Below the pieces are notes generated by a model. The model worked only from the letters and a program-made list of their open reading frames with translations, was not told where the DNA came from and did no database searches. A program made the translations under genes and the position numbers. From the NCBI GenBank assembly GCA_003433295.1, contig CP016202.1, positions 642,807 through 684,337 of the forward strand: 41,531 nt of DNA, written 5' to 3'. Of the stretch, positions 1 to 41,531 are shown piece by piece (position 1 is the stretch's first letter; each line of letters opens with the position of its first letter). Source of the DNA: Eubacterium minutum ATCC 700079. Lineage in GTDB: Bacteria; Bacillota; Clostridia; Peptostreptococcales; Anaerovoracaceae.

Positions 1-768
1 CATGTCGGAATTTTTGCGTCCTTCTTCCACCGCCTTGGAATAATCATCCCTGTACTCTATCACTTCGACACCTTTGCCGCGCAGCATGTCCTTCTTCCAC
101 TGCTTTGCGTCGGAAGACATGTGAACCTTGACTTTGAATCCCAAAAATGCGCTCATGATGCCTATCGACAATCCGAGGTTGCCCGTGGAACCGACCTGAA
201 CGGTGTATTGCGCAAAAAAATTTTTCAAATCTGCAACCTTTGAGTAATCATCACTCAAACTTAACTTTCCGGCTTCAATTGCAAGAGTTTCCGCATGTTT
301 TAAAACCTCATAGATGCCGCCTCTTGCTTTGACCGAACCTGCGATCGCAAGATGACTGTCCATCTTTAGAAGAAGTTTGCCCGGTATGCCGCCACTCAAA
401 CTCTCCGCATCTTCACTCTGTCCACCGGATGCATATGCAGGCTCCGGGTCTTTCCGCCATACCGCGCCATCGCACGCAGTCTCCTGCATCCGCTTTTGCA
501 TATTGGGGATCTCCTTGAGAGGTGATTCTATGAGCCCATGTGTTTCCGCCGTTTCGGGAAAACACTTCTCTATGTAGGGCGCAAACCGTGTAAGCCTTTC
601 CTCCGCATCTGCAATATCCTCGTCCGAAACCACCAGCCGGCACAGTCCTTCGATCAACCGAAACGGCAGGAGTCTGTCGTTTATCCAGAGCGTCTCCTTC
701 TTCTCGGTCACATCGCGAATCGTGGGGTTTTCAGACGCCAAGTTCTTCGCATAATCTTTCATTTCCAT
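1..768 (-). CDS. dsdA: D-serine dehydratase, 5' part (3' end beyond window)
   Basis: PLP-dependent enzyme that deaminates D-serine to pyruvate and ammonia in the cytoplasm. I translated the open frame directly: 256 residues are in the window, the family is about 440 residues, and the C-terminal part lies outside the left edge. The PLP lysine is Lys147 in SVKARGG. The downstream segments [10 protein letters not shown] and [11 protein letters not shown] match DsdA better than other fold-type II enzymes. The start at 768 is ATG with GGAGGGAG about 7 nt upstream; a second in-frame ATG follows two codons later. It lies 84 nt after the nitroreductase with no visible promoter between, so it may be read from the same transcript. 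The identification is firm for the family and good for the subfamily. Confidence 0.88.
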
Positions 769-852
769 ACAGGTCTCCCTCCGAACCGTCCACAGCCGGA
801 GCGCCGCGCACGTCGCTTACCGAATTCGGACTCGTTCCTATTAACTATCCTT

Positions 853-1680
853 TTATCCCTTCAGTTTCTCCGCAGCATATGAAATCAGATACTCCGTATC
901 CGATTCATGTGCAATTCCCGGAACTTTGACTATAAATTCTCCGGACATCCCGCATGCCTTTACAGCGAGGTCAAAATGGCACATGGCAATCCCCAAATCT
1001 ATTTTCTGAAGATCGACGCCGGCTCTGTCAAATTTTTTTTCTTTTTTCTCGTAAAAATGCGCGTACCCGCCGTTTACGACAACACGCCACGGCTGTCTGT
1101 TTGCGGCGGACGGTGCCAGTCTCAGCATCTTAAGCGGAATCAGAAAATCTCCCGCCCGGTTTTCTTTGAGCGGCGAGGAGAAATCGCTTGCGAAAAATAT
1201 GTCTTCAAAATCAAGTCTGCTGTCAGCCTTGACCTTTTTCCTTATAAGAATCTCACGCACGGATCTGCGATCCGCTTTCCCGCCCACGGCAACAACACAC
1301 GGCAACAACTGGTTTTCACCTTTGTGCAGTGCTTTTTCAAGGCTCTCTCTTTTCGTAATATATCCCAGCCATACCGTTCCAAGGCCCAAACGCTGCGCAT
1401 ACAGAACAAAGCTTTCCATTGTGTATCCGAATGCGATTTCGGCAAACGGTACGGTGTGGACCGTTCCGGCAACGTACGCTTTTTCTCCCGTGACAAACGG
1501 TGAGGAAAGATTGAACTCCCCGGCGTCCAGATACCTTAAATCAACATTTACACCAAAGGGATTATCCGCGTCTTTCAAAAAAGACCTGAGCTTTCTCACA
1601 ATCTCATCGGGAAGTCTTTTCCCGTCATAATTCCTTACGCTTTTGCGTTGTTCGATTGCATTCAGAACATCATAATCCAT
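853..1680 (-). CDS. Nitroreductase family protein (TM1586-type)
   Basis: Predicted FMN-binding oxidoreductase of 275 residues. It fits the two-lobed putative nitroreductase group (TM1586-like) rather than the shorter classical NfsB group. The N-terminal RKSVRNYD segment is the usual FMN phosphate contact of the superfamily, and APSAANRQPWR around the middle is the second conserved block. The ATG at 1680 has GGAGG five bases upstream, and that ribosome site lies inside the last codons of the AI-2E gene, so the two are translationally linked (11-nt overlap). The substrate cannot be told from sequence. Nitroaromatic or quinone reduction is a family-level guess. Confidence 0.8.
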   Translation of the reverse strand: MDYDVLNAIEQRKSVRNYDGKRLPDEIVRKLRSFLKDADNPFGVNVDLRYLDAGEFNLSSPFVTGEKAYVAGTVHTVPFAEIAFGYTMESFVLYAQRLGLGTVWLGYITKRESLEKALHKGENQLLPCVVAVGGKADRRSVREILIRKKVKADSRLDFEDIFFASDFSSPLKENRAGDFLIPLKMLRLAPSAANRQPWRVVVNGGYAHFYEKKEKKFDRAGVDLQKIDLGIAMCHFDLAVKACGMSGEFIVKVPGIAHESDTEYLISYAAEKLKG

Positions 1681-2905
1681 AGCTGCCTCCGTTTCCGGAA
1701 TTCACTTTTCTCCTTCCGTCGTTTTCTTGCTTTTCGGCCGCTTTCTTCTCGTTTTTCCTATATTCCACGGCTCTCTCAAACCACAGTTTAATCAGGGCCG
1801 CAACAGGAACGGCTCCGATCATTCCGACAAAGCCGCCTATTTTGTTACCGGCAAGCAGGGCCAGTATGACGAGCATGGGGTGAATTTCTATGCTGTTAGA
1901 AAGAAGTTTCGGATTTATCACCGCTCCGTCAACAACCTGAATTATACCTATAATGACCAACCCTATAATCATGGTTTCTATGTTTCCGGTGACAATCCCC
2001 GCCACAAGGGTGAGGCCGTATCCAACTACGGGACCCATATAGGGAATGAGGTTACCTATTCCCACCATGACTCCTATCATTACCCCGTAAGGCATTCCGA
2101 TTACGGTGAAAGCTATGCTCACAAGCACCGCCATTACCAGCGCATCTGTTACTTCTCCCCTGAAATAGCCGCTGAAAACCTCATCAACATCTCTATAAAT
2201 ATAACTTATCCTGTTGTTCGCTTTCTGCGACCACATGGTTCTCACCACACTGCCCCAGTATTTCTTCAGGTTCGGACCGTCCAGTAAAAAGTATACCGCA
2301 AACAAAAGTGAAAACATCATGGTGCTCGCACCTGCCGCAATGCCCGCAAACATCGACGGCAGCCCTCTTGTCCGGTTCAATATCTCGGTAGCCTTACTGA
2401 CAAGCGTTTTTTCAAATTTAAGCAGATATCCCTTTTCTATATTTAAATCGTTCAGCCAGTTCCTGAAACTGTGTTCAAAAGCCTTCGCCTGATCTATGAC
2501 GCTGTTGACCAAAGTATTTACGCTGTCACCGTTGATTCCGGTAATCTGTTTGGTTATCGCAAATGCCACCATAGAAATTGCCGTCACCAGAATGACTATG
2601 AATATGATGATAGTTATCACCGCGGCGATCATATGATTTCTCCTGGCGTCTTTACTCCCGAAGCCCGTCCCGGCTATCCGCTTTTCCATGGCTCTGCAAA
2701 TCGGATAAAGTATGTAGGCAAGCACCGCCCCTATCAGCATCGGTTTTATTATATTTCCTATCCAACCCACCGCCTTGAACAATCCCGTCCCGATAACCTT
2801 ATACTGTCCCAAAATCAGAATAAGACCATAGGCTACCCCTACGGTCAAAATCACATAAACCGATATCTTGAAATATTTTTTGTCCAACTTCTCCAGGAAC
2901 CTCAC
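1670..2905 (-). CDS. AI-2E family transporter (UPF0118)
   Basis: Integral membrane protein of 411 residues with about eight hydrophobic segments, and a glycine-rich loop region near residues 270-310 typical of the AI-2E/YdbI/YtvI family. Members are exporters or antiporters of varied substrates. Autoinducer-2 export is established only for a few, so the name should not be read as function. I chose the GTG at 2905, preceded by GAGAGGTC; an upstream TTG at 2923 would add six residues but has a poorer ribosome site. The C-terminus is rich in Lys, Glu and Asn, hence cytoplasmic. It lies behind the leader at 2941-3156 and overlaps the nitroreductase gene. Confidence 0.85.
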   Translation of the reverse strand: MRFLEKLDKKYFKISVYVILTVGVAYGLILILGQYKVIGTGLFKAVGWIGNIIKPMLIGAVLAYILYPICRAMEKRIAGTGFGSKDARRNHMIAAVITIIIFIVILVTAISMVAFAITKQITGINGDSVNTLVNSVIDQAKAFEHSFRNWLNDLNIEKGYLLKFEKTLVSKATEILNRTRGLPSMFAGIAAGASTMMFSLLFAVYFLLDGPNLKKYWGSVVRTMWSQKANNRISYIYRDVDEVFSGYFRGEVTDALVMAVLVSIAFTVIGMPYGVMIGVMVGIGNLIPYMGPVVGYGLTLVAGIVTGNIETMIIGLVIIGIIQVVDGAVINPKLLSNSIEIHPMLVILALLAGNKIGGFVGMIGAVPVAALIKLWFERAVEYRKNEKKAAEKQENDGRRKVNSGNGGSYGL

Positions 2906-2940
2906 TAAAATATGACCTCTCAAATTCTCACAGTGTCAAA

Positions 2941-3156
2941 CAAACACGACCCAAAATATATTGTTACACTACTCGCATGCACGTGACCCAATAAATCCGA
3001 CGTGAAGTTATTGCGTCAGTTACTGTCTGAAGATTACTGACCGTATCGGAAAACAGGCATGCATACCTCAACAGGTATACGGATAACCGATCAGCTGATC
3101 GTGCAGGCTTTTTCTTTGATATGTATAAGTTTAAATCTTGCGGTATTTTATGTCAA
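2941..3156 (-). promoter_or_regulatory. Promoter and about 200-nt leader, copy 1 of a duplicated unit
   Basis: On the minus strand a -35 TTGACA (3151-3156) and a -10 TAAACT (3128-3133) are separated by exactly 17 bp. The leader down to the AI-2E gene contains a GATCAGCTGATC palindrome, a GTATACCT/AGGTATGC hairpin, and blocks shared with the leader at 4237-4456: TAAACTTATA, GCATGC followed by a TTCCGATACG-like block, and TTATTGGGTCACGTGCA. Nothing in it looks coding. The gene-free stretch 2906-3375 contains this leader and the inverted repeat at 3277-3318; I see nothing else there. Confidence 0.6.
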
Positions 3157-3276
3157 CAGTATCTTGCAGCAGAGACAATCAGAATAAAAAATGTGTTAAT
3201 TTGCAAAGTAAGTTCCGGTTTGCGTTCATACGTACATGCTTGATATTGTTCTTTGTTTTAGCCTATTAACTAAAAT

Positions 3277-3318
3277 GGCGGAAAACACTTCGAAATCCAT
3301 TGTCAAAGATTTTCCGCC
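3277..3318 (-). terminator. Long inverted repeat, possible terminator
   Basis: Perfect 9-bp arms GGCGGAAAA and TTTTCCGCC are separated by 24 nt. They sit 58 nt downstream of the 84-residue membrane protein gene. The minus-strand 3' flank is only modestly U-rich (ATTTTAG), so termination is plausible but not certain. Confidence 0.35.
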
Positions 3319-3375
3319 TATACTTCTTAATTTTCCTTTATTGAGATAATCTCACGTAGAAATGTCGCTCTGCAA

Positions 3376-3630
3376 TCATTTAAATAGTATTTTTGAGTTC
3401 ATCAAAACCAAAAGTATCACAAAAATGAAATGATAAGCTGCCCTCTCCTTCTTCATGTTATACCTGTAGCTATACAGAGCCACAAACACAGTCAGCCCTG
3501 CACAGATAAGCAAAAACTTGTCCAAGTACTCAACAGGATCGAACAGCAAGTACAAATGTATCATCGTTTGAAATGCAAACAGCCCTATGAGTAAATAAAA
3601 GCTATCTTCTTTCCTGAAACGCATTTTCAT
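3376..3630 (-). CDS. Small membrane protein of unknown function
   Basis: 84 residues that I do not recognise. A basic N-terminus (MKMRFRKED) is followed by three hydrophobic segments at about residues 10-28, 35-52 and 62-80, with a basic YRYNMKKER loop between the last two. It is therefore probably a three-span membrane protein with the short loop facing the cytoplasm. The ATG at 3630 has AAAGGAGG five to six bases upstream, a strong site, which supports real translation. A longer frame starting at 3684 lacks such a site. It lies between the DUF2712-like gene and the AI-2E leader and could be an accessory or immunity-like partner of its secreted neighbour, but that is only a guess from position. 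Confidence 0.6.
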   Translation of the reverse strand: MKMRFRKEDSFYLLIGLFAFQTMIHLYLLFDPVEYLDKFLLICAGLTVFVALYSYRYNMKKERAAYHFIFVILLVLMNSKILFK

Positions 3631-3801
3631 AGCTTCCTCCTTTGTACTTAAGCACCAAAACACACTGATTAACAGCTTATACATTGTCTCTTGGACACTT
3701 TAATATGTACCGACCCATCCAATAGTGTGTACGTATATTGTATCATGCCGAGTTTTATACATTAAACCTCGTTTTGTCTGTTTCTCAAAGTACACAATCC
3801 T

Positions 3802-4236
3802 CTACTCACGTACTTTCCAGCGACCTCTGACATTGTACCCTGCCGGCTTATCGTTGTTGTCCTCTGCCGTCAGATAGACTTTCCTACCTTTTGCGCTTTT
3901 ATACGCTGTCTGGCTATACCAGCCTCCGCCGCATCTCACCCTTATATAAGGCGAAACATTGATAGCATCTTCGGCTTCAAGCCAAAAGTCGGTCAAAGAA
4001 CCCTTACCTTCTCCTGAGCGAGTCAGAAGAACCGACCAACGATTCGATGCAGGAACATTTCCTCTACGCCAACCATCCGCTTCCTGACCATTTTCCTGAT
4101 TATACGACACCCTGAAAAAGAACGGACGAGACTTTGCAAATACGTTTGAACTTGACACTGTAAGCGCTACACATGCCATGATAAACACCATCAAAACGGC
4201 GACCGTAACCCGGCTTTTCTTTTTTTCTACATTCAT
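3802..4236 (-). CDS. Secreted DUF2712-like protein
   Basis: 144 residues beginning with a clear Sec signal peptide (basic MNVEKKKSR, hydrophobic core to about residue 28, probable cleavage after VFA near residue 34). The mature part is about 110 residues, contains one Cys, and has the pattern WSVLLTRSGEGKGS...FWLE...KGRKVYLTAEDNN...VRGRW. From memory this resembles the DUF2712 family of small exported Firmicute proteins; their role is not established, though some lie beside bacteriocin-type export genes. No transporter or processing gene lies next to it here. The ATG at 4236 has GGAGG about nine bases upstream. It follows the promoter/leader at 4237-4456. Confidence 0.6.
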   Translation of the reverse strand: MNVEKKKSRVTVAVLMVFIMACVALTVSSSNVFAKSRPFFFRVSYNQENGQEADGWRRGNVPASNRWSVLLTRSGEGKGSLTDFWLEAEDAINVSPYIRVRCGGGWYSQTAYKSAKGRKVYLTAEDNNDKPAGYNVRGRWKVRE

Positions 4237-4456
4237 ATGAATATTCCTCCTCTGCCTATGCTTGCACTTGGCTCAACAACTTGCACATGACTCAATAACT
4301 CTTGACCTGTTGAGTCACCACTTACCGAATCGTTAACCGTATCGTATCGGGAAACGACTGTGCATGCCCCGATAGAACATGCGGCTAATGATTCACCTGT
4401 CTGTACAGGTCCCCCCTGATACATATAAGTTTAAATCTTTTAACTTCTTACGTCAA
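4237..4456 (-). promoter_or_regulatory. Promoter and about 185-nt leader, copy 2 of a duplicated unit
   Basis: The minus strand has -35 TTGACG (4451-4456), a 17-bp spacer and -10 TAAACT (4428-4433). This is the same -10, spacing and downstream TATA stretch as the unit at 2941-3156. The leader contains the hairpin ACCTGT-ACAG-ACAGGT (near 4394-4409), a GCATGC block followed by a CCGATACG block, and TTATTGAGTCATGTGCA. These match copy 1 in order, though the sequences between them have diverged. The interval 4237-4780 holds this leader and the tandem repeat at 4564-4761. Confidence 0.6.
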
Positions 4457-4563
4457 CACTTTTCTGCGATCAAGTCTTTTTCCTAAGGCATCAAGTCACA
4501 TACTTGCCCGCCGACAGACGCGGCTACCCGTATATCTTTCCGCAAGATCCGGCAAAAGCGGCC

Positions 4564-4761
4564 GACGCAGATGAGAATAGGGATTAAAGTATGAACGACA
4601 CAGATAAGCATGGAAATTAAAGTACGAACGGCGCAGATGAGCATGGGGATTAAAGTACGAACGGCGCAGATGAGAATAGGAATTAAAATACGAATGACAC
4701 AGATGAGCATGGGAATTAAAATACGAATGACACAGATGAGCATGGGAATTAAAATACGGAT
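4564..4761. repeat. Six tandem copies of a 33-bp unit
   Basis: Six head-to-tail units of exactly 33 bp start at 4564, 4597, 4630, 4663, 4696 and 4729. Each has the pattern GACACAGATGAGCATGGG followed by AATTAAAATACGAAT with a few substitutions. The period is a multiple of three, so both strands stay open, but the predicted peptides (repeats of about MGIKIRMTQMS) have no start with a ribosome site. I treat it as a non-coding minisatellite. It lies between the polyferredoxin terminator and the DUF2712-like promoter. Confidence 0.9.
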
Positions 4762-4780
4762 GGAATGCCCGTCATACCAT

Positions 4781-4806
4781 AAAAAAACAGCCGCGTTTCA
4801 CGACTG
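4781..4806 (-). terminator. Rho-independent terminator of the redox operon
   Basis: On the minus strand CAGTCGTG, loop AAA, then CGCGGCTG forms a stem of about eight pairs including G-U pairs, followed at once by seven T. The stem includes the stop codon of the polyferredoxin gene. Confidence 0.8.
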
Positions 4807-5700
4807 CTTCTTTTCAACTTGCTTTTGCTTTTCAATCTTTTTCCTGCCGATGAGCGATGTGGAAATCGCTCCGTGCGGGCAAGTGTCTATGCACTTTCCA
4901 CACCTGATACACTCCGCGCTTTTCGGCGTCCGGTAGATCTTGACACCCATTTGGCACGCCCTGTGACATGCACCGCACTTTACACATTTCTCGCCGTCTA
5001 TTTCATATTGATACAGCGAAAACTTATTGAAAATCCCGTAGATGGCGCCCAACGGACACAGATATTTGCAAAAAGGTCTGTATATAATGACGGACGCTAT
5101 AACGACGACCGAAAGCACCATAACCTTCCATGTGAACAACGTGCCGATTATACTCCGCAGCCCCGGATTCAAAGCCACCAGAGGGATTCCTCCCGTCAAC
5201 GTTCCGGACGGACATATCAGTTTGCAAAACCATGGTTCGGAGATTCCGAGAGGATTCAGCAGGAACACGGGCAGTATTATGACAAACACGATCAGAATGA
5301 TGTATTTCAGGTATCTCAACTGCCTGTCGCCTTTAAAATCCCTCACCTTTTTAACAAAAGGAATCTTATGGAGCAGATCCTGAATCAGTCCGAACGGGCA
5401 GAGCCAGCCGCACACCAATCTTCCCATCAGGCTTCCTATTATCATAAGTGTGCCGATTACGTAGAAAGAAAACACGAAGTCCCTGTTGCCGATTACCGTC
5501 TGCAACGCACCGATGGGACAGGCTCCGACTGCGCCGGGGCATGAATAGCAATTAAGTCCCGGTACACACACGCCTTTGCTCGGACCTTTGTATATGGTGC
5601 CTTTCATGTAGCCCAGAATATATCCGTTCGTCAATGCCGTGAAGATCACCTGCACCGCAAATCTTATCTTGTTTTTCTTTGTTTTCCCGCAGATTTTCAT
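4798..5700 (-). CDS. Membrane 4Fe-4S polyferredoxin (NapH/MauN-like)
   Basis: 300 residues with several transmembrane helices and cysteine-proline motifs on membrane loops (CGWLCP at 98-102, CKLICP near 159-164, CKYLCP near 211-216), as in NapH/CcoG-type electron-transfer proteins. The C-terminus carries two classical 4Fe-4S sets: C239, C242, C245, C249 and C264, C267, C270, C274, each ending in CxxG/CP form. It probably moves electrons across or along the membrane toward the neighbouring thioredoxin-like protein. The ATG at 5700 follows GGCGGTGG; a GTG at 5739 would overlap the upstream small gene and is less likely. The gene is last in the TlpA, CD1871A, polyferredoxin operon. The true electron donor and acceptor cannot be read from sequence. 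Confidence 0.8.
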   Translation of the reverse strand: MKICGKTKKNKIRFAVQVIFTALTNGYILGYMKGTIYKGPSKGVCVPGLNCYSCPGAVGACPIGALQTVIGNRDFVFSFYVIGTLMIIGSLMGRLVCGWLCPFGLIQDLLHKIPFVKKVRDFKGDRQLRYLKYIILIVFVIILPVFLLNPLGISEPWFCKLICPSGTLTGGIPLVALNPGLRSIIGTLFTWKVMVLSVVVIASVIIYRPFCKYLCPLGAIYGIFNKFSLYQYEIDGEKCVKCGACHRACQMGVKIYRTPKSAECIRCGKCIDTCPHGAISTSLIGRKKIEKQKQVEKKQS

Positions 5701-5711
5701 GGAGCCACCGC

Positions 5712-5891
5712 CTAACCGATCCCTATACACTGTAGACACACTACGCTCGCCTTTGCGAACACCGCCCGCATCTCGCCCCTGTACAAACCCGCAAGCACAA
5801 ATACAATTCCAAGCGCAATCAAAACCATACCTGCTATGCGTTCTTTGCCAAATCTGCCGCTCCGTCCGTTCCTGAATCTGTTATTTTTCAT
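5712..5891 (-). CDS. CD1871A-family CXXC small membrane protein
   Basis: 59 residues: a basic N-terminus, one transmembrane helix around residues 20-38, then a tail ending in CLQCIGIG, which is the hallmark of the CD1871A-type CXXC small proteins of clostridia. The CLQC pair suggests a redox or metal-binding role. The second of two consecutive ATGs (5891) has AAGG five bases upstream and is preferred to 5894. It lies 18 nt after the TlpA-like gene and 11 nt before the polyferredoxin, the usual company of this family. A role as an electron relay between the two is inference. Confidence 0.75.
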   Translation of the reverse strand: MKNNRFRNGRSGRFGKERIAGMVLIALGIVFVLAGLYRGEMRAVFAKASVVCLQCIGIG

Positions 5892-5909
5892 CATAACCTT
5901 GTTTCAGTC

Positions 5910-6500
5910 CTATTTGACCTTTTTGAGCGCTTCTTCGATCTTCGACGCCCAGTCTGCATAGTCGTGCGAACCGAGTACTTTTTCTATGATTTTTCCTTCG
6001 GAATCAACAAAAAATGTTGCAGGCAGCGCGCTTATCGACGTGAGTTCTTCCGCTTCGTTCATCTTCTCCGAAATAACGAGCTGTCTGTATTTTGCTCCTG
6101 CTTTCTTCAGTACGCCTCTTACCTTTTTCAACACATCCTTTGAAGTGTTATTGTCGGCAGTGTCGTGCATTATCCCCATAACACCGACTTTCTTTCCTTT
6201 ATACTTTTCACTGATTTTCTGGAGTTCCGGCATCTCAGCAACGCATGGCGCACAACCTGTGTTCCACACGTTAACGACCGTAAGCCTGTTCTTTTTGAAT
6301 ACGGAAGAATCCACACTTTTACCGTCCAGGTCGGTGGTTTTCATACTCTGAAAAATTCCCCCTCCACTTTTGTTGTCGCTTTTATCCTTTGCCGCTTCCT
6401 TATCCTTGTTTCCACAGCCTGCCAGCGCAAACACTACCAGCAGCGAAATGAGCGCCGCCACTATTTTTTTCATATTTCTCTTATCGACATTTCTATACAT
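5910..6500 (-). CDS. TlpA-like thioredoxin-fold lipoprotein
   Basis: 196 residues. An N-terminal signal ends in the lipobox LAGC (Cys29), so the protein is lipid-anchored outside the membrane. After a charged linker the thioredoxin fold carries the active site WNTGCAPC (Cys83, Cys86) and the cis-proline segment ALPATFF. It should act as an extracytoplasmic thiol-disulfide oxidoreductase, and the adjacent CXXC peptide and polyferredoxin suggest how it is kept reduced. The ATG at 6500 follows AGGAGG by 12 nt; an ATG at 6473 is a possible alternative that would still leave a full signal peptide. The box at 6631-6649 lies upstream, the same as that of the ABC transporter operon. Confidence 0.85.
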   Translation of the reverse strand: MYRNVDKRNMKKIVAALISLLVVFALAGCGNKDKEAAKDKSDNKSGGGIFQSMKTTDLDGKSVDSSVFKKNRLTVVNVWNTGCAPCVAEMPELQKISEKYKGKKVGVMGIMHDTADNNTSKDVLKKVRGVLKKAGAKYRQLVISEKMNEAEELTSISALPATFFVDSEGKIIEKVLGSHDYADWASKIEEALKKVK

Positions 6501-6630
6501 TTTAATAATTATCCTCCTAAACATTATTACTGTATAACTATCGGCACCGGACATTATCAAATCTTTTTCTTTATGCTCAAACAGATCGGATCCGATACCG
6601 TACTTAAGACACTGCTATAATATCATCTCA

Positions 6631-6649
6631 ATATGAATCCTATATGAAA
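6631..6649 (-). promoter_or_regulatory. Direct-repeat response-regulator box upstream of the redox operon
   Basis: The plus-strand reading is ATATGAATCCTATATGAAA: two ATATGAA half-sites spaced 11 bp start to start. This is the spacing OmpR-family regulators use. It matches 16 of 19 bases of the box at 12628-12646, and the sequence beyond it also aligns (GATGATATTAT here, TATGATAAATT there), so a -10 element probably follows at the same distance. Confidence 0.6.
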
Positions 6650-6662
6650 GACAGAAAAGAAT

Positions 6663-6974
6663 TCAAGGTTTTGCCGTTCTGTTAAGCTCGTAATTGATAT
6701 TTTTCAGAAACAAGCGTTCAAACATCATAAACTTATCGCATCCTACGGTTATTTTCTCGCTTTCAGGTCGGAATTCTTCGCATATATGAACGGTTATGCC
6801 GTCTTTGAGCACATCCTGAAATTCCAGATTCTTATCCCTTAATTTCGTCGAAACCGTAAAGTCATCGTATGTACTGCAGCATGCGCGCCTCGTTACCGGC
6901 TCTATGAAAATGTCATTTAACTTCTTTTTTCTCAGATATTCCTTTGCTTTTTCTTCTATTACGATATTCCACAT
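6663..6974 (-). CDS. Small HesB-like / CC-motif protein (tentative)
   Basis: 103 residues, no signal peptide or membrane helix. The start (MWNIVIEEKAKEYLRKKK) and length resemble HesB/IscA-like folds, and a vicinal Cys pair (RRACCSTYDD, near residues 32-33) recalls the CC/Se-motif family in which one Cys may be selenocysteine. Two more Cys follow (HICEEF, VGCDKF). A metal, selenium or iron-sulfur role is a guess; I am not certain of the family. The ATG at 6974 has AGAGGTGA just upstream. It lies 100 nt after the histidine kinase gene and 163 nt before the TlpA-like gene. Confidence 0.45.
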   Translation of the reverse strand: MWNIVIEEKAKEYLRKKKLNDIFIEPVTRRACCSTYDDFTVSTKLRDKNLEFQDVLKDGITVHICEEFRPESEKITVGCDKFMMFERLFLKNINYELNRTAKP

Positions 6975-7074
6975 AAAATCACCTCTCATCCGCCGTTTCA
7001 GAAGCGCCCGCCGTCAGGCAAAAGGTTCCCGGGTATCCGCGGAATCATTTGCATGGGATGTGCAACCTCTCATC

Positions 7075-8472
7075 TCAGGCTTTTTTATACCCTTGAATCT
7101 CTATTTTAAAATCCATCCCTTCTTCATACGGAAGGAAGCTGTAATTGATCCCTTTGCTCTCCAGCAGCATCTTGACTATATACAAGCCCATTCCGCTGCC
7201 GCCCATCTCGGAATTTCTGCTTTCATCTATCCTGTACAATGGTTCAAATATCTTCTCAAGTTTGTCCTCATCGATTGGAACGCATTGATTCTTTACCGAA
7301 AGATAGTTCTGTTTCAAAGTGATTTCAACATTTTTGTTTTTTTCCGTGTAATGAATCGCATTGGAAATAATATTGGACAGCACCTTTTCAACTAAAGAAG
7401 CATTGTTGAAAACGGTGACCGGTTCAGTATTAACCGCAACCTTAACGCCTTTTGCCTCGGCGAAGATTCTGTACTCGTCAAAGACGTTTTCCAGAATTCC
7501 ATCCAGCCTGACTTCGCTCTCTTCGTTGTATGCGCCGCCCTTGATTTCATCGTGCGAAACCATAATATTGCGTATCATCTCATACATCTTATCAACAGTT
7601 GCAATCGACTCATTCAGGTATTTTGTATGATCCTTGTATTCTCCGATATTCAGCATCATGTTTTCCAGCATGACGCGCAAACTCGTGAGCGGGGTTTTAA
7701 GTTCGTGAGATGCCGCTCGCATAAATGTCAGCCGCTCTTTCTCCATTCCGGAAATCCGTATATTCTCTTTTTCAAGCGAATCTATCGTATTCCAGAGATC
7801 AGAATACAACTCGTTTATATGACTTCCCAATACGTTTATTTCATCATCTCCCATGACATTATAATGAGCATTTTTGTCGAGTTTCTTCATACTGCCGGTT
7901 ACTTTCACCATGTTTTTAATCGGTTTGGTCGTAAAGCGACTGTAGAAATACGAAAACAACAGCGCGCATATCAGTGACACGGCAATACTGTACGGCAATG
8001 TTTTTAGGGTTGCCGCTCTTGCCTCGGCTATGGGTCTGACGTCGGTCATGAGCTGTACGGTAATCACGCCGCCTCTGCTGTCTTTCACCTTTCTCACTTT
8101 AAGTATTATCGAATTCATATCCACATACTTGTCGTCTATGATTATTGTCAGATCCCCGGTGATCTCGGCGGATGGCTGCATATTGACAGTCTTGAACTGC
8201 TGAAAGAAATACTCTTTCTTGCCTGAGATTATGTTGACATTTACGTTTTTTGATTCGGAATACTCCTTGGCTCTTTTTAGAATTTCTTTTAGATTCTTCC
8301 CGTCAATTTTACCCGTCAGTTCAGTAATCTTTTTCGATGTGTCACTCTCTTTCTGATTGCGATATATCTGAGGGATCAGAAAAAAAATGCAGGTATGAAT
8401 GATTATGCTTACGGCGAGGAAGAGAGCCGTGGTGAGCATGAATATCTTCGGGAAAAGCTTAATCTTCGTCAT
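7075..8472 (-). CDS. Sensor histidine kinase (VncS-like)
   Basis: 465 residues. One transmembrane helix near 8-34, an extracytoplasmic domain of about 120 residues, a second helix near 159-177, then a HAMP-like linker. The phosphoacceptor is His256 in AASHELKTPL, followed by an ATPase domain with N-box (NIISNAIHYTEK) and GSGMGLYIVK. It should phosphorylate the response regulator encoded just upstream, with which it overlaps by 14 nt. Gene order resembles the pneumococcal Vex-VncRS locus. The large extracytoplasmic domain suggests a direct stimulus, unlike the short-loop BceS kinases. The ligand is unknown. Confidence 0.85.
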   Translation of the reverse strand: MTKIKLFPKIFMLTTALFLAVSIIIHTCIFFLIPQIYRNQKESDTSKKITELTGKIDGKNLKEILKRAKEYSESKNVNVNIISGKKEYFFQQFKTVNMQPSAEITGDLTIIIDDKYVDMNSIILKVRKVKDSRGGVITVQLMTDVRPIAEARAATLKTLPYSIAVSLICALLFSYFYSRFTTKPIKNMVKVTGSMKKLDKNAHYNVMGDDEINVLGSHINELYSDLWNTIDSLEKENIRISGMEKERLTFMRAASHELKTPLTSLRVMLENMMLNIGEYKDHTKYLNESIATVDKMYEMIRNIMVSHDEIKGGAYNEESEVRLDGILENVFDEYRIFAEAKGVKVAVNTEPVTVFNNASLVEKVLSNIISNAIHYTEKNKNVEITLKQNYLSVKNQCVPIDEDKLEKIFEPLYRIDESRNSEMGGSGMGLYIVKMLLESKGINYSFLPYEEGMDFKIEIQGYKKA

Positions 8473-9148
8473 ATCTGTAACCGACTCCCTTTACCGTGGT
8501 CAAACACTCCAGATGGAGTTTTTTTCTCAAATTCTTTACGTAGACATCGACAACTCTGTCAAACGGCGCCTCGTCGTCCGTCCACAGTGCCGAGAGAATA
8601 TAGTCTCTGCTCAGCGCCCTGCCTTTATTGTCGATCAGCAGTTTAAAAAGTTTGATTTCCTTTGTCGTCAACTTCGCGTCTTTCCCCTTGTAATAGCCCT
8701 TATATCCCTGAAAATCGACGCCGGCAAATCCTTTCTCCCACAGTACCGTCTCTTTTTCGCTGTTTCTGCGCAAAAGCGACTCTATCCTCTTGAGCAAAAT
8801 CATCAGAGAAAAAGGTTTGCTGATATAATCGTCCGCAAGTTCGTTGAAAGTCGTGAGTTGAGTCCCCTCGTCCGAAAGAGCGGTCAACATTATAACCGGT
8901 ACGTTGCTGACCTGTCTGATATTTCTTAGCGTTTCAATTCCGTTAAGCCTCGGCATCATAATATCAAGAAGCACCAGAGAAGCATCTCTGAAATGATCAA
9001 GGACTTCTTCTCCGTTCGCAACCGCGATTACGTTAAAGCCCTTTGATTTCAGGAATTCTTCGACGCCCTCTCTTGTTATCTTCTCGTCTTCTGCTATCAA
9101 TACCGTATATTTACTGTTTTCGTTCAAATTATCTCTTGTTCCGGACAC
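8459..9148 (-). CDS. OmpR-family response regulator (VncR-like)
   Basis: 229 residues: receiver domain with the phosphorylated Asp62 in LVLLDIMMP and the acidic pair near residues 20-21, then a winged-helix DNA-binding domain (residues about 135-228) with the usual VDVYVKNLRKKL and VKGVGYRY segments. The GTG at 9148 has GGGAGG seven bases upstream; the frame stays open further up but without a better site. It is expected to bind tandem direct repeats, and the boxes at 12628-12646 and 6631-6649 are the natural candidates. Confidence 0.85.
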   Translation of the reverse strand: MSGTRDNLNENSKYTVLIAEDEKITREGVEEFLKSKGFNVIAVANGEEVLDHFRDASLVLLDIMMPRLNGIETLRNIRQVSNVPVIMLTALSDEGTQLTTFNELADDYISKPFSLMILLKRIESLLRRNSEKETVLWEKGFAGVDFQGYKGYYKGKDAKLTTKEIKLFKLLIDNKGRALSRDYILSALWTDDEAPFDRVVDVYVKNLRKKLHLECLTTVKGVGYRYDED

Positions 9149-9235
9149 TTGTCTTCCTCCCGATAACCCATGTTTTCCGGCGTAACTTCCATAAGCTTTA
9201 CCGCTGCAATCCACTTATAAACCCATATATATTTT

Positions 9236-9266
9236 AACCTCTTGCATAACAATTATGCAAGAGGTT
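9236..9266. repeat. Perfect 14-bp hairpin between transporter and two-component genes
   Basis: Arms AACCTCTTGCATAA (9236-9249) and TTATGCAAGAGGTT (9253-9266) pair perfectly around a 3-nt loop. There is no U-run on either strand, so it is not a standard terminator. It could be an mRNA-stabilising or processing hairpin that sets different levels for the transporter and the regulator. Confidence 0.6.
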
Positions 9267-9302
9267 TCACAATGCTTCTTACCTTATCGCGCAGTCGGTG
9301 AT

Positions 9303-9932
9303 TCACATAACTATGTTCTTTTTTTTCAGGGTCAAAACCTTGTCCGCCTCAGCTGCAAGTTTTTTACTGTGCGTAACCACTATCACACACTTGTTTTCTT
9401 CGTGGGCCACCCGCTTCAAAAGTTCGATAATCCCCCTGGCTGTTTTTTCATCGAGGTTCCCCGTAGGCTCATCCGCCAGAATAACGGGAGCGTCCGAAAC
9501 CAGAGCGCGTCCTATCGCAACACGCTGCTGCTGCCCGCCCGAGAGTTTCATTACGTTCCTCGTCGTCTCATCCTTGCTCAGTCCGAGATTGAGCAGAGTT
9601 TCCTCTCCGGCGTCAGGGCTTACCAGTTTCAGATTTTCGATGGGCGTCATATAGTCGATCAGATTGTAATTCTGAAAAACGAGTGAAATCTGCTTCTGTC
9701 TGTGATGTGAATGACCTTTGACCGTTATGTCTTCCCCGTTGAACTTAACCACGCCTTTGCTCGGAGAGTCCAGACCTGCCAGAAGTCCGAGCATTGTCGA
9801 CTTGCCTTCTCCGGAATTCCCCACTATCGCATACATGGTTCCTTCCTCAAATTCCATGCTCACATCCCTGAGAACCTTTTTGTTCATCTTCTCATATGAA
9901 TAATCTACGTGTTCCATGCTTAATATACTCAT
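9303..9932 (-). CDS. ABC transporter ATP-binding protein (Vex2/MacB-type)
   Basis: 209 residues, a complete small ATPase: Walker A GNSGEGKS at 38-45, Q-loop in VFQNYN, signature LSGGQQQR, Walker [13 protein letters not shown] and the switch His in VVVTHS. The glutamate in Walker A (SGEGKS rather than SGSGKS) is a mild variant. It belongs to the LolD/MacB/Vex2 group that serves FtsX-type permeases, and the two such genes lie directly upstream (14-nt gap). The ATG at 9932 has AAGGAGG. Probable role: energising export or mechanotransmission at the membrane, for example peptide export or antimicrobial defence. Confidence 0.88.
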
Positions 9933-9945
9933 TATATGTTCCTCC

Positions 9946-11196
9946 TTAGCTCATCTTCGATAAAATTTCCTTAGGTTTCTGCACGGCTATCGGCGCGTAG
10001 GCGATCGAAACTGAAATCAGTATTACCAGTATCCCCACCAGACAAACCAGTGCATATTCTCCTCCGCTCAAAGCATTGTCCATAAGATTCTTTGAGCTTA
10101 TTCCGTCATGTGCTCCCCCCGATACACTTATAAAAATGCTGCTCAGGCGTTCGGCAATGAATTTCCCCGCCGCAAACGACGCCACAAGACTCGCCGTTCC
10201 TATGATAAACAGTTCCATAATCATCTGCCTCATTACGTTCGCCTTTGAAATTCCGATGGAAACCAATATCCCGATTTCATTTATTCTACTTCTTATCCAG
10301 AATATCAGTACAAACGACAATATCAAAATACTTGTAATCCCCATACCGATCATAAATACCTTTATAATCTTTTCTACATTTTCCAGCGAAGAAACAACCC
10401 CTTTTGACGCTTCGCTTTCGTTTCTGATGCTGAGTTTTCCCCACGGCAGGTTCTGCATTTTTGCCTTTTTTACGACTTCGTTCACTACTTTCGGATTCTT
10501 TGTGAAATACCACGCCTTCGAAATCTCAGGCTTCCCCTTCTTCAAATTCAATGCCTGCGCGGACTTGAGATCGGTGAAAATATTGTTTTCCACCATCTCG
10601 GAAGGAAGAACTCCCTGTCCCTTGTCGTTTCCCGAAAAAATCCCGACAACCTTCAGGGTAATCTTCTTTTCACCGCTTCTGATTTCAAATTTGTCCCCCG
10701 GCTTCAAATGATTCTTTTTCGCAAACACCTCATGGATGAGAGCCGCTCTCCTGCTCCCCGTTCCGATATGTTTCCCCTTGACGAGTTCAAAGGCCTTGCT
10801 CGAAAACTGCGGGTAGGCGCTGCTGTCGGAAATTCCGTTGATCCCCGCCTCTTGATGCCCCTTTGCGGCATCGCCGATGTCTATATTCTTATTCCTGTTT
10901 TCGACGAGTTTTTTATCGGTCGTTGCAACGTAATTGAATTGATAGTTATGTCCTCTCACGCTGTCAAGTTTGAGCAGCTTGTCTGCATCTTTCTGCGAAA
11001 ACGCTTCTTTTCTGCCCTCGACCGAGAAAGAGGAATTTATACTCTTATCCACTTTCTTTTTCATCGAATTCATTGCCTTGTTCACTGACAAACCGCCGGC
11101 AATTCCGGAGAAAATCACGCTCATTATCAGAAACATGATCAAAGTTTTGATTTTTTTTCGTCTTACTGCTGTTATTCCACGGCTAAATGTGGTCAA
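9946..11196 (-). CDS. FtsX-like ABC permease (Vex1-like)
   Basis: 416 residues: an N-terminal transmembrane helix after a basic leader, a large extracytoplasmic MacB-type domain of about 240 residues, then three helices near residues 280-410 forming the FtsX domain. It starts at TTG 11196 with GGAGGAGATATT just upstream. It is a paralogue of the next gene upstream (RRKKIKTLIMFLI versus TRKKVKTLIMLLV at the N-terminus) and should pair with it and the ATPase. Its size order resembles Vex1-Vex2-Vex3 of Streptococcus pneumoniae, although there the ATPase sits between the permeases. Confidence 0.82.
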   Translation of the reverse strand: MTTFSRGITAVRRKKIKTLIMFLIMSVIFSGIAGGLSVNKAMNSMKKKVDKSINSSFSVEGRKEAFSQKDADKLLKLDSVRGHNYQFNYVATTDKKLVENRNKNIDIGDAAKGHQEAGINGISDSSAYPQFSSKAFELVKGKHIGTGSRRAALIHEVFAKKNHLKPGDKFEIRSGEKKITLKVVGIFSGNDKGQGVLPSEMVENNIFTDLKSAQALNLKKGKPEISKAWYFTKNPKVVNEVVKKAKMQNLPWGKLSIRNESEASKGVVSSLENVEKIIKVFMIGMGITSILILSFVLIFWIRSRINEIGILVSIGISKANVMRQMIMELFIIGTASLVASFAAGKFIAERLSSIFISVSGGAHDGISSKNLMDNALSGGEYALVCLVGILVILISVSIAYAPIAVQKPKEILSKMS

Positions 11197-11217
11197 AATA
11201 TCTCCTCCTATCTCAAA

Positions 11218-12582
11218 CTACTCAAATTCAGAAAGTAACTGTTTAGGCTTTGCTCTGAGCATAGGCAGCGATGCGATCAACACAGCCAGCGCAATGACTG
11301 CGGCTCCTATGAGTACCAGATACAGAACATCCATTCCCTGAATGCTTACCGAAAGGTGATCTATTGTCTTGGTGAGCACCGATGAATCCGCATCCGCTCC
11401 GACATTCATCTGGTCCGAAATGTCCGCCATGCTGCTGTCCTGCGCACGCTCCAGCAGGTGATTGCCGACGTTCTGTACTATGGCCTTGGTACTCAGTATT
11501 GAAACTCCCGCGCCTACCGCGAAAACTATCAGAAGTTCGGAAACGTATTGCAGCAGCAGTTTTCCTTTTGAGATACCCAGTGACATGAATATAGCCAGTT
11601 CTTTTTTCCTCTCCTTCATCCACATAAACAGAATCAGGGTCAGGAGTATGATCATCATTATCACGGATGCTATCAGGATCATGTTCGTAAGTTTATATAT
11701 TCCCGTGATGGTGGAATTCGCAACCGCGAAGTAACTTCCGTTCTTTATCATTTCATACTTTTGCCAGTCTATGTTCTCCTTCTTTGCATCATTTATGATC
11801 GACTGGACTGAACTTCCCGATTTTGCGAAAAACGAAGCGTCGTTGTATACATCGTTCCTGCCGTCGCTCCGATAACTGTTGAGAGTTCTCGCCGTATGCA
11901 GGTCACTCATTATTATGTTCTCGTAAAGTTCCAGATGTGATGCCGGCGTTCTCGAATTTTTTCCCGAGAAAATACCGACAATTTCCGGTCTTGCCGTCTT
12001 TTCTCCCTTGCCTTCATTCTCCACGACTTTCGTGTTGGTCGTAAGCTTGAGTTTGTCTCCGATTTTCAGGTTGTTTTTCTTTGCCAGTTCTTCGTGTATG
12101 AGAACCTTGTTTTTGTCGTTCTCCCTCAGATGTCTTCCCTTTACAAGTTTAAGACTTCCCGAGCGGAATTTTCCTTCGATCTCCGATTTGTTCACACCTA
12201 TCACATCCGTCGCTTTCATGACCTCCGGTTTTGTCTGTGATTCATCATCGAGGTGTTTAAGCTCCCCGTTTTTGAAATCGACCGTCGCCACCATCCTCTT
12301 TACATGGTCTTTCACGTGCTTGGATTTGAGAACCTTATCTATCTCTTCGTTAGTTACGGTTCCGAGACCTCTTCCCTGATCGGATGTATACCTGATGTCG
12401 TTTTTGAGGGTAACTCCCGCAAATATGGTTCGCTCCAGCGCTTCAGCCGACTTGCGCATTGACGTTTTTACCGCAAGCCCGCTCAGAATAGCCGTCGACA
12501 TCAAAATCAGCACCAACAGCATTATAAGAGTTTTAACTTTTTTTCTTGTAATATAGAGCCATGCTCTATTTAAATATGACAT
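11218..12582 (-). CDS. FtsX-like ABC permease (Vex3-like)
   Basis: 454 residues, first gene of the transporter operon. N-terminal helix (residues about 15-35), extracytoplasmic MacB-like domain to about residue 300, then an FtsX core with three helices and a short serine/aspartate-rich loop between the last two. The ATG at 12582 has AAGGAGG eight bases upstream. It is followed after 21 nt by the second permease. The promoter region carries the direct-repeat box at 12628-12646, so the operon is probably induced by its own two-component system. Confidence 0.83.
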   Translation of the reverse strand: MSYLNRAWLYITRKKVKTLIMLLVLILMSTAILSGLAVKTSMRKSAEALERTIFAGVTLKNDIRYTSDQGRGLGTVTNEEIDKVLKSKHVKDHVKRMVATVDFKNGELKHLDDESQTKPEVMKATDVIGVNKSEIEGKFRSGSLKLVKGRHLRENDKNKVLIHEELAKKNNLKIGDKLKLTTNTKVVENEGKGEKTARPEIVGIFSGKNSRTPASHLELYENIIMSDLHTARTLNSYRSDGRNDVYNDASFFAKSGSSVQSIINDAKKENIDWQKYEMIKNGSYFAVANSTITGIYKLTNMILIASVIMMIILLTLILFMWMKERKKELAIFMSLGISKGKLLLQYVSELLIVFAVGAGVSILSTKAIVQNVGNHLLERAQDSSMADISDQMNVGADADSSVLTKTIDHLSVSIQGMDVLYLVLIGAAVIALAVLIASLPMLRAKPKQLLSEFE

Positions 12583-12627
12583 ATCTTCAGCCTCCTTGAT
12601 TTTTTATGAGGCGAATTTATCATATCC

Positions 12628-12646
12628 ATATGAAACCGATATGAAA
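12628..12646 (-). promoter_or_regulatory. Direct-repeat response-regulator box upstream of the permease operon
   Basis: ATATGAAACCGATATGAAA contains two ATATGAAA half-sites with an 11-bp period. On the minus strand a -10-like TATGAT follows after a few bases, with no good -35, so the box occupies the -35 region as expected for an activated OmpR-type promoter. The same box is at 6631-6649. Confidence 0.65.
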
Positions 12647-12651
12647 CACTG

Positions 12652-12684
12652 AAAAAAAAAACAAAAAAAGAAGCCGCAAGCTTC
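12652..12684 (-). terminator. Rho-independent terminator of the pilus/AraC operon
   Basis: The minus-strand stem GAAGC-TTGCG-GCTTC (12670-12684) is followed by a long T-rich run (12652-12669). It sits 37 nt after the AraC stop codon and insulates the pilus operon from the transporter promoter. Confidence 0.85.
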
Positions 12685-12720
12685 AATTCACCGCCTTTTC
12701 CAGTTCCGCCGCGTAAGCCT

Positions 12721-13752
12721 TCAGCGTTCTCCTTTATCGCGTACATGGTTGGCCGTTCTGCACAAGAGCTTATACTCGCTGGGAGTCATCCCGTATCTTT
12801 TCTTGAATGCCAATGAGAACTTACTCTGATTGCTATACCCGCTTTTAAAGGCAATTTCCGATATGGCGCGCTCAGGATAATTTTCTATAAACGCCTTGGC
12901 GCTGTTCATCTTTATGCCTATATGAAACGCTCCGACTGTTGATCCCGTTATTGTAAGAAAGCATTTTTTTAAACTCGACTCGGAAATTCCATATTTTTTC
13001 GCCAACTCCGAAATACTTATTCTCTTAAAAGGATTGTTTAACAAAAACTCATAGCACTCTATAGTCGCATTATACACCGGCTCCGAATACGCAGTGATCT
13101 TTTTGAACTCGCTTTCTTTCAGGATGTTGACTTCAAGCAGCATTTCCATAACTTTAAGAGTCAGTATGGCTTTAATCGTCCTGTTATGACAACAGTTCCT
13201 GTAATTGAGTAATATCTTCATGATTTCATTTATTCTTTTGTTGGAATGTACCACCACTGATTTTTTGCCGTATCCCAACTTTCGCCTTAAAGATTTTATA
13301 TTTATCACTGCTAAAATATCGTTTTTTGACAATATCTTTTCAAGCTTTTTCGCGTTGATTATAACGGAAACGCCTTTGTACATCTTCATGGGAAACCTTA
13401 ACTCAAGCACGGAGTCTTTCCCGAATTCCCAAAATGTGAGATCACCTTTTCCAAAAAAAAAGCTTTCACACTTTTCTCTTGTTGTTTCGCAACAACCGTC
13501 GACACAGTACTCAAATTGAAGTAGATTTTCATCTGCTTTTAAACATTTTTTGGCGCATTCAAACTGAAAGGTGTCTATTTTTAAAGTAATCCCTTCAATC
13601 AGTTCATACGACACCATCGTACCCGTACCCGTTTCATTTACGATCCTGTACATACAGGAATTTTTTCTTACCTTCTTTTCAATAAACTTAAAACCGTTAT
13701 ATGTCTTAATTTCCCGCACATTCTTATACATAAAACTCATATCCGAATACAT
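12721..13752 (-). CDS. AraC-family transcriptional regulator
   Basis: 343 residues. The C-terminal 100 residues form the double helix-turn-helix of AraC/XylS proteins: ISISELAKKYGISESSLKK for the first and AISEIAFKSGYSNQSKFSLA for the second, ending in the RYGMTPSEYK signature. The N-terminal 230 residues, with several Cys (ECAKKC, CVDGCCE), match no sensor domain that I know. The gene begins inside the end of the pilus tip gene: start at 13752, or at an ATG at 13740 that forms an ATGA overlap with the tip gene stop. It is therefore the last gene of the pilus operon and a likely regulator of it. Confidence 0.8.
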   Translation of the reverse strand: MYSDMSFMYKNVREIKTYNGFKFIEKKVRKNSCMYRIVNETGTGTMVSYELIEGITLKIDTFQFECAKKCLKADENLLQFEYCVDGCCETTREKCESFFFGKGDLTFWEFGKDSVLELRFPMKMYKGVSVIINAKKLEKILSKNDILAVINIKSLRRKLGYGKKSVVVHSNKRINEIMKILLNYRNCCHNRTIKAILTLKVMEMLLEVNILKESEFKKITAYSEPVYNATIECYEFLLNNPFKRISISELAKKYGISESSLKKCFLTITGSTVGAFHIGIKMNSAKAFIENYPERAISEIAFKSGYSNQSKFSLAFKKRYGMTPSEYKLLCRTANHVRDKGER

Positions 13753-16727
13753 GTCCGTCGAATAAACAGCAATGCCAATATGGTTATGAAAGTTCCCACA
13801 ACATAGAATATGTATGTTCCCGATCCTCCCGCATTGGGAAGTTTATATAACTTCGTATTCGAAATGTTATATATGCCATTTACGATGGTATTATCACCTA
13901 CTTTACCCGAGGGTCTGAATGCTTCGCCTTTAGAATTGTAAACTATGATCCCGTTCTTATCGGTAAACGAAATGTACCACTTTCTATCCTTACCTTTCTC
14001 GTAGCCTTTAGGCGCAAAAGTTTCTTCCAGGATATAATATCCCGTTTCCATATCTGCAATGAGAAAGGTTCCGTCAGCTCCGCTCTGAAGCTCTGCACTC
14101 GCGGGACCTTCCCTGTGCCAGTTTGATATCAGACTTTCATCGCTCCCTGTCAATTTCGCGTAATAGAGCCTAAATTTTGCTCCCGGCAACACTCCGTTAT
14201 CTTCGCTGTCAATCTTCTTGAACTTAAGATCTATATCCGACTGAACCACCGGTTTGGGATATCTTTTTGAAGTAAACTTGCCGCTTGCCGTTTCATACTC
14301 CACGATCGCCGATCGGTTTGAATAAAATCCGGCTTTAAGGCTTGATGTATTGTTTTTCGTTTCGAGCAGATCCGTGTCTTTATCCCCCTTATCGGGATAT
14401 TTTCCCTGTTTCTCGGTCAACTCTTTTTTCGCTGTAAAATTCGACTTCACATTAAACGACAATGTGTATTTGTTTGACGAGCCGATGCTGTAGTTGTCCT
14501 TAAACTTCAGCTTTATGCTGCCGGTGCTCTCAGCGGAAGACGACGGTGTATAGTTTACCGATCCGATAAATTTTTCTCCTCCGTTTACCGCTCTTCCTAT
14601 ATTGCCGCCGGCACTATTGATAGCGCCGTCTACTCGCCAAACTATCTCTTTTTTGATCTGTCCGCCTGTGTCTTTATACTCACGCACAACTTTAAGATCC
14701 GGTGATGTCGTATTCATATTCACATATTTGCTGAGTTGATCGGTTATACGCACATTGGAAGGATAGAGCGACGCCTTTATTTTCTCAAAAGCTTCTTTGA
14801 TCTGATCTCCCGACTCCGCAAGGTAGTAATCACCCGGATTGGACATCTTTTCCAACGCCTTATACTGAACCAACTGCCCTGTCGAACGTATTCCTATGGT
14901 GAAGGTACGAGTATCGAAATTTTTGGGTAGAAAGTAATCCTGATAGAATTTAATCGTCGGCGTTTCGGCGGTGTCCTGAGACATCTGTCGCCAAATAAAT
15001 TCATCCTCTCCCGTCTTCTCCATGATCGCGTTGGGGAGTCCGTCGCTTATAAAGATCATGTATTTATCATTGCCGTCATTTCTAACTTCTCTGTCCTTGA
15101 GAAACTCATTGGCACGCAACAATGCCGACGAATAATTTGTAGATCCTCCTTCCTTATACCTTACATCAGCGTAAGGAACGCTTCCGCTTTTTGCAAGTGT
15201 TGTCCATCCCTGCACCGACTTGGTGTATTTATCCTTATCTCCCGGCCACGTGTCCTTGTTGGACGTACTCCAAGCGGATCCGCAGAATGTCATCACCGCA
15301 ACCTTATTTTGCTTATTCATATTCATTATATCCGAAACAAGACCGCCCGCCTTACTCTGCGAAGAATGGGTTGAACCGATACCGTTCACAAGTTCATTGG
15401 CCGCAAAGTCACGCTGAACCATATTGCCGTTGAACATAAATTTATTGTTTACCATGGAACCCGTATTATCGACAACAAGAAGCACATCTATCGGTTTTTC
15501 TCTTACTCCCCCCGTCACATCGAGGTATAGCCTGTAATCTTTCTTGCCGTTTACATCGGTTTCGGAATTCTTGCCGGTACTGCCGGGCTTGTTATCGCGT
15601 AGACTGTCTATCCTCTTGTGGATTGAAATTTTATCGTTATATATGGTCTGAGCGTACGCCGGAGCGTAAATTTTCTCTTTTGTTTTTTTATAGAAAGAAA
15701 ACTTTGTATTATAATACCATAAAAAGTAATGTTTGTAGACAGAAACTATCCCTCCCGCGTGCTCCGCAAGATATTTATCTCCATCCTTGTCGGCTATAAA
15801 TCTCTTAACGCTCTGCGTTTCAGGCTCCGATTTATCTTTTTTAAAGTCAAAAAGTGTATTGTAACCGTCGTCAAAAGTCTTCCCCTGCAAATTTCTGCTC
15901 AGGAAAATTCCATTATGTTTAATCGTGTAATATTTACTGCTATGCTTACTTTTAGCTACCTGCCACAAGGAGCCGGGATTGTAAAGTACGTTCTCCACGA
16001 TGTCAGCTCTTTTGTCGCATTTTAAAGCGTTGAATTTTGATCCTGTCGTTTCGGCTTCCACCACATATCTTCTGCCATCTTCTTTTTCGGCAACCATAAC
16101 AAGCTCATCCGCAGGTTTTATATCACTGTACTTTACCAGCTCATATCGTGTACCGTCGATTTCACTCGTCATGACTTTCTTTTCACCGTATTCGATATCA
16201 TATCCGTCTACGGGTTCCTCGCGTACCGAATAATTGTACGGTTTCCCCTTTGACTTCTCATACTGCAGGCCGGTAAAAGTATGTTTCCATCCGTGCGATG
16301 CGTTGATCACAGCCGGTGAGCCGTACTCTTTTCCATCCCGTAACAGCTGAACCTTGACGGAATCATTTATATGTGAGGCGTTTCCGTCGGACCAAACCTT
16401 TCTCACGAGGAACGAAGTTTCGTTCTCCCCTCCGCGCACATGTCCGGCATGCGATTTTTTAACGGAAAGCGATTTTTTCTTTACATCGGACGCATTAGGC
16501 GCTTTAGACGACTTATTACCGCGAAGCGAACTTTTTTTATCCGAACCGGATTTTCCACCTTTAAAAAAGGCGCCCGAATTTACCGTCGACTTCTTGGTCC
16601 GGCTGCCCATCTTCTCTGCTTTTCCGTAGGACACCGGTATTTGAAGCATCATGCATACAATGAGAGAAATCGTCATGCAGATTAATGTTATCCTTTTTCT
16701 GTTGTTTTTATCTTTTATTTTTTTCAT
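13737..16727 (-). CDS. Pilus tip adhesin with von Willebrand A domain
   Basis: 996 residues from the ATG at 16727 (a TTG at 16739 is an alternative). A Sec signal spans residues about 8-36, followed by a Ser/Lys-rich stretch. A Cna-B-type domain covers about 105-185, then a von Willebrand A domain covers about 412-655 whose metal site is DNTGS in place of the common DxSxS. A SpaA/prealbumin-like domain near 850-940 has the E-box YILEETFAPKGY. The C-terminal sorting signal is LPNAGG, a hydrophobic helix and RRTCIRI. It should cap the pilus and mediate adhesion, linked by the class C sortases. Its substitution of Ala for Thr in LPxTG is noteworthy. Confidence 0.85.
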   Translation of the reverse strand: MKKIKDKNNRKRITLICMTISLIVCMMLQIPVSYGKAEKMGSRTKKSTVNSGAFFKGGKSGSDKKSSLRGNKSSKAPNASDVKKKSLSVKKSHAGHVRGGENETSFLVRKVWSDGNASHINDSVKVQLLRDGKEYGSPAVINASHGWKHTFTGLQYEKSKGKPYNYSVREEPVDGYDIEYGEKKVMTSEIDGTRYELVKYSDIKPADELVMVAEKEDGRRYVVEAETTGSKFNALKCDKRADIVENVLYNPGSLWQVAKSKHSSKYYTIKHNGIFLSRNLQGKTFDDGYNTLFDFKKDKSEPETQSVKRFIADKDGDKYLAEHAGGIVSVYKHYFLWYYNTKFSFYKKTKEKIYAPAYAQTIYNDKISIHKRIDSLRDNKPGSTGKNSETDVNGKKDYRLYLDVTGGVREKPIDVLLVVDNTGSMVNNKFMFNGNMVQRDFAANELVNGIGSTHSSQSKAGGLVSDIMNMNKQNKVAVMTFCGSAWSTSNKDTWPGDKDKYTKSVQGWTTLAKSGSVPYADVRYKEGGSTNYSSALLRANEFLKDREVRNDGNDKYMIFISDGLPNAIMEKTGEDEFIWRQMSQDTAETPTIKFYQDYFLPKNFDTRTFTIGIRSTGQLVQYKALEKMSNPGDYYLAESGDQIKEAFEKIKASLYPSNVRITDQLSKYVNMNTTSPDLKVVREYKDTGGQIKKEIVWRVDGAINSAGGNIGRAVNGGEKFIGSVNYTPSSSAESTGSIKLKFKDNYSIGSSNKYTLSFNVKSNFTAKKELTEKQGKYPDKGDKDTDLLETKNNTSSLKAGFYSNRSAIVEYETASGKFTSKRYPKPVVQSDIDLKFKKIDSEDNGVLPGAKFRLYYAKLTGSDESLISNWHREGPASAELQSGADGTFLIADMETGYYILEETFAPKGYEKGKDRKWYISFTDKNGIIVYNSKGEAFRPSGKVGDNTIVNGIYNISNTKLYKLPNAGGSGTYIFYVVGTFITILALLFIRRTCIRI

Positions 16728-16831
16728 ATCCGTTCCCAAAAAGTTCCTTTTTCAAGTTTCCTCTTTGATTTTCACTATCCACCTTTTTCAATAACAGAAA
16801 GAATTCACACACAAACAATCTTGATTTAATT

Positions 16832-17602
16832 TCATTGATCTTTCATTTTGTCTTCCGATTTTATTTTTTTCAACAATGCGAAAAGCGCAAGTGAGGCCGA
16901 GAGCAGCACGACAATCAAAACGAGTATTTCATTCCTATCCCCGGTATCTACACCTTTATGCTGTTTTCTGTCACGAGATATGGGTTCAGTCTGAGCCACG
17001 CTCACCTTCTTCCGAGTCATAATCTCCGCTTTAGGCTCCGCAACCACATTATAATTCAGCGAATTAACGTTTCCGTTCATATCAATTCCCGGGACTGAGC
17101 ACAAATACGGTTTAATCCTGCTATAGGTTCTTGCCTTTCCTTTCGCGGCAATTTCCCTAACCAGGTACATTCCGTGTTTCAAATTACGGAAACGAGCTTC
17201 TCCGTATGAATTCGAAGCCGCTGAAATTCCTTTTAGTTTTTTTCTTTGCACCGTCTCAGCCAACTTGGCGGCAATCGATTCCGACTCTCCGCCGGTCAGC
17301 TTGTCATACTCAATCGAAAGCGATTTGAAGCACGGTATGGTCTTATAAGTCGCCTTACCTGCTTCCGTATGCATGGTCGCAAACCTGTGTATCTCAAAAA
17401 CAGCTCCGGGTACGGCTATGTAATTTTCCCTGTCCTTATGGTACCTGAATCTTATAGTCAGCGAACCTTTTATCCCACTGTCCGCACTCGACGCAAGTTT
17501 TTCCGCTTCCGTAGCGGATACGCAAGCCGTAACTGCGAAGAAAGTTGATAAAAGCGTCAAAATAGATAATATGACAGCCGTAAATCCTTGAACTTTAGTC
17601 AT
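16832..17602 (-). CDS. Minor pilin with non-canonical sorting signal
   Basis: 256 residues. Signal peptide to about residue 33 (core TAVILSILTLLSTFFAV), then a prealbumin-like pilin domain with the GAVFEIHRFA, RFRNLKHGMYLVREI and KPYLCSVPG blocks typical of Gram-positive minor pilins. The C-terminus has VDTGD, a hydrophobic helix (LVLIVVLLSASLALFAL) and a basic tail, which is a cell-wall sorting layout without LPxTG. The ATG at 17602 has GGAGG five bases upstream; an earlier in-frame ATG overlaps that ribosome site and is rejected. It lies between the sortases and the tip gene and probably anchors or decorates the fibre. Confidence 0.75.
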   Translation of the reverse strand: MTKVQGFTAVILSILTLLSTFFAVTACVSATEAEKLASSADSGIKGSLTIRFRYHKDRENYIAVPGAVFEIHRFATMHTEAGKATYKTIPCFKSLSIEYDKLTGGESESIAAKLAETVQRKKLKGISAASNSYGEARFRNLKHGMYLVREIAAKGKARTYSRIKPYLCSVPGIDMNGNVNSLNYNVVAEPKAEIMTRKKVSVAQTEPISRDRKQHKGVDTGDRNEILVLIVVLLSASLALFALLKKIKSEDKMKDQ

Positions 17603-17686
17603 TTTATCCTCCATAATATAAAAGAATCCCCTCCTGCTTTAATACTCGCCCATCGATAAATCATTTATTCACCCGAGCAGAAGCAT

Positions 17687-18526
17687 TTACTTTCTTTTTC
17701 TCGCAATGTATCTTATAAGGAGAAACGATATAAACAATGCTATCACCGCAAATATAACCTTTAACTGCCATGAGTTCAAAAGTTTCCTTGAAACGGAGTT
17801 GAGCCTGTCATGGTTTTTATAGCGGACTCTGTGCCCACGCACCAACAATCTGTGAGAATTCACTCCGTACGGCGTGCACGTAAGCAACGTGACATAATCA
17901 CGATTCCTATATATGGCGAAATCACTGATATCCTCCGGTGTGACCACCTTTATCTTATCAACTTCGTACGCCATTTTTCTGTTTAAGATCGTAATATAAA
18001 ATTCATCTCCTTTTTGCATCTCATCAAGACTTGAAAAGAGCTTTGCACTCGGCAGACCCCTGTGTGCAGCGATGACAGCATGTGTGTCTTTTCCTCCGAT
18101 AGGCAGGCTCGTACCCTCGACATGCCCGCTTCCTCTTTGCAGAGCTTTATCACCCGTGCCATGATAAATAACGATCTTTTCCCTTATCTTCGGGATTTCC
18201 AGATACCCCATGACTCCATCCCCGCCGGGGTTAAGCAAATCACTGTATGGATGTGTTTTTATGTAATTATCATTGTCGAAAGCATCTCTTATGGTGTTTG
18301 TCACATGCTGCTCATTATATGCGCGGGCCTTCCTAAACTCTTTTTTCAAAACAGATGAAGGATATTTGCTTACCGCCGAATCATACGCGGTCACCGTTTT
18401 TTCGTTCAAATAAGAGTTCCACAAATCGCTCACGCTCGGATAAAGCAATATGCAGATTCCCGCTAAAAACACAGTGATTATGACCGCATTCCAAATCAAT
18501 CTTCCGGTTTTTTTGTTCTTTTTCAA
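17687..18526 (-). CDS. Class C (pilus) sortase
   Basis: 279 residues. An N-terminal transmembrane helix, the sortase barrel, and a C-terminal helix with a basic tail, the topology of pilus sortases. Catalytic residues are His155 (AAHRGLPS), Cys217 (LLTCTPYG) and Arg226 (SHRLLVRG); the 62- and 9-residue spacings match class C enzymes. The lid region reads HPYSDLLN rather than the usual DPW/DPF lid. Start is TTG at 18526, since no ATG is well placed. It polymerises pilins by transpeptidation between sorting signals and pilin lysines. It is the second of two sortase genes here, 16 nt after the first. Confidence 0.88.
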   Translation of the reverse strand: MKKNKKTGRLIWNAVIITVFLAGICILLYPSVSDLWNSYLNEKTVTAYDSAVSKYPSSVLKKEFRKARAYNEQHVTNTIRDAFDNDNYIKTHPYSDLLNPGGDGVMGYLEIPKIREKIVIYHGTGDKALQRGSGHVEGTSLPIGGKDTHAVIAAHRGLPSAKLFSSLDEMQKGDEFYITILNRKMAYEVDKIKVVTPEDISDFAIYRNRDYVTLLTCTPYGVNSHRLLVRGHRVRYKNHDRLNSVSRKLLNSWQLKVIFAVIALFISFLLIRYIARKRK

Positions 18527-18542
18527 CCCCGATTATCTCTCT

Positions 18543-19409
18543 TCATCCATCTTTATTTTTTCTCTTACAGTATCTGAAAAAGCCGCGCTTCCTCAGATCG
18601 AAAATTTTCACCGCGATAAAAGCAAGCAGGCCTCCGGACAGAATACATAACAACACCATAGCTATGTGGATCCCGTCTTTTCTATGTAAATTTCTCTCGA
18701 TTCCCGACTCATATGGAATTCTATGGCCTCGAACGAGGAGACGCTTTGAGTTTATCCCGTACGGCGTACAGGTCATCATGGTGATGTAATCTTTACCCTT
18801 ACTGATTTGCAGCGATTTTGTTTCCGTGGGTTTCACGACCTCGATACGATCCACCTCATAGGCTGTTTTTTTATTTAAAATGTGAATCGAAAACTTGTCA
18901 CCCTTCCTTACAAGGTTCAGATTTGTAAAAAGCTCGGCGCTCGGAAGTCCCCTGTGTGCCGATATAACCGCGTGACTCCCCTTCTCACCGACCGGCAGGC
19001 TACTCCCGCACAGATGCCCGGCACCCTTTTTCAGGACTTTTTTTGTAGTATAGTGATTTATAGGCAGTTTAACGTCTATAGACGGTATGGATACATATCC
19101 CATAATTCCGTCCCCGTTGACATTGAGACATTCTTCATAGGCTCTGTCTCTATGTCCCTCCTTTGCTGAAAACGCATCCGGAACACTTTTCGGCGACAAA
19201 TTCCTGTTATACTCTTTCGCCTTTTCAAATTCCTTTTTGAAGTCCGTACCAGACTTCTTTATGCTCGCATCATATTCCGATATCGCAAGATTGGCCAGAT
19301 GGCGATTCCACATATCGCTTATGCTCGGATACAACAGCACCGACAGTCCCGCAAGTAGAAGGACTGCCGCCGCTATTAAGCCAAAATTCCTTTTAATGAG
19401 AGTTCTCAT
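18543..19409 (-). CDS. Class C (pilus) sortase
   Basis: 288 residues, same layout as its neighbour: N-terminal helix, barrel, C-terminal helix and a Lys/Arg-rich tail. Catalytic His152, Cys214 (MMTCTPYG) and Arg223 keep the 62 and 9 spacing. The lid region (HRDRAYEECLN) lacks a recognisable DPx lid. ATG at 19409 lies inside the end of the backbone pilin gene (17-nt overlap), so translation is coupled. The two sortases are clearly diverged paralogues and probably divide the labour of backbone polymerisation and minor-pilin attachment. Confidence 0.88.
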   Translation of the reverse strand: MRTLIKRNFGLIAAAVLLLAGLSVLLYPSISDMWNRHLANLAISEYDASIKKSGTDFKKEFEKAKEYNRNLSPKSVPDAFSAKEGHRDRAYEECLNVNGDGIMGYVSIPSIDVKLPINHYTTKKVLKKGAGHLCGSSLPVGEKGSHAVISAHRGLPSAELFTNLNLVRKGDKFSIHILNKKTAYEVDRIEVVKPTETKSLQISKGKDYITMMTCTPYGINSKRLLVRGHRIPYESGIERNLHRKDGIHIAMVLLCILSGGLLAFIAVKIFDLRKRGFFRYCKRKNKDG

Positions 19410-21030
19410 CGTGATGGGTCCGGTCTTTCTTTCTGTGTCTTACAAGCATACTTCCTGCAAGAACAACCAGTACCGCACCCACTATATAAAACAGATACGT
19501 TCCTATTCCTCCGGTACTCGGCAGAGTTCCGAGCTTATAGTTGTTGAACTCACCTACTTCACCCGTTTTATCCACCTTGGTTACCTCCTTTTGCGAATTG
19601 TAAACCGCCGTATATGTTTCGGTAATCTTTCCCGCTATGGAGATGCTGTATGACTTTAGCGTTCCATCCGCATTTAAGGTTGCGCTTATATTGACATCTA
19701 CCGGAGTATCGTTCTTCGCATATCCCTGCGGAGCCTGTGTTTCAACCAGGACATATTTCCCGGCATCAAGTCCCGTAAACTTCATGCGCCCTTTGTTATC
19801 GGTAACTGCTTCACCTATTAGCAGTGAATTGTCGGCGATATACTCCGAGCCTTTCGTATATCCGGCTTTTTTCTTGAACAGTTTAAACTTGGCTCCGGCT
19901 TTCGGATCCTTGCCTGAATGTCCTCCCACAAGTTTTTCCTCGGTGATCAGCTCTCCCGTATTAGCATCTACACCTACCTTTACGATTTCTCTGACTTCTT
20001 TGCTGTACTTGCCGCTGACATTTCCGTTTATGTCAAAGGTATAGTGAAAGGTTTTTCCTTTTTCACTGTTGTACGTTCCGCCCGGACTTGTGGAATACTC
20101 TATTTTCGCCGTATTGGTGTTAGGATCAAAGCCTGTCTGCGCATTGCTGTTCAGCTTGGCACTATATTTCACGTTAATTTTGCTCTTATCCGATCCGTCT
20201 ACCAGATACGCTCTTTTGAACTTTATGGTAAATCCGCGATCAGATTTAGTGATCACATAATTACTCTCGTCCACCTTCACGGCACCGTTGTAAACTTTAA
20301 CGGAATCCTGAACAAGCGTAAGACCGTCGCTCAATGTATCGGAAATCTCAAACTTAAGCTTATCATTGTCATAATCCTTACTATAGTTCGGTATTGCGGT
20401 AGCAATTTTAAAATTTACCGTATCTCCTACCTTGTGTGTATCGCCTTTTTTCGTATCATCCCCGGTAACATCAGGGTTGTTTGTCTTATCTTCTATTGTT
20501 TTCTGCACTCCCGGCAAACTTTTTTTCGCGTAAGCGGTATTGAAATACTTGTCCGCGGCGTCTACCGAAGAAGAACCCTGCCCCGGATTGTCAGGCGTAT
20601 AATCGGCACTGACTATCATAGGATTATAGACGTGCTTATCATTAACACCGGGTTTTACAAGTACTAAATACGTTCCTGCGGCAGGTCCGTTAACTACATA
20701 ATTTGCTCCCTGTCTTGTAAAAGTCACCTTATGCAATTTGGCGAGTAAAGTCGCGTTGCCCGCTATCGCCTGTACTTCGGCAGCCGTAGGCTTCTTCACA
20801 TCTGAAAAATCGGGGATGTCGTCATCCGCCTTAACCCATTTTCCGTCCTTTTCCTTTACAATCTGATACCCGACAACACTCGCCCCGTCCTCAACATTCT
20901 TTACTGTAAGAGAAGCGTCCAACGTGGCTGCAAATGAGGGAAGCTGTGCATATCCCAACACAATCGCAAAGGACATTATAAAAGTAAGAAAACGTTTCAA
21001 AAACTCTCTCTTGTCTGTTATCATCCTCAT
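19393..21030 (-). CDS. SpaH/EbpB-family backbone pilin (LPXTG)
   Basis: 545 residues. Signal peptide to about residue 34 (cleavage after SFA), an N-terminal domain, then an isopeptide-forming D2-type domain (KVGDTVNFKIATAIPNY and FEISDTLSDGLT near residues 200-240). A Cna-B domain follows with GAKFKLFKK and the E-box YVLVETQAPQGY. The sorting signal LPSTGG starts at about residue 503 and is followed by a membrane helix and RHRKKD. Major subunit of the pilus fibre; covalent polymerisation is by the sortases encoded next. ATG at 21030 follows AAGGAG. The near-palindrome at 21121-21136 lies upstream. Confidence 0.88.
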   Translation of the reverse strand: MRMITDKREFLKRFLTFIMSFAIVLGYAQLPSFAATLDASLTVKNVEDGASVVGYQIVKEKDGKWVKADDDIPDFSDVKKPTAAEVQAIAGNATLLAKLHKVTFTRQGANYVVNGPAAGTYLVLVKPGVNDKHVYNPMIVSADYTPDNPGQGSSSVDAADKYFNTAYAKKSLPGVQKTIEDKTNNPDVTGDDTKKGDTHKVGDTVNFKIATAIPNYSKDYDNDKLKFEISDTLSDGLTLVQDSVKVYNGAVKVDESNYVITKSDRGFTIKFKRAYLVDGSDKSKINVKYSAKLNSNAQTGFDPNTNTAKIEYSTSPGGTYNSEKGKTFHYTFDINGNVSGKYSKEVREIVKVGVDANTGELITEEKLVGGHSGKDPKAGAKFKLFKKKAGYTKGSEYIADNSLLIGEAVTDNKGRMKFTGLDAGKYVLVETQAPQGYAKNDTPVDVNISATLNADGTLKSYSISIAGKITETYTAVYNSQKEVTKVDKTGEVGEFNNYKLGTLPSTGGIGTYLFYIVGAVLVVLAGSMLVRHRKKDRTHHDENSH

Positions 21031-21120
21031 CAAACTCCTTTTCTATTCAATTAAACTAAGTAATAAACGAATAACATCAGGGACAAATCAATTTTCCAAA
21101 ATGTTACACATATCCCCGAC

Positions 21121-21136
21121 GTCACATATATGTTAC
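21121..21136. promoter_or_regulatory. Possible Crp/Fnr-type site upstream of the pilus operon
   Basis: GTCACATATATGTTAC is an imperfect palindrome about 90 bp before the backbone pilin start. A further half-site-like ATGTTAC lies at 21101-21107. It resembles the perfect palindrome before hcp, with a spacer two bases longer. No convincing -35/-10 pair could be placed. Confidence 0.4.
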
Positions 21137-21208
21137 CTTGCGAAAAGTTTTTTTGACAGAACATATTATGTTTTTTTACACTCCTATTAGGTAAATTTAG
21201 GCACACGT

Positions 21209-21246
21209 CAAAAGACGCCGGAATTCATACATTCCGACGTCTTTTG
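21209..21246 (-). terminator. Hairpin terminator downstream of hcp
   Basis: A stem of CAAAAGACG and CGGAAT paired with ATTCCG and CGTCTTTTG, with one mismatch and a 6-nt loop, lies 87 nt after the hcp stop. The 3' arm ends in CTTTT, which serves as a short U-run. The remaining intergenic sequence to 21332 shows nothing further. Confidence 0.6.
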
Positions 21247-21332
21247 ATTTATATATCGTTTTATATATCGTTAAAAGTTTTTTTATTTAATGCAAGCCCA
21301 TGTGTAGACGAGCAGGCGCTCCGTCAATATCC

Positions 21333-22970
21333 TTATTCTTCGAAAAACATTTTCATATCATCTTCAACAGTGCCTATACCGGAAATCCCGAAGTTCTCCA
21401 CGAGAACATTCGCCACGTTAGGCGACAGGAAAGCCGGAAGCGTAGGTCCGAGGTGAATATTCTTCACTCCCAGATACAGCAGCGCCAGCAGTACTATTAC
21501 GGCTTTCTGCTCATACCATGCTATGTTATATGCAAGAGGAAGTTGATTCACATCATCAAGCCCGAACACCTCCTTAAGTTTCAGCGCTATCAGTGCAAGT
21601 GAATATGAATCGTTGCACTGTCCGGCATCCAGTACTCTCGGTATACCTCCTATGTCGCCGAGAGGCAGCTTATTGTACTTATACTTTGCACAACCTGCCG
21701 TAAGTATAACCGTATCTTTGGGAAGTTTCTCCGCAAACTCGGTATAGTAATTTCTTGATTTCTGACGTCCGTCACATCCCGCCATCACTATGAACTTCTT
21801 TATCGCGCCCGATTTGATAGCATCCACGACCTTATCCGCAAGGGCAAATACCTGTTCATGCGCAAATCCGCCTACGATTTTGCCGCTTTCTATCTCCTTC
21901 GGCGGTTCGCATGTCTTTGCCTGTTCTATGATCCCGCTGAAATCCTTCTTCTCGCCGTACGCACCGTCGATATGCCTGCATCCTTCAACTCCGGTGGCAC
22001 CCGTGGTCCACAGACGGTCTTTATATTTCCCTTTTGGAGGGATCACACAGTTGGTCGTCATCAGTATAGGACCGTTGAAAGACTCAAACTCTTCTTTCTG
22101 TTTCCACCACGCGTTACCGTAGTTTCCGACAAAATTGTCGTATTTCTTGAAGAAAGGATAGTAGTGAGCCGGCAGCATCTCGGAGTGTGTATATACGTCG
22201 ACTCCGGTACCCTTGGTCTGCTCAAGCAGCATCTCCAGATCTTTCAGGTCGTGTCCGGAGATCAGAATTCCCGGGTTCTTTCCCACACCTATGTTAACTT
22301 CCGTAATCTCAGGATTTCCGTACGTCGAGGTATTGGCGGTGTCCAGCAAAGCCATGCCCTGAACGCCGAACTTTCCTGTTTCCAATGTCAATGCGACAAG
22401 ATCGTCGACCGAAAGCGAGTCGTCCATAGTCATGGTAAGCGCCTTCTGAATGAACGCGTCTACTTCTTCATCGTCGTTCATCAGCGCGTTTGCGTGTTTT
22501 GAATATGCCGCAAGACCTTTCAGACCGTATACGATAAGTTCTCTGAGTGATCTTATGTCCTCGTTTTCTGTCGCAAGCACGCCGACGCCCTTACTTTTTG
22601 TCTCAAACTCATCTTCCAATCCGTTCCACCTGCTCGCTTCCGGCAGTGCGTCCTTGTTTTCCACCCTGCCCAAAAGTTTCTCTTTTCTCGCGAGTGTGTC
22701 CTTGATCCTCTTTATTATCGACTCATTGTCAAAGTTGGCGTTTGTGATAGTCGTGAAGAGATTCAGGGTAACCATATGATTTGTATCCCTGCAGACTTCT
22801 TTTCCCTCTTCTCTGAGCTGTACGCAAACCGCGGCAAGGCCTTTGGTAACATATATCAAAAGATCCTGCATCGCCGCAACTTCCGGGTTCTTTCCGCAGA
22901 CTCCCATAACTGTGCAGCCCGTGCAACCTGCCGTTTCCTGACACTGGTAGCAAAACATCTTGTTTTCCAT
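21333..22970 (-). CDS. hcp: Hydroxylamine reductase (hybrid cluster protein)
   Basis: 545 residues. The N-terminal cysteines C7, C10, C19 and C25 (Cx2Cx8Cx5C) bind a 4Fe-4S cluster. Blocks for the hybrid 4Fe-2S-2O cluster are visible later: [24 protein letters not shown] and [10 protein letters not shown]. The protein reduces hydroxylamine in vitro and is linked in vivo to nitric oxide and nitrosative stress. ATG at 22970 has GGAGG a few bases upstream (AAGGAGGTATTACA). It is single-gene, ended by the hairpin at 21209-21246 and preceded by a palindrome at 23190-23203 suited to a Crp/Fnr activator, which the nearby regulator gene could supply. Confidence 0.95.
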
Positions 22971-23162
22971 TGTAATACCTCCTTGAAATTCCCAAAATCA
23001 TACGATCCACGGCATGGCCGTCGCGTCTGCTCCCGCATCTTCATATACAGCGTCCGTAAATTTCGACTCCCCGTCAAAACATCTTCGCAGTTGTCGCTCA
23101 CATGCTGACTTGCTCCGCATCGCAAAGGTCCGCCTTAATTGTTACAACTTCTATACGGTCAT

Positions 23163-23203
23163 ATTATCAAAATCAATCTCCCGGTTTCAGTAACATATGT
23201 TAC
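23163..23203 (-). promoter_or_regulatory. hcp promoter with Crp/Fnr-type palindrome
   Basis: GTAACATATGTTAC at 23190-23203 is a perfect 14-bp palindrome. On the minus strand a -10 GATAAT lies at 23163-23168, which puts the palindrome centre near -40.5, the class II activator position. A leader of about 185 nt would follow. Confidence 0.65.
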
Positions 23204-23209
23204 AGTGCC

Positions 23210-23399
23210 AAAAAAATAAAAAAAGATCGGTGTTTTTCTTCCAATCTTCCCTCTCGCCCGTTCCGGACCGGATTTTATATGTCTCACACTCATCACGGGG
23301 CGACTCTTTTAAAATATCATCGGTGCACTACTACAGGGCGGTATTTTAAAAACCGCTATCCCGTTTGCCGCCATATTTTAAAAGTACTCCCCACCCGTC
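23210..23399. other. Gene-free stretch between regulator and hcp promoter
   Basis: No open frame with a ribosome site. It holds three TTTTAAAA palindromes at 23307-23314, 23344-23351 and 23376-23383, the middle one inside GCGGT/ACCGC arms that could terminate the regulator transcript. An A-rich tract begins at about 23210. Confidence 0.4.
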
Positions 23400-24098
23400 T
23401 TATATATACTCTTCCAGTCTTTCCTGGTCAAGCACTCTCAGCAGGCTTCCATCAACAGCTATAATACCTTCCTGCGCCATTGCGCTTATCTCTCTCGACA
23501 GCGACGGTCTTGTGACACTCAGATAGTCAGCCATCTGTTCTCTGTTCATCATCAACGCTCTGTTTCCTTTGCCCCGTATCGCCGGCAATGATTGATTTTC
23601 TTTACTTTCCGTTTCCTGCTGCTCGACTATGAATCTCGCCACTTTCCCTCGTATTCCCGTCGCTCCCAGAATCCTGAGACGTCTGTTCATTTTATACGCC
23701 TTCTGCGCAAATATATACAGCAAATTATCCCTTACTTTCGGGTATGTGCCGAGAATATCCATACCTATGTTTATTACCTGAGATTTTTTTTGCGCCTCAA
23801 CATACATATCATATCGGGAAATACCTATGAAAGGGTAAACTTCTCCGAACATATCCCCGGGATCTAAAATAGTCGTTATTATAAGCCGCTTTCCGCTGAA
23901 TGTGTCTCTCGCCACAAGAAGTTCTCCGGAAATCAGCAACAGAAGACCTTTCGGCTTGTCGCTTTCGCAGAAAACCATCTCTCCTTTTTCATATTCTTTC
24001 AAAGTGCTGTTACTTATGACGTCGTCGATTTCATCGTCTGCCACTCCCTTAAAAAGAGTGCTCTTTGAAAGCGCTTCAAACACTTTTTTTCCGTTCAT
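23400..24098 (-). CDS. Crp/Fnr-family transcriptional regulator
   Basis: 232 residues: an N-terminal cyclic-nucleotide-binding-type beta barrel (residues about 10-125, with EYEKGEMVFCESDKP and GDMFGEV), a dimerisation helix, and a C-terminal winged helix whose recognition part is MADYLSVTRPSLSREISAMA. There is no N-terminal Cys cluster of the Fnr type. Beside hcp, the likely role is an HcpR-like sensor of nitrosative stress acting on the palindrome at 23190-23203. The ATG at 24098 has AAAGGAG seven bases upstream. It is third in the OhrR, CDF, Crp/Fnr transcript, 21 nt after the CDF gene. Confidence 0.82.
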   Translation of the reverse strand: MNGKKVFEALSKSTLFKGVADDEIDDVISNSTLKEYEKGEMVFCESDKPKGLLLLISGELLVARDTFSGKRLIITTILDPGDMFGEVYPFIGISRYDMYVEAQKKSQVINIGMDILGTYPKVRDNLLYIFAQKAYKMNRRLRILGATGIRGKVARFIVEQQETESKENQSLPAIRGKGNRALMMNREQMADYLSVTRPSLSREISAMAQEGIIAVDGSLLRVLDQERLEEYI

Positions 24099-24119
24099 GA
24101 TTCTACTCCTTTTCCGCAT

Positions 24120-25241
24120 TTACACATCAATATCCAGCCTGACATCAAAGGTGAAATCGGGATACATTTTTTTAACGTCTTCCACGATATGGCGGTACAC
24201 GGATTCTCTGTCCTTTATGTCGAAATCTATTATCACATCGAAGTTGACATGACGCTTTCCCAAATCCACATAAAGTCCGTGAACCTGCAGTACACCCTCG
24301 TGTCCCGTAACCGTCTCCGTAATTTTCGCGCGCATTGAAGCCGCCTCGCCGTCGTCTCTGTTTCTGGAGTATATGCCTATTCCACCTAAAATCACTCCGT
24401 GATCCACATACACGTTTTCCATGATCCGTCTGGACATGAAGTCTATTTCTCTCGCAGTCATATTTTCATCGACTTCAACGTGAAGTGACCCCAGGAATTT
24501 ATCCGGACCGTAGTTATGCAAAAGCAGGTCGTACACTCCATGCACCTCGGGTTCACGGCTTACAGTGGACTTGATCCGATCGATCAAGGTTCTGTCCACT
24601 CTCCTGCCGAGCAGATCGCTCAGCGTATCGAGGATCATCTCAATACCCGCTTTACCTATAAATGCCGAAATTACAACTCCAACGTACGCCTCTATATTCA
24701 CCTCGGCTATCATATACAAAACCGCGGAAAACAACACCGCGCCCGAAAGTACGGCGTCGAAAAAGGCATCTGTTCCCGCGGCCTTCAGTGCGCTTGAACG
24801 AACGCGTCTGCCCTGTCTGATGACATATCTGCCGAGAAAAATTTTCACCGCGACCGCGACGGCTATCACAAGCAGTGACCAGACGGAATAATCCGCAACC
24901 TGCGGCACCATTATCTTTTTGATCGACTCAACGGCTGCGGTGATTGCGGCATAGATTATGATCGCGGCGATTATCAGAGTACTCATGTATTCAATTCTGC
25001 CGTGCCCCAGAGGATGCTCCTTGTCTGCCGCCTTACCCGCAAGCCTGTTGCCTATTATCGTCACAACGGACGCGATCCCGTCGCTCAGATTATTGACACC
25101 ATCCAGTATTATTGCGATCGAATCCGCGAGAACACCGATCAGGACCTTGATTCCCGCCAGAACAAAATTTGCAAGAATACCTATGAGTCCTGTTTTCAAT
25201 ATTATGCGATCACGCTCGTAAAGTTTTCTTTTCTCTGTCAT
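24120..25241 (-). CDS. Cation diffusion facilitator transporter
   Basis: 373 residues, six predicted transmembrane helices followed by a long cytoplasmic C-terminal region of about 160 residues, larger than the single ferredoxin-like domain of YiiP-type exporters. The metal-site signatures are DGVNNLSDG in helix 2 and HPLGHGRIEYM in the following loop. It should export a divalent metal (Zn, Mn, Fe or Co) in exchange for protons; the NNLSD variant hints at a Mn or Fe exporter but does not prove it. It starts 2 nt after the OhrR-like stop and is clearly co-transcribed with it. Confidence 0.87.
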   Translation of the reverse strand: MTEKRKLYERDRIILKTGLIGILANFVLAGIKVLIGVLADSIAIILDGVNNLSDGIASVVTIIGNRLAGKAADKEHPLGHGRIEYMSTLIIAAIIIYAAITAAVESIKKIMVPQVADYSVWSLLVIAVAVAVKIFLGRYVIRQGRRVRSSALKAAGTDAFFDAVLSGAVLFSAVLYMIAEVNIEAYVGVVISAFIGKAGIEMILDTLSDLLGRRVDRTLIDRIKSTVSREPEVHGVYDLLLHNYGPDKFLGSLHVEVDENMTAREIDFMSRRIMENVYVDHGVILGGIGIYSRNRDDGEAASMRAKITETVTGHEGVLQVHGLYVDLGKRHVNFDVIIDFDIKDRESVYRHIVEDVKKMYPDFTFDVRLDIDV

Positions 25242-25243
25242 AT

Positions 25244-25675
25244 CTACATTTCCAAAATCAAATACAACAACTCTTTTAACTCCGCCATTTCATTTTCGCC
25301 AAGCGCAAGGCATGATCCCATTTCCAGAGGAATATTCCTCGCTTCCTCCTGCTTTTTCCTGCCCTTGTCGGTTAAAAAAACGTTCACTATGCGTTCATCT
25401 TTTTGACTCCTCGTGCGTTTCACGTAGCCTGCGCTCTCCATCTTTTTGAGAACAGGCGTGAGCGTTCCCGAATCGAGATAAAGTCTGCTTCCCAGTTCTC
25501 CCACCGTTATTCCGTCCTGTTCCCACAGCACCATAAAAATTATATATTGCGTGTACGTTATCCCAAGTGGTTTCAGTAGCGGAGTATAGGCCCCGATGAC
25601 TTTTCTTGACGCCGCATAAAGCGGAAAGCACAACTGGTTCTTTAATTTTAAAGCTTCTTTTGGGTTATAACTCAT
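25244..25675 (-). CDS. OhrR-like MarR-family redox repressor
   Basis: 143 residues. The N-terminal KNQLCFPLYAASRKV places Cys16 where OhrR proteins carry the peroxide-sensing Cys15. The winged helix (TVGELGSRLYLDSGTLTPVLKKME, with KDERIVNVFLT) is also OhrR-like. OhrR responds to organic hydroperoxides and normally represses ohr; no ohr gene is in this window, and a cation exporter follows instead. No second conserved Cys is seen, so it would be a one-Cys type. The ATG at 25675 has GAAGGA upstream, and the promoter/operator at 25701-25733 lies just before it, consistent with autoregulation. Confidence 0.8.
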   Translation of the reverse strand: MSYNPKEALKLKNQLCFPLYAASRKVIGAYTPLLKPLGITYTQYIIFMVLWEQDGITVGELGSRLYLDSGTLTPVLKKMESAGYVKRTRSQKDERIVNVFLTDKGRKKQEEARNIPLEMGSCLALGENEMAELKELLYLILEM

Positions 25676-25700
25676 TTTTTCATCCTTCTCTGCTTTTTTC

Positions 25701-25733
25701 TACAATTATATTGCGTAAAATATAATTTGTCAA
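25701..25733 (-). promoter_or_regulatory. Consensus promoter with overlapping OhrR-type operator
   Basis: The minus strand has -35 TTGACA (25728-25733), a 17-bp spacer and -10 TATAAT (25705-25710), a full match to the sigma-A consensus. An interrupted palindrome with arms ACAATTATATT and AATATAATTTGT covers the -10 and spacer, as OhrR operators do. Confidence 0.75.
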
Positions 25734-25847
25734 GAGCGCCTGCTCATAACTGCGGCGCCGGGCTTTTACGGAGCCTTTCATTGAGATAATCCGTAAATGA
25801 AGTTCGGATTTCCCGACAAAATGCGTACATATGCATCCGGCAGTTCT

Positions 25848-26300
25848 TCATCGCAGAGCTTTTAACATATCCGCCACGCTGACTCCCCGTACCGGGTCTT
25901 TGAAATCCGGTGCTATTTCGGATAGCGGAACAAGCACAAAATCCCGATTGTGCAGATCGGGATGCGGAACTTTCAGCCGTTCTGTATCTATTATCTCATT
26001 TTCCAGATAGATTATATCGAGGTCTATCGTGCGCGGTCCCCAATGCTTTGCGCGGACCCGACCCAACCCGGTTTCTATGGCGAGCAGGGTATCCAGAAGT
26101 CTGTCGGGTTTCAGTCCGGTTTCCACTTCTATGACCATATTCAAAAAATCGTCCTGCTCAGTAAACCCGTAGGCCCGTGTTTCTATAACGGACGATCGTT
26201 TAATTATATCTCCGACTCTTTCAGAGATTTTTTCCAGGGCAGACGCGAGATAACTCTCTCTGTCGCCAATATTTGAACCCAAGGCAATCATGCACCTCAT
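25848..26300 (-). CDS. folK: 6-hydroxymethyl-7,8-dihydropterin pyrophosphokinase
   Basis: 150 residues, standard HPPK length. MIALGSNIGDR at the N-terminus, ETRAYGFTEQDDFLN in the middle and GPRTIDLDI with the catalytic Mg-binding aspartates are all present. It transfers pyrophosphate from ATP to hydroxymethyldihydropterin, the step before FolP. Start at 26300 forms an ATGA overlap with the folP stop; an ATG at 26291 is possible. Last gene of the pterin operon. Beyond the stop, another frame stays open for about 24 codons but has no start, so it is not annotated. Confidence 0.93.
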   Translation of the reverse strand: MRCMIALGSNIGDRESYLASALEKISERVGDIIKRSSVIETRAYGFTEQDDFLNMVIEVETGLKPDRLLDTLLAIETGLGRVRAKHWGPRTIDLDIIYLENEIIDTERLKVPHPDLHNRDFVLVPLSEIAPDFKDPVRGVSVADMLKALR

Positions 26301-27133
26301 ATCAGTTCCTCCAACATTCTCACGGCATGCAGATTTTCTTTGACATCATGCACTCTTGCCATCTCTATGTTATGCATCCGTGCGAACAGAGTTACCGCAA
26401 CGGTTCCAAACAACCTGTCCTCAGGTTCTTTTTCGTCCAGCAGCGTTCCTATAAAACTCTTTCTCGACACCGCAAGCAAATGCGGACAGTTCAGTTTTGC
26501 AAACACGTCTATGTTGCGCAACAATTCTATGTTGTGTTCGTAATTCTTGCCGAAGCCTATACCGAGATCGATTATGATTTTCTCGGGGTTTACGCCTTTC
26601 CTTACCGCGTAATCTCTCTGTGCTTCAAGATATTCGTACACCTCTTTTACCACATCGTCGTAGTGCGGATTTTTCTGCATCACATCGGGTCTTCCCTGTG
26701 TATGCATTATTACCACGGGCACTTCCGCGTCTGCGACCACATCCGCCATATTTTCATCAAAGGTGAGTCCGCTTATATCGTTTATGATATCGGCCCCCGC
26801 CTCAACTGCCGCCGATGCCGTGGTCGAATTATAAGTATCGACCGAAACGAGAATTTCAGGATACCTCTTCTTAACTTCCGCTATCACGGGGCACACTCTT
26901 TTGACTTCTTCCTCCGGAGACACCTTTTCGGCGCCCGGTCTTGTGGATTCTCCTCCCACATCTATGAAAGACGCGCCTTCAGATACGAATTTCCCGACCT
27001 TCATAAGCGCTTCTTCCGTTCCGCCGACTCTCGATCCCGCATAGAAAGAGTCGGGGGTGACATTTACTATCCCCATCATTTCCATCCCGGAAAATTCTTT
27101 TTTAGTTCCGTCTTTTAAAATAAAATGCTTCAT
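26297..27133 (-). CDS. folP: Dihydropteroate synthase
   Basis: 278 residues. GIVNVTPDSF near the N-terminus, FIDVGGESTRPGAEKVS and DIINDISG are the classical DHPS blocks. The enzyme joins hydroxymethyldihydropterin pyrophosphate with p-aminobenzoate and is the sulfonamide target. ATG at 27133. It is directly followed by folK with no folB (dihydroneopterin aldolase) between or fused, although folB commonly sits in such clusters. It is separated from folE2 by 160 nt with the short repeats at 27196-27232. Confidence 0.95.
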   Translation of the reverse strand: MKHFILKDGTKKEFSGMEMMGIVNVTPDSFYAGSRVGGTEEALMKVGKFVSEGASFIDVGGESTRPGAEKVSPEEEVKRVCPVIAEVKKRYPEILVSVDTYNSTTASAAVEAGADIINDISGLTFDENMADVVADAEVPVVIMHTQGRPDVMQKNPHYDDVVKEVYEYLEAQRDYAVRKGVNPEKIIIDLGIGFGKNYEHNIELLRNIDVFAKLNCPHLLAVSRKSFIGTLLDEKEPEDRLFGTVAVTLFARMHNIEMARVHDVKENLHAVRMLEELI

Positions 27134-27195
27134 CTCTAAAACTCACCCTTATTTCAACGATCCGCAACAAATCCATGTCTATGGCTACAGTGCAG

Positions 27196-27232
27196 ACCGT
27201 TTTAAATAGCGTTTTAAAAAACCGTTTTAAAA
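27196..27232. repeat. Three short tandem units around GTTTTAAA
   Basis: Units ACCGTTTTAAAT, AGCGTTTTAAAA and AACCGTTTTAAAA (12, 12 and 13 bp) lie head to tail between folE2 and folP. They are AT-rich and partly self-complementary. No promoter is obvious. Confidence 0.55.
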
Positions 27233-27293
27233 GTCCGTCATTCTTTTACGATCTGCGTTCAGCTTTGCGACAGCCTGCTTAGTTTTTGAATTT

Positions 27294-28055
27294 TTAACCG
27301 ACCACCATCGCATACGCCGAGTGATTATGTATGCTCTCCTGACTTTCAACTTCAATGCAAAAGTTTTCCACTTCTTTCAGTTTACTGACCCTCAATTTTA
27401 CCTCTCTGCACACATCCTCGACAAAACGCGGATTGTCGTACGCATGTTCTGTCACATATTTCTCGTCCGGTCTCTTCAAAAGTGAGTAGACCGGAGCGCT
27501 CGCCGAGTCCTCCGCTATTTCAACCAGATCTTCAATCCAGAGAAATTTTTTCATCTTTATCTTTATGGAAACGTCCGCCCTCTGGTTGTGAGCTCCATAT
27601 TCCGAAATTTCTTTTGAGCACGGGCATAATGTCGTTACCGGCGTTGTCACCTTCATATCAAATTCAAATTCATCTCCTGTCAGAGATGCGCTGTATTCAA
27701 TACCCACGTTGAAAAAAGACGCCATCCCGGATACCGGCGCAGTCTTTTCAATAAAATACTCAAAGTTCATCATCACAAACGCAGAATCCGCTTCAAGTTT
27801 TTCTTTGGTTTCCTGAAGAATTTTTTTGACGTGGTTCAAGTCCATTCGCCTGTTTTCCTGTATGATGCCGACAAATCTGGACATATGCGTTCCTTTTTGC
27901 TTTGCGTCAAGCCCTACAAAAAGGCTGACCGTCGCCGCCGTGCTTATCCAGTCGCCGTTCTTGTTCCTGAATTCCATCGGAACCACAAACCCTTTTATTC
28001 CAACCTGATTGAGGTATATATCTCTCCCGTCGATCTGCTTCTGAACGTCTTTCAT
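27294..28055 (-). CDS. folE2: GTP cyclohydrolase I type IB
   Basis: 253 residues. It converts GTP to dihydroneopterin triphosphate, the first step of folate and queuosine synthesis. FolE2-specific features are GTHMSRF (His56 in a metal/active-site block) and TTLCPCSKEISEYGAHNQR, where Cys144 is the probable metal ligand and His and Glu follow. FolE2 enzymes work with metals other than zinc. The ATG at 28055 follows GGGGAG; a GTG at 28061 that would overlap queD is less well placed. It lies 2 nt after the queD stop. Confidence 0.93.
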   Translation of the reverse strand: MKDVQKQIDGRDIYLNQVGIKGFVVPMEFRNKNGDWISTAATVSLFVGLDAKQKGTHMSRFVGIIQENRRMDLNHVKKILQETKEKLEADSAFVMMNFEYFIEKTAPVSGMASFFNVGIEYSASLTGDEFEFDMKVTTPVTTLCPCSKEISEYGAHNQRADVSIKIKMKKFLWIEDLVEIAEDSASAPVYSLLKRPDEKYVTEHAYDNPRFVEDVCREVKLRVSKLKEVENFCIEVESQESIHNHSAYAMVVG

Positions 28056-28057
28056 AC

Positions 28058-28414
28058 TCACTCCCCGTTATAAACTATTCCGGAAGTCTTTGTTTCCCAA
28101 ACTTCTATCTCATGCAGACATGCGTTATCCGTTCTGACCTTGGGTTCAAGTTTGTCCCAAATATACACGGCTATGTTCTCTGCCGTAGGCTGTTCTATGA
28201 AGTCATTGATATAATGATGATCGAATTCCTCAATCACTTCTTTTTTTACAAGTCTTTTTAAATCCACAAAGTCATACACCATATCCTCGTGATCCGGTTT
28301 GCCCTTTAATTTGACCACGAGTTTATATGTATGACCATGCAATCTTTCGCACTTCCCATGATAATTAATCAAATTGTGCGCGGCGTCAAATTCAAATTCT
28401 TTTACTAAAATCAT
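28058..28414 (-). CDS. queD: QueD/PTPS-family enzyme with CExxHGH motif (PTPS-I/III type)
   Basis: 118 residues. It acts on dihydroneopterin triphosphate. Zinc ligands are His13 and the HGH histidines (His26, His28). Residues 22-28 read CERLHGH, so both the catalytic Cys22 of QueD and the adjacent Glu23 of the PTPS-III type are present. As I recall the published subfamily scheme for COG0720, CExxHGH marks the dual PTPS-I/III class, which can supply both 6-carboxytetrahydropterin (queuosine) and 6-hydroxymethyldihydropterin (folate, bypassing FolB). First gene of the operon. The ribosome site lies in GGAG and GGGGTGG next to the 20-bp repeats. Confidence 0.85.
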   Translation of the reverse strand: MILVKEFEFDAAHNLINYHGKCERLHGHTYKLVVKLKGKPDHEDMVYDFVDLKRLVKKEVIEEFDHHYINDFIEQPTAENIAVYIWDKLEPKVRTDNACLHEIEVWETKTSGIVYNGE

Positions 28415-28420
28415 TCCACC

Positions 28421-28580
28421 CCGATCTCCGTAACCTCAGTCCGACCTCCGCAATCTCAGCCCGACCTCTGCAATCTCAACTCGATCTCCGTAATCTAAGT
28501 CCGATCTAAGCAATCTCAGCTCGATCTCCGCAATCTCAGTCCGATCTAAGCAATCTCAGTCCGTTTCCCGCAATCCCCGC
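28421..28580. repeat. Eight tandem copies of a 20-bp unit in the queD leader
   Basis: Units of exactly 20 bp start at 28421, 28441, 28461 and so on to 28561. The pattern is CCGATCTCCGCAATCTCAGT, with the last unit degenerate. On the transcribed (minus) strand each reads as ACTGAGATTGCGGAGATCGG, and most carry a GGAG like a Shine-Dalgarno core. The array ends 6 bp before the queD start codon, inside the predicted 5' leader. The rest of the gap 28415-28800 holds the promoter at 28640-28668. Confidence 0.92.
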
Positions 28581-28639
28581 TGATCTAAAACTCAATTCTC
28601 ATCCGAAAATTACAGCTCTTCCTTTCTCATTCATCGAGT

Positions 28640-28668
28640 ATTCTACCATAGCCGGGAACTAATATCAA
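28640..28668 (-). promoter_or_regulatory. Promoter of the queD-folE2-folP-folK operon
   Basis: Minus strand -35 TTGATA (28663-28668), 17-bp spacer, -10 TAGAAT (28640-28645). Transcription should start near 28633, giving a leader of about 220 nt that contains the whole 20-bp repeat array. Confidence 0.6.
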
Positions 28669-28800
28669 AAAACGAGACCCGCGTGCACGGAACCGGTATA
28701 TTTTGAACCGTAACGACAATTTTTTCAATAGCCGTCTTCCGTTCTCGCAAGCCTCATTTTAAAGTCATTTCATGATTATTCAGTTTCTTCTTTTATGCTT

Positions 28801-30171
28801 CTATGCGACCTCTCCTCCGGTCTTGCTTCCTCTCGTGGCAGCCATAATTATAAGTCCCACAATTGTTCCGACCGTCGCGGGAATTACCCATCCCATTCCG
28901 TTTTCGGAAAGCGGGAGCATACTGTAAAGCTTATCTACGCTTTCCCAACCCGGGATTGCCGCTCTCACGCCGTCAGACAAAGCGCGAACCATGTCGCAAA
29001 CCGCAGATACGGCCGTGAACGCCATCGCACACACGAAAACCTTTTTGTCATATCCGAACGCTCTTCCCGCCAGGCAGAGAAGTATGATTACAATACTCAT
29101 AGGATACAACAGAACCAGTACAGGAACGGCGAAGGATATGATTCTTTCAAGTCCCATATTCGCCAGTATAAACGAAACCAGTGCAAAACCTATCGCATAA
29201 GGTTTGTACTTGAACGAATTCGGGAACATTTCCTCCGAGAAAGTTTCCGAGCAGGACTGTATCAATCCTATTGCAGTCTTAAGGCAGGCAAACGTTATCG
29301 TGATTCCCAAAAGAACGGAACCGAATGTACCGAAGTAATGAACGGCTATTCTGTTGAACGCGCTTCCGCCTTCTTCCGTCGGCGCCATTACGTTTACCGA
29401 CTGTGCGCCCGCGTAGGTGAGCAGTCCGTAGATTACCGCCATGAGCACTACGCTCAGAATTCCCGCTTTAACCGTAGTCATAGATACACCGCCCGGGGAT
29501 TTCACACCCAGTCTCCTGATCTGCTCTATCAGGATTATACCGAACGCCAGTGAGGCAAGTCCGTCCATGGTGTTGTAACCCTGCAAAAGTCCCGTTGAAA
29601 AACTCTTCGTCGCATAATCACCCGTTGCCGCCACATCTGCCGCGCTTCCCATCGGTTTTACGATTACCGCGATCAGCAATATAGCCAGGAATACCAGGAA
29701 AAGCGGATTGAGTATTTTACCTATCCATGTCAGGATTCCCGAAGGTTTGAGTGCAAAGAAAAGTGCTACGCCGAAGAAAAGCACTGAAAAGATCAACAGT
29801 GCAACCGTCTGCTTATCGGCAGAAACAAACGAAGAAACTCCTACCTGAAAAGAAACCGTTGCCGTTCTCGGTATTGCAAAAAGCGGTCCTATCGTCAGAT
29901 AGAGGGCGCATGTAAAGAAATAACTGAATCCCTTACCCACTTTCTGTCCCATATCGAAAAGGCCTTCACTGCGTGACACACCGATCGCCGCCACTCCCAG
30001 TAACGGCAATCCTGCGCCGGTGATACAAAATCCGATTGCCGCCGGCGTAAGATTCCCCCCTGCCAGCTGGCCCATATGGATAGGAAAAATCACATTCCCC
30101 GCTCCAAAAAACATTCCGAATAACATTGATGCCAAAAAGACATACTCTTTTGTCGATATTTTTCTGTCCAT
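28801..30171 (-). CDS. brnQ: Branched-chain amino acid transport protein
   Basis: 456 residues with about twelve transmembrane helices. The N-terminal block FGMFFGAGNVIFPIHMG is characteristic of BrnQ/LIV-II sodium- or proton-coupled importers of Leu, Ile and Val. The ATG at 30171 has GAGAGGAAGG just upstream; an upstream extension lacks a ribosome site. It appears to be a single-gene unit with its own promoter. No T-box or other amino-acid riboswitch was seen in its upstream region. Confidence 0.9.
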   Translation of the reverse strand: MDRKISTKEYVFLASMLFGMFFGAGNVIFPIHMGQLAGGNLTPAAIGFCITGAGLPLLGVAAIGVSRSEGLFDMGQKVGKGFSYFFTCALYLTIGPLFAIPRTATVSFQVGVSSFVSADKQTVALLIFSVLFFGVALFFALKPSGILTWIGKILNPLFLVFLAILLIAVIVKPMGSAADVAATGDYATKSFSTGLLQGYNTMDGLASLAFGIILIEQIRRLGVKSPGGVSMTTVKAGILSVVLMAVIYGLLTYAGAQSVNVMAPTEEGGSAFNRIAVHYFGTFGSVLLGITITFACLKTAIGLIQSCSETFSEEMFPNSFKYKPYAIGFALVSFILANMGLERIISFAVPVLVLLYPMSIVIILLCLAGRAFGYDKKVFVCAMAFTAVSAVCDMVRALSDGVRAAIPGWESVDKLYSMLPLSENGMGWVIPATVGTIVGLIIMAATRGSKTGGEVA

Positions 30172-30216
30172 AACCTTCCTCTCATTTTTCAATTCATAAG
30201 TAATAACATTGGACAC

Positions 30217-30245
30217 ATTCTAATATAGTTCATATGATAATGCAA
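30217..30245 (-). promoter_or_regulatory. brnQ promoter
   Basis: Minus strand -35 TTGCAT (30240-30245), 17-bp spacer, -10 TAGAAT (30217-30222), giving a leader of about 40 nt. Upstream is a strongly AT-rich tract. Confidence 0.55.
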
Positions 30246-30409
30246 GCACTTTTTTATTATTTTTAACAAAAAAAATAAACTTTTTTTGTATCATTCCACA
30301 CCTATCGCGACATGCACGTCTAAACGGGCAGTTTTCAACAAGTTTGAGAACAGATACATTTGCATCCGAAAAACATATTACAGGCCGGAGAAATCCGCAC
30401 CCGACTTTT

Positions 30410-31741
30410 CTAAGTCTTGCGGTGCTTTTTCTTCCATTCTTTTATCTGCTCGTATCTTTCCTTATAGCGCGCCTCCAACCCCTGCTCTCCCGGATGATAA
30501 TATTCTTTTCCGCAAAGGCTCTCAGGCATGCACTCAAGGCTCGTCAATTTCTCGTCGTAATTATGGGCGTACATGTACCCCTTTCCGTAATCCAGTTCTT
30601 TCATCAATTTTGTGGGTGCGTTCCTTATCTGCAACGGCACCGGTTCCGCGATAGTTTTAAGCGCATCCGCTTTCGCCTCAAGGTACGCCTTTTCCATCGC
30701 GTTCGACTTTGGTGAGAGCGCGCAGTATACTACGGCATGCGTCAGATTCACAGAGCATTCAGGCATACCTATGAGGTGGCATGCCTGAAAAGCGGCAACG
30801 GCAACTTCAAGCGCCTTTGAGTCCGCAATCCCCACGTCCTCGCTTGCAAATCTTGTTACCCTGCGCGCTATGTACATCGGATCTTCACCCGCCTCCAGCA
30901 TACGGGCAAGCCAGTATACCGCAGCATCGGGATCGGAATTTCTCATACTCTTGTGCAGGGCTGAAATGAGATTGTAATGTTCTTCTCCGTTTTTATCGTA
31001 CAGCAGCGACTTTACGGAGGTGCACTGCTTGACGGTTTCCTCGCTAACGCGGATCGTTCCGCCATCCCCGTCACTTTCGCCGTTCAAGATCACCATTTCA
31101 AGCGTGGAGAGTGCATTTCTCGCATCTCCGTTGGAAAATCCGGCTATCGCCTCGATCAGATTTTCCTCCACAATAATACTCTTCGCCCCGAACCCTTTCG
31201 GATTGTCGATGGCCCTGTGCAGTAAACGTACGATTTCATCTTTTTCAAGCTGTTTCAGGACGAATACCTTGCAGCGCGAAAGCAGCGCTCCGTTCACCTC
31301 AAACGACGGGTTCTCCGTGGTCGCGCCTATGAGAGTAATACTGCCTTTCTCCACAAACGGAAGGAACGCATCCTGCTGCGCCTTGTTAAACCTGTGTATC
31401 TCATCGACAAAAACAATCGTTTTCTCCCCGTAAAAACGATTCGATTCCGCCTGTTTCATAATCTCCCGTATTTCCTTTATCCCGCTTGTCACCGCGGAAA
31501 ATTCTATAAAAGAGCTCTTTGTTCTGTTCGCTATGATCTTCGCCAGCGTCGTCTTACCCACTCCGGGCGGCCCCCAGAATATCATCGAAGACAGCATGTC
31601 GCTTTCTATCAGGTTTCTGAGTATTTTCCCTTTCCCGAGCAGATGACTCTGACCCACAAACTCATCAAGGTTTTGCGGTCTGAGTCTATCCGCCAAAGGT
31701 TGATTTACATTGTCCGAATTAAAAAATGTCTGTTGTTTCAT
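30410..31741 (-). CDS. rarA: Replication-associated recombination protein A (MgsA/WRNIP1 family)
   Basis: 443 residues. AAA+ ATPase that acts at stalled replication forks. Walker A GPPGVGKT is at 57-64, Walker B is IVFVDEIHRF with sensor 1 GATTENPSF, and the C-terminal tetramerisation region includes KPxxxMKAL-like blocks and a final YHPGEQGLE segment usual in RarA. Full length. ATG at 31741 with a weak GAAAG site. It lies 71 nt after the thioesterase stop. Confidence 0.93.
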   Translation of the reverse strand: MKQQTFFNSDNVNQPLADRLRPQNLDEFVGQSHLLGKGKILRNLIESDMLSSMIFWGPPGVGKTTLAKIIANRTKSSFIEFSAVTSGIKEIREIMKQAESNRFYGEKTIVFVDEIHRFNKAQQDAFLPFVEKGSITLIGATTENPSFEVNGALLSRCKVFVLKQLEKDEIVRLLHRAIDNPKGFGAKSIIVEENLIEAIAGFSNGDARNALSTLEMVILNGESDGDGGTIRVSEETVKQCTSVKSLLYDKNGEEHYNLISALHKSMRNSDPDAAVYWLARMLEAGEDPMYIARRVTRFASEDVGIADSKALEVAVAAFQACHLIGMPECSVNLTHAVVYCALSPKSNAMEKAYLEAKADALKTIAEPVPLQIRNAPTKLMKELDYGKGYMYAHNYDEKLTSLECMPESLCGKEYYHPGEQGLEARYKERYEQIKEWKKKHRKT

Positions 31742-31812
31742 CTTTCTTTACCTGCAATCAACTACACCACCTGCAATCAACTCCGCCGTCTGTTCTTCCG
31801 TCAGTTCCGTAT

Positions 31813-32277
31813 TTATTTGGTGATTAACTCCGCGCTCTGTTTCAATATGGTGAACCCGACCTGAGCCGTGGCGGACAGTTCTTTCGTTTCAAAATCCGTC
31901 ATCCTGCCGATTCCGTTCAGGCGACTGCCTCCTATGTGAGTGAACTCGACATTGACACTGAACTTTTCAGCGGTCATGGCTTTTATAAAACTGACAGAAA
32001 TATCCGTGGTCGCAACAAGGTGTCCCGTATACGCAACGGCTCCTATTCCAACCGCATAGTCCATCAATGCGGAAATGATCCCGCCGTGCAGCCAGTCATA
32101 AGGATTTTTGTGCAGTTCTTTCACATTGTACATATAGTCTATTGTGACTTGAGGCGACACCGTACAGTTTTCACAAATCAATTCCAGACTTGCGTTCAGT
32201 CTTTCCGGCTGTTTCTTCGCCGCATGCAAAGCCTCTTCGATATTACTTTTGAAATCCGTTCTGTCTATTCCGTTCAC
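31813..32277 (-). CDS. PaaI-type hotdog-fold thioesterase
   Basis: 154 residues. The HGGIISALMDYAVG block is the hotdog signature with the conserved His-Gly-Gly, followed by the LVATTDISVSFIKAM strand. Such enzymes hydrolyse acyl-CoA thioesters; the substrate is not predictable. A paired Cys (CENC, near residues 34-37) in the N-terminal region is unusual for the family and might bind metal. It starts at GTG 32277 and lies 9 nt after the deacetylase stop, so it is probably co-transcribed with it. Confidence 0.8.
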   Translation of the reverse strand: MNGIDRTDFKSNIEEALHAAKKQPERLNASLELICENCTVSPQVTIDYMYNVKELHKNPYDWLHGGIISALMDYAVGIGAVAYTGHLVATTDISVSFIKAMTAEKFSVNVEFTHIGGSRLNGIGRMTDFETKELSATAQVGFTILKQSAELITK

Positions 32278-32286
32278 CTTCTACCC

Positions 32287-33216
32287 TCAATCTTTCCTGA
32301 AATGATTATAATTTTTCCCCGGCAACAGTTTTTTTCCCTGTATTGATGCCAGTTCGGTTACCGTAACCATCTCAAAACCTCTTTTTTTCAGTAACCTGCA
32401 GATACGATCCACTGTTTTTGCGGTAGCCTTGTGTATATCGTGCATCAAAACTATATCCCCGTCTCGCGTCCGCTTCCTGACAGCCTTAAATGTTTTTCCC
32501 GCGCTTCTGGTCTTCCAGTCCAAGGTATCCACCGACCACGAGATATTAGGTCTGTTCATTACGGAAAGCACCATATTACTGAGACCGCCGTAAGGCGCCC
32601 TGCATATCTGCGGAGAAACTCCCGCCGCAGCCTTTACTTTTGCATCTGTTCTGGAGATTTGATCTCCCACTTTTTTCTTCCTGAGTTGCGGCAAAAACGG
32701 GTGACTGTAAGAGTGGTTTCCTATCTCACACCCCTGTGAAACCTCTTGTTTTATAAGAGCTTCAGTGCGTTTATTTATCATCGCCCCCACAACAAAAAAG
32801 GTTGCGCGGCAGTCATTGTCGGCAAGGGCTTTCAAAACCACGGGGGTATTCTTGTTTGACGGTCCGTCATCAAAGGTCAGCGCAACATGCTTCTTACCCG
32901 GATCATAGACAGAAATTCCTCTTTTTCTTATGTAACCATACTTGTTCTTCCCCATTTTGAATTTGTACCAGTCTTCGGTTTCCCTGCCGGCCGGAATTTT
33001 TTCACCGAAAAAATAAGTTTTTAACACCTTTGCATCTTCTTCCATGCTCCCGTACACATTCACCTTTTGTTCCGTAACCGTAAGTCCGATCCCCTGCGGT
33101 ACAGGCTCAAATTTAACGGGTTGTTGCGTCCTCGGCGTGTAGGCATACACAGCCGCCGCCACCATCAAAAACACTATTATTTTTATTATTGTTCCCGAAA
33201 ATTTCTTTAACGACAT
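32287..33216 (-). CDS. Polysaccharide deacetylase with SH3-like domain
   Basis: 309 residues. An N-terminal transmembrane anchor (residues about 8-26), an SH3-like segment near 42-100 and a NodB-homology domain. NodB motifs: TFDDGP at 114-119, HSYSH at 168-172, RAPYGG at 206-211, WSVDTLDW at 227-234 and LMHDIH at 257-262. Metal and catalytic residues are all intact, so it should be an active extracytoplasmic de-N-acetylase of peptidoglycan or another wall polymer, which can give lysozyme resistance. It is preceded by the promoter at 33271-33299. Confidence 0.9.
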   Translation of the reverse strand: MSLKKFSGTIIKIIVFLMVAAAVYAYTPRTQQPVKFEPVPQGIGLTVTEQKVNVYGSMEEDAKVLKTYFFGEKIPAGRETEDWYKFKMGKNKYGYIRKRGISVYDPGKKHVALTFDDGPSNKNTPVVLKALADNDCRATFFVVGAMINKRTEALIKQEVSQGCEIGNHSYSHPFLPQLRKKKVGDQISRTDAKVKAAAGVSPQICRAPYGGLSNMVLSVMNRPNISWSVDTLDWKTRSAGKTFKAVRKRTRDGDIVLMHDIHKATAKTVDRICRLLKKRGFEMVTVTELASIQGKKLLPGKNYNHFRKD

Positions 33217-33270
33217 ATCCTTGATAAAATCCTATGAAACTTCAACTTTCACTCCCTCTTTCGCAACTAT

Positions 33271-33299
33271 ATTCTAAAGTATTTCACGGCATAAGTGAA
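33271..33299 (-). promoter_or_regulatory. Deacetylase promoter whose -35 lies in a tandem repeat
   Basis: Minus strand -35 TTCACT (33294-33299), 17-bp spacer, -10 TAGAAT (33271-33276). The -35 bases are the first six bases of the 36-bp repeat array, so each repeat carries a copy of the same -35-like element. Confidence 0.5.
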
Positions 33300-33401
33300 G
33301 TGAAAATTGCCCACAAAAAACAGCACGGTAGTGAAGTGAAAATTGCCCATAAAAAACAGCGCGGTAGTAAAGTGAAAATTGCCCATAAAAAACAGCGCGG
33401 T
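33294..33401. repeat. Three tandem copies of a 36-bp unit
   Basis: Units 33294-33329, 33330-33365 and 33366-33401 are nearly identical: AGTGAAGTGAAAATTGCCCA followed by TAAAAAACAGCGCGGT. The period is a multiple of three and an open frame runs through, but it has no ribosome site and is judged non-coding. It lies between the ATC-hydrolase-like gene and the deacetylase. The remainder of the gap 33217-33532 shows nothing else. Confidence 0.9.
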
Positions 33402-33532
33402 GCGACAGGACACATCCGCGCCATCAAATACGTATTATCATCTACTCCTTATCTTTTGTACTATCACTACGAGGACGGCGACAACTATAAACAAACCTGT
33501 GTACTTAAACTTACTCAGCGGCGAATCTGCGA

Positions 33533-34168
33533 TTACTCGCCTTTATTCTTAATCCAATAATCGCAATCTTCGTACCCGTCGGCAACGGTGTGTTCTCTGT
33601 AAAGAGTTCCTCCAAAATGCTCTATAACCGCCTTGTCCGTCTCACAAAAATACGGCATCAGTTCGCTATATCCGTTCTTTTTCGCAAAATCGGCGATAGG
33701 ACACCCCACAAGGTGAATACTGATTCCTTCCTTGTGATTAAGCGGATTCACTTCCATACCCCACGTATTATTCCATGAGCCGTCCTTCTTGTGTCGGTTC
33801 AGTTTTTTCGCTCTGAGTCTGAAAAGAGCGTGAAAGATTTTTCGTACGAGCTTATTGTTTAGATTAAACCTGGAAAGTTGACCGCCCTTCTTGTTTCCAA
33901 TCATCATCCCAAAGCACATGTCCGTAATTTCATCCGAAGACATATTACGATCCATAAACTCGTAATATGCAAAAGCAGATAAGGCGCCGTAAAAGTTTTT
34001 CGACATCGGATTGTCTTTTCCTCCTATGCTCGGAACGTCGTTTGAAAATTTTTCATAGATCTCAACAATTTCCTGATACTTTTCTTTTGCCTTATCGGCA
34101 GAATATTTTTTGCCCAATTCTTTTTTTATCCATCCCTTAGAATCTTGTGGAATTTCATATATTGCCAT
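33533..34168 (-). CDS. L-2-amino-thiazoline-4-carboxylic acid hydrolase family protein
   Basis: 211 residues, soluble. Recognised by the family pattern GGKDNPMSKNFYGALSAFAYYE near residue 45 and the C-terminal NHKEGISIHLVGCPIADFAKKNG followed by MPYFCETDKA, with Cys in both blocks. The founding enzyme opens a thiazoline ring on the way to L-cysteine; most homologues in anaerobes have no proven substrate. The ATG at 34168 follows GGGGAAGG. It lies 14 nt after the methyltransferase, at the end of the TetR operon. Confidence 0.75.
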   Translation of the reverse strand: MAIYEIPQDSKGWIKKELGKKYSADKAKEKYQEIVEIYEKFSNDVPSIGGKDNPMSKNFYGALSAFAYYEFMDRNMSSDEITDMCFGMMIGNKKGGQLSRFNLNNKLVRKIFHALFRLRAKKLNRHKKDGSWNNTWGMEVNPLNHKEGISIHLVGCPIADFAKKNGYSELMPYFCETDKAVIEHFGGTLYREHTVADGYEDCDYWIKNKGE

Positions 34169-34182
34169 GACATTGCCTTCCC

Positions 34183-34782
34183 CTAATACTGTTTTGTACC
34201 GAATATGCCAAACATAAACTTGTTCTTTATGATTTGAACATCTATAAATCCCGCCTCTCTCATATAGGTTCCAAGTTCTTCCGGTTTCCATGAAGTCATA
34301 TTGGGAATCATCTCTTCCCAACGCTTATCGGGATCTCCCGGATCATTGACGATAATAAACTTACCTCCTTCTTTCAAAACCCTTTTAATCTCTGCAAAAC
34401 ATTTACTCATATCCTTCCAAAAGTAGACTGTTTCAAATGCTGTGGCAAGATCAATAAAGTTGTCTTTAAAAGGGAGTTCATCCGCACTTCCTTTATAGAC
34501 TTCGCAACGTCTTCCAATATGTCTTTTGTTCACAGCTTTTGATTTTTCTACACTAACATCAGAAATATCAACACCGTATACCATGCCGTTGGCAGATTTA
34601 TCAAGCAGTCTTTTAATATTGAATCCTCCTCCGCATCCGATATCTACAATATTCCCTTCAGCAGGAACATCAAATTGTGTAAATGCCCATTTCGCCATGG
34701 GAGTATGCCCCCAGTTCATGCCTGAAAGCATCAACTTCCCGATTACTCCTTTAGGATTTCCAAAATTATCTTTGATCGCCAT
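34183..34782 (-). CDS. Class I SAM-dependent methyltransferase
   Basis: 199 residues with motif I IVDIGCGGGF near residues 45-54, the acidic residue of motif II (YGVDIS) and the post-motif ADELPFKDNFID. A Rossmann-fold methyltransferase of the UbiE/Methyltransf_11 type. The substrate is unknown; the neighbouring ATC-hydrolase-type enzyme and TetR regulator suggest a small-molecule modification or detoxification role. ATG at 34782 lies within the end of the TetR gene (17-nt overlap), so the two are coupled. Confidence 0.85.
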   Translation of the reverse strand: MAIKDNFGNPKGVIGKLMLSGMNWGHTPMAKWAFTQFDVPAEGNIVDIGCGGGFNIKRLLDKSANGMVYGVDISDVSVEKSKAVNKRHIGRRCEVYKGSADELPFKDNFIDLATAFETVYFWKDMSKCFAEIKRVLKEGGKFIIVNDPGDPDKRWEEMIPNMTSWKPEELGTYMREAGFIDVQIIKNKFMFGIFGTKQY

Positions 34783-35440
34783 TATGATTCTCCTTCCGCA
34801 TAAGTGTAATGATACCTACTTCATATATTCTCCCAATCATTTCCATGCACTGTATAATAGTTTCTCTTTTCTTATCTGAAAGAACAAGTCTGAACAGCGT
34901 TCTTATGTATCCGTCCATCAGGATTTCCATCGTCTGTTCTTTAATGAAATTTAAGGTTTTACCTTCAGCACTTTCTGCACTTTCTGCAGCTATATTAATC
35001 CCCGTCACATTCCTTCTTGCTATATTGTCAAGAAATCCTTCATACTTGGTTCCCTTTGCACAGTCAATAATCAGTTTTACAGCATCACGATCTGAAATTA
35101 GGACGTCTACAATCTTTGGAATATTTTTGTAATAGATGTCGCCCATATCGTAAAGACGTTTCTCTTTCGGTAGAGCCTGCATCTCATTTTGTATCTTATC
35201 AAGAATCTCCATCAACCGTTCCGCTACAGGATCGGTAAGAGCATAAAAAAGTTCTTCTTTTGAACTGAAGTATCCATATAACGCACCATGCGTATACCCC
35301 GCTTCTGAAGCAATTTTCCGAAGCGGTGCCGCTTGATAGCCATACTCGAGAAAAATTTTTCGTGCACTTTCAAGTAACAATTGTTTCGTTGCAAACTCTT
35401 CATGCCTTATCTGTTCTCCCGTTTCCATATCACGCTCCAT
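34766..35440 (-). CDS. TetR-family transcriptional regulator
   Basis: 224 residues. The N-terminal helix-turn-helix reads RKIASEAGYTHGALYGYFSSKEELF with the preceding LLLESARKIFLEYGYQ helix; the C-terminal part is helical and variable, as usual for ligand domains. The start may be at 35440 or at the ATG at 35428, which has the better GGAG site. It heads the operon with the methyltransferase and the hydrolase family gene. The palindrome at 35451-35473 over its promoter indicates self-repression. Confidence 0.85.
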   Translation of the reverse strand: MERDMETGEQIRHEEFATKQLLLESARKIFLEYGYQAAPLRKIASEAGYTHGALYGYFSSKEELFYALTDPVAERLMEILDKIQNEMQALPKEKRLYDMGDIYYKNIPKIVDVLISDRDAVKLIIDCAKGTKYEGFLDNIARRNVTGINIAAESAESAEGKTLNFIKEQTMEILMDGYIRTLFRLVLSDKKRETIIQCMEMIGRIYEVGIITLMRKENHNGDQR

Positions 35441-35450
35441 ACATTACCTA

Positions 35451-35497
35451 ACTATATTACTTAGTAATATAGTAATTTTTAATTCTCGTTTTGTCAA
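35451..35497 (-). promoter_or_regulatory. TetR promoter with overlapping palindromic operator
   Basis: Minus strand -35 TTGACA (35492-35497), 17-bp spacer, -10 TACTAT (35469-35474). A perfect palindrome, arms ACTATATTAC and GTAATATAGT around TTA, covers 35451-35473 and overlaps the -10, so repressor binding would block RNA polymerase. Confidence 0.78.
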
Positions 35498-35557
35498 GAA
35501 CAAAACTAAATATGTCTGTCATTTTTTTGAATACACTATTTATTTGTTTGTTGATCC

Positions 35558-37006
35558 TTATTTTTCGTTTCTAATTTTATCTAATTCCGTCATATTCTCA
35601 ACATCAATTATTTCAACTCCTTTTTCGTTAAGTTTCTTCCTGAATACAGCTATACCCAAATAAGCCATTATGATTGAAACGATTGGATTGACTAAGTTCA
35701 AAAATGCATATGGAAAATATGTAAAGGTACCCACACCTAAAGTCGCAGATTGATATGCTCCGCAACCATTCCATGGGAACATTGGCGACCATAGGGACCC
35801 TCCATCTTCCAATGTTCTGGACAAATAATATCTTTCCAACCCCATATCGTCATAAATCTTGTAGTACATTCTTCCGGGAATAATGTTTGCTAAATACTGA
35901 TCTGTCAATACGAAGTCGCATAAAATTCCTGTTACAATTGTGGTAGCAACTAAGCTTCCTACTGAATGAACAATCTTGATAATCTGTTCTAATATTACTT
36001 CCGTGAATTGAGCTTTTTCAAGTATTCCACCGAAGCAAAGGGCAAAAATAATCAATGAAATCGTCCACAACATATTGTTAACACCACCTCTGGTAATTAA
36101 CTTATCAACAACCTTAACTCCCGTTTCCCCAACATATCCATTCTGAAGCGCATCTAGAATACCATACAAGTTGACGTGCTGGAAAATCACCGCAAAAATA
36201 CACCCTACAAACGCCGCAAGCAACAATGAAGGAATAGCAGGGATCTTTTTGACAGCAGTTATCAATACGATGATTGGAGGAATGAACAACCATGGCGTAA
36301 TATTGAATTCCTTAGCCAGTGAGGATTTAATGACTTCAATATTTTCCAAATTTGCCGAAGAAGAATCAAAGCCAAGTCCAATAACTAAGTAAATAGTAAG
36401 AGCAATTATGAAGCTTGGAACAGTTGTGTACATCATTGATCTAACATGTTTGTAAAGATCAGTTTCAGCAGCTGCGGCTGCAACGTTAGTACTGTCTGAT
36501 AAAGGAGAAATCTTATCTCCAAAATATGCTCCGGAAATAACCATACCTGCTGTAATTGCAGGATCAATTCCAAGACCTGTACCGATTCCCATTAAGGCAA
36601 CACCTATCGTTCCACCTGAAGTCCAAGCACTTCCGGTAGCAACGGAAACGATTGCACATAATATGCAACCTGTAGGTAAGAAAAATTTAGGGGAAATAAG
36701 TTCCAGCCCATAATAAACCATGGCAGGAACAGAACCGCAAAGTACCCATGAACCAATTAGCATACCTACGCACATCACGATAATCAGCGCTTCAATTGCA
36801 CGATATACGCTGGTTAACATTCCATCCCTAATATCAGTCCAGGAACAACCTACCTTTAATGCCATTCCTGCGGCTAATATTGTGGAAATAACAATAGGTA
36901 TGTGCGGGTCTACCTTTAGCTTAACCATAGCTGTAACAATAATTACGGCCATGCCGATGATCGGTACTAAAGCTTCCCAAACTTTTGGTTTTCTTTCATT
37001 TTTCAT
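35558..37006 (-). CDS. nhaC: NhaC-family Na+/H+ antiporter
   Basis: 482 residues, about eleven to twelve transmembrane helices. The blocks SGAYFGDKISPLSDSTN and GILCDFVLTDQYLANIIPG are diagnostic for NhaC. Members exchange sodium for protons or for organic substrates (malate, lactate or amino-acid-like compounds). The ATG at 37006 has GGAGG eight bases upstream. It is preceded by a consensus sigma-54 promoter and by its probable activator and sensor genes. This suggests substrate-linked induction rather than plain pH homeostasis, so an organic-substrate antiport role deserves consideration. Confidence 0.88.
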   Translation of the reverse strand: MKNERKPKVWEALVPIIGMAVIIVTAMVKLKVDPHIPIVISTILAAGMALKVGCSWTDIRDGMLTSVYRAIEALIIVMCVGMLIGSWVLCGSVPAMVYYGLELISPKFFLPTGCILCAIVSVATGSAWTSGGTIGVALMGIGTGLGIDPAITAGMVISGAYFGDKISPLSDSTNVAAAAAETDLYKHVRSMMYTTVPSFIIALTIYLVIGLGFDSSSANLENIEVIKSSLAKEFNITPWLFIPPIIVLITAVKKIPAIPSLLLAAFVGCIFAVIFQHVNLYGILDALQNGYVGETGVKVVDKLITRGGVNNMLWTISLIIFALCFGGILEKAQFTEVILEQIIKIVHSVGSLVATTIVTGILCDFVLTDQYLANIIPGRMYYKIYDDMGLERYYLSRTLEDGGSLWSPMFPWNGCGAYQSATLGVGTFTYFPYAFLNLVNPIVSIIMAYLGIAVFRKKLNEKGVEIIDVENMTELDKIRNEK

Positions 37007-37084
37007 AGTAAAACCTCCTGATAATATAATTCCAAACACGCATAATACAATATGCAAAGCATTTAACTGACATAATACTAGTAC

Positions 37085-37099
37085 GCAAGTATTGTGCCA
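37085..37099 (-). promoter_or_regulatory. Sigma-54 (-24/-12) promoter of nhaC
   Basis: The minus-strand reading is TGGCACAATACTTGC: TGGCAC, five bases, TTGC, a full match to the -24/-12 core. It lies about 80 bp before the nhaC ATG. Upstream, arms CCGAAAA and TTTTTCGG around 37108-37144 form a dyad that could be the enhancer site, though it lies unusually near. Confidence 0.85.
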
Positions 37100-37150
37100 A
37101 CGTATTTTCCCGAAAAACCGGCAATTTCTATGTTGGATTTTCGGAATAAA

Positions 37151-37199
37151 CAAAAAAGAGGAAATAAATTTCCTGACTGCGGAAATTTATTTCCTCTTT
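37151..37199 (-). terminator. Rho-independent terminator of the sensor-activator operon
   Basis: A perfect 19-bp stem (arms AAAGAGGAAATAAATTTCC and its complement) with a 7-nt loop is followed on the minus strand by a run of T. It sits 14 nt after the activator stop and separates it from the sigma-54 promoter. Confidence 0.88.
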
Positions 37200-37213
37200 A
37201 ACTCCTAATAAAA

Positions 37214-38617
37214 TCACTCTTTGAGCTTTTCAACCCATTCTTTTAAATCGTAATCCGCGATTTTGTTCCTAAGTTGTCGGTTGCTGATACCTAACAGCAA
37301 GGATGCCCGGGTAAGATTCCCATTCGACTGTAGGATTTTCTCTTTAATATATTCTGCCTCAACTTTGCTCCTAACTTCCCGTAAGCTTCCGCACTTATTT
37401 TCATAGCCTGTAAGAATCGGAGTTTTCCGTGCCTCGCCGGTTTTATCTACAATGGGCAAATAATATTTTGCGTTTTCATATTCGATCCTGCCATTTTCTG
37501 ATAGAACTACCAGCCTTTCAATAATTGTCTTGAGTTCTCTTATATTTCCCGGATAGTGGTATTCCTTTAACACGTGTATGATGTTTTCATCTATGGTTTC
37601 AATGATTTTGCCGAATTTTGCTTCAGATTTCTTTATAAAGTATTTTATAAAGCTGTCTATATCTTCAGGACGTTCCCTTAAAGATGGAACGCATAAAACG
37701 ATTCCATTGATTCTATAAAGAAAATCCGCCCTAAACTCCTCTTTTTCAATCCGCTCATAGATATCTTTGTTGGTTGCTGAAATCAAGCGTATATCTACAT
37801 CAATTTTTTCGTTACCGCCAACTCTTTCAATCTGTTTATTCTCAATGACTCTCAGCAACTTTACCTGTGTATTTAGAGAAATATCAGCGATTTCATCTAA
37901 AAATAAAGTCCCTTGATTCGCAAGTTCAAACTTACCGATTTTCTTATTTATAGCACCGGTAAATGAACCCTTTTCGTGCCCGAAAAGCTCAGATTCCAGC
38001 ACGCCTTCAGAATATTCACGGCAATTAACCTCTAAAAATTCCTTGTCTTTTCTTAAACTTTTAGAGTGAATATACTTGGCTATTACTTCTTTCCCTACGC
38101 CTGATTCCCCTAAAATCAATACGGAAATATCGCTCCCCGCAATTTTGTCGCATGTTTCTAAAAGCTTATTATATGCATCATTTTTGGAGTCTAACAAGGC
38201 CGAAACTTTTCCATCTAAAATCTTAAGTTCTGAATCTCTGGCAGGAAATTTTTCTTCTAAGAACTTATTTATATCAAATATCAAACTTTCAGGGTTACTG
38301 CTCTTGATGAAATAATTATATGCGCCTATCTTTAAGGCTTCTACTGCCGTTTCTACTGTTCCGTATGCAGTTACCAAGATCACTCCAATTGCAGGATCAT
38401 ATTCTTTAATCCATTTTAATAACTGTATCCCTGTTTCTTCTTTCATTATTAAATCAGTTACTACAATTTCTATTGCCTCGGATTTAATTATTTTGATGAC
38501 CTCGCTGATACAAGAAGCAGTATGAACCTTGTAACCCTTTTCTTGTAAAATAAGGGAAAGCATTTCTCTATAATCCCTCATATCATCCACAACCAAGATT
38601 TCATGTTTATCTTTCAT
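37214..38617 (-). CDS. NtrC-family sigma-54-dependent response regulator
   Basis: 467 residues: receiver domain at 1-118 (ILVVDDMRD, and VVTDLIMKE with the phosphorylated Asp), an AAA+ domain with Walker A GESGVGKE, the sigma-54 contact loop written GSFTGA (a tolerated variant of GAFTGA), Walker B FLDEIADI, and a C-terminal Fis-type helix-turn-helix (LTRASLLLGISNRQLRNKI). It should activate the nhaC promoter at 37085-37099. The ATG at 38617 follows GGGGAAAT. It overlaps the kinase gene by 11 nt. Confidence 0.92.
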   Translation of the reverse strand: MKDKHEILVVDDMRDYREMLSLILQEKGYKVHTASCISEVIKIIKSEAIEIVVTDLIMKEETGIQLLKWIKEYDPAIGVILVTAYGTVETAVEALKIGAYNYFIKSSNPESLIFDINKFLEEKFPARDSELKILDGKVSALLDSKNDAYNKLLETCDKIAGSDISVLILGESGVGKEVIAKYIHSKSLRKDKEFLEVNCREYSEGVLESELFGHEKGSFTGAINKKIGKFELANQGTLFLDEIADISLNTQVKLLRVIENKQIERVGGNEKIDVDIRLISATNKDIYERIEKEEFRADFLYRINGIVLCVPSLRERPEDIDSFIKYFIKKSEAKFGKIIETIDENIIHVLKEYHYPGNIRELKTIIERLVVLSENGRIEYENAKYYLPIVDKTGEARKTPILTGYENKCGSLREVRSKVEAEYIKEKILQSNGNLTRASLLLGISNRQLRNKIADYDLKEWVEKLKE

Positions 38618-40634
38618 ATTTCCCCATTTCAAAGTCTAAAAATATATTGAATTTAGTACCTACACCTACAGTACTGTCTACTGAAATATCACCGTTAAAT
38701 TTTCTGACTTCATTATACACTAAATATAAACCCAGACCGCTGCCGGAATCAATATCCTTAGTAGTATAAAAGGGTTCAAAAATTGATTCTAAATTGCTGT
38801 TTGGAATGCCACAGCCATTGTCAGAAACCGTGAGTTCAAGTGAGCTTTCTTCAGCTGAAATTTCCAGGGTAATAATATTATCACTATCCTCTTTTTCAAA
38901 AGAATCAATAGCATTTTCGATTAGGTTAATCAAAATAATATTGATAGATTCTACATTTATTTCCACAAACTTGTTCCCTTTGTGCTTAAAATCCAGGTGT
39001 ACATTTTTAGCCTTTAATTTCGGTGCCATTAAAGTTACAGTATTTTTAACTAAGATTAGAATATCTTCCTTTACATATCTATCCATTGTGGGCTTGGAGA
39101 AACTTAACAAATGTTCAATTAAATTGTTTATCCTGTTAACGGAATTTTCCATCATAGAGATTGCTCTATTTTTGGATTCCTTAGACATATCCATTTTTAT
39201 TAAATAAAGACCGTTTCTAATGATGCCCAGGGGATTTCTTATTTCATGAGATAATCCTACGGAGAGTTGTCCCATAGCCATCATCTTATTTTCCTGATGC
39301 AACTTTCTTTCGACAATCAGTTTTTCCGTAACATCATCTATACTTAAAACTTTGAGATTCCCACTTTTTGAAATATATGGCGATATTTTAACATTGTAAC
39401 ATCTATTATTACAAATGCTTACAAAATTAGTATTGGAAACTGATGAGAAATCCGAATTCGTCATTTTTTCTTTCAGTATTTCATTTAGTCCTCTTATACT
39501 AAAAATATCCTTATCTGTTAAGGTCTTTTCATCATCAGTAATTAAAGAAAGAAGAGCTTTATTATACTCTATTATCTTTGCATTGATATCCACAATTAGC
39601 AAGGCTGTATTTAGATTATTTAATATTAAACTTATATTCTCTTTCGCATTGGAAATCTCTTTGGTTTTTTCTTTAACGTTTTTTTTGAGGAGATAATTCC
39701 AAACATACAAGCTTCCGGCAATTAAAATCATGATTAGGGCTATGTTTATAAAAGCGCTGTACTCAATTCCTTCGCCTCGAATGGATTCAGAAATGCCAAA
39801 CCATTTCTGTTGAACTTTAGATACAATATTATTTTTTTTAGTTTGCAGAATCCCCTTGTTCAAAACGGATAGAAGCGCCTTATTACCCTTGTTTACAGCT
39901 AATACTACATCTTTTTCATATAGTAATTCTACATTATATTTCTTGGTTTCATAAAGATCAAACTCTTTCCAATAATTGGAAACCACCACTTCATCACCTA
40001 TGGCGCCGTCAACTTCACCACTTTGCAAGAGTTTCAATACCATTTTAGTATTATCCACATATACGAATTTAGCCGGCTTAAAGTTATGTTTTCTCAAGAG
40101 TTCCTTAATATATTCTTCTGCCAAATCTCCTTTAGGAATGGCTAAAGTTTTGCCTCCTAAATCATCTGCTCTCAAGCCGGAAAATTTCTTTTTAGAAGAA
40201 ATAATTACCGTCTTCAGTCTATATATTGGAATTGATAAATCAAATTCCGTCGCTCTGACTTCACTTGGAAACATGTCACAAACATCTATTTTTTTCTTCC
40301 TTAAATTTTCTACTAAATCATAGAAGGGATACATTTTAATGTTTATAGGTGTTTCCGTTTCCAGTGATAAGTAATTGGCGTAATCAACTATTAATCCGGT
40401 GTACTCTTTTTTGTCTTTATCAAAATAGGAAATTGGAGGTGCAGTAATATCTGATCCTAGTTGGATCACACCGTGTTTTTTTAAATATGCTCGCTCCTCC
40501 TTAGTAATCGGTGAAGAATATTTTAAGTAGGTAATTAAATTTGTACCAAATTGAATTACCACAATTTGATTATAAAAAATCACAATCACTATCAGTGCAA
40601 CAAAAATTAAGAGGAATCTCCTGAAAATTTTCAC
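38607..40634 (-). CDS. Histidine kinase with solute-binding sensor domain
   Basis: 675 residues from the GTG at 40634, which has GGGGAG eight bases upstream (a TTG at 40661 is less likely). N-terminal helix at about 4-20, an extracytoplasmic family-3 solute-binding-like domain at about 48-281, a second helix near 294-314, then a PAS domain around 340-440. The phosphoacceptor is His463 in GLSHEIRNPLG, followed by an ATPase domain with GSGLGLYLV. Family-3 domains usually bind amino acids or similar small acids, so the signal is probably such a ligand. Partner of the NtrC-type activator. Confidence 0.9.
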   Translation of the reverse strand: MKIFRRFLLIFVALIVIVIFYNQIVVIQFGTNLITYLKYSSPITKEERAYLKKHGVIQLGSDITAPPISYFDKDKKEYTGLIVDYANYLSLETETPINIKMYPFYDLVENLRKKKIDVCDMFPSEVRATEFDLSIPIYRLKTVIISSKKKFSGLRADDLGGKTLAIPKGDLAEEYIKELLRKHNFKPAKFVYVDNTKMVLKLLQSGEVDGAIGDEVVVSNYWKEFDLYETKKYNVELLYEKDVVLAVNKGNKALLSVLNKGILQTKKNNIVSKVQQKWFGISESIRGEGIEYSAFINIALIMILIAGSLYVWNYLLKKNVKEKTKEISNAKENISLILNNLNTALLIVDINAKIIEYNKALLSLITDDEKTLTDKDIFSIRGLNEILKEKMTNSDFSSVSNTNFVSICNNRCYNVKISPYISKSGNLKVLSIDDVTEKLIVERKLHQENKMMAMGQLSVGLSHEIRNPLGIIRNGLYLIKMDMSKESKNRAISMMENSVNRINNLIEHLLSFSKPTMDRYVKEDILILVKNTVTLMAPKLKAKNVHLDFKHKGNKFVEINVESINIILINLIENAIDSFEKEDSDNIITLEISAEESSLELTVSDNGCGIPNSNLESIFEPFYTTKDIDSGSGLGLYLVYNEVRKFNGDISVDSTVGVGTKFNIFLDFEMGKYER

Positions 40635-40765
40635 GTTCTTTCTCCCCGAAATATGACTCAAACAAAAATTATTAATCGTTTTCTACAGTAATACTCATAT
40701 GCATATATTCTACGACATGGATTTAAAATTTTCCATAGATGCATTAAATGATGTATAAGAAGAAC

Positions 40766-41531
40766 TGGGGTGCGGACATTTTTTGGACAGCCTAAGCGGC
40801 TAATCCAATGATCCGTCTGTACTCTATAGGGATCAAATAACCTAATGATTTTTTGATTCTTTTTTCGTTATACCGGTGTAGATACTCATCTAACTTCTGT
40901 ATGAACTCTTCTATGGTTGTATCTTTCCAATCTTGGTTGTAGAAGAATTCGTTCTTTACTCTGCCGAATAGCCCTTCACATGCCGCATTGTCGGGAGAAA
41001 GATATACCTTGCCGGCGGGGATTGAAAACTTACTGATATCCGATAAAAGCAATTTATACGGATCATCGCTGTGAAAATCTCTTTCCACTCTATTTGGCAC
41101 TGCCGGTGTGATTTCTCCCTTATATGAGTTATATTTCCCCGCTTTTTTACTTTCATCTCTTCTTCTTTCATGAGCCTTCGAACAATCTTTTCTGATATCC
41201 CTATCCCTATTTTCTTAAGTTCTGCATGAATCCTCCTATATCCATACCTGCTCCGGATGTCTTTGAAAATCCTTTTTATTTCAATGCGTACAAGAGCGTA
41301 TTTGTCCTCTCTTGCTCTCGCATTGACCTGATAGTAGTAGCTACTTGTTGATAGTTCCATCATCCTCAGCATTTTCGGTAGCGGGTACTTGTTTTTCATG
41401 GCGTCGATCACCGCTACCTTTTCCCTGTTTTTCAGGTTTCTGCGGTCGGCGCCGGGGTCTTTTTTTAATATATTAAGTGTCTCCTTTAGGATATCCACTT
41501 CCATCTGTAGCTCATACATCTGATCGTGCAG
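40766..41531. mobile_element. IS3-family insertion sequence, partial, runs off the right edge
   Basis: One end lies near 40766, with TGGGGTGCGGACA next to the transposase 3' end and a TTTTTTGGACAG run typical of IS3/IS150-type termini. The transposase reading frame fills the rest to the window edge. The other end, terminal repeat and target duplication are outside the window. Confidence 0.7.
40792..41519 (-). pseudogene. IS3-family transposase, frameshifted and internally deleted
   Basis: The upstream part (41519 down to about 41140) reads as HTH_21 and the linker of an IS3 OrfB protein. The downstream part (from about 41150) reads in the -1 frame as the integrase core: KYNSYKGEITPAVPN, SDISKFSIPAGKVYLSP, then directly DNAACEGLFGRVKNE. 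In intact relatives some 65-70 residues containing the second catalytic aspartate lie between KVYLSP and the SPDNAACEG block. They are missing, with SP as apparent junction homology. First Asp (SDIS) and the final Glu remain. The frame change occurs at A AAA AAG, a known slippery heptamer, but the deletion makes this copy inactive in any case. Confidence 0.82.

Follow-up and report, generated by a model that had tools for sequence, protein, structure and literature searches.

The window, the whole 41,531-nucleotide stretch of Eubacterium minutum ATCC 700079 DNA that was analysed, carries a folate gene set on its minus strand. Gene families were assigned by calling open reading frames and comparing their products with Pfam and NCBIfam profiles, which gave the following features:

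28058-28414, minus strand: COG0720 protein (PTPS) of the proposed PTPS-III type, 118 aa, candidate FolB bypass enzyme (PF01242, 5.7e-39, residues 3-118)
28331-28351, minus strand: active-site motif CERLHGH (Cys22, Glu23, His26, His28), read from the translation of the PTPS gene
27294-28061, minus strand: FolE2, GTP cyclohydrolase leading to dihydroneopterin triphosphate (PF02649, 4.6e-88; NF010200, 268.9 bits against 215)
26297-27133, minus strand: FolP, dihydropteroate synthase (TIGR01496, 4.7e-97, 324.6 bits against a cut-off of 162.6)
25848-26300, minus strand: FolK, 6-hydroxymethyl-dihydropterin pyrophosphokinase (TIGR01498, 1.4e-44, 151.3 bits against a cut-off of 54.1)

The PTPS gene comes first and is followed contiguously by folE2, folP and folK. 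Overlaps of 4 bases join PTPS to folE2 and folP to folK, a gap of 160 bases separates folE2 from folP, and folE2 begins with a GTG codon, with an in-frame ATG two codons further. The PTPS and FolK matches listed above are the only ones in the genome. A first-pass annotation had described a contiguous queD homologue, folE2, folP and folK, with the Cys of QueD and the Glu of PTPS-III combined in CERLHGH; the gene arrangement was borne out by the reading frames and by both profile collections, and the motif was confirmed at its position. CERLHGH reads as CxxxHGH and as ExxHGH at once. Glu23 is the residue by which PTPS-III is recognised, Cys22 is that of QueD (PTPS-I), and the two together give the CExxHGH pattern of PTPS-I/III hybrids. 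The CxxxxxHGH pattern of PTPS-II was not found in the protein, in which Gly20 occupies the place of the Cys.

In an Rfam scan of the window, 0 families reached the gathering score. At 28421-28575 a 20-base unit is repeated imperfectly, in about 7.8 copies that end 6 bases before the PTPS start codon, and this repeat was not evident by eye in the last 220 bases upstream of the PTPS genes of six congeners. Two further tandem arrays are present at 4563-4758 (33-base unit, 5.9 copies) and 33294-33401 (36-base unit, 3.0 copies).

The genome-wide search for FolB gave 0 matches in the 1,906,764 bases of the genome (2 contigs, 96.23% complete), and of 14 control genomes 10 were positive in the same search. 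The possibility that FolB is hidden or fused was rejected, because none was found and the search did detect the FolB-FolK fusion of the congener G003. The absence of folB, neither separate nor fused, is what the first reading of the locus had proposed. The distribution of the genes was followed in a set of 61 genomes, composed of the organism's own, 16 of its genus, 20 of its family and 24 of its order. FolK was present in 23 of them, FolB in 15 and a PTPS with CERLHGH in eight. The FolB and CERLHGH genomes are disjoint and together make up exactly the 23 genomes with FolK; all eight CERLHGH genomes belong to one genus and therefore do not represent eight independent events. Two kinds of folate gene set coexist within this one genus. 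The congeners G016 and G006, both with CERLHGH, carry PTPS, FolE2, FolP and FolK in the identical order, and G003 (locus L186) carries FolE, an HD-domain protein, FolP and the FolB-FolK fusion.

Contigs were scanned with an alignment of the eight CERLHGH proteins, which gave 152 relatives, the best 80 of which were kept. All 80 contain the CE motif, as CER (45), CEK (28), CEN (3), CEA (2), CEV (1) or CES (1), each followed by LHGH. In the fetched loci of these best 80 of 152 relatives, the proteins of the window used as queries found FolE2 in 69, FolP in 37 and FolK in 35. These counts, along with the order conserved in two congeners, indicate that the gene set is not a product of chance. FolB references gave no match in the same 80 loci, which the end of a contig frequently truncates. 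Genome-wide searches were applied to 49 genomes behind loci among these 80, and five of the 49 genomes (G001, G002, G007, G009 and G016) repeat the set of 61; FolB exceeded the cut-off in 0 of the 49 genomes behind these CExxHGH loci, and one match, in G357, lay under it. The replacement of dihydroneopterin aldolase, which had likewise been predicted, thus appears strongly supported by gene context and phyletic complementarity. A class-wide survey with a DNA pattern for CExxHGH was uninformative: it matched 5 of 293 genomes, including the organism's own, and the backwards control pattern matched more (12).

A small HD-domain protein was observed in the folate gene set of four of the 13 FolB-bearing genomes examined, two of which had supplied query proteins, and most of the FolB loci counted had flanks of only 1.5 kb. 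Its positions are:

L186, 9160-9840: HD-domain protein
L187, 8229-8717: HD-domain protein
L027, 2328-2768: HD-domain protein
L032, 895-1362: HD-domain protein

The protein was found in 0 of the 80 CExxHGH loci. By inference only, it could be a phosphatase needed by the FolB route and not by the bypass.

The lack of a FolK match in 38 of the 61 genomes suggests that folate uptake may be common around the organism, and the pathway of E. minutum could accordingly be incomplete or non-functional. However, the four folate genes are intact and tightly packed, their order is kept in two congeners, and the folate set is also found in loci of other families, which makes dependence on external folate very unlikely.

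The first-pass annotation had further predicted that one enzyme feeds queuosine as well as folate. This part is not supported, as the genome search detected neither QueC nor QueE. QueC gave three weak matches, the best with an E-value of 7.8e-4, compared with 4.0e-54 or better for the strong QueC of ten other genomes. Two of them, listed under the family cut-off, proved to be argininosuccinate synthase ArgG (593.6 bits against 334) and NAD synthase NadE (151.2 against 63.65). The third, with an E-value of 8.1e-4 or worse, may exceed the family cut-off of 22 bits if the matches next to it are counted in, as happens with similar matches in nearly all relatives. The single 25.8-bit QueE match was pyruvate formate-lyase activase PflA (275.0 bits against 231.75), and QueE scored 177 to 512 bits in five other genomes, the top score coming from the query's own genome. 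The queC and queE partners expected of a QueD are therefore represented in the genome by weak matches only, and a service to both folate and queuosine, judged on genes only, was not found. The PTPS most likely serves folate alone, given that QueC and QueE are not found. Tgt is present (7.8e-172), with QueA near it and one small reading frame between them (L133); these two enzymes act from preQ1 on. QueT, the sole transporter family searched, was not found in the genome. With the steps from 6-carboxytetrahydropterin to preQ0 seemingly missing and those from preQ1 on in place, the pattern reads most naturally as salvage, in which Tgt and QueA probably act on a precursor taken up from outside, for instance preQ1.

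In the related genomes, QueC was compared with the PTPS motif. Strong QueC (E below 1e-50) occurred in 10 of the 61 genomes, exactly those in which a Glu-less CxxxHGH PTPS is encoded; four weak PTPS rows without a readable HGH motif (L018, L019, L021 and L022; G022 twice, the second of G037, and G057) did not enter the motif counts. Two of these weak matches, L021 (G037) and L022 (G022), lie within open reading frames 1155 and 1035 residues long and are possibly PTPS-like domains in large proteins. The congener G007 has both kinds of protein, namely CERLHGH in the folate set on contig C66 and CANIHGH on contig C14, the latter accompanied by QueE, QueF (175.3 bits against 86.9) and QueC (168.0 against 150.3). 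All 49 genomes behind the named loci gave a PTPS match, and 12 of them contain QueC at an E-value of 1e-20 or better. In each of the 12, a second PTPS, always without the Glu, lies at most 1.4 kb from queC (eleven of the Glu-less motifs were read together, and the twelfth belongs to G356, which is the same genome as G007). Altogether, 52 distinct CExxHGH genomes were compared, and 40 of them show no strong QueC match, many of the 49 being metagenome-assembled genomes in which single absences are soft. Within the fetched loci of the 80 relatives QueC was seen twice, both times in Caloramator and each time with a separate CSNLHGH protein.

Two irregular cases were also noted. In the genome of L074 (G364, Fonticella tunisiensis), QueC is matched by two overlapping segments that lie in different frames (L183 and L184, covering model positions 95-209 and 1-103), which may reflect a split gene or a frame error in the sequence. 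One Negativicutes metagenome-assembled genome (G378) encodes two distinct CExxHGH proteins, CEALHGH and CEVLHGH (L088 and L099), along with a partial third PTPS match, and showed no QueC at E 1e-20.

A bifunctional PTPS-I/III hybrid, that is, one enzyme for folate and queuosine, would agree with the motif, with the presence of Tgt and QueA, and with the score of the protein in the QueD model TIGR03367 (103.2 bits; cut-off 89.25). Passages of PMC5041015, in which the PTPS motifs are defined, describe CExxHGH hybrids, some of them functioning in both pathways, and the protein from E. minutum may therefore still make 6-carboxytetrahydropterin. Nevertheless, QueC and QueE were not found for such an enzyme to work with, and 0 of the 52 distinct CExxHGH genomes had a strong QueC match without a second, Glu-less PTPS nearby. 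The argument from a dual motif to a dual function fails on these two points, the missing QueC and QueE and the separate Glu-less PTPS near queC in 12 of 12 QueC-bearing CExxHGH genomes, and the chance that the enzyme serves both pathways here is accordingly slimmer still than that of folate uptake.

The residues of the aligned proteins were compared between 82 CExxHGH rows, from which identical rows, including six of the 80 named loci, had been dropped, and 22 Glu-less rows, which hold one gene of one genome twice (L083 and L182) and include L014, reading CSNIHGH. Cys22 is invariant in both sets (82/82 and 22/22). All 82 CExxHGH rows have Glu23 and 0 of the 22 others do, the sets being defined by the motif; for Gln75 the counts are 81 of 82 and 0 of 22. 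His13, His26, His28, Asp65 and His66 are found in every row of both sets, and Glu107 in 81 of 82 CExxHGH rows and 20 of 22 others, the remainder being gaps. The conserved His and Asp-His/Glu are active-site residues of the PTPS family. A tree was made by a quick search after masking the columns of the Cys and the Glu, and it used 74 of the 104 rows, the CExxHGH rows having been reduced from 82 to 52. These 52 rows formed one side of a branch against 21 Glu-less rows with an SH-aLRT of 95, and L014 fell in neither group; the program warned that the columns were few, that five end branches, each of them Glu-less, were long and that long branches met. The relatives were collected through the patterns MIL[IVT]K[EL]FE and FDAAHNL[IV], and not through the motif, and are still near kin of one query. 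Since the CExxHGH rows form one clade, the residue differences are accounted for by shared descent just as well as by function. The least likely explanation is an ordinary QueD that has remained in a folate operon, with 6-hydroxymethyl-7,8-dihydropterin (HMDHP) supplied by an unrelated aldolase, which the TIGR03367 score would allow but which is opposed by the Glu found throughout the motif-defined clade, by the strict complementarity with FolB among FolK-bearing genomes and by the lack of a detected QueC or QueE partner.

What was observed, namely the genes and their conserved grouping, the motif, the genes not found and the phyletic pattern, makes it highly probable that the protein belongs to PTPS-III, as an enzyme of folate synthesis by which dihydroneopterin aldolase is bypassed, and that it does not supply queuosine synthesis here. 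For the reaction, and for what the Glu does in it, published relatives serve as the model. FolE2 would convert GTP to dihydroneopterin triphosphate, the side chain of which the PTPS would cleave directly to give HMDHP, with Glu23 redirecting its chemistry toward this product. FolK would then activate HMDHP, and FolP would join the product to pABA. Such a route would require neither the dephosphorylation step nor FolB.

The finding that Glu replaces or accompanies Cys in PTPS-III reportedly goes back to Pribat et al. in 2009, and the work of Phillips et al. in 2012 is said to be the source on CExxHGH hybrids of PTPS-I and PTPS-III. All the features compared, namely the family, the motif Glu, the folate gene set and the absence of FolB, are common to PTPS-III (FolB-bypass COG0720, ExxHGH) and the protein from E. 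minutum, and no tested feature differs. With the PTPS-I/III hybrids it has the motif CExxHGH in common, but no de novo queuosine pathway was found here to be served, and QueC-bearing relatives use a separate Glu-less PTPS near queC. It resembles QueD (PTPS-I, CxxxHGH) in the family, the Cys motif and the passing of the NCBI QueD model, and it differs in Glu23, the folate context, a separate group in the tree and the lack of detectable QueC and QueE. A passage of PMC5615194, citing its reference 96, states that in PTPS-III the Glu may take the place of the Cys or occur alongside it. The point on CExxHGH hybrids in PMC5041015 is credited there to its reference 55, and a passage of PMC5445326, which cites Phillips et al. 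(2012) on the same point, links FolE2 neighbourhoods to PTPS-IV, another subfamily. A legend in PMC5041015 notes that PTPS genes are multiple in Clostridium botulinum and in Rhodothermus marinus and that their gene contexts differ, so that a division of labour is known in kind. In the literature excerpts covering PTPS-III together with clostridial taxa, nothing was found beyond PMC5041015. Therefore, as far as these excerpts go, the Glu accompanying the Cys, the CExxHGH hybrids and the existence of distinct PTPS paralogs for folate and for queuosine have been published before. Modestly new is that CExxHGH here seems to mark a folate-tied clade, in which the Cys is invariant though most members show no QueC. 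This invariance, together with the Glu-less PTPS that always lies nearby where QueC is present, also leads to a more tentative proposal, possible but somewhat doubtful, that CExxHGH could be the signature of a dedicated folate clade and not of a bifunctional intermediate, that Cys and Glu might both be needed for the HMDHP reaction, and that Gln75 might be a second marker.

The scores of the QueD model have a practical side. In the congener G007 the folate PTPS passes TIGR03367 with 99.8 bits and the QueC-linked PTPS, with 87.7 bits, falls just under the cut-off of 89.25, a finding that is modestly new; the QueC-linked proteins of G004 and G052 both pass (100.4 and 109.1 bits). In G007, a pipeline with no model other than TIGR03367 to go by would give the name to the wrong copy. 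Automatic annotation can thus misread a folate PTPS as QueD, a reading that the present analysis settles for the locus in E. minutum.

Summarizing, the results describe ordinary biology with a useful annotation warning. Their addition to a known kind is that in the CExxHGH clade the hybrid motif appears to go with folate alone. Within this clade, a dual reading of the motif is no predictor of a dual function, and the role of the retained Cys thereby becomes testable.
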